From Alphaproteobacteria bacterium (lineage in GTDB: Bacteria; Pseudomonadota; Alphaproteobacteria; Rhodobacterales; Rhodobacteraceae): DNA of 36,709 nucleotides. Position numbers and translations under genes: made by a program. How positions within the stretch are numbered: the stretch's first letter is position 1; each line of letters begins with the position of its first letter. Below, piece after piece: positions 1-36,709 of the stretch. The stretch is taken from contig VGDE01000011.1 in the NCBI GenBank assembly GCA_016869875.1, positions 1-36,709 on the forward strand, written 5' to 3'. Below the pieces are notes generated by a model. That model made no database searches. It had not been told where the DNA came from and was given only the letters and a program-made list of their open reading frames with translations.

Positions 1-1179
1 GCTGACGGTATTGCCGCGCACGAACAACTCGCCCATGGCGCGCCCGTCATGAGGCTGGGGCCGCCCCTCGTCATCGACGATCTTCATCTCGACCCCGAAG
101 ACGCGCCGCCCCTGCTTCTGCTTCAGGTCCATCCGCCGTTCATCGGGCAGGGCGCGCTGCCTTGGGGTCAGTGAGCCCTGGCTGCCCAAGGGCGAGGTTT
201 CGGTCATTCCCCAGGCATGGTTCACGTCCACCCCCAGCGCCTCGAAGCCCTCGATCAGGCTGCGCGGCATGGCGCTGCCACCGACGACGATGTGGCGCAA
301 CGCATGTGGTTTGGCGCCACGCGTCCGGATTTCCGCCAGCAGCCCCTGCCAGATGGTGGGAACGCCCCAGGCGCTTTCGACATGCTCGCCCTCGCACAGT
401 TCCCACAGGCTGGCGCCGTCAAGATGCGGCCCGGGCATGATCAGGCTTGCCCCGATCAGCGGCGCGGTGAAGGGCAGACCCCATGCGTTGACGTGAAACA
501 GCGGCACCACCGGTAAGATTCGCGGCTGCGGCCCCAGGTCCGGTCCCAGAACGGCAGCCGTCGTCAGCGCGTGCAGCATGTTCGATCGATGCGAATACAG
601 CACTCCCTTGGGCTCGCCCGTGGTGCTCGAGGTGTAGCACAACCCCGAAGCCGTGGTTTCCGGCAGGTCGGGCCAGATCCGGTCGTCCTCCTGCCCGTCT
701 AGCAGGTCCTCGTAGCACAGGATCTCCAGCGCCGTTTCGGGCATGTGCGCACGGTCGGTCATCACCACATAACGCATTGTTGGCAGGCGGTCGCGCAGAC
801 GTTCCAGCAGCGGCACGAATGTCAGGTCCGTGAACAGCAGCCGGTCGCCCGCATGCCGGATGACATAGCAAAGTTGGTCGGCCGAAAGGCGCGGGTTGAT
901 CGTGTGGCAGATCGCGCCGATCCCCGGAACGGCGTGATACACTTCCAGATGGCGGTGGCCATTCCACGCAAGGGTCGCGACCCGATCGCCCGCCACGATC
1001 CCCAACTCCTCCAGCGCGCGCGACAGTTGTATCGTGCGGCGGCGGGTGTCCTTCCAGTTCTGGCGGTGCAGGTCGCCTTCGACCCGGCGCGACACGATCT
1101 CGGCCTCGGGAAACGCTTCGGCCGCATAGTCCAGAAGCCCGCTCTGCAGCAGCGGGCGGTGCATCATCAGGCCGTCCAT
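1..1179 (-). CDS. Acyl-CoA synthetase (AMP-binding), 3' end outside window
   Basis: Activates a carboxylic acid with ATP to an acyl-adenylate and then to the CoA thioester. The frame is open from the ATG at 1179 to the window edge (393 codons), so roughly the last quarter is missing. It begins MDGLMMHRPLL, a start I associate with alphaproteobacterial medium/long-chain fatty-acyl-CoA ligases, and a Shine-Dalgarno AAGGGG lies 5 bases upstream. An in-frame ATG at 1209 is a weaker alternative. The ATP-binding loop reads YTSSTTGEPKG (family consensus YTSGTTGxPKG), and the adenylate motif NHAWGMTETSP follows. It is last in a leftward cassette with a thioesterase, a cupin and a dehydrogenase, which suggests acyl-CoA or branched-chain acid metabolism. 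The substrate cannot be told from sequence. Confidence 0.9.
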   Translation of the reverse strand, partial: MDGLMMHRPLLQSGLLDYAAEAFPEAEIVSRRVEGDLHRQNWKDTRRRTIQLSRALEELGIVAGDRVATLAWNGHRHLEVYHAVPGIGAICHTINPRLSADQLCYVIRHAGDRLLFTDLTFVPLLERLRDRLPTMRYVVMTDRAHMPETALEILCYEDLLDGQEDDRIWPDLPETTASGLCYTSSTTGEPKGVLYSHRSNMLHALTTAAVLGPDLGPQPRILPVVPLFHVNAWGLPFTAPLIGASLIMPGPHLDGASLWELCEGEHVESAWGVPTIWQGLLAEIRTRGAKPHALRHIVVGGSAMPRSLIEGFEALGVDVNHAWGMTETSPLGSQGSLTPRQRALPDERRMDLKQKQGRRVFGVEMKIVDDEGRPQPHDGRAMGELFVRGNTVS

Positions 1180-1272
1180 CGTTTCCCCTTCGCTTGTCGA
1201 CACCGCCATGATGACGCGATCGGGAACGGGTTCAAGCAGGGATGCGGCCGGACCCGACCGGGTTCCGCAAGG

Positions 1273-1668
1273 TCAGCCAGTCGCGGCGCGCGCGCTCATA
1301 TGCGTGGAGGTCAGGTCCAGAAGCACCCGCCCTTCGGCATCCCGCACCTCGGTCCGCACAGTCGAGATGCGCCGGCCCCGCTTGACCCAGCGGGCCTGCG
1401 CGGTCAGATGCCCGTCGCGACGGTTTGCCAGCAACTGCGCGTTCAGCGTCACCGCGACGGGAAAGCTGTTCATGCCTTCCTCGACCTGCTCTCCGCCCAA
1501 AACCAGGTTGGTGGCAACCACATCCGCAAACCACACCAGGGCTCCGGCATGGACGGTGCCGAACGGGTTCAGCACGCCCGGTGTCACAACCATCTCGCCC
1601 ATGGCCTCGTGTTCGCTGACGCCGGTGATGTCGAACTCGATCTGCCCGTGCAGGGTCCTTTCCGCCAT
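1273..1668 (-). CDS. PaaI-family hot-dog thioesterase
   Basis: A 131-residue single hot-dog-fold protein of the PaaI/YdiI type, which hydrolyses acyl-CoA thioesters in the cytosol. The diagnostic stretch is residues 34-49, NPFGTVHAGALVWFAD, where the family usually has N-x(5)-HGG. The second glycine position is Ala here (HAG). The length is normal for the family. The ATG at 1668 follows a near-perfect ribosome binding site (AAAGGAGGT, six bases away). The gene lies 15 bp after the cupin gene and 93 bp before the acyl-CoA synthetase gene. It may proofread or release CoA from products of the neighbouring ligase; this is inference. Confidence 0.88.
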   Translation of the reverse strand: MAERTLHGQIEFDITGVSEHEAMGEMVVTPGVLNPFGTVHAGALVWFADVVATNLVLGGEQVEEGMNSFPVAVTLNAQLLANRRDGHLTAQARWVKRGRRISTVRTEVRDAEGRVLLDLTSTHMSARAATG

Positions 1669-1674
1669 GAACGG

Positions 1675-1683
1675 ACCTCCTTT
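1675..1683 (-). promoter_or_regulatory. Full-consensus Shine-Dalgarno of the thioesterase gene
   Basis: The minus strand reads AAAGGAGGT, complementary over nine bases to the usual 16S rRNA 3' end. It sits six bases before the thioesterase ATG and abuts the cupin gene, whose TAG stop is at 1684-1686. This fixes the start and suggests strong or coupled translation. Confidence 0.75.
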
Positions 1684-2082
1684 CTAGCTGTCGGCCCCTG
1701 CCCCGAACACGGGATCAAGATGCCATTTCGGCAGCGGGCAGGACACGCCCCCGCCCGTCTGCATGTCAGGTTCCGCCCCGCCCGGATAGGCGCCCAGAAC
1801 CGTGAAGTCGCTGCTGGCGGAGCGGCAGCAATGCGCCAGGCCGGCAGGAATGATGACAACATCCCCCGCCTTCAGGACCACGTCCCGACCCGCCTCGCCG
1901 CCAAGGCGCAGGACGGCCTGTCCCCGATGGCACCCCAGCACCTCATGCGTGGTCCGGTGGAAATGATGCCAGTCGTAAACGCCACCGGACCATGAACCGG
2001 TCCAGCCGTTCACGGCAAATTTGTCGCGGAACCAGACGGCGCTTGGCGTGCCCGTGACGGCGCGATGGAGAACCGGCTTCAC
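1684..2082 (-). CDS. Small cupin protein (YjlB-like)
   Basis: A 132-residue single-domain cupin, a beta-barrel that usually binds a divalent metal through His/Glu side chains. Visible elements are HHFHRTTHEVLG at residues 39-50 (cupin motif 1, with H40, H42, H46 and E47) and GDVVIIPAGLAHC at 73-85 (motif 2, with H84). The following LGAYPGG..PDMQTG resembles the YjlB family. The start is taken as GTG at 2082 because it overlaps the upstream TGA in the four-base GTGA arrangement typical of translational coupling; a longer frame from 2118 would overlap the dehydrogenase gene by 40 bp. The reaction is unknown. It is co-transcribed with a dehydrogenase, a thioesterase and an acyl-CoA ligase. Confidence 0.82.
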   Translation of the reverse strand: MKPVLHRAVTGTPSAVWFRDKFAVNGWTGSWSGGVYDWHHFHRTTHEVLGCHRGQAVLRLGGEAGRDVVLKAGDVVIIPAGLAHCCRSASSDFTVLGAYPGGAEPDMQTGGGVSCPLPKWHLDPVFGAGADS

Positions 2083-2945
2083 CGCTGCAGCCGCGCGATC
2101 AGCGACGAGGTGTCCCACCGCCCCCCGCCCATCTGCTGCACCTCGTTGTAGAACTGGTCCACCAGCGCCGTGACCGGCAGCAGGGCGCCGACCTCGTCCG
2201 CCGCGGCAAGGCAGATCGCCAGGTCCTTGCGCATCCAGTCCACGGCGAAACCGTGATCGAACTGCCCTTGGGCCATCGTCTTGTGGCGGTTGACCATCTG
2301 CCAGCTTCCGGCGGCGCCCTGGCTGATCACCTCAACGACCTTCTCGACATCCAGGCCTGACTTCTGGGCAAAGGCCAGCGATTCGGACAACGCCTGGACC
2401 AGACCCGCGATGGCGATCTGGTTGCACATCTTGGTCATCTGGCCCGCGCCGACCTCGCCCATCCGGCGGCAGATCCGGGAATAAGCCTCGATCACCGGCG
2501 CGGCGCGGTCATAATCCTCCTGCATGCCGCCGCACATCACCGACAGCTGGCCGTTCTCGGCCCCCGCCTGCCCGCCGGACACCGGCGCGTCCACATAGCC
2601 CAGCCCGGCCGCCCGCGCCGCCTCGGCCAGTTCGCGCGTCACGCTGGCCGAAACGGTGGTATGATCGACAAAGACGGCGCCGGGCGCCATGCCGGCAAAG
2701 GCGCCATCCTCGCCCAGGCACACCTGCCGCAGGTCATCGTCGTTGCCCACGCAGGCCATCACGAACTGCGCCCCTTTGGCGGCCAAACGCGGGCTGGGCG
2801 CGCTGCGGCCGCCGTGCCGGGTTGTCCATGCCTCGGCCTTTGCACTGCTGCGGTTATAGACCGTGACCTGGTGCCCTGCGGCCGCCAGATGCCCTGCCAT
2901 GGGAAAGCCCATCACGCCCAGTCCCAGAAACGCGGTTCCTGCCAC
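2079..2945 (-). CDS. NAD(P)-dependent oxidoreductase, 3-hydroxyisobutyrate dehydrogenase family
   Basis: A 288-residue beta-hydroxyacid dehydrogenase. The Rossmann signature GLGVMGFPMAGHL spans residues 8-20, the substrate-binding motif DAPVSGGQAGAENG residues 119-132, and GAGQMTKMCNQ carries the conserved Lys172 and Asn175. All catalytic positions are present. The family reduces or oxidises small 2-methyl-3-hydroxy acids, tartronate semialdehyde or succinic semialdehyde; which one cannot be decided here. The start is GTG at 2945, five bases after an AGGAGG ribosome site; upstream in-frame codons lack family similarity. It is the first gene of the leftward cassette and overlaps the cupin start by four bases. 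It is divergent from the penicillin-acylase-like gene. Confidence 0.9.
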   Translation of the reverse strand: MAGTAFLGLGVMGFPMAGHLAAAGHQVTVYNRSSAKAEAWTTRHGGRSAPSPRLAAKGAQFVMACVGNDDDLRQVCLGEDGAFAGMAPGAVFVDHTTVSASVTRELAEAARAAGLGYVDAPVSGGQAGAENGQLSVMCGGMQEDYDRAAPVIEAYSRICRRMGEVGAGQMTKMCNQIAIAGLVQALSESLAFAQKSGLDVEKVVEVISQGAAGSWQMVNRHKTMAQGQFDHGFAVDWMRKDLAICLAAADEVGALLPVTALVDQFYNEVQQMGGGRWDTSSLIARLQR

Positions 2946-3012
2946 GCCGTCCTCCTGCCGTTGCACCATTCCGACAGACTGTGGCCCGGGCGACCCGATG
3001 GTCCCCCTTGCG

Positions 3013-3041
3013 TTGAAATGGCCGCGCGCCTGTCCTATGCA
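3013..3041 (+). promoter_or_regulatory. Candidate sigma-70-type promoter for the penicillin-acylase-like gene
   Basis: TTGAAA (3013-3018) and TATGCA (3036-3041) are separated by exactly 17 bases, about 70 bases upstream of the ATG at 3112. It lies in the 166-bp divergent intergenic region 2946-3111, where nothing else is recognisable. This is a match by eye only. Confidence 0.4.
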
Positions 3042-3111
3042 GCACACCACCACCCACGCGCATCCGGGTCAACCCGCGCCGCGCCAGAACCGCCCAAGGA
3101 CCCTGCCCCAC

Positions 3112-5529
3112 ATGCTGACCATGTTTCGCTGGCTTCTGCGGCTGACTGTCGGGTTGATCGTCCTGATGGTCTTGTCGGCGGCGCTGGTCTGGTATTTCGC
3201 CGTGCGCTCGCTGCCCGACTACAACGCCAGCTACCGGGTCGAGGGCATCATCGCACCGGTCGAGATCGTACGTTCGACCGAAAACGTCCCCCACATCTTC
3301 GCCCAGACGGATCAGGACGTGTTCTTCGCGCTGGGGCTGGCCCATGCGCAGGACCGGCTGTTCCAGATGACCCTTTTGCGCCGTGCTGCACAGGGCCGGC
3401 TGGCCGAGATCCATGGTGCCGTGGCCCTGCCCGCCGACGACCTGGCCCGCAGGTTGGGACTTTATCGCAATGCGCAGGCCTCGCTCGAGGTGCAGGACCC
3501 TGAGACCCGTGCGGCGCTGACCGCTTATGCCGGGGGGGTGAACCAGTGGATCCGCATCGTCAATGACGGTGCGATGGGACGCGGCGCGCCCGAGTTCTTT
3601 CTGTTTCCCGACGTGATCTCCTACTGGCAGCCGGCTGATTCGCTGGCGATCCTCAAGCTGCTGGCCGCCAGCAGCACCGATGCCGCCGCGGACGAGATCA
3701 TGCGCGCCCGCCTGTCGCTGGCCTGGCCCGAGCACGGTCCCGACATCCTGGCGCGCACCGACGTGCCTGCGGACCTTCCGCGCTATGCGGACCTCTTTCC
3801 CGGCGCGCGCATCGGCATGCCCGAGCGCAGCATCAGCCCGGACGCGGCCCGCGCGCCGCTCAGCTATCTGCGGCCGGGAATGGCGATGGGGGGAAACGCC
3901 TTCGGCGCGGCACCGCAACGCACGGCAGCAGACGCATCGCTTTTGGCTAATGACCTGCATTCCAAGCTGACGGCGCCGTCGCTGTTCTACCTGGCGCGGC
4001 TGGAACTGGCCAGCGGCGGCGTCATCGGCGCAACCGTTCCCGGGATGCCCCTGGTCCTGTCAGGCCGTTCTCCCGGCCTGTCCTGGGCGCTGACCCCCAC
4101 GGACATCGACGATGCCGACATCGCCATCGAGGAGGTGCAGCCCGGCAATCCCGATCGTTATCGCGGGCCGGACGGCTGGACCAGCTTCCAGACCCGGACA
4201 GAGGTGATCCGCGTCCTGGATGCCCCGAACCAGACCGTCACCCTGCGCGAAACGCTGAACGGCCCGGTGGTGCCGGGCCTGGATCCGGGTCTGCGCGACG
4301 TCACCCCGATCGGTCATGTGGCAACACTTCGCTGGACGGGGGCTTCGCAACAGGATGAGACCATGTCCGCGCTGATGGGCCTCATGCGCTCGGGCACCGC
4401 CGAAGAGGCCGCGCGCGCCCTGACCAGAGTCGTCGCTCCGGCCCTTTCCGTGACCCTGGCGGACGACCAGCGCGTGACGCACCTGCGCGCCGGGGCCTTG
4501 CCCGAGCGGGGACCCGATCATCCGACGGGGGGGGCCCTGCCCTCGCCCGGTTGGCTCCCCGAGACCACTTGGCAAGGTGTCACGTCTCTGGCCGGAGCCT
4601 TTGAAACTCCCGCAAGAGGCATCAGCATTGCCACGGAAGAGCCCGCAGATGCCGGTATCCGGCGAGGCCGGCTGGAACGCCTGCTGGGTGATCGGGAGGT
4701 GCATTCCCGCGACAGCCTTATCGCGGCCCAACTGGACGTGGTCAGCCCGGCCGCGCGGGCGCTTCTGCCGCTGGTCGGGGCGAACCTGTGGTTTGCAGGC
4801 GATCCCGCAGCGCCCGGCACGGCCGAACGGCAGCGCCAGGATGCGCTGAACCTGCTGGCCGAATGGGACGGCGCCATGAATGAACACCTGCCTGAACCGG
4901 TGATCTACGCCGCCTGGATGTCAGCCCTGCAGGATCGGCTGATCCGGGACGAACTTGGCCCCTTGTCCGATGACATCATCCGGTTGCAGCCCGGCTTCAT
5001 CGACGCCGTCTTTCGCAACCGCCGCGGTGCGGCCCGCTGGTGCGACATCGTGCAAAGTGCCGCGACCGAGGATTGCGCCACAATCGCCCGCCAGGCGCTG
5101 GACCGCGCGATCCTGGACCTGTCGGCCCGCTTCGGTCCCGATGTGACCAGCTGGCGATGGGGCGATGTGCACCAGGCGCGCCACCTGCATCCGGGCCTTG
5201 GCAACCTGCCGGCGCTAGGTTGGATCATGAACATCACCCAGTCCATCTCGGGAGGGGAGTTCACCGTCGCGCGCGCCGGCCTGTTCGGCAGCGGCACCCA
5301 ACTCTTTGACGCGGTGAACGGCGCGGGCTTCAGGGGCGTCTATGACCTTGCAGATCCCGACAGTTCGGTCTTCATCATCTCGACAGGACAGTCAGGCCAC
5401 CCCCTGTCGCGCCATTACGACGATCTGGCGGGCTTGTGGCGGCGCGGCGAATACATCGGGATGTCGCTGGACCGGGATCTTGCCCGGGCCGCCGCGACCG
5501 GGATCACCACGCTGACCCCCGCCGACTGA
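3112..5529 (+). CDS. Penicillin acylase family protein, catalytic Ser replaced by Gly
   Basis: An 805-residue homologue of Ntn-hydrolase amidases (penicillin G acylase, AHL acylases). An N-terminal hydrophobic segment at about residues 6-30 should act as a signal or anchor, placing it in the periplasm. The alpha-chain pattern VPHIFAQTDQDVFFALGLAHAQDRLFQM and the beta-chain C-terminal pattern STGQSGHPLSRHYDDL are well preserved. In active members the proenzyme cleaves itself just before a serine followed by Asn (S-N-x-W/F), and that serine is the nucleophile. Here the site reads G260-G261-N262-A-F, with codon GGA at 3892-3894. The downstream LLANDLHSKLTAP aligns as usual. The protein may therefore be uncleaved and inactive, or use another residue. 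The ATG at 3112 follows AAGGA by 11 bases. It stands alone, divergent from the dehydrogenase cassette. Confidence 0.88.
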   Translation: MLTMFRWLLRLTVGLIVLMVLSAALVWYFAVRSLPDYNASYRVEGIIAPVEIVRSTENVPHIFAQTDQDVFFALGLAHAQDRLFQMTLLRRAAQGRLAEIHGAVALPADDLARRLGLYRNAQASLEVQDPETRAALTAYAGGVNQWIRIVNDGAMGRGAPEFFLFPDVISYWQPADSLAILKLLAASSTDAAADEIMRARLSLAWPEHGPDILARTDVPADLPRYADLFPGARIGMPERSISPDAARAPLSYLRPGMAMGGNAFGAAPQRTAADASLLANDLHSKLTAPSLFYLARLELASGGVIGATVPGMPLVLSGRSPGLSWALTPTDIDDADIAIEEVQPGNPDRYRGPDGWTSFQTRTEVIRVLDAPNQTVTLRETLNGPVVPGLDPGLRDVTPIGHVATLRWTGASQQDETMSALMGLMRSGTAEEAARALTRVVAPALSVTLADDQRVTHLRAGALPERGPDHPTGGALPSPGWLPETTWQGVTSLAGAFETPARGISIATEEPADAGIRRGRLERLLGDREVHSRDSLIAAQLDVVSPAARALLPLVGANLWFAGDPAAPGTAERQRQDALNLLAEWDGAMNEHLPEPVIYAAWMSALQDRLIRDELGPLSDDIIRLQPGFIDAVFRNRRGAARWCDIVQSAATEDCATIARQALDRAILDLSARFGPDVTSWRWGDVHQARHLHPGLGNLPALGWIMNITQSISGGEFTVARAGLFGSGTQLFDAVNGAGFRGVYDLADPDSSVFIISTGQSGHPLSRHYDDLAGLWRRGEYIGMSLDRDLARAAATGITTLTPAD

Positions 5530-5577
5530 GCGTTTCCACTGCCGGAAACACCCTGCGCGAAAAGTCACATGAAAAGC

Positions 5578-5602
5578 GACAGGGGGCCCAAGGCCCCCTG
5601 TC
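5578..5602 (-). terminator. Hairpin terminator between convergent pac-like gene and lpd
   Basis: An 11-bp perfect stem, GACAGGGGGCC / GGCCCCCTGTC, with a three-base loop. On the minus strand it is followed by GCTTTTC, so it best serves lpd, which ends at 5627. It could also stop rightward transcription from the acylase-like gene. Confidence 0.75.
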
Positions 5603-5626
5603 CATGTTCGACTTCATGCGGCACGC

Positions 5627-7018
5627 TCAGAAATGGATCGCGCGGCCATAGGCGTCCAGAACCGCCTCGTGCATCATCTCGGACAGGGTGGGATGCGGGA
5701 ACACCGTCTCCATCAGGTCCTGCTCGGTCGTTTCCAGTTGGCGGCCGATGACATAGCCCTGGATCAGTTCGGTCACCTCGGCGCCGACCATGTGCGCGCC
5801 CAGCAGCTCGCCGGTCTTGGCGTCGAAGACGGTCTTGATCATGCCCTCGGATTCGCCAAGCGCGATGGCCTTGCCGTTGCCGATGAAGGGGAAGCGGCCG
5901 ACCTTGACCTCGTATCCCTCTTCCTTGGCGCGCGCCTCGGTCATGCCGACGCTGGCCACCTGCGGGTGGCAATAGGTACAGCCTGCGATGCTGCCCGGCT
6001 TGATGGGATGGGGGTGCTGGCCCGCGATCAGCTCGGCGACCATGACGCCCTCGTGGCTGGCCTTGTGCGCCAGCCAGGGCGCGCCCGCCAGATCGCCGAT
6101 GGCATACACACCCTCAGCCCCGGTGCGGCAGTATTCGTCCGTCACGACATGGGTGCGATCGACCTTGATCCCGGCCTCTTCCAGACCCAGCCCCTCGACA
6201 TTGCCGACGATGCCCACGGCCGAGATGACCGTGTCGAAGTCGCGCGTTTCGGTCTTGCCGCCGGCCTCGATATGTGCGGTCACCGTGCTGCCCTTGCGGT
6301 CCAGCTTCTTGACCGAGGCTTTTTCCAGGATCGTCATGCCCTGCTTGACGAACTGCTTCTTTGCAAAGGCGCTGATCTCCGCGTCCTCGACCGGCAAAAC
6401 GCGGTCCATCACCTCGACCACCGTGGTGTCGGCCCCAAGCGTGTTGAAGAAGCTGGCGAACTCGATCCCGATGGCGCCCGAACCGATCACCAGCAGCTTT
6501 TTCGGCATATGCGGCGGCTTCAGCGCGTGCTTGTAGTTCCAGACCAGCTTGCCGTCCGGCTCCAGCCCCGGCAGCTCGCGCGCCCGCGCGCCGGTCGCCA
6601 GCACGATCGACTTTGCCGTGATCTCCTCGGTGCCCTTGTCGGTCGTGACAGTCACCTTGCCTTTGCCCGCCAGCTTGGCCTCGCCCATGATGGTCGTGAC
6701 CTTGTTCTTCTTGAACAAGTGTCCGATCCCGCCCGACAGCTGCTTGGCCACGCCGCGCGACCGCGCAACGACGGCGTTCAGATCATAGCTGATGCCCTGC
6801 GCCGCCAGCCCGAAATCCTTGGCGCGGTGCATCAGGTGATACACTTCGGCACTGCGCAGCATGGCCTTGGTCGGGATGCAGCCCCAGTTCAGGCAGATGC
6901 CGCCCAGATGTTCGCGCTCGATGCAGGCCACCTTCAGCCCCAGCTGCGCGCCCCGGATGGCGGCGACATAGCCCCCCGGTCCGGCGCCAATCACCACCAT
7001 GTCGAAATTCTGGGCCAT
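5627..7018 (-). CDS. lpdA: Dihydrolipoyl dehydrogenase (E3)
   Basis: A 463-residue FAD-dependent E3 subunit that reoxidises lipoyl groups of 2-oxoacid dehydrogenase complexes and passes electrons to NAD+. The FAD-binding GAGPGG is at residues 11-16, and the redox disulfide is C42-LNWG-C47 in GGICLNWGCIPTK. The NAD-binding GSGAIGIEF and the FAD-site motif YAIGDLAGAP follow, and the catalytic H442-x4-E447 pair is in HPTLSE near the C-terminus. All are intact and the length is normal. The ATG at 7018 is preferred over an adjacent GTG at 7021 because of spacing from GGGGGA. No pdh or suc genes are in the window, so it is a detached E3 copy and its partner complex is not known. The 88-bp region upstream shows no convincing promoter. 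Confidence 0.95.
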   Translation of the reverse strand: MAQNFDMVVIGAGPGGYVAAIRGAQLGLKVACIEREHLGGICLNWGCIPTKAMLRSAEVYHLMHRAKDFGLAAQGISYDLNAVVARSRGVAKQLSGGIGHLFKKNKVTTIMGEAKLAGKGKVTVTTDKGTEEITAKSIVLATGARARELPGLEPDGKLVWNYKHALKPPHMPKKLLVIGSGAIGIEFASFFNTLGADTTVVEVMDRVLPVEDAEISAFAKKQFVKQGMTILEKASVKKLDRKGSTVTAHIEAGGKTETRDFDTVISAVGIVGNVEGLGLEEAGIKVDRTHVVTDEYCRTGAEGVYAIGDLAGAPWLAHKASHEGVMVAELIAGQHPHPIKPGSIAGCTYCHPQVASVGMTEARAKEEGYEVKVGRFPFIGNGKAIALGESEGMIKTVFDAKTGELLGAHMVGAEVTELIQGYVIGRQLETTEQDLMETVFPHPTLSEMMHEAVLDAYGRAIHF

Positions 7019-7106
7019 CACGTCCCCCGCTGGAAAAGAATAGTTCAGCGTTAAACCATATCGATCACCGCAGCAAGGCAGCCGCCGAATTGCCCCCGGA
7101 CAGGCT

Positions 7107-8243
7107 TCAGGCCGAAAGGGACTGCAGGGGCACCGCCTGCGCCTCAGCCAGGAAATCGGGGTGAGGACCCAGCAATGCCAGCGTGCAGGCGCGGCCCTGC
7201 TGATCCAGCCTCAGGGGAGATTTCTTCAAAAACCCGAACCCGTCCTCGTCCACTGTCCACGCCGGCAGCGCATAGGCGGGGCCCGTCAAAGCGATCACCT
7301 CCAGCAGGAAATTCACCACCGCAGTCTTGTCCTGGACGGCGGCCGAGGCACGGAACGCCGCGCGCCTTTCGCGCAGCGCCCGATCCTCGGGGATGATCAG
7401 CGCGTCGATCAGCAAGACCAGCCTGTCCAGGTCCTGCCCCGCCAGCCGTTCTGCCAGGCCCTGCAGATCCCAGCAGGACTTGTGGCGGTGCCCGCGCCCG
7501 ATGGCCCACCGGCTGATCGCGACCTCGCCCCGCTCGACGATCTGGACTTTCCGGTCCGTCAGACGCATCCGCCGCCAGAAGGTCAGGAAATCCGGGTCGC
7601 GCAGGATGGCAGGACCAAACGACAGCGCAAAGGAGCAGTAATGGAAATCCGCGGCAGCCGTTTCGATCTGCCACGATCCTGCATGGCCGCTGCCAGCCAT
7701 GCCGCCGTTGCTGACAGCCCCGATGAGATCCGGCTCCGCCGCTCCTGCGCCGGGCTCGCACAAGCCATCGGCCACAGCCAGCCAGTCCCGTCCCTGCCCC
7801 ACCGGAAACCAGATCGAGTCGTTGGTCAGGACCAGCCGGTCTAGTCGCGCAAGGCGTTCGCCCAGCCACAGCAGCGCCGCGCGATAGCCGCCGATGTCAA
7901 AGCCAAAGTTCCGCCGCTGCGCGACCTGCCAGCACAGCGGCAGCAGCCGCGCAAGATCCTGTTCGGACAGGGGCAGGTTGGCCACAACCAGAGCCGCATA
8001 GCCCTGCGCCAGCAGATGCCGCAAGGCCACCAGATGCGAGGGCAGCACGCCGGACGTGGGATAGATCGCGTAGATCGCGACTTTCCGGTGCAGGGGCTGC
8101 GATCCTGGAACGGGCCGCAAGCGCCGGGTCCGCGTCAGGTCATGCCAGCGCGTGTACACCACGTCGTTCCAGGCCAGCGACAGGCGCGACGCCTCCCACC
8201 TGAGGCGGCGGCTGGCGCGCGATGCAAGGTTCGATCCCGACAT
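7107..8243 (-). CDS. RgpF-domain (rhamnan synthesis F-like) protein
   Basis: A 378-residue protein resembling the RgpF family, found in polysaccharide and O-antigen assembly genes and thought to act in glycan transfer. The clearest signature is the region from KVAIYAIYPTSG through RRNFGFDIGGYRAAL to LVLTNDSIWFPVG, matching the family's N-x-G-x-DIG-x-Y and LxNDS patterns. It has no membrane segments, so it is probably cytosolic. The start is uncertain: ATG at 8243 (AAGGA ten bases upstream) is chosen over an ATG at 8279. No other polysaccharide genes are nearby, so the acceptor is unknown. It lies between lpd and an MFS gene with about 80-bp gaps. Confidence 0.72.
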   Translation of the reverse strand: MSGSNLASRASRRLRWEASRLSLAWNDVVYTRWHDLTRTRRLRPVPGSQPLHRKVAIYAIYPTSGVLPSHLVALRHLLAQGYAALVVANLPLSEQDLARLLPLCWQVAQRRNFGFDIGGYRAALLWLGERLARLDRLVLTNDSIWFPVGQGRDWLAVADGLCEPGAGAAEPDLIGAVSNGGMAGSGHAGSWQIETAAADFHYCSFALSFGPAILRDPDFLTFWRRMRLTDRKVQIVERGEVAISRWAIGRGHRHKSCWDLQGLAERLAGQDLDRLVLLIDALIIPEDRALRERRAAFRASAAVQDKTAVVNFLLEVIALTGPAYALPAWTVDEDGFGFLKKSPLRLDQQGRACTLALLGPHPDFLAEAQAVPLQSLSA

Positions 8244-8321
8244 TCCTAAATCGTCCTTTTGCCCCGGCTGCGGGATCATGGCCAAGGCAGGTCCGGCAGG
8301 TCAAGACGATCCGGACAATCC

Positions 8322-9578
8322 TCAGCTTTGAGCGGCAGGCAGGGGGTTGTCGGATTGCGCCTCATCCAGGACGACCTCGATTGCAAGGGGCGTGGCGTTG
8401 GGAGTGATGACCGCAAAGCTGCCCTGTTCCTCCGGGGTCAGGGCGCGGCGCTGCGTGGCGCGCCAGCCAGCGTATGCCGTCAGCAGCATCAGCAGGACCC
8501 CCATGTAGGCCCAGTACCCATCCGGCCCCATGACCCCCATCAGCCAGCCTGTCACCATGGGGCCCGCCATCGAGCCCACGCCATAGATGAACAGCAAGCC
8601 CGCCGAAGCCGAGGCCATGTCGGACTGGTCCAGATAATCGTTGGTATAGGCCAGCAGCAGCGCATAGATCGGGTTCGCGATCCCGCCCATCACGGCCCCT
8701 GCCACAATCAGCCCGAAGGTCCCGGGCCCCGCCGCGATCACGACCAGCCCGGTCAGCCCGCCGATGGCCGACAGGATCAGCACCAGCATCCGGCGGTCAT
8801 AGCGGTCCGAGATCCAGCCGATCGGGTATTGCAGAACCAGACCGCCCGCATAGATCGCGGCGACGAAAAGGCTGATCTGCGCCACGGACAGCCCGATCAG
8901 CGTACCCCAGACCGAGGACATGCCCGACAGTGCCGCAAACACGCCCCCCATGAGGAAGATCCCCACGCAGCCCAGCGGCGAGGCGCGGTACAGGCTGGCA
9001 AAGGACATGCGCTTGATCGTCTCGAACTGCGGCGCGGGCTGCGCGCTCAGCAGGATCGGCGTGAAGGCCAGCGACACCAGGACCGACGGGATGACGAACA
9101 GCAGAAAGCCGCCCGGATCGCCCACGTTCAGCAGCGCCTGCGCCACCACGATGCCCGCCAGCTGCACGATCATGTAGGCCGACAGCGCCTGACCCCGGTT
9201 CTCGTTCGTGGAACCCGCGTTCAGCCAGCTTTCCGCCGTCACGTAGACGCCGCAAAAGCAGAAGCCGATCAGAAAGCGCAGGAACGTCCAGCTGATCCAA
9301 TGCGGCTCGACCGCGAACAGCACCAGCGCCGCCGAGATCAGCGAACCCAGCGCCGCAAAGACCCGCACATGGCCCACGTTCTTGATCAGGTCGGGGACCG
9401 TCAGGCTGCCCAGCAGGAAGCCACCGTAATAGCCGGTCATGACAATGGACATCTGGAAGGTCGGGATGCCTTCCAGATCGCCGCGGATGCCCAGAAGCGT
9501 GCCTTGCATGCCGTTTCCGACCATGAGCAGCAGGATGCCAAGAAGCAGGGGCCAGGTGGCGCGCAGCACCGAAATCAT
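8322..9578 (-). CDS. MFS transporter
   Basis: A 418-residue major facilitator superfamily protein with about 12 hydrophobic segments. The loop 2-3 motif is degenerate (GGFLLGSLTVPDLIKNVGHVR). The TM4-5 stretch GVYVTAESWLN is followed by NENRGQALSAYM, and the central-loop repeat is SDRYDRR. It looks like the YcaD-type subgroup, for which the substrate is poorly defined; this assignment is from memory of the pattern. The ATG at 9578 has only a weak ribosome site. Its C-terminal tail of about 40 residues is hydrophilic. It lies 84 bp downstream of queA with no obvious terminator between, so read-through from queA is possible. Confidence 0.85.
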   Translation of the reverse strand: MISVLRATWPLLLGILLLMVGNGMQGTLLGIRGDLEGIPTFQMSIVMTGYYGGFLLGSLTVPDLIKNVGHVRVFAALGSLISAALVLFAVEPHWISWTFLRFLIGFCFCGVYVTAESWLNAGSTNENRGQALSAYMIVQLAGIVVAQALLNVGDPGGFLLFVIPSVLVSLAFTPILLSAQPAPQFETIKRMSFASLYRASPLGCVGIFLMGGVFAALSGMSSVWGTLIGLSVAQISLFVAAIYAGGLVLQYPIGWISDRYDRRMLVLILSAIGGLTGLVVIAAGPGTFGLIVAGAVMGGIANPIYALLLAYTNDYLDQSDMASASAGLLFIYGVGSMAGPMVTGWLMGVMGPDGYWAYMGVLLMLLTAYAGWRATQRRALTPEEQGSFAVITPNATPLAIEVVLDEAQSDNPLPAAQS

Positions 9579-9662
9579 CGCGTGTCTCGTTTCGTCGGAT
9601 CGGAAGGGTCAGCCAAGTTGGCCTAGCTCTGACAGGGGGCGCATGCCAGCCGGAATCCGACC

Positions 9663-10709
9663 TCAGGGGATCAGCAGCGACGCGTCGCCGTAACTGAAGA
9701 AACGATACCCGTCCGCAACCGCATGTCCATAGATCCGGCGGATTTTTTCGGGTCCCATCAGCGCCGACACCAGCATCATCAGCGTCGATTTCGGCAGGTG
9801 GAAGTTCGTCATCAGCGCGTCGGTCACCCGGAAGTGATAGCCGGGGTAGATGAAGATGTCGGTCGTCCCCTGAAATGCCGTCACGTGGCCTTCGTCCGTT
9901 GCGGCCGATTCGATCAGCCGCAGCGCGGTGGTGCCGACGGGGATCACGCGCCGGCCCTCGGATCGGGCGCGGTTCAGCGCGTCCGCGGCGGACGGGCTGA
10001 CCTCGCCCCATTCGGCATGCATCCGGTGGGTGGTCACGTCCTCGACCTTGACGGGCAGAAAGGTGCCTGCGCCCACATGCAGCGTCACATGCACGAACTC
10101 GATCCCGCGTGCCTCGAGCGCCGCCAGAAGCGGCGCGTCGAAATGGAGGCTGGCCGTGGGGGCGGCGACGGCGCCCTGACGCGCCGCCCAGACGGTCTGG
10201 TAGTCGTCGTGATCCTGCGCGTCCGGTGCACGCAGCGAAGCGATATAGGGCGGCAGCGGCATGGCGCCAACCTGCCGAAGGGCGGCGTCAAAGGCGTCGC
10301 CCGTCGCGTCAAAGACCAGCCGCAGCTCCCCGTCGCCGATCTCGGCCACCTCGGCGGACAGGGCGTCGCCGAACCGGATCACCTCGCCGGTGCGCAGTTT
10401 GCGCAAGGGTTTGGCCAGCGCCCTCCAGCCCTCGGCTGCGGGTTCCAGCAACGTGACCTCGATCCTCGCCTCGACCGGGCCTTGGGTCGTGTCGCGCGGG
10501 CGGAGGCCAATCAGGCGCGCAGGGATCACCTTGGTGTCGTTCAGCACAAGAACATCGCCCGGCCGCAGGATTTCGGGCAGGTCGCTGACGCGCCGGTCGT
10601 CGATTGCCTCCCCTTGGGCCAGCAAAAGCCGCGCGGAACTGCGCGGCCTTGCGGGACGCGTGGCGATCAGGTGGGCGGGAAGGTCAAAGTCGAAATCAGT
10701 CAGCTTCAT
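9663..10709 (-). CDS. queA: tRNA preQ1(34) S-adenosylmethionine ribosyltransferase-isomerase
   Basis: A 348-residue QueA, which transfers and isomerises the ribosyl moiety of S-adenosylmethionine onto preQ1 at tRNA position 34 to give epoxyqueuosine. The N-terminal [31 protein letters not shown], the central [10 protein letters not shown] and [11 protein letters not shown], and the C-terminal [19 protein letters not shown] are all classic QueA stretches and intact. The length is normal. The ATG at 10709 starts MKLTDFDF as expected. It is divergent from bfd across 119 bp. No tgt lies in the window. Confidence 0.96.
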
Positions 10710-10828
10710 GGCTTTGGCTTTTGCGGTGCGGCCTGCGGTCCGTCAAGCGGTCCCCGGTGGCCAAGCGAAATCGTCAGACTTTACAAATCCGACAGAATCG
10801 TTCAGTTTCACCGGCACAGGAGCTTGCC

Positions 10829-11122
10829 ATGATCGTCTGCCACTGCACCCAAATCTCGGATCAGGACATTCACGCCGCCATCGACTGGATGCGCGCGTCG
10901 GATCCACAGACGATCATCACACCGGGCAAGATCTATCATGCCTTGGGAAAACGCGCCGATTGCGGCGGCTGCATGCCGCTCTTTCTGGACACCATGCGCG
11001 CGTGCGATAAGTTGGGCGTCGCACCGCCGATTTTGCGGGCCAGAACAGACAGCAAGAAGGATGCCACCCATGAAGGGCGACGCCAAGGTCATCGACTATC
11101 TCAACGCCGCACTGCGATCTGA
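10829..11122 (+). CDS. bfd: Bacterioferritin-associated ferredoxin
   Basis: A 97-residue [2Fe-2S] protein that binds bacterioferritin and supplies electrons to release stored iron. Its four cluster cysteines are C4 and C6 (CHC) and C45 and C48 (CGGC), the Bfd pattern. The ATG at 10829 follows AGGAG by six bases. It is longer than E. coli Bfd (64 residues): the last 18 codons overlap the start of bfr in another frame, and the tail after about residue 70 is basic and probably unconserved. The bfd-bfr pairing strongly supports the assignment. The 119-bp region shared with queA is the likely site of iron regulation, but I see no clear Irr, RirA or Fur box. Confidence 0.9.
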
Positions 11123-11555
11123 ACTGACGGCCGTCAGCCAGTACTGGCTGCATTACCGCCTGCAAGAGGATTGGGGCTTCGGTCGAATCGCCAAAAAGTC
11201 GCGCGAAGAATCGATCGAGGAAATGCACCACGCCGACAAGCTGATCCAGCGGATCATCTTCCTTGAAGGCCATCCGAACCTGCAGCGGCTTGACCCTTTG
11301 CGCATCGGGCAGAACCTGCGCGAAACGCTGGAAGCCGATCTTGCCGCCGAGCATGACGCCCGTAACCTGTACATCGAGGCGCGCGACCATTGCGACAGCG
11401 TGGGCGATTATGCCAGCAAGATCCTGTTCGAAGAACTGATCCAGGACGAGGAAGGCCATATCGACTTCCTTGAAACGCAGATCGGGCTGTACGAAACGAT
11501 CGGCGGCCAGAACTATGGCCAGTTGAACGCCAATCCCGCCGACGAGGCCGAGTGA
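11070..11555 (+). CDS. bfr: Bacterioferritin
   Basis: A 161-residue haem-containing ferritin that forms a 24-subunit iron-storage shell. All ferroxidase ligands sit at the E. coli positions: E18, E51, H54, E94, E127 and H130. Met52, the haem axial ligand, is also present, so this is a fully active-type subunit. The ATG at 11070 is preferred (AAGGA eight bases upstream) over an in-frame ATG at 11061, which would abut the ribosome site. It overlaps the bfd frame by 53 bp, implying translational coupling. It ends just before a large inverted repeat shared with gph. Confidence 0.97.
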
Positions 11556-11567
11556 CCCCTGCGGTCA

Positions 11568-11605
11568 GGCTGGGGTAAGGGGGCGCCGCCGCCCTTACCC
11601 CAGCC
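11568..11605. terminator. Long inverted repeat between convergent bfr and gph
   Basis: A perfect 14-bp stem, GGCTGGGGTAAGGG / CCCTTACCCCAGCC, around a ten-base loop. Neither side is followed by a T-tract, so it is not a canonical intrinsic terminator. It probably stops or protects both convergent transcripts. The right arm contains the gph stop codon (11595-11597) and its last codons. Confidence 0.6.
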
Positions 11606-12281
11606 AGTCGCGGGCAAGGGCGGGCAGTTCGTTGAAATGCCCCAGCAGCGCCTCGGGCGCCAGCCTGCTGATCGCTTCGCCTTCGGGTCCGAACGCGATC
11701 AGCGCCACGCGCACGCCGGCTGCGGCAGCTGTCCTGCGGTCGGTTTCCGTGTCGCCCACCAGAAACGAACGTGATACCTCTCCTCCGGCAACCTCGACCG
11801 CCGCGCGATACGGGCGCGGATCGGGCTTTCTGACCGGCAGCGTATCGGCTCCGATCATGGCGGCGAAACGGTCCCGCACGCCCAGTTCTCGCAGCAGCGT
11901 CTCGGCCAAGGCTTCGGGCTTGTTGGTGCAGACCGCCAGCAGATGTCCATCTTGCGCCAACTCGTCCAGCACCGCCTCGACGCCCGGATAAAGCCGCGTG
12001 TGCACCGCGATGGATCTGCCGTAATGCTGCAGCAGGCTGTCGTAATCCTCGTCCTCTGCGCCCGGCGGCAACAGCATTTGGCTGTCCATTCGGCCATAAC
12101 CGGCCCGCAGCATGGCACGTCCGCCGTGAAAGGCGATCAGCGCGTCCTGGATCGGGTCCAGCAGGTCGCCAAGGCCCCTGGCCCGAAAGCACGCATTCGC
12201 GGCGGCGACCAGGTCGCCCGACGTGTCCGCCAGCGTGCCGTCCAGATCAAAGACCACCGTGCCTGCCGTCCTGTCCGCCAT
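11595..12281 (-). CDS. gph: HAD hydrolase, phosphoglycolate phosphatase type
   Basis: A 228-residue haloacid-dehalogenase-superfamily phosphatase, most like Gph, which dephosphorylates 2-phosphoglycolate. The nucleophile motif is D12-L-D14-GTLADTSGD, motif II is CTNKPE, the motif III lysine is in VRKPDPRPY, and motif IV is GDTETDRRTA. The ATG at 12281 follows AAGGA by six bases. A longer upstream reading frame exists, but it lacks HAD similarity. The gene is divergent from glmU and convergent with bfr. Specificity within HAD phosphatases is not certain; a pyrophosphatase or sugar-phosphatase role is possible. Confidence 0.85.
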   Translation of the reverse strand: MADRTAGTVVFDLDGTLADTSGDLVAAANACFRARGLGDLLDPIQDALIAFHGGRAMLRAGYGRMDSQMLLPPGAEDEDYDSLLQHYGRSIAVHTRLYPGVEAVLDELAQDGHLLAVCTNKPEALAETLLRELGVRDRFAAMIGADTLPVRKPDPRPYRAAVEVAGGEVSRSFLVGDTETDRRTAAAAGVRVALIAFGPEGEAISRLAPEALLGHFNELPALARDWLG

Positions 12282-12397
12282 GCGCAATCCTTCCGCAACG
12301 ATCCGAAAACAAAGGTGAAGGCGTCGGGCCTTTCCAGCGCCTTTGCCCCGGCTTAGAACGCCGGCTTGACGAAAGCAAACAAGCGATGAGGGGCGGC

Positions 12398-13741
12398 ATG
12401 ACCGAGAGCGCAGTGGCAGTGGTGATCCTGGCGGCAGGCCAGGGCAGCCGGATGCAATCGGACCTGCCCAAGGTCCTGCACCGCCTGGCAGGCGTACCCC
12501 TGGTGGCCCATGCCCTGGCGGCGGCGCGCAGCCTTGAACCCGAGCAGGTGGTTGTCGTGACGGGCCACGGCTCCGCGGCGGTCGCGCGGGCCGTTGCCGG
12601 ACTGGACCCCGAGGCGGCCACGGTTCTTCAGGCCGAACAGCTGGGCACAGGCCATGCTGTCCGCCAGGCACTGCCCGCGCTGGAGGGGTTCGAAGGCAAG
12701 GTGGTCGTCCTTTACGGCGACACGCCCTTTATCGGGCAGGACACGCTGGCTGCGCTGGCAAGCCACGGCGCCGACCTTGTGGTTCTGGGCTTCGAGGCCG
12801 AAGACCCCGGCCGCTATGGACGCCTTGTGAGGGGCTCGGGCGGGCTGGAGCGGATCGTCGAGTTCAAGGACGCAGACGCCGCCACGCGGGAGATCGCACT
12901 GTGCAACTCCGGCGTCATGGCGCTGGACGCGGACCTCCTGCGGCAGATGATCGGCCTCCTGACGAACGACAACGCGGCGGGCGAATACTACCTGACCGAC
13001 CTTGTGGCCCTCGCCCGCGGCGACGGGCGCCGGGCCGACGTGGTGATCTGCGACGAGGAGGAAACCCTCGGCATCAACACCCGCGCGGAATTGGCCGCGG
13101 CCGAGGCGGGCTTTCAAACCCGCGCCCGTGCCCGCGCAATGGAGGATGGGGTGACCCTGACCGATCCGGCCAGCACCTTTTTCGCGCTGGACACGGTGAT
13201 CGGCCGCGACGCGATCATCGGCCCGAACGTGGTGTTCGGTCCCGGCGTGACGATCGAGTCCGGCGCCGAGATCCTGCCCTTTTGCCACCTGGAAGGTTGT
13301 CACGTCAGCGCCGGCGCCACCGTTGGCCCCTTTGCCCGCCTGCGCCCCGGCGCGGAACTGGGGGGCGACGTCCATGTCGGGAACTTTGTCGAGATCAAGA
13401 ACTCGGTCCTCGACGAGGGGGTAAAGGTCGGCCACCTGACCTATCTGGGTGATGCCCATGTGGGCGAGCAGACGAACATCGGGGCGGGCACGATCACCTG
13501 CAACTATGACGGCGTGATGAAGCATCGCACCGAAATCGGACCCCGCGCCTTCATCGGCAGCGACACGATGCTGGTGGCGCCCGTGCGGGTGGGCGCGGAC
13601 GCGATGACCGGCTCGGGCAGCACCATCACCGAGGATGTCCCCGACGGCGCGCTTGCCATCGGGCGGGCCCGACAGGCCACCAAACCCGGATTGGCCGTCC
13701 GCCTGATGGCGGCGCTGCGGACCAAGAAGGAGACACGCTGA
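12398..13741 (+). CDS. glmU: Bifunctional UDP-GlcNAc pyrophosphorylase / GlcN-1-P acetyltransferase
   Basis: A 447-residue two-domain enzyme making UDP-N-acetylglucosamine for peptidoglycan and LPS. The N-terminal uridyltransferase shows LAAGQGSRM..LPKVLH near residue 11, with later YGDTPFI and NSGVMALDADLL. The C-terminal left-handed beta-helix acetyltransferase shows hexapeptide repeats and GNFVEIKNS, HLTYLGDAHVG and NIGAGTITCNYDG, carrying the acetyl-transfer residues. The ATG at 12398 (GAGGGG four bases upstream) is preferred over an ATG at 12386. Its TGA stop shares its last base with the glmS ATG, so the two enzymes should be co-translated. Confidence 0.97.
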   Translation: MTESAVAVVILAAGQGSRMQSDLPKVLHRLAGVPLVAHALAAARSLEPEQVVVVTGHGSAAVARAVAGLDPEAATVLQAEQLGTGHAVRQALPALEGFEGKVVVLYGDTPFIGQDTLAALASHGADLVVLGFEAEDPGRYGRLVRGSGGLERIVEFKDADAATREIALCNSGVMALDADLLRQMIGLLTNDNAAGEYYLTDLVALARGDGRRADVVICDEEETLGINTRAELAAAEAGFQTRARARAMEDGVTLTDPASTFFALDTVIGRDAIIGPNVVFGPGVTIESGAEILPFCHLEGCHVSAGATVGPFARLRPGAELGGDVHVGNFVEIKNSVLDEGVKVGHLTYLGDAHVGEQTNIGAGTITCNYDGVMKHRTEIGPRAFIGSDTMLVAPVRVGADAMTGSGSTITEDVPDGALAIGRARQATKPGLAVRLMAALRTKKETR

Positions 13742-15558
13742 TGTGCGGCATCATCGGGATTCTGGGCAGCCACGAAGTGTCACCGCAACTGGTCGATGCC
13801 CTGCGGCGGCTGGAATATCGCGGCTATGACAGTGCCGGCGTGGCGACGGTCGATGCCGCCGGGCGGCTGGATCGTCGCCGGGCCGTCGGCAAGCTGGTGA
13901 ACCTGTCCGACCGGCTGGTTCACGACCCCCTGCCCGGACATGCCGGCATCGGACATACGCGGTGGGCCACTCACGGTGCCGCGACCGAAGTGAACGCCCA
14001 TCCCCACCGCTCGGGCCGTGTGGCTGTCGTCCACAACGGCATCATCGAGAACTTTCGGGAACTGCGGGCCGAACTGGCCGGGCTGGGCATCGCCGCCGAG
14101 TCGCAGACGGACACGGAAACGGTGGCGCTGTGGACGGCCCGCCACCTGGACCAGGGCATGGGGCCGCTGGAGGCCGCGCGTGCCACGCTGGCGCGCCTGC
14201 AGGGTGCCTTTGCCCTGGCCTTTCTGTTCGAGGGCGAGGGTGACCTGCTGATCGCGGCGCGCCGGGGCAGCCCCCTGGCCATCGGGCATGGCACGGGCGA
14301 GATGTTCCTGGGGTCGGACGCGGTGGCGCTGGCGCCCTTCACCGACCAGATCACCTATCTGGAGGATGGCGACCATGCGATGCTGACGCGGGCGGGCGTG
14401 CAGATATGGGACGGCGAAGGACATCAGGTTCATCGCGCGACCGGTCGCATCGATGTCGGCTCCACCGTCATCGATCGCGGCGGCCACCGGCATTTCATGG
14501 CCAAGGAGATCGCCGAGCAGCCCGTGGTGATCGGCGATGTGCTGGGCCATTACGTCAAGGGCGACCGGATCATCCTGCCGGATGCGCTGGACTTCACCGC
14601 CGTGGACCGCATCGCACTGGTCGGCTGCGGGACCGCCCATCTGGCCGGCCATGTCGCCAAATACTGGTTCGAGCAGCTGGCCGGCCTGCCCTGCGACATC
14701 GATGTGGCGTCCGAGTTCCGCTATCGCGAGCCGCCCTTGTCGCCGCACAGCCTGTTCATTGCTGTCAGCCAGTCGGGGGAAACCGCCGACACCCTTGCCG
14801 CGCTGCATTACGCGCGGGGCAAGGTGGCGCGCACCGTGGGGCTGGTCAATGTCGGCACCTCGGCCATCGCCCGCGACAGCGACACCGCGCTTCCGACGCT
14901 GGCGGGGATCGAGGTCAGCGTCGCCTCCTCCAAGGCCTTCACCTGTCAGCTGGCCGTTCTGGCGGTGCTGGCGCTGAAGGCGGCCCATGATCGGGGCCGG
15001 ATCGACGATGCCGCACTTGCCGGGCATCTTCGGGATCTGCGCGCGATCCCGGGCCTGCTGAGCCAGGCGCTTGCGCTGTCGGACGAATGCCGGACACAAG
15101 CGGAATGGCTGAGCCAGGCACGGGACGTGCTGTACCTTGGCCGGGGGGCGCTTTACCCGGTTGCCTTGGAGGGCGCGTTGAAGCTGAAGGAGCTGAGCTA
15201 CATCCATGCCGAAGGTTATGCCTCGGGCGAACTGAAGCACGGTCCCATCGCCCTGATCGACCGGGACGTGCCGGTGGTGGTGCTTGCCCCGCATGATGCG
15301 CTCTTCGACAAGACGATCTCGAACATGCAGGAGGTCATGGCGCGCCACGGCCAGATCCTGCTGATCTCGGATGCGGGCGGTATCGCGGCCGCGGGCGAGG
15401 GCGTGACCGCCAGCCTGGCGCTACCGCAGGGCGGGGGCGTGTTTCAGCCCATCCTTTATGCCGTGCCGATGCAGTACCTTGCCTACCACACCGCCGTGGC
15501 CAAGGGCACGGATGTCGACCAGCCGCGCAACCTGGCGAAATCCGTCACCGTGGAATGA
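13741..15558 (+). CDS. glmS: Glutamine-fructose-6-phosphate aminotransferase
   Basis: A 605-residue enzyme that makes glucosamine-6-phosphate from fructose-6-phosphate and glutamine, the committed step toward GlmU's substrate. It starts MCGIIGILG, with Cys2 as the N-terminal nucleophile. GHTRWATHG and NGIIENF complete the glutaminase domain. Two SIS isomerase domains follow (GCGTAHLAGHVAKYW and SQSGETADT; EGALKLKELSYIHAEGYASGELKHGP), and the C-terminus ends DQPRNLAKSVTVE as expected. The start overlaps the glmU stop by one base, which leaves no room for a glmS ribozyme leader. Feedback on this pair must act elsewhere. Confidence 0.98.
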   Translation: MCGIIGILGSHEVSPQLVDALRRLEYRGYDSAGVATVDAAGRLDRRRAVGKLVNLSDRLVHDPLPGHAGIGHTRWATHGAATEVNAHPHRSGRVAVVHNGIIENFRELRAELAGLGIAAESQTDTETVALWTARHLDQGMGPLEAARATLARLQGAFALAFLFEGEGDLLIAARRGSPLAIGHGTGEMFLGSDAVALAPFTDQITYLEDGDHAMLTRAGVQIWDGEGHQVHRATGRIDVGSTVIDRGGHRHFMAKEIAEQPVVIGDVLGHYVKGDRIILPDALDFTAVDRIALVGCGTAHLAGHVAKYWFEQLAGLPCDIDVASEFRYREPPLSPHSLFIAVSQSGETADTLAALHYARGKVARTVGLVNVGTSAIARDSDTALPTLAGIEVSVASSKAFTCQLAVLAVLALKAAHDRGRIDDAALAGHLRDLRAIPGLLSQALALSDECRTQAEWLSQARDVLYLGRGALYPVALEGALKLKELSYIHAEGYASGELKHGPIALIDRDVPVVVLAPHDALFDKTISNMQEVMARHGQILLISDAGGIAAAGEGVTASLALPQGGGVFQPILYAVPMQYLAYHTAVAKGTDVDQPRNLAKSVTVE

Positions 15559-15560
15559 CG

Positions 15561-15585
15561 AAAGCCCGCCGATCCGGCGGGCTTT
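15561..15585. terminator. Bidirectional intrinsic terminator of glmS and trmB
   Basis: An 11-bp perfect stem, AAAGCCCGCCG / CGGCGGGCTTT, with a three-base ATC loop. It is followed on the plus strand by TCCTTTC and on the minus strand by CGTC after its own T-run. It lies 3 bp after glmS and 6 bp after the convergent trmB stop. Confidence 0.88.
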
Positions 15586-15590
15586 TCCTT

Positions 15591-16304
15591 TCAAAGGCGG
15601 CGGAAGGTGACATAATGGGGCGCCCGCCCCTCGCGCAGGGCCTTCTGCTCGTACCGCGTGCTGATCCAGTCCTCCCATGGCTGGTCGGTGTCCCCGATCG
15701 CCTCGAACCCGGCAGGAGGCACCTCTTCGCGCGTCTGGCGGATATAGTCGGGGATGTCGCTTGCGACGCGAAAGATCCCCCCTGCCTTCATCACCCGCGC
15801 CAGCGGCAGCAGGTGTTCGGGCGTCACAAAACGGCGGCGGTGGTGGCGCGCCTTGGGCCAAGGGTCGGGATACATCAGGAAGGCCCGTTCGATGCTGGCG
15901 TCCGGCAGGACGTCCATGAGGTCACGGGCGTCGCCCGGATGGACGCTGACATTGCTGACGCCTGCTGCGCGAATCTTGCCCAGCAACATGGCGACACCGT
16001 TGATGAACGGTTCGCATCCGATGATGCCGATGTCGGGATAACGCGCCGCCATATGCACCATGTGCTCGCCACCCCCAAATCCGACCTCCAGCCACAAGGG
16101 CCGATCATCGCCGAAGATGGCCTGCGGGACGATGGGATTGCGGCCCGGATTGTCCTGCACCGTGATGCCGCGTGGTCGCAGATCGCCCAGATCCTCCGAA
16201 AGATAGCCCTTCTGGCTCTGCCGCAGGGTCTTGCCATGCCGCCGGCCATAAAAGTTGCGCCGCGGCGGGTTGGGATCAAAGTTGGGATTTGATGTGTCGC
16301 TCAT
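15591..16304 (-). CDS. trmB: tRNA (guanine-N7-)-methyltransferase
   Basis: A 237-residue TrmB that methylates G46 of tRNA using S-adenosylmethionine. The N-terminal RRNFYGRRHGKTLR, the SAM-binding LEVGFGGGEHMVHMA, PDPWPKARHHRRRF and the C-terminal STRYEQKA are typical. The start is chosen as ATG at 16304 (MSDTSNPNF), where family similarity begins shortly after, but its ribosome site is poor. An in-frame ATG at 16349 has AGGA at good spacing and would add 15 residues. The gene is convergent with glmS. Upstream, 16305-16462 carries no gene that I can see. Confidence 0.93.
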   Translation of the reverse strand: MSDTSNPNFDPNPPRRNFYGRRHGKTLRQSQKGYLSEDLGDLRPRGITVQDNPGRNPIVPQAIFGDDRPLWLEVGFGGGEHMVHMAARYPDIGIIGCEPFINGVAMLLGKIRAAGVSNVSVHPGDARDLMDVLPDASIERAFLMYPDPWPKARHHRRRFVTPEHLLPLARVMKAGGIFRVASDIPDYIRQTREEVPPAGFEAIGDTDQPWEDWISTRYEQKALREGRAPHYVTFRRL

Positions 16305-16462
16305 GCCGGGGAAGTGCCGCAAGAAGGGCGCTGTTTCAAGCCCCGGCATTTCATCCTGCCGTTCGGGACCTTTGGGAAAGCTGCGTCCGGCGGAGCCGAT
16401 GCAGAACCCTTGCACACGGAAGATCCAGCTGACGGACACCGGTGCCATTGAAATTGACGAAG

Positions 16463-16489
16463 GGGGCTGGGGGAGCGACCCCCAGCCCC
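16463..16489 (-). terminator. Hairpin terminator at the end of the nuo-birA-coaX-rnj unit
   Basis: An 11-bp perfect GC-rich stem, GGGGCTGGGGG / CCCCCAGCCCC, with loop AGCGA, 26 bp after the rnj stop. The minus-strand continuation TTCGTCAATTTC is only moderately T-rich. It marks the probable end of the long leftward transcription unit. Confidence 0.75.
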
Positions 16490-16514
16490 AGTGGAATGCA
16501 GCAAGGCTGCCGGA

Positions 16515-18191
16515 TCAGTCCGCCATCAGGCGGCTGATGATGACCGTGACCTCGGGCTTCTTGCCGATTTCCTCCATGGCCACCTGCCGCGTGATCTTGC
16601 GGACAGCCTCGTCCATCTTGGCATCGTCGCGCACCGTGCGCGCATCGGCGCGCTCAAGAAACTCGGCCAGTTCGGCTTCGATCTGGCGAGGCAGGTCGCC
16701 GCCGCTGCGCGTGCGCTCGGGCAGGCCCATCACCTCGACCCAGGCATCGGGCAGGACGTTGTCGTCCTCATCCACGATGACGCTGACCGTGGCATGACCG
16801 TTCAGCGCCAGTCGGATGCGGTCACGCACCACCCCGTCCATCGCCCCGATCAGCTGGTTGCCGTCCAGGTAGAGCCGCCCCGTCTCGACATGATCGACCA
16901 CCTTCGCGCGGTCGCCGGTCAGGTCCAGCATCGTGCCGTTGGTCACGATCTCGGCCGACATGCCCTTGGCGCGGGCCAGCAGCACATGCTCGCGCAGGTG
17001 CAGATGCTCGCCATGCATCGGGATCACGGTATGTGGCTTGAGCAGGTCGTGCATCGCCTCGATGTCGGGCCGGTTGGCATGGCCCGAGACGTGGAACAGA
17101 CCGTCATCGGCGTCATATACCTCGACGCCCGCCTCGCTCAGCGCGTTCATGATCCGGCCGACCGAGCGTTCATTGCCCGGAATGGTTTTCGAACTGAAGA
17201 GGAAACTGTCGCCTTCCTGCAGGGACAGGCCCAGATAGCGTCCGCGCGACAGCTGTGCACTGGCGGCACGGCGTTCGCCCTGGCTGCCGGTGACCAGCAG
17301 CATGACCTTGTTGCGGGGCAGCTTGGCGGCCTCTTCGGGGCCGATGGTTTCAGGGAAATCCGTCAGGATGCCGCTGTCAAAACCCACGCTGACCATGCGG
17401 CGCATCGCGCGGCCCAGCAGGCAGACCTTGCGCCCCGAGGCGCGCGCCGCATCGGCCAGGGTCTTCAGGCGGGCGATATTGCTGGCGAATGTGGTGGCCA
17501 CGACCATGTTCGGCTGTGCCACGACCCATTCCAGGATGGGTGTCGCCAGCAAGGCCTCGGACCGGCCGGGATGGGTCGAAAAGATGTTGGTGCTGTCGCA
17601 GGCCAGAACTTTGACGCCATCACCTTCGGCCGCGATCTCGGACAGGCCGATCGGGTCAAAGGCATCGCCCACGACGGGCGTCACGTCCATCTTGAAATCG
17701 CCCGTATGGACGACGCGTCCTGCCGGCGTGTCGATGATCAGCGCCGAACTTTCGGGGATCGAATGGCTGATCGGCACGAACTGGACCGAAAACGGTCCCG
17801 CCTGCGTCACGGCCGGGCGAACCTCGGTGATGTTGACGGCTTCGGCCGGAAGACCATGCTCTTCCATCTTCAGCCGGACCAGCGTGCCGGTGAAGCGGCG
17901 CGCATAGATCGGCACGTCCAGACGGCTCCACAGATGGCCGAGGGCGCCGATATGGTCCTCGTGGCCATGGGTGACGAAGATCGCCTCCAGCCGGTGGCGG
18001 TTCTGCTCCAGCCAGGTGATGTCGGGCATGATCAGGTCGATGCCGGGGCTGGCGTCCATGTCGCCAAAGGTCACCCCCAGATCGACCAGGATCAGCCGCT
18101 CCTTGCCCGGCGCGCCATATCCATAGACATAGGCGTTCATGCCGATTTCGCCCGCGCCGCCAAGCGGCAGATAGATCAGGCGCTCAGCCAT
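16515..18191 (-). CDS. rnj: Ribonuclease J
   Basis: A 558-residue metallo-beta-lactamase/beta-CASP ribonuclease with endo- and 5'-exonuclease activity in rRNA and mRNA processing. The zinc-binding H75-G-H77-E-D79-H80 motif and SHSIPES, HTGDFK, DSTN, SGHANRPD and IPMHGEHLHL are all present. The C-terminal domain with VSVIVDEDDNVL is also typical. The ATG at 18191 lies inside the end of coaX, an 8-bp overlap, so translation is probably coupled. Its place at the tail of the complex I unit may be incidental clustering. Confidence 0.95.
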   Translation of the reverse strand: MAERLIYLPLGGAGEIGMNAYVYGYGAPGKERLILVDLGVTFGDMDASPGIDLIMPDITWLEQNRHRLEAIFVTHGHEDHIGALGHLWSRLDVPIYARRFTGTLVRLKMEEHGLPAEAVNITEVRPAVTQAGPFSVQFVPISHSIPESSALIIDTPAGRVVHTGDFKMDVTPVVGDAFDPIGLSEIAAEGDGVKVLACDSTNIFSTHPGRSEALLATPILEWVVAQPNMVVATTFASNIARLKTLADAARASGRKVCLLGRAMRRMVSVGFDSGILTDFPETIGPEEAAKLPRNKVMLLVTGSQGERRAASAQLSRGRYLGLSLQEGDSFLFSSKTIPGNERSVGRIMNALSEAGVEVYDADDGLFHVSGHANRPDIEAMHDLLKPHTVIPMHGEHLHLREHVLLARAKGMSAEIVTNGTMLDLTGDRAKVVDHVETGRLYLDGNQLIGAMDGVVRDRIRLALNGHATVSVIVDEDDNVLPDAWVEVMGLPERTRSGGDLPRQIEAELAEFLERADARTVRDDAKMDEAVRKITRQVAMEEIGKKPEVTVIISRLMAD

Positions 18192-18963
18192 TGCCCATCT
18201 CCTTGTTGTAATCGTGAATCAGACGCAGCCCATGCATCGTCAAATCGTCTTCTATTGCATCAAAGAGGTCAAACCCCTGATCGAACAGCGGCGCAAGCCC
18301 TCCGGTGGCGATGACCCTCATCGGCCGGTCACGTTCGGCGCGGATCTGGCGCACGATGCCGTCCACAAGACCCACATACCCCCAGAACACGCCCGACTGG
18401 ATACATGCAACCGTATTCGTGCCAATGACCTTCGCCGGCATTGTCACATCGACATGAGGCAACGAGGCGGCACCCATGTGCAGCGCCTCCAGCGACAGGT
18501 TGACGCCAGGCGCAATGACGCCGCCGATATAGGCGCCGTCCACATCGACGACGTCGAAGGTCGTGGCCGTGCCGAAATCGACCACGATCAGGTTGGGGCC
18601 GTGACGGTCATAGGCGCCGACCGTGTTGACCAGCCGGTCCGGGCCCACGGTGGTGCCGGGATCCACCCGCGGCGCTACCGGCAGCAGGCAGTCCGGCTTG
18701 CCTACGACCAGTGGCCTGGTGTCGAAATAGCGGTTGCACAGGACGCGCAGGTTGAAGACGACGCGCGGCGCCGTTGCGCTGATGATGCACGCATCGATCT
18801 GCAGCGTGAATTTCTGAACCGCGATCAGCGTGGACAGCCACACGAAATATTCGTCCGCCGTGCGCCGGTGATCGGTGCGGATGCGCCAGTGCGCCAGGAA
18901 CCGGGTGCCGTCCCAGATCGAAAAGACTGTGTTGGTGTTGCCCGTGTCGATGCAAAGCAGCAT
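18184..18963 (-). CDS. coaX: Type III pantothenate kinase
   Basis: A 259-residue CoaX, which phosphorylates pantothenate in the first step of coenzyme A synthesis. Type III motifs are visible: MLLCIDTGNTNTVF at the N-terminus, WRIRTDHRRTADEY, VGPDRLVN, VVDFGTATTFDVVD, GGVIAPGV and ATGGLAPLF. The length is normal and the ATG at 18963 is clear. It starts four bases after birA and overlaps rnj. The birA-coaX pair puts cofactor activation genes for biotin and CoA together. Confidence 0.96.
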   Translation of the reverse strand: MLLCIDTGNTNTVFSIWDGTRFLAHWRIRTDHRRTADEYFVWLSTLIAVQKFTLQIDACIISATAPRVVFNLRVLCNRYFDTRPLVVGKPDCLLPVAPRVDPGTTVGPDRLVNTVGAYDRHGPNLIVVDFGTATTFDVVDVDGAYIGGVIAPGVNLSLEALHMGAASLPHVDVTMPAKVIGTNTVACIQSGVFWGYVGLVDGIVRQIRAERDRPMRVIATGGLAPLFDQGFDLFDAIEDDLTMHGLRLIHDYNKEMGNG

Positions 18964-18967
18964 GGTT

Positions 18968-19741
18968 CTATCCGCCGAAATGGATGTCGGCGGCCGCGAT
19001 CACCTGTCGCCCGCGCGGTGTCACCAGCACAAGGGCGCCGCTGTCGTCGATGCCCTCGAACCTGCCCGTGATTTCGGCCGCGCCGGTGCGCGCAGTGATC
19101 GTCTCGCCCAATCGTGCCGCCCGGGCCAGCCAGGCATTGCGGATCGGGCCAAAGCCATAGGCGCGCAACTGGCGGTGCCATTCATCAAAGCAGACGGCCA
19201 CGGCGTCCAGAAGATCGTCGGCGTCGACCTGCAATCCTGTCTCCGCCGCAACGCTGACAGGGCGCAGGGCACCTGGTTCGACCTCGGACATGTCGGGCGC
19301 GGCGGCGAGATTGACACCGATGCCAATCGCCAGAAGCGACACCTGCCCCCCTGCCCCGCTGCTCTCCAGAAGGATGCCAGACAGCTTGCCGCCGTTCAGC
19401 AGCACATCATTGGGCCATTTCAGCGCCAGATTGGCATGTGGCCCGCAGAGCCCCCGCAGCGCGTCATGCACGGCCAGCGCCGCGACAAAGGACAGCCGCG
19501 CCGCATCGCCCGCGCCGCCCTGCGGGCGCAGGACCAGCGTGGCCGCGAAATTGCCGGGGGGGTCCGCCCAGGCCCGGCCGCGGCGTCCGCGGCCAGCCTC
19601 TTGCCGCCGTGCCATGATCCAGGCCGGACCGCTCAGCGAGGGGGCCAGCCGAAAGGCTTCGGCATTGGTGCTGTCCACGCGGTCCAGGATGTGGCGCGCC
19701 ACGCCATCGGGCCATGTGGACGTGGGGCGGTTACTCAACAA
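18968..19741 (-). CDS. birA: Biotin-[acetyl-CoA-carboxylase] ligase, short form
   Basis: About 257 residues. Attaches biotin to carboxylase carrier proteins through biotinyl-AMP. Catalytic motifs are DSTNAEA, the biotinyl-AMP loop [10 protein letters not shown] followed by [33 protein letters not shown] and IGIGVNL. There is no N-terminal winged-helix DNA-binding domain, so it is a group I ligase that does not repress biotin genes. The start is unclear. There is no ATG; TTG at 19741 is chosen because the family start lies just before WPDGV, overlapping the nuoN end by 11 bp. TTG at 19738 or 19762 and GTG at 19702 are alternatives. It directly follows nuoN, as in P. denitrificans. Confidence 0.92.
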
Positions 19742-21227
19742 CGACCGCTGCCGGTTGGACAACCATGGCCGGCTCGACCACGGCCGCCGCGTCGACCAGC
19801 GACAGGGCGGCCGTGGCGGCAGCCTCGTCGATGCCCAGCATGGTGACGGCGCCCAGCAGCAGCGCCGCTGCAGGAACCATCAAGGCGGCATATTGGACCG
19901 CGCCCATGCGGCTGGCCACCGGATCGGTTTCGGCACCAAAGAACATGTAGTAGACGATGCGCAGGTAGTAGAAGGCCCCAATGACCGAGGCGATCACGCC
20001 CAGCACCGCCAGCCAGGCCATGCCCGCGTCCACCGCAGCGGTCAGCACGCCGTATTTGGCAAAGAAGCCCAGGAACGGTGGCACGCCGGCCAGGCTGAAC
20101 ATCAGGAACAAGACCGCAAAGCTCTTCAGCGGATCGGTCTGCGCAAAGCGGTTCAGGCTCTCCAGGTCGGTGACGGGACGGCCGTCGCGCTCCAGCGACA
20201 GGATGAAGGCGAACGTGCCGACGTTCATCACCGCATAGATGGCCATGTAGAGTAGCATCGCCTGAACGCCATAGGCCGTTCCTGCCGCCAAGCCCACAAG
20301 GGCAAAGCCCATATGCGCGATGGAGGAATAAGCCATGAGCCGCTTGATGTTGCGCTGTCCGATGCCGGCGATCGAGCCCAGGAACATCGACAGCACGGCC
20401 AGCACCGCGATGATCTGTGTCCAGTCCGCCGGGACGTTGCCGAAGGCATCAAAGAGCAGCCGTGCCAGCAAGGCCGTCGCCGCGACCTTCGGAGCCGTCG
20501 CCAGAACAGCCGTCACGGGCGACGGCGCGCCTTCGTAAACGTCCGGGGTCCACATGTGGAAGGGCACGGCCGACACCTTGAAGGCCAGCCCGACCAGCAG
20601 GAAGACCAGACCGAACAGCAGGCCGACCGGCAGGTTCCCGGCCGTCACGACCTGAAGAATCCCCGCAAAGCTGGTGGTCCCGGCAAAGCCATAGACCAGT
20701 GAGGCGCCATAAAGGAGCAGGCCCGAGCTGAGCGCCCCAAGGATGAAGTACTTCAAGCCCGCCTCGGAGGATTTGACGCTTTCGCGCCGCGAGGCGGCTA
20801 GGACATAGATGGCCAGCGACTGAAGCTCGAGCCCCATGTAGAGCGTCAGCAGGTCACCCGAGGACACCATAACCAGCATCCCGAGCGTCGAAAGCACGAT
20901 CAGGATCGGATATTCGAACCGCATCAGCCCGTGACGGGTCAGGTACTCGGCGCTCATTGCCAGAACGGCAGCGGCCGACAGCAGGATGGTCACCTTGGCG
21001 AAGCGCGCAAAGGCGTCGTCGATGAACATGCCAAAGAAGGCGCTTTGCTGCGGGCGATCGGCAAACCCAACGAACATGCCGGCGACCAGCAGGGCCAGAA
21101 CGGTGGCCCACAGGATCGGCCGGGCAATCTGGTCCTTGCCGAGAAAGGCCCCCGCCAGCAATGCCGCCAGCGCATAGATCGCAAGCCAAAGCTCGGGCAG
21201 GACGGTCGAAAGGTCGAGCGAGGTCAT
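19731..21227 (-). CDS. nuoN: NADH-quinone oxidoreductase subunit N
   Basis: A 498-residue antiporter-like membrane subunit of complex I, one of three proton-pumping modules (L, M, N). About 14 transmembrane helices are visible. The conserved glutamate helix reads [22 protein letters not shown]. The lysine-containing half-channel segments [18 protein letters not shown] and [19 protein letters not shown] are intact. GAGGA seven bases upstream supports the ATG at 21227, 10 bp after nuoM. The last 20 residues are an unusual Val/Ala-rich tail ([13 protein letters not shown]). It is the final structural nuo gene and overlaps birA. Confidence 0.97.
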
Positions 21228-21237
21228 CTTGCTATCC

Positions 21238-22791
21238 TCAATGGCTGACGCCGGCCTGAGCCAGGTCGTCGTCGGCTGCCGCTTGCGGCAGCGCGTCGTG
21301 GAAGTTCACCAGCAGCGCCTCGACCGAGGGGCCGGTGATGTCGGTGACCAGGCGCGGATATACGCCCAGGATCAGGGTCATGGCGATCAGGGGCACAAAG
21401 ATCCACTTTTCGCGCGGAGTCATGTCGGTGATCGTGCGCAGGCTTTCCTTGATCAGCGCGCCCATCGTCACCCGGCGATACAGCCACAGCGCATAGGCCG
21501 CAGACAGGATGACGCCGGTTGCCGCCACGAAAGCGACCCAGGTGTTGGCGCGGAAGGTGCCCATCAGGGTCAGGAACTCGCCCACGAAACCCGAGGTGCC
21601 GGGCAGGCCGACATTTGCCATGGTGAAGAACATGAAGACCAGCGCATAGACCGGCATCCGGTTCACAAGACCACCATAGGCGTCGATCTCTCGCGTGTGC
21701 ATGCGGTCATAGATGACGCCGACGCACAGGAACAGCGCGCCCGAGATGAAGCCGTGCGACAGCATCTGGAAGATCGCGCCGTCCAGGCCCTGCTGGTTGG
21801 CGGCAAAGATGCCCATCGTCACGAAGCCCATATGGGCCACCGAGGAATAGGCGATCAGCTTCTTCATGTCCGACTGCGCCAGCGCGACCAGCGAGGTATA
21901 GACGATGGCGATGGCCGACAGCCACAGGACCAGCGGCTGCAGCAGATCCGCCGCCACCGGGAACATCGGCAGGCTGAAGCGCAGGAAGCCGTAGCCGCCC
22001 ATCTTCAGCAGCACCGCGGCCAGCACGACCGATCCTGCCGTTGGCGCCTGGACGTGGGCGTCGGGCAGCCAGGTGTGGACGGGCCACATCGGCATCTTGA
22101 CGGCGAAGCTGGCAAAGAAAGCCAGGAACAGCAGCGTCTGCATTCCCCCCACGACCGTCAGGCCCAGCACCCGCGTCGTGTCGGACGGGAAGTCAAAGGC
22201 CAGCAGCTGCGCGATGTCGGTGGTTCCCGCCATGCGCGCCATCGCGATCATCGCGACCAGCATCAGCACCGAGCCGATGAAGGTGTAAAGGAAGAACTTG
22301 AACGAGGCATAGATGCGGTTCGCGCCCCCCCAGATGCCAATGATCAGGAACATCGGGATCAGGCCGGCCTCGAAGAACAGGTAGAACAGGATCAGGTCCA
22401 GCGCGGCGAAGACGCCGATCATCAGCCCTTCGAGCACGAGAAACGCGATCATGTATTCCTTGACCCGCGTGCTGACATCCCAGGTCGAGAGGATGGTCAG
22501 CGGCATCAGGAAGGTCGTCAGCATCACGAACAGGATCGAAATGCCGTCCACCCCCATCTTGTAGCGCAGGCCCATGATCCACTGGTGATCCTCGACGAAC
22601 TGGAAGCCCGTGTTCGAGGGATCAAAGCCGGCCAGCAGGAACAGCGAGATCAGGAAGGTCGCCGTTGTGGCGATCAGCGCAAGCCATTTGGCGTTCTTCT
22701 GCGCGGCAGCATCATTGCCGCGCAGGAACATGGCCAGGATCCCCGCCGCGACGATCGGCAGGAAGGTGATGATCGAAAGAAGGTTCGTCAT
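21238..22791 (-). CDS. nuoM: NADH-quinone oxidoreductase subunit M
   Basis: A 517-residue antiporter-like proton-pumping membrane subunit. The key glutamate helix is [24 protein letters not shown]. The conserved [23 protein letters not shown] and [20 protein letters not shown] segments carry the central-axis lysines and histidines. The length fits the family. The start ATG at 22791 lies one base after the nuoL stop (TGA-C-ATG). A normal ending is followed by a 10-bp gap to nuoN. Confidence 0.97.
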
Positions 22792-22792
22792 G

Positions 22793-24943
22793 TCAGTGCG
22801 CGCCCCGCATCATCACCCAGATCAGCAAGCCCACGATGCCCAGAACCATCGCGAAGGCGTAGTGGAACAGATAGCCCGTCTGCACGCGCCCGGCAAAGCG
22901 CGTCAAACGCGGGATGATTCCCAGGGCCACCCCGTTGATGGCGCCGTCGATAACGGCTCCGTCACCGCTCGTCCACAGCTTGCGGCCGATCCAGCGGGCC
23001 GGGCGCACAAAGAGCGCGTCATAGGCCTGGTCGAAGTACCACTTGTTCAGCAGGAACTGATACAAGCCCCGCTGCTGCGCGGCCAGCTTGGCCGGCGCAT
23101 CCGGGCTACGGATATACATCAGCCAAGCCAGGGTCAGGCCCAGGATCATCGCGACGAAGGGCGACAGCTTGACCCAGGTCGGAACGGAATGCGCGTCATG
23201 GATGACGTGGTTGTCCGCACCCATGAAGATCGCGCCGCTCTGATAGCCGGCGGGCGCGGCATGCCCGCCACCTGCTTCCGCATGGGCGGGATCCTCGGCG
23301 GCACCCGCTGCGGCATGGGTTGCCGCGCCCTCCGGGGCCTGATGCGCATCCTCTGTCACGCTGCCTTCCAAGGCGGTGCCGCCCTCATTGGCATGATCCG
23401 CGCCCGCCTCCTGATGAGCGGCCGCAGGCAGACCGAAGAAACGCTCGACATTGTCGCCAAAGAAGCTGCCGTACCAGACCATCCCGGAAAAGACCGCGCC
23501 AAGGGCCAGGACGCCAAGGGGCACGATCATCACGCGAGGGCTTTCATGCGCATGGTCATGGGCATGGTGGTCGCCGCGCGGCTTGCCATAGAAGGTCAGG
23601 AACATCAGCCGCCAGCTGTAGAAGCTGGTCATGGCGGCCGCGATCACCAGCAGCCAGAAGGCATAGCCGTTGCCCGATGCGAAGGCGCTTTCGATGACGG
23701 CATCCTTGGACAGGAAGCCCGCAAAGCCGATATGGGTCAGCGGAATCCCGACGCCCGTAATGGCCAGCGTGCCGATCATCATCGCCCAGAAGGTCAGCGG
23801 GATCTTCTTCCGCAACCCGCCGTAATTGCGCATGTCCTGCTCATGGTGCATCGCGTGGATGACCGAGCCGGCGCCCAGGAACAGCAATGCCTTGAAGAAG
23901 GCATGCGTGAAGAGGTGGAACATCGCCACGGAATAGACGCCCACGCCCGCCGCCACGAACATGTAGCCCAGCTGAGAGCAGGTCGAATAGGCGATGACCC
24001 GCTTGATGTCGTTCTGCACCAGGCCCACGGTGGCGGCAAAGAACGCGGTCGAGGCGCCGATGATCACGATGAACAGCTTGGCGTCGGGCGCGAATTCATA
24101 AAGCGGCGACATCCGGCAGACCAGGAAGACGCCTGCGGTGACCATGGTCGCCGCGTGGATCAGGGCCGACACGGGCGTCGGGCCTTCCATTGCGTCGGGC
24201 AGCCATGTGTGCAGGAACAGCTGCGCCGATTTTCCCATCGCGCCGATGAACAGCAGGATGGCCAGAACGGTCGCGGCGTTCCAGTCGCGCCACAGGAAGG
24301 TCATCTGCGCATCCGCCAGCGCGGGAACCTGCGCAAAGATTCCGTCGAACTGGATCGTGCCTGTCATCCACCACAGGCCGAAGATTCCAAGAAGGAAGCC
24401 GAAGTCTCCGACACGGTTGACGATGAACGCCTTCATGGCCGCGGCGCCGGCCGACTGCTTCTTGTAGTAGAAGCCGATCAGCAGGTACGAGGCGACCCCC
24501 ACGCCTTCCCAGCCAAAGAACATCTGCAGAAGGTTGTCGGCCGTCACCAGCATCAGCATGGCAAAGGTGAAGAACGAGAGATAGGCGAAGAAGCGCGCCC
24601 GGTAGGGCTCGTGGTCGCCGAAATTCTCGTCATGCGCCATGTAGCCGAAGCTGTAGAGGTGCACGAGCGCCGAGACCGAGGTGATGACGATCAGCATGAT
24701 CGCCGTCAACCGGTCCAGCCGGATGGCCCATTCCGAGGAGAAGTCGCCCGAAACGACCCAGTCCATGACCGGGATCTGGCGGAGTTCGCCGTCAAAGGTC
24801 AGGAAGATGATCCAGCTCAGCGCGGCGGCCGCGAACAGGATCGCGGTTGTCAGGATCTGCGCGCCGCGCTCGCCGATCATGCGCCAGCCAAAGCCGGCGA
24901 TCAGCGCGCCCAGCAGCGGGGCGAAAAGGATGAATTGCGCCAT
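22793..24943 (-). CDS. nuoL: NADH-quinone oxidoreductase subunit L, with His/Ala/Glu-rich insert
   Basis: A 716-residue distal antiporter-like pump, about 100 residues longer than E. coli NuoL. Conserved parts include [51 protein letters not shown] (split here only for description) and [18 protein letters not shown]. Downstream of the [15 protein letters not shown] loop, residues 510-566 form a low-complexity segment with six histidines and many Ala, Glu and Asp. The C-terminal lateral helix region and the final anchor helix ([20 protein letters not shown]) follow. It starts 7 bp after the nuoK stop. The insert position suggests a solvent-exposed loop before the lateral helix. Confidence 0.96.
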
Positions 24944-24950
24944 GGGTCCC

Positions 24951-25914
<964 letters not shown>

Positions 25915-25918
<4 letters not shown>

Positions 25919-26328
25919 GTCTGGCTGCTCCCCTCGGATTCGGTAAAGACGCCCTGGGCGACTTCCAGCGCCTTTTGCATGGCGGGCAGGCCGCCGAACA
26001 TCCCCATCTGATAGATCACCTCGGCAATCTCACGGGGCGTGGCGCCGGCCTCGATCGCGTGGCGGATGGTCAGGCGCAGCTGTGGTTCCGCCAGCGCGCC
26101 CTGAACGGTCATGGCGGCGATCGTGACCAGCAGGCGCGTCTTGGCATCCAGGCCATCGCGGTTGAATGTCTTGCCGAACCACATTTCCAACATATCCGCC
26201 GGCATGGTCGGGAACATCTTCTCGAACGCCTTGACGTCGAAATGTTCGAGCGCAGGGTTGAAGGCCCGCGCCATCTCCTGTCCCTGGGCCAGCATCTGCT
26301 GGAACATCTTCTGAAACGCGTCGGTCAT
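25915..26328 (-). CDS. Carboxymuconolactone-decarboxylase-like protein inside nuo operon
   Basis: A 137-residue all-helical protein. Residues 55-128 fit the carboxymuconolactone decarboxylase/AhpD fold: [19 protein letters not shown], then [43 protein letters not shown]. It has no cysteine at all, so it cannot use the CxxC peroxidase chemistry of AhpD, and no catalytic role is evident. The first 50 residues are Met/Gln/Phe-rich and probably helical. It overlaps both neighbours by ATGA junctions (nuoI stop and nuoJ start), so it is made in step with subunits I and J. A complex I assembly or stability role is inference from position only. Confidence 0.85.
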
Positions 26329-26816
26329 CTGTAGGGCGCATCGATGGCGAGGTTGCGGGCGATCTCGGCCTCCCAGCGGGCGCCGTTGTCCAGCAGGCGC
26401 TGCTTGTCATAGTACAGCTCCTCGCGCGACTCGGTCGAAAACTCGAAGTTCGGACCCTCGACAATGGCATCCACAGGACAGGCCTCCTGGCAGAAGCCGC
26501 AATAGATGCACTTGGTCATGTCGATGTCATAGCGCGTCGTGCGCCGCGAACCGTCGTCGCGTGGCTCGGCGTCGATGGTGATGGCCTGCGCCGGGCAGAT
26601 CGCCTCGCAGAGTTTGCAGGCGATGCAGCGTTCTTCGCCATTGGGATAGCGGCGCAACGCATGTTCACCACGAAAGCGCGGCGACAAAGGACCCTTTTCG
26701 TGCGGGTAGTTGATCGTCGGCTTGGGCGCGAAGAAGTAGCGCAGCCCAAGGCCGAAACCTTTGATGAAGTCCACCATGAGGAAATACTTGGTGGCGCGTG
26801 CGATGTCGAAAGCCAT
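26325..26816 (-). CDS. nuoI: NADH-quinone oxidoreductase subunit I
   Basis: A 163-residue ferredoxin-like subunit (TYKY homologue) carrying two [4Fe-4S] clusters (N6a, N6b) in the peripheral arm that relay electrons toward N2. The ligand sets are C64-x2-C67-x2-C70-x3-C74 and C103-x2-C106-x2-C109-x3-C113, with the usual proline after the fourth cysteine of each. The amphipathic N-terminus ([18 protein letters not shown]) anchors it to the membrane arm. The ATG at 26816 lies 5 bp after the small upstream gene, and the stop overlaps the decarboxylase-like gene. Confidence 0.98.
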
Positions 26817-26821
26817 CGGGA

Positions 26822-27001
26822 TTATTCCCCTTGCTTGGACGCGGTGAAGCGGTCGAAGGCCGCCACGTATTCGCGAACCCTGGCGTCATTGCGGGAGTCT
26901 TCGGTCGTGTCGAGAAGGCCGACCAGGAAATGGGCAAACTCGGCCTTGTCGGTCTCGCTTGCCAGGTCCAGCGCCTCGGCGATCTTGTTCGAATATGCCA
27001 T
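26822..27001 (-). CDS. Small 59-aa hypothetical protein between nuoH and nuoI
   Basis: A short acidic, helix-forming protein, [18 protein letters not shown] at the start and [11 protein letters not shown] at the end. It has no cysteine, signal peptide or membrane segment, so it is probably cytosolic. The ATG at 27001 is 5 bp after the nuoH stop, and the TAA is 5 bp before nuoI. This tight packing, with a well-formed start and stop, argues that it is a real gene. I do not recognise a family. It could be a small assembly or regulatory partner of subunits H and I, by position alone. Confidence 0.72.
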
Positions 27002-27006
27002 GTCGA

Positions 27007-28038
27007 TCACACTCCGGCCCAACGGGCCCAGAACCCGCCGAACACTTCAAATCTTGCAAGGAATGCCACTATGACTACCCAGCCAAGCGACAGCGGCAGA
27101 AACACCTTCCAGCCCACGCGCATCAGTTGGTCATAGCGATACCGCGGGACAATAGCCTTCACCATCGCGAACATAAAGAACCAGAAAACCATTTTCAGGA
27201 ACATCCAGATCGCGCCGTCGGGTAGACCCGGAATGGGCGACAGCCAGCCGCCAAAGAACAGAACGCTGATCAGCGCGCACATCAGCCACATGGCGATGTA
27301 TTCGCCCGCCATGAACAGAAGGTAGGGTGTCGAGGAATATTCGACCATGAAGCCGGCGACCAGTTCGGACTCGGCTTCCGGCAGGTCGAAGGGCGGACGG
27401 TTCGTTTCGGCCAGTGCCGAGACAAAGAACAGGACCACCATCGGCAGGTGCGGCAGCCAGTACCAGGACAGCAGGCCCGCGCCCCGCTGTGCCTCGACGA
27501 TGGCCGTCAGGTTCATGGAGCCGGTCGAGATGATCACCCCGATGATGATCAGGCCCAGGCTGACCTCATAGCTGATCATCTGCGCGGCCGACCGCAGCGA
27601 GCCCAGGAACGGGAACTTGGAGTTCGACGCCCAGCCGCCCATGATCACGCCATACACCTCCAGCGAGGACACCGCGAAGATGAACAGGATGCCCACGTTG
27701 ATGTCGGCCATGACCCAGCCCGGCGCGAAGGGAATCGCGACAAAGGCCAGCAATGCCAGCATCATCGACAGGAACGGCGCCAGGAAGAACACGAAACGGT
27801 CCGCCCCGGCAGGCACCACGACCTCCTTGACGACGAACTTCAGGGCGTCGGCAAAGGTTTGCAGGACGCCCCAGGGGCCGACGACGTTCGGACCGCGCCG
27901 CATCTGTACCGCCGCCCAGATCTTGCGGTCGCCATAGACCATGTAGACCAGCGACAGCATCACGAAGACGATCAGCGCCAGCCCCTGCGCCAGCAGGATG
28001 ATCGCGATCCCCCAGGAAGATGCCCAAAAATCAGCCAT
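27007..28038 (-). CDS. nuoH: NADH-quinone oxidoreductase subunit H
   Basis: A 343-residue membrane subunit (ND1 homologue) that forms the quinone chamber where the peripheral and membrane arms meet. Signature stretches are [22 protein letters not shown], the charged loop [34 protein letters not shown]-type sequence (here [16 protein letters not shown]) and the C-terminal [22 protein letters not shown]. The length is normal. The ATG at 28038 gives [10 protein letters not shown]. It starts 18 bp after the lipoprotein gene. Confidence 0.98.
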
Positions 28039-28056
28039 GATGCCTGTCCCTTGTCC

Positions 28057-28812
28057 TTACGCCGCAGGAATGCCGCGTGTCCTGCACTCACGCAGGGTGT
28101 CTTCCGTTTCCATCACTCTCAGCCCCATCGGCTTGGTCTGCGACAGGGTAAAGGCTGACCCGATCAGCAGCTTGCCGTTACGGCTGGCCTGAAGGGTGCG
28201 GATGTGGCGTCCATACGGGGCGCCATTTTCCTTGGCCCACCCGGCCAATGCGCAGGTGGCATACGAAAAGGCGATATCGGCGTCCACCCCTTCGCGCAGA
28301 TTGGCGGTCACCTCGACCAGATCAGCCTTGCCGCCGCGGCTGAGCGTCTGGACACGTGACGCGATGAACACCTCGGGGTCGATCTCGGTCCCGTCGCGCA
28401 GCGCGGGCAGCGCAGGCTGCGTGCGTGCGGCAAACTCCTCCAGCGCCTTTTCCTGGGCGGTCTTTCGGCGCGGCAGGTTCGGCGCGACCATGCCCGACAG
28501 GTTCAGGTCCAGGTTCACGTTCAGCGCCGCCAGATCCGCCTCGGTCACTGCAAACGCATCGCGCCCTCCGGGGCTGTCCAGATCCATCGTCGTGACGCTG
28601 CCGTCTTCTTCCAGAATCAGGATCTCGCCCGACTTGGAGGAGATACGTGCCCGATCCAATCCCCGGCCAGGCAGATCCTCGCCCGGCATCGTCAGGTTTG
28701 CCTGGCGTGCGGGCCTGTCTTTCGGGTCGGAATTGCCTGCAAAGCATCCCGACAGGCAAAATGCGGCCCCCAGAAGGGCCGCAGTGACAAGACGATGGCG
28801 TGCCGCCTGCAT
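28057..28812 (-). CDS. Predicted lipoprotein between nuoG and nuoH
   Basis: A 251-residue protein with a signal peptide ending in the lipobox L20-S-G-C23, so it should be lipid-modified and anchored facing the periplasm. The mature part is hydrophilic: a linker, then a region with LEEDGSVTTMDLDSPGG, a middle part rich in Ala/Leu, and a C-terminal part containing YATCALAGWAKENGAPYGRH and a final ECRTRG. Two mature cysteines beyond the lipidated one could pair. I know similar unnamed proteins in rhodobacterial nuo clusters but no function. It is four bases after nuoG and 18 before nuoH. A periplasmic protein in a complex I operon is unexpected, since most complex I maturation is cytosolic. Confidence 0.83.
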   Translation of the reverse strand: MQAARHRLVTAALLGAAFCLSGCFAGNSDPKDRPARQANLTMPGEDLPGRGLDRARISSKSGEILILEEDGSVTTMDLDSPGGRDAFAVTEADLAALNVNLDLNLSGMVAPNLPRRKTAQEKALEEFAARTQPALPALRDGTEIDPEVFIASRVQTLSRGGKADLVEVTANLREGVDADIAFSYATCALAGWAKENGAPYGRHIRTLQASRNGKLLIGSAFTLSQTKPMGLRVMETEDTLRECRTRGIPAA

Positions 28813-28816
28813 GGAC

Positions 28817-30829
28817 CTACTCCGCTGCCAGGGCGGGTGCGTTGCGCTCCGCCGCCATGCGCGACAGCTCTCCCATAAGGGGCGAGCAGCGCGCGATCGG
28901 GTTCGTCAGGTAGTAATCGCGGATCGGGTTCACAAAATCCGCCCGCCCCATGTCGCGCATCGGCAGGGGCTGCCAGTCGCTCTCCACGATCTGGTCGACG
29001 CGGGCCAGATAAGGCACGGCCTCAACCAGCTTGCGGCGCAGCTGCGTGAGACTGTCCCAAGGCAGGGTCTGGCCCAATTCTGCCGAAAGGGCGCGAAGGA
29101 TTGCCCAGTTTTCCTTGGCCTGACCCGGCGCAAAGTTGGCGCGCATGGCCAGCTGCGGCCGGCCTTCGGTGTTCACGAACAGCGCCATCTCCTCTGTATA
29201 GCAGGCCGCAGGCAGGATGATGTCGGCGCGGTGCGCGCCCCGGTCGCCGTGGCTGCCCTGATAGATGACCGTGGCGCCCGGCGCGATCTCGACTTCGTCG
29301 GCGCCGAGGTTGAAGATCACTTCGGCCCCGTCGATGGCGGCCGACAGGCCACCGGCCGTCACGGCGCCCACGTCCATCGCACCGACGCGCGCGGCGGCGG
29401 TGTGCAGGACCAGCAGGCGGGCTCCCGTAGCCTCCGCAAAGGCCTGTGCATGAGCCAGCACGGCCTCGCCATCGGCTTCACGCAGTGCACCCTGTCCCAC
29501 CACCACGATGCCCGGCCCTTCCGCAGGGGCCGCATTGCGCAGCAGGTCGGCCAGCGCAGCCCTGTCGGTACCGGCATGGACATAGTCATAGGTCAGGTCG
29601 ACCGGCTGCCCGATCAGCGTGATCTGCGCGCCGCGCGACCAGGCCTTGCGGATGCGGGCGTTCAGCACCGGCGCCTCGTCCCGCGGATTGGTGCCGATCA
29701 GCACCACCGAGGCCGCAGTGTCGATGTCCTCGATCGCCGCGTTGCCGACATAGCCCGAACGGTTGCCTTCGGGCAGCTTGGCGCCGTCCGTGCGACATTC
29801 GACCGAACCGCCAAGCCCCTCGACCAGCATCTTGAGGCTGAAGGCCGCCTCGACGGAGGCCAGGTCGCCGACCAGGCCCGCAACCTTCCGGCCTGTCATC
29901 GCGGCGGCGGCAGCGGCCAGCGCTTCGGGCCATTCAGCGGGGCGCAGCTTGCCGTTCTCGCGGATATAGGGACGGTCCAGCCGCTGGCGACGCAGCCCGT
30001 CCCAGACAAAACGGGTCTTGTCGCTGATCCACTCCTCGTTCACGGCGTCGTGGTTCCGGGGCACGATGCGCATCACTTCGCGGCCTTTGGTGTCCACCCG
30101 GATCGCGCTGCCAAGCGCGTCCATGACGTCGATCGTCTCGGTCTTGCCCAGTTCCCAGGGACGCGCCTTGAAGGCATAGGGCTTGGACACCAGCGCGCCC
30201 ACCGGGCACAGGTCGATGATATTGCCCTGCAGGTTCGAGGCCAGCGTCTGGTTCAGATAGCTGGTGATCTCGCTGTCCTCGCCGCGGCCAGTCTGACCCA
30301 TCTGGCTGATGCCCGCGACCTCGCTGGTAAAGCGCACGCAGCGGGTGCAGCTGATGCAGCGCGTCATGTGGGTTTCCACCAGAGGCCCCAGGTTCAGTTC
30401 CTCTGCGGCACGCTTGGGTTCGCGATAGCGGCTGAAATCGACGCCATAGGCCATCGCCTGGTCCTGCAGGTCGCATTCGCCGCCCTGGTCGCAGATCGGG
30501 CAGTCCAGCGGATGGTTGATCAGCAGGAACTCCATGACGCCTTCGCGGGCCTTCTTGACCATCGGGCTGTTCGTGCGGATTTCGGACGGCGCGCCTTCGG
30601 GTCCCGGACGCAGGTCCTTGATCTGCATGGCGCAGCTGGCCGCAGGCTTGGGCGGGCCGCCCACGACCTCGACCAGGCACATGCGGCAGTTGCCGGCGAT
30701 CGACAGCCGCTCGTGATAGCAGAAGCGCGGGATCTCGATCCCGGCCTGCTCGCAGGCCTGGATCAGCGTCAGGTTGGGATCGACCTCGATTTCCCTGCCG
30801 TCGATCTTGATTGTCCGCAATTCGGCCAT
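28817..30829 (-). CDS. nuoG: NADH-quinone oxidoreductase subunit G
   Basis: A 670-residue iron-sulfur subunit (75-kDa homologue) of the NADH-oxidising arm. The N-terminal [2Fe-2S] N1b ligands are C37, C48, C51 and C66. The N5 site is H106-x3-C110-x2-C113-x5-C119, and the N4 site is C158, C161, C164 and C208. A catalytically silent molybdopterin-oxidoreductase-like domain follows. The extra N7 cluster seen in E. coli is absent, as in mitochondrial-type enzymes. The ATG at 30829 (AAGGA seven bases upstream) gives [11 protein letters not shown]; an earlier in-frame ATG at 30850 would overlap the previous gene. Confidence 0.97.
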
Positions 30830-30839
30830 GATTCCATCC

Positions 30840-31235
30840 TTACCTGGCACTCAGCAGCGACCCTGCGATCGTCTGCCGTGCGATTTCGTCCCGCCCAAGG
30901 CGGCAAAATGTGTCCGGCTGCCCGTTCACCACGCCATTCTCGCGCATGTAACGGTCGGCCTGTGCATAAATGCGCTGGCGCTCCTCGCGACTGTCAAGGA
31001 ACGCATCGATCTGCGCTTCGGTATACCCTTGGTCCAGCGCGTGGCGCTTCAGCGCGCGCGCCTCCCGGAAGGCGCGCACCAGCCGTGCGTCGATCGAAGG
31101 GCAGCCGCGGCGCAGCACATCCGCGACACGGGCCTGCACCAGGCGCTCGTTCACATAGCTGTTCTGAGATAACGGCTCCAACGCGGCAGCAGGGGTGGCG
31201 GCCAGCAGAGCAGCGGCGATCAGGGGGCGCATCAT
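30840..31235 (-). CDS. DUF5333-like exported protein between nuoF and nuoG
   Basis: A 131-residue protein with a clear N-terminal signal peptide ([21 protein letters not shown], cleavage probably after the AAA) and two cysteines in the mature part (GCPSID and TFCRLG) that could form a disulfide. The mature part is helical and charged, with [37 protein letters not shown] and a C-terminal AGSLLSAR. It matches my memory of the rhodobacterial DUF5333 family. AAGGA seven bases before the ATG at 31235 fixes the start; the frame stays open further upstream but is Arg-rich and non-coding-like there. The stop is 10 bp before nuoG. The function is unknown. Confidence 0.8.
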
Positions 31236-31378
31236 TGGGGTGTCCTTTTCGTGACGATGTGCCTTCACATAATCACCGGACCGCGCTTTCGCCCGACACG
31301 AGCGCGTGCGCGCAGCGTGAGGCACAGAACGCGATCTCGTCCTGCCCGCCGCCGCATCGCAAACCAACCCTTGTCCCA
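31236..31378. other. 143-bp gap inside the nuo unit
   Basis: No gene is seen. It is by far the largest intergenic gap in the nuo unit, where most junctions are within 25 bp. It holds GC-rich partial dyads, such as GCGCT (31283-31287) facing AGCGC (31301-31305), followed by GCGTGCGCGC. No convincing promoter or terminator is visible on the minus strand. Confidence 0.5.
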
Positions 31379-31789
31379 TCATTGCACCCGAACAAAGCTC
31401 ATGGGGAAAACCCGTTCAAACTCTTCCGCCCGCTCCACGACCGGCAGCACCGGTGTTCCGGAGCGGTAGCGCACAAAGCTGCTACTGATCCGCGTGGTCA
31501 GGGTCTTGTTCCAATGCGTCTCATCGGCGGCGCCATCGGGAAAGGTGCAGCGGATGTGCCCTTTGTTCGCATTGCCGCTCACCCTCAGCGTGGGCGGGGA
31601 CAGCGGGACACAACTGGTCGAAGCGCTTTGTCCCGTTCCGTCGATCATGCCGCAGGTGGTGCCCCGCGGCACGTTCTGGACGCCAAGGTCGAACCCTCGA
31701 ACCGCCAAAGGCGCCGGCCCGTATGTCGCCATCGCAGGCAAGATCGCGCCCGAGGCCAGCTTCGTCATCCCTTGGTGGACAGGATTCAT
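31379..31789 (-). CDS. 136-aa hypothetical protein after nuoF
   Basis: The ATG at 31789 lies 5 bp after the nuoF stop. The N-terminus, with a weakly hydrophobic stretch at residues 11-30 ([20 protein letters not shown]), could be a poor signal peptide. The rest contains three cysteines (46, 60, 81), polar and beta-prone sequence, and a C-terminus [20 protein letters not shown] do not recognise a family. The start could also be the internal ATG at residue 8. The same frame stays open far upstream through nuoF, so frame openness alone is not evidence; the operon position and the plausible start and stop are. An extracytoplasmic location is possible if the N-terminus exports it. Confidence 0.55.
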
Positions 31790-31794
31790 CACCC

Positions 31795-33114
<1,320 letters not shown>

Positions 33115-33324
33115 TCACGCATTCCTGCGCCGCCAGATACGCCAGGTCACGATCAGCGACCAGACAAAAGCGCCGATGGCGGCCAGATCAGCCAGAAAGG
33201 CCCACTGCGCCGCCCAACCATATTCCTTGCCAAGCGCCTGCACGGCGAGCCAGATCAGCATGGTTGCGGCAATCACCGTCGCCACCAGCCGCATCTGCTT
33301 GGCATCCTGCGCAGGGTCAGCCAT
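33115..33324 (-). CDS. DUF5337-like two-helix membrane protein
   Basis: A 69-residue protein of two transmembrane helices (about residues 11-29 and 37-60), with short hydrophilic ends and a basic C-terminus WRIWRRRNA. It starts MADPAQDAKQMRLVATVI, matching my memory of the DUF5337 family found in rhodobacterial nuo clusters. Its ATG at 33324 overlaps the upstream helix-hairpin-helix gene by 8 bp, so the two are probably translated together. The function is unknown. The size and topology resemble small membrane accessory subunits of respiratory complexes; this is inference. Confidence 0.82.
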   Translation of the reverse strand: MADPAQDAKQMRLVATVIAATMLIWLAVQALGKEYGWAAQWAFLADLAAIGAFVWSLIVTWRIWRRRNA

Positions 33325-33856
33325 TATGCAACCCTGCATCACCGGCCAGAACCTTGGCCTGACCCACCCAGTCATCTCCCCGGATACGCGAAGCCGCGCG
33401 ACCGGTCTGCACCGCCATCTCGTCGATAAGGGCATCGTCCCACTCCGCGATCTGCGCGAAGCGCGTGACACCCGCCTTGTGCAGGGCAGCCTCGACCTTG
33501 GGGCCGATTCCCCGGATCTGCCGCAGGTCCTCCGCCTCAGCCCCGCCCTGCACCGACAAATCGACCCGGGGAGCCAGCGCCAGCCCGACCCGAGGTTCGG
33601 CGTCCTGGGGGATGGGCGCCGCCATCGCGACCGGCGCGGCCTCCGGCGGCACCGGGGCCCAAGCTGAACCGTCCATTGCCATCACCCCTCCGTCGAGCAG
33701 CCAGTGCAGCAACGCCCCCAGCAGTAGACCGGCCACAAGCCCCAGAACCAACGCGGCCAGCCAGCCGACCGTGCCGAACAGTCCAAGCGCCAGAACAACA
33801 AGCACCGCAGCGATGGCTCCGGTCCTTCCACCTGTGCTGTTCCATGCGCTTGGCAT
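33317..33856 (-). CDS. Membrane-anchored helix-hairpin-helix protein after nuoE
   Basis: A 179-residue protein in three parts: two adjacent hydrophobic helices (about residues 12-54), a Pro/Ala-rich linker (about 60-105) and a C-terminal helix-hairpin-helix domain (110-172) with DLRQIRGIGPKVEAALHKAGV and DDWVGQAKVL. The HhH form is the one found in so-called 5' nuclease-like proteins and in L21/NuoE-fused domains of related bacteria. HhH usually binds nucleic acid backbone but also mediates protein contacts. GGAG six bases before the ATG at 33856 supports the start. It lies 42 bp after nuoE and overlaps the DUF5337-like gene. Confidence 0.85.
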   Translation of the reverse strand: MPSAWNSTGGRTGAIAAVLVVLALGLFGTVGWLAALVLGLVAGLLLGALLHWLLDGGVMAMDGSAWAPVPPEAAPVAMAAPIPQDAEPRVGLALAPRVDLSVQGGAEAEDLRQIRGIGPKVEAALHKAGVTRFAQIAEWDDALIDEMAVQTGRAASRIRGDDWVGQAKVLAGDAGLHNG

Positions 33857-33898
33857 GTCCTGCTCCGTTCGGGCCCGTGGCCCCTTGCCGATCAGGCC

Positions 33899-34801
33899 TC
33901 AGTTCCCGTCGCTTGTTTCATCCGTCCGCGCCCCCGCAGGCTCGCGCGCCGAAACCGGACGTGCAGCCGAACTGGCATGCGCCTCCTGCTCGGTCACGCC
34001 GGTCTTGTCCGCAGGTGTTCCTGCGGAGGGCCGCGGATCGGTGTCCGGCGTCATGTCCTGCCCGCTGCGGTCGTCGATCGCGGCCTCGGGCTGCGGAAGA
34101 CCACGCCACTTGGTCAGGATCGGCACCTCGGTCCCGTCGATGCGCTTCAGCGTTTCGCCGCGTTCGATGGCCAGCTGCACGCTGGCGTTCATTTCGCTCT
34201 CACCCTTGGCGGCGGCCAGGCTGGTCAGCCCGGCTGCGGGTTCCGAGGCAAAGCGCCCGCTTTGCGATCCCGGCCGCGGCACCTCGCCCGCCGACATCCG
34301 GTCGATCAGCGCCTCGAGGCTTTCGGGCGTCAGATCCTCGTAATAGTCCTTGCCGATCTGCGCCATCGGCGCATTGGCGCAGGCCCCCAGGCACTCGACT
34401 TCTTCCCAGCTGAACTTGCCGTCGGCCGACAACGTGTGGGGCGTGGGCGCGATCTTGCGCTTGCAGACCTCGATCAGGGCCTCGGCGCCGCAAATCATGC
34501 AGGTCGTCGTGCCACAGATCTGGATATTGGCAATCGTGCCAACAGGCTGCAGCTGGAACATGAAGTAGAACGTCGCCACTTCCAGTGCGCGGATATAGGG
34601 CATGCCCAGCAGTTCGGCGCAGTATTCGATCGCAGGACGCGACAGCCAGCCTTCCTGCTCCTGCGCGCGCCACAGGACGGGAATGATCGCCGATTGCTGA
34701 CGACCTTCCGGATACTTGGTCATCTGCGCCCGCGCCCATTCCAGGTTGGCAGGCGTGAAGTTGAAACTGTCCGGCTGGACGGGGTGAAGGCGGCGCAGCA
34801 T
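33899..34801 (-). CDS. nuoE: NADH-quinone oxidoreductase subunit E, with long C-terminal extension
   Basis: A 300-residue 24-kDa-type subunit carrying the N1a [2Fe-2S] cluster, ligated by C96, C101, C137 and C141 (CGTTTC and CLGAC). The core ends near residue 172. A further 128 residues follow: first a part that looks conserved in Paracoccus ([24 protein letters not shown]), then about 60 residues of Asp/Glu/Pro/Ala/Thr-rich disordered tail ending DETSDGN. E. coli NuoE is 166 residues. The ATG at 34801 overlaps the nuoD stop by one base (TGATG). Confidence 0.96.
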
Positions 34802-36039
34802 CAGCGGTCAACCTCTCCGAAAACGATGTCCTGCGTGGCGATCAGCGCCGGCACGTCGGCCAGCAGATGGCCCCGGGCCATCCAGTCCATCGCCTGCAGG
34901 TGCAGATAGCCCGGCGCCCGCAGCTTGGCCCGGTACGGCTTGTTCGTGCCGTCGCTGACCAGATAGACGCCGAACTCGCCCTTGGGCGCCTCGACCGCGG
35001 CATAAATTTCGCCGGCCGGAACGCGGAAGCCCTCGGTGTACAGCTTGAAGTGGTGGATCAGGCTTTCCATGTCGCGCTTCATGTCGCCCCGCTTGGGCGG
35101 CGTCAGCTTGCCGCGCGCCAGAACCTCGCCCGGACCCTCGGCCTGCAGCTTCTGGACCGCCTGCCGCATGATGCTGGTCGATTCCAGCATTTCCTGCATG
35201 CGGATCAGAAAGCGGTCATAGCAGTCGCCGTTGGTCCCAACCGGGATCTTGAAGTCGAACTCGTCATAGCACTCGTAGGGCTGCGACCGCCGCAGGTCCC
35301 AGGCCAGGCCGGAACCGCGCGCCATCACGCCGGAAAAGCCCCACTCCTGAACCTGCTGTTCGGTGACCACGCCGATGTCCACCAGGCGCTGCTTGACGAT
35401 GCGATTCTCCGTCAGCAGGGTGTGCAAATCCTCGACCAGCCGGGGGAACTGGTTACACCACGCCTCGATGTCATCCAGAAGGTCAGGGGGCAGGTCCTGA
35501 TGGACACCGCCCGGCCGGAAATAGGCTGCATGAAGCCGCGCCCCCGAGGCACGTTCGTAAAAGATCATCAGCTGTTCGCGCGCCTCGAACCCCCACAAGG
35601 GCGGGGTAAGTGCGCCGATGTCCAGCATTCCGGTCGTCAGACCCATCAGGTGGTTCAGGATGCGGCCGATCTCGCAGTACAGGACGCGGATCAGGCTGGC
35701 GCGGCGGGGAATGACCGTGCCCGTCATGCGTTCGATTGCCAGGCACCAGGCATGTTCCTGGTTCATGGGGGACACATAGTCCAGCCGGTCGAAATAAGGC
35801 AGGTTCTGCAGGTAGGTGCGGCTTTCCATCAGCTTTTCGGTGCCGCGATGCAGCAGGCCGATATGGGGATCGGCGCGCTCGACGATCTCGCCATCCAGCT
35901 CCAGAACCAGACGCAGCACGCCGTGGGCCGCAGGGTGCTGAGGGCCGAAGTTGATGTTGAACTTGCGGATGCTCTGTTCGGCGGTCAGCGCGTCGTGGCT
36001 GCCGTCGTCATAGGCGTTGTTGCGGATGTCGCCGTCCAT
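34801..36039 (-). CDS. nuoD: NADH-quinone oxidoreductase subunit D
   Basis: A 412-residue 49-kDa-type subunit that, with NuoB and NuoH, forms the quinone-reduction site. Conserved stretches are [62 protein letters not shown]-type sequence ([12 protein letters not shown]) and the C-terminal [22 protein letters not shown]. It is a separate gene from nuoC, unlike the E. coli fusion. The start is ATG at 36039 ([11 protein letters not shown]), four bases after the nuoC stop; an upstream in-frame ATG at 36063 would overlap nuoC. Confidence 0.98.
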
Positions 36040-36043
36040 CACC

Positions 36044-36661
36044 TTACCCCTTGCTTTTCTCATCGCCGGGAAGCGCGTATTGCACCCCCTCCCACGGCGA
36101 GAGGAAATCGAACTGGCGGTATTCCTGGACCAGTTTCACCGGCTCATAGATCACGCGCTTTTCGGCCTCGTCATAGCGGACCTCGACATAGCCCGTGGTC
36201 GGAAAGTCCTTGCGCAGCGGATGGCCCGAAAAACCATAGTCCGTCAGGATTCGCCGCATGTCGGGATGCCCCGAGAACAGGATCCCGAACATGTCGAAGA
36301 TCTCGCGCTCGAACCAGTTGGCGCAGGGATGGATGCCGGTCAGCGTCGGCAGCATCTCGTCCTCGCGGATCGCGACCTTCACGCGGATGCGGTGGTTCTG
36401 GTACATCGACAAAAAGTGCCAGACCACGTCGAACCGGTGCTGCCGCGAGGGATAATCCACCGCCGTGATGTCCACCAGGGTCGAGAACCGGCAAGAGCTG
36501 TCGCTGCGCAGGAACTCGATCAGGTCCAGGATGCCGGCCGCCGTGGCCGTCACCGTCAGGTCGCCATTGGTGACGACGGCATCGACCACCTCGTTGGGGC
36601 GGCGCAGCTTGATGTGCTCGGCCAGCTGGTCCAGCGCCTCGAGATCGGGATAAAGCGCCAT
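36044..36661 (-). CDS. nuoC: NADH-quinone oxidoreductase subunit C
   Basis: A 205-residue 30-kDa-type subunit of the connecting arm, without redox centres. The family signature [20 protein letters not shown], followed by [20 protein letters not shown], is exact, and [19 protein letters not shown] precedes it. The ATG at 36661 lies two bases after the nuoB stop. The length fits the unfused form. Confidence 0.98.
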
Positions 36662-36663
36662 CG

Positions 36664-36709
36664 TTACCTCACCAGCGTGCCAGTGCGCCGGATGCGGCGC
36701 TGAAGTTGC
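36664..36709 (-). CDS. nuoB: NADH-quinone oxidoreductase subunit B, last codons only
   Basis: The window edge contains 14 codons and a TAA reading [14 protein letters not shown], the characteristic NuoB C-terminus, directly before nuoC. The rest of the gene, nuoA and the operon promoter lie outside the window. Confidence 0.9.

Follow-up and report, generated by a model that had tools for sequence, protein, structure and literature searches.

A penicillin-acylase-family protein maintained across Paracoccus without its nucleophile or oxyanion-hole donors

Pseudoenzymes are a known kind of protein, and they reveal tasks that proteins perform besides catalysis. In PGA, the oxyanion hole is formed by the side chain of Asn-β241 and the backbone NH of residue β69. 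For MacQ, the main-chain N of Val272 is given as an oxyanion donor, with Asn480 as a possible second one, and an uncleaved mutant (5c9i) is described that is a single chain, has the catalytic Ser present and still works (PMC5566955); lack of cleavage is therefore not enough by itself to render a member of the family inactive. In the open-licence literature we found no genus in which a pseudoenzyme of the penicillin-acylase family is fixed, and no description of the function of the acylase at the locus analysed here. Two published papers, going by their titles, concern the breakdown of penicillin G by Paracoccus sp. The window analysed here, a 36,709-nucleotide stretch of contig VGDE01000011.1, comes from the 81% complete draft genome of a Paracoccus member and encodes a relative of these acylases.

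Glycine at the nucleophile position

The gene occupies positions 3112–5529 of the forward strand (stop included), an open frame for 805 amino acids running from an ATG at 3112 to the stop codon at 5527–5529. Residues 49–789 matched PF01804 (Penicil_amidase) over profile positions 1–671 of 675 (E 2.5e-167), and an AlphaFold model built without templates (pLDDT 88.2, pTM 0.90) predicted an intact Ntn-hydrolase acylase fold; by descent and by predicted fold, the protein is a member of the penicillin amidase family. Comparison of the predicted model with VIA-align gave D-succinylase 7ea4 as the nearest fold (Z 46.0, rmsd 2.6, 695 residues). Further matches were D-succinylase 7eby (Z 45.8, 701 residues aligned), precursors and spacer mutants of cephalosporin acylase (Z 36–39; precursor 1keh, Z 37.1, 623 residues) and several PGA beta chains (Z 26–27). 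By NCBIfam the protein is not a PvdQ: it scored 22.7 bits against the PvdQ bifunctional acylase model (NF051460, cut-off 950), and a Ser-bearing orthologue, L031, likewise fell below the cut-off (58.9 bits).

The original prediction had placed Gly at the nucleophile position and named structure modelling as a check. Bases 3889–3900 of the forward strand read GGG GGA AAC GCC and encode Gly260-Gly261-Asn262-Ala263 at the place of the Ser-Asn cleavage and nucleophile motif, with Gly261 specified by the GGA codon at 3892–3894. In sequence, Ser260 of L031 aligns with Ser1 of crystallised acylase beta chains, and residue 261 of the window protein falls in the same column. In structure, model residue 261 was the first residue aligned with residue 1 of many beta chains, including those of PGA, cephalosporin acylase and PvdQ. 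On both alignments Gly261 occupies the nucleophile position, as had been claimed.

Two further features describe the gene and its setting. Residues 2–33 (3115–3210, forward strand) form a hydrophobic helix in the model, which we read by eye as a putative uncleaved membrane anchor; column entropy over residues 1–35 was lower in Paracoccus than in other genera (0.84 versus 1.44 bits). Upstream and divergent, at 2079–2969 on the reverse strand, lies a gene of uncertain start codon for a dehydrogenase of the 2-hydroxy-3-oxopropionate reductase/3-hydroxyisobutyrate dehydrogenase family (PF03446, PF14833, NCBIfam), whose scores do not reach the cut-offs that NCBIfam sets for these enzymes. The dehydrogenase gene adjoins the acylase gene at 133 of 139 Paracoccus loci and 40 of 41 other loci, and the seven loci without a visible dehydrogenase end too close to show the neighbour. 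Between the alignment starts of the two genes, the median distance is 102.5 bases in Paracoccus and 87 in the others, the start codons being unproven. The dehydrogenase lost none of 126 conserved columns in Paracoccus, and its catalytic-type Lys was kept at 93 of 93 Paracoccus and 93 of 93 other loci; these totals, like the 139 and 41, are loci and not independent genomes, and named and other loci overlap in genomes. Farther flanks at the 139 Paracoccus loci included lpd (29, of which 7 weak, at <40% identity), cupin (22), thioesterase (18), acyl-CoA synthetase (16), queA (14) and RgpF-like (1) genes, none of them at the 41 other loci; many of the loci ended too early to reveal them. Present at a minority of Paracoccus loci and at no others, these flanking genes were rejected as parts of the system.

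The acylase gene was matched in 123 of 125 Paracoccus genomes, with no match in the other two. Position 261 was Gly or Ala in every one of the 123 (Ala at 83 and Gly at 41 of 124 loci, one genome having the gene in two pieces), the clade-wide pattern for which an alignment had been proposed as a check. At L171, which carries a frame shift, two pieces overlap and the Gly comes from the second of them. Among 115 full-length Paracoccus proteins, a set that excludes L170 (broken frame) and translations shorter than 780 residues, Ala was present in 80 and Gly in 35. The named loci, partly from the same genomes as these counts, had Gly or Ala in 39 of 39 cases from Paracoccus and Ser in 41 of 41 from other Rhodobacteraceae.

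Beyond Paracoccus, the family was matched in 388 of 394 Rhodobacteraceae genomes, a set that includes the window genome and a second Paracoccus. The site was read in 123 of the 392 other genera (47 and 20 chosen from the best matches, 60 mostly because the match was weak or split; among 80 further loci, 4 lacked coverage of the site), and Ser stood at position 261 in 121 of these 123 genomes, one of which (L349) contributes a distant paralogue rather than an orthologue. The contrast with the Gly or Ala of Paracoccus far exceeds chance. L302, 57% identical to L031, has Thr at the site, has also lost the β23 residue and the oxyanion Asn, and has a shortened oxyanion loop; L343 (37% identity) has Val. 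From these residues, the nucleophile appears to have been lost independently in two lineages outside Paracoccus, which suggests that a core function independent of catalysis may exist in the family. A further protein, L319, retains Ser and has lost Asn262, the β23 residue and the oxyanion Asn pair.

In a FastTree phylogeny of 229 proteins, inferred with the catalytic columns retained, Paracoccus formed a single clade (support 100) with a sister group of eight genera bearing Ser at the site, and the site changed state three times on the tree. The Paracoccus stem measured 0.468 substitutions per site against a median internal branch of 0.053; it was the second longest of 227 internal branches, the longest being the one used for rooting. 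Within the genus, parsimony counted about 17 switches between Gly and Ala at position 261, and in no case did a nucleophile (Ser, Thr or Cys) reappear. Yet a single base change would give a Ser codon in 108 of 115 cases, those reading GCN or GGC, but not in the GGA of the window. Switching of this kind without any return suggests selection against a nucleophile.

Loss of the oxyanion-hole donors

Both oxyanion-hole donors are gone too, a point that the original prediction had not made, and with Gly261 the catalytic losses number at least three. With PGA numbering mapped by eye from a PGA sequence alignment, Pro329 (4096–4098, forward strand) takes the position of Ala-β69, and a proline, having no NH to give, removes the β69 donor; Pro was found in 114 of 115 Paracoccus proteins, against Ser in 35, Thr in 6, Ala in 5 and Asn in 1 of those from 47 other genera. 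Glu509 (4636–4638, forward strand) takes the position of Asn-β241, which is never Asn in the 115 Paracoccus proteins (Gly 64, Glu 44, Asp 5, Ala 2) and is Asn in all 47 others. Immediately downstream, bases 4639–4668 of the forward strand encode what is left of the loop after the oxyanion Asn; the distance from position 508 to 520 is anywhere between 11 and 138 residues in Paracoccus, versus 25 residues in 46 of the 47 other genera. The old active site survives in part, with Asn262 retained in 90 of the 115 proteins and with His283 (3958–3960, forward strand; the β23 position of PGA) retained in the window protein; the genus as a whole has Gln in 66, His in 41 and other residues in 8, versus His in 47 of 47 in the first set from other genera. 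Judged from aligned residues, the nucleophile, the oxyanion Asn and the β69 NH donor, all features of an active acylase of the penicillin or AHL type, are lost genus-wide, and the ancestral amidase activity has very likely been lost with them in Paracoccus.

These losses also bear on the reading that the protein is still an enzyme, using a different nucleophile or chemistry at the same or another site. Strong purifying selection is consistent with such an enzyme, as are 23 positions at which Paracoccus has a conserved residue that most other genera lack (among them E364, R367, D577 and Q661) and the presence of Ser or Thr at position 260 in 53 of 115 proteins. Position 260, however, is Gly in 59 of 115, and neither oxyanion donor is left. 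A conserved Ser or Cys elsewhere as the true beta-chain N-terminus, the finding that the original prediction had named as contrary to it, was looked for in residues 240–300 and not found: the sole Ser, Thr or Cys column above 90% is Thr271 (114 of 115 Paracoccus), which is also Thr in the Ser-Asn paralogue L263 and is thus not a new nucleophile. On these grounds a nearby conserved Ser, Thr or Cys was rejected as the nucleophile; a Cys screen beyond that segment returned positions 644 and 655, which are Cys in both groups. We consider an enzyme of new chemistry quite improbable.

Constraint on a proposed non-catalytic scaffold

The original prediction of an intact pseudoenzyme rather than a decayed gene is supported and strengthened by the state of the Paracoccus copies. 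Open frames were found in 115 of the 117 copies uncut by contig ends, and dN/dS (Nei-Gojobori) over 38 Paracoccus pairs sharing no sequence was 0.053–0.312, against 0.045–0.174 over 14 pairs of Ser-bearing relatives, with medians, taken by eye, of about 0.13 in both. The gene thus combines lost catalytic residues with retained purifying selection, the combination that marks a pseudoenzyme; it is not decaying, and by this measure its constraint is about as strong as in the Ser-bearing relatives. Decay of the gene, or a sequencing error, could account for the degraded catalytic loop of very variable length and for the broken frames in G121 and G023, and a piece cut by a contig end in G076 also has a frame shift. 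Agreement of 123 of 123 genomes at the site, the number of open copies and dN/dS far below 1 refute this explanation at the level of the genus, and we regard it as extremely unlikely. The ratio of acylase to dehydrogenase distances had medians of 1.80 for pairs inside Paracoccus, 1.84 for pairs among the others and 2.31 for pairs spanning the two groups, from non-independent pairs in which some genomes were counted twice. The relative rate of the acylase gene is unchanged in Paracoccus, and, taken with the long Paracoccus stem and the intact dehydrogenase, the pattern resembles a single burst of change at the loss of catalysis with normal constraint afterwards. Such dN/dS values show that a protein is needed while leaving its task unspecified, and stability alone could constrain a fold.

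Mean column entropy was clearly higher in Paracoccus in 4 of 23 bins. Two of these hold catalytic residues: 246–280, with the nucleophile (1.44 versus 0.92 bits in others), and 491–525, with the oxyanion Asn (2.19 versus 0.90 bits); two could not be tied to the active site, 456–490 (1.59 versus 1.18 bits) and 701–735 (1.53 versus 0.89 bits). Of the remaining 19 bins, 11 were lower in Paracoccus and 8 slightly higher (by at most 0.25 bits), and the mean outside the four raised bins was 0.92 bits in Paracoccus and 0.96 in the others. These values are entropies and not rates, from sets that differ in breadth (one genus versus 47) and uncorrected for divergence; read in this way, constraint on the scaffold is about the same in Paracoccus as elsewhere, and not tighter. 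Among 325 columns conserved in the acylases, 41 were lost in Paracoccus, 13 of 35 inside the active-site segments against 28 of 290 outside them (Fisher p 6.4e-5, the segments having been picked after the entropy profile).

The original prediction had further suggested a periplasmic binder or decoy for acylated amides such as AHLs, a dead pocket that still binds N-acyl compounds without cutting them, and here the comparison did not support it. The pocket positions were mapped by sequence only, on a PGA alignment in which we take α145–146 to be Arg-Phe. Position 188 (α146) is Ser in 62, Thr in 25 and Ala in 21 Paracoccus proteins, with other residues in the rest, where 37 of 47 others have Leu; position 284 (β24) is Ala in 29, Phe in 27, Val in 26, Gly in 13 and Ser in 8, plus others, where 42 of 47 have Leu; and position 331 (β71) is variable, where 42 of 47 have Tyr. 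A PvdQ mutant entry (4bth) names α146 and β24 in its title as affecting substrate choice. Binding can outlive catalysis, as a nucleophile-less PvdQ (S1A/N269D, 5ubk) was, according to its entry title, solved with a pyoverdine precursor, and both the retention of Asn262 and a position 317 (β57) that is tighter in Paracoccus (Ser 97, Thr 12, Ala 6) than in the others would fit a binding pocket. A decoy should nevertheless keep its pocket, whereas positions 188, 284 and 331 are relaxed, and evidence for AHLs was not found at the locus; we therefore hold a decoy or receptor to be unlikely.

Inactive subunits act in some other Ntn complexes, and the protein could in the same manner be a regulatory partner of an active paralogue. 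Some Paracoccus do carry paralogues of about 26% identity, with Gly-Ser-Asn-Asn in 6 of the 8 inspected and the site within an unaligned insert in the other 2. Another PF01804 gene (E 1e-20) is found, however, in only 22 of 125 Paracoccus genomes, counted by eye with split and broken copies of the acylase itself set aside, and the window genome, although only an 81% complete draft, shows no second one. Partnership with an active paralogue was rejected as a general role on this distribution and seems very unlikely.

Proposed role and comparison with known acylases

Together, the residue comparisons, the predicted fold, the selection on the gene and the shared locus make it probable that the Paracoccus protein is a genus-wide, membrane-anchored pseudoenzyme, probably uncleaved and kept for a structural or protein-binding role independent of catalysis. 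We propose that a near-universal, membrane-anchored Ntn acylase of Rhodobacteraceae exchanged its nucleophile Ser for Gly or Ala on the Paracoccus stem branch and that both oxyanion-hole donors, Asn-β241 and, through Pro, the β69 NH, were lost on the same branch. Given these losses, the resulting chain should neither cleave itself nor hydrolyse amides. That it is probably uncleaved is suggested by analogy with the S1G acylase 4pem: the entry gives its chain A 286 residues, against 222 in the S1C form 4pel. The protein would then persist as a single folded chain, some 805 residues long, held by its anchor in the inner membrane on the periplasmic side, a topology that we infer, and its scaffold and anchor would carry the catalysis-independent role, most likely binding of a protein partner or a structural part in an envelope complex.

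A broader version is conceivable, and we put it forward tentatively. The Rhodobacteraceae acylase may always have been an amidase and an envelope scaffold at once, with the scaffold conserved and catalysis given up where Paracoccus arose and at least twice elsewhere (L302 and L343), a third lineage (L319) being part-way; the confinement of the Paracoccus site to Gly or Ala would then look like selection against a nucleophile.

The locus offers a natural comparison: the same gene, in the same place, beside the same neighbour and under similar selection, has a full catalytic site in relatives and none across Paracoccus, a well-studied genus with P. denitrificans among its species. If the non-catalytic reading is true, the label 'penicillin acylase' misleads for the Paracoccus gene, and work in P. 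denitrificans could show what a protein matched in 388 of 394 Rhodobacteraceae genomes does apart from catalysis.

The nearest counterparts of the Paracoccus protein are its Ser-bearing orthologues (for example, L250 of Rhodobacter capsulatus and L222 of Thioclava marina), which have the same divergent dehydrogenase neighbour, similar length and 55–56% identity, and share with it a C-terminal GQSGH motif. They differ in having Ser-Asn at 261–262 and Asn-Thr-Asn-Asn at the oxyanion loop, where the Paracoccus proteins have neither nucleophile nor oxyanion donors, and their own activity is assumed from these residues. Among the closest solved folds, the cephalosporin acylase precursor 1keh is an enzyme, as is the Cupriavidus D-succinylase 7eby, in which Ser-Asn and the oxyanion-loop Asn-Asn are retained. 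Going by their database entries, PGA S1G of Kluyvera citrophila (4pem; Z 26.7) and PvdQ S1A/N269D (5ubk) are laboratory-made counterparts of this first change, Ser to Gly or Ala at β1, and their fold alignments with the model start at residues 258 and 261, respectively. Those two proteins were made by mutagenesis, whereas the Paracoccus change is natural and old and is accompanied by further losses.

Frame, relaxed stretches and oxyanion loop of the Paracoccus acylase

Among the Paracoccus copies of the penicillin-acylase-family gene, the reading frame was broken without a contig end as the cause in only two, at loci L167 (genome G121) and L170 (G023), and these breaks could be assembly errors. 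Compared with Ser-bearing relatives from other genera, column entropy in the Paracoccus proteins was raised, besides the regions of the old active site, in two more stretches, residues 456–490 (bases 4477–4581) and 701–735 (bases 5212–5316). Furthermore, the degenerate oxyanion loop, between the positions matching window residues 508 and 520, is enlarged by long insertions in one subgroup (L157, L165, L060, L155, L159, L158 and relatives); in 12 of the 115 full-length Paracoccus proteins they measure 61 to 138 residues. The single insertion read, that of L163, is rich in Ala, Pro and Gly. It is as if the former active-site loop were free to lengthen.

Genomic neighbours and apparent site decay in other lineages

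The divergent dehydrogenase/acylase gene pair (2079–3112) was present in all sufficiently long loci among the 180 tested. An RgpF-like (rhamnan synthesis) gene at 7110–8285 is flanked by lpd and queA; a similar gene was found in 1 of 139 Paracoccus loci (L184). At the locus of the nearest named relative (L180), lpd and queA were found and the RgpF-like gene had no match.

Outside Paracoccus, the catalytic site of the acylase appears to have decayed independently in three other Rhodobacteraceae lineages. The nucleophile position is occupied by Thr in L302 (G297), together with a shortened oxyanion loop, and by Val in L343 (G502); L319 (G141) retained the Ser and lost Asn262, the beta23 residue and the pair of oxyanion Asn residues. 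The divergent dehydrogenase was retained beside the acylase in L343 and L319, and was not found in the 1.5-kb flank examined at L302.

Additional acylase-family genes in Paracoccus

Extra genes of the same family (PF01804) occur in 22 of 125 Paracoccus genomes. The eight paralogues read (L260–L266 and L268) show about 25–31% identity, and six of them carry Gly-Ser-Asn-Asn, so Paracoccus does have acylases with a nucleophile, in the form of paralogues.
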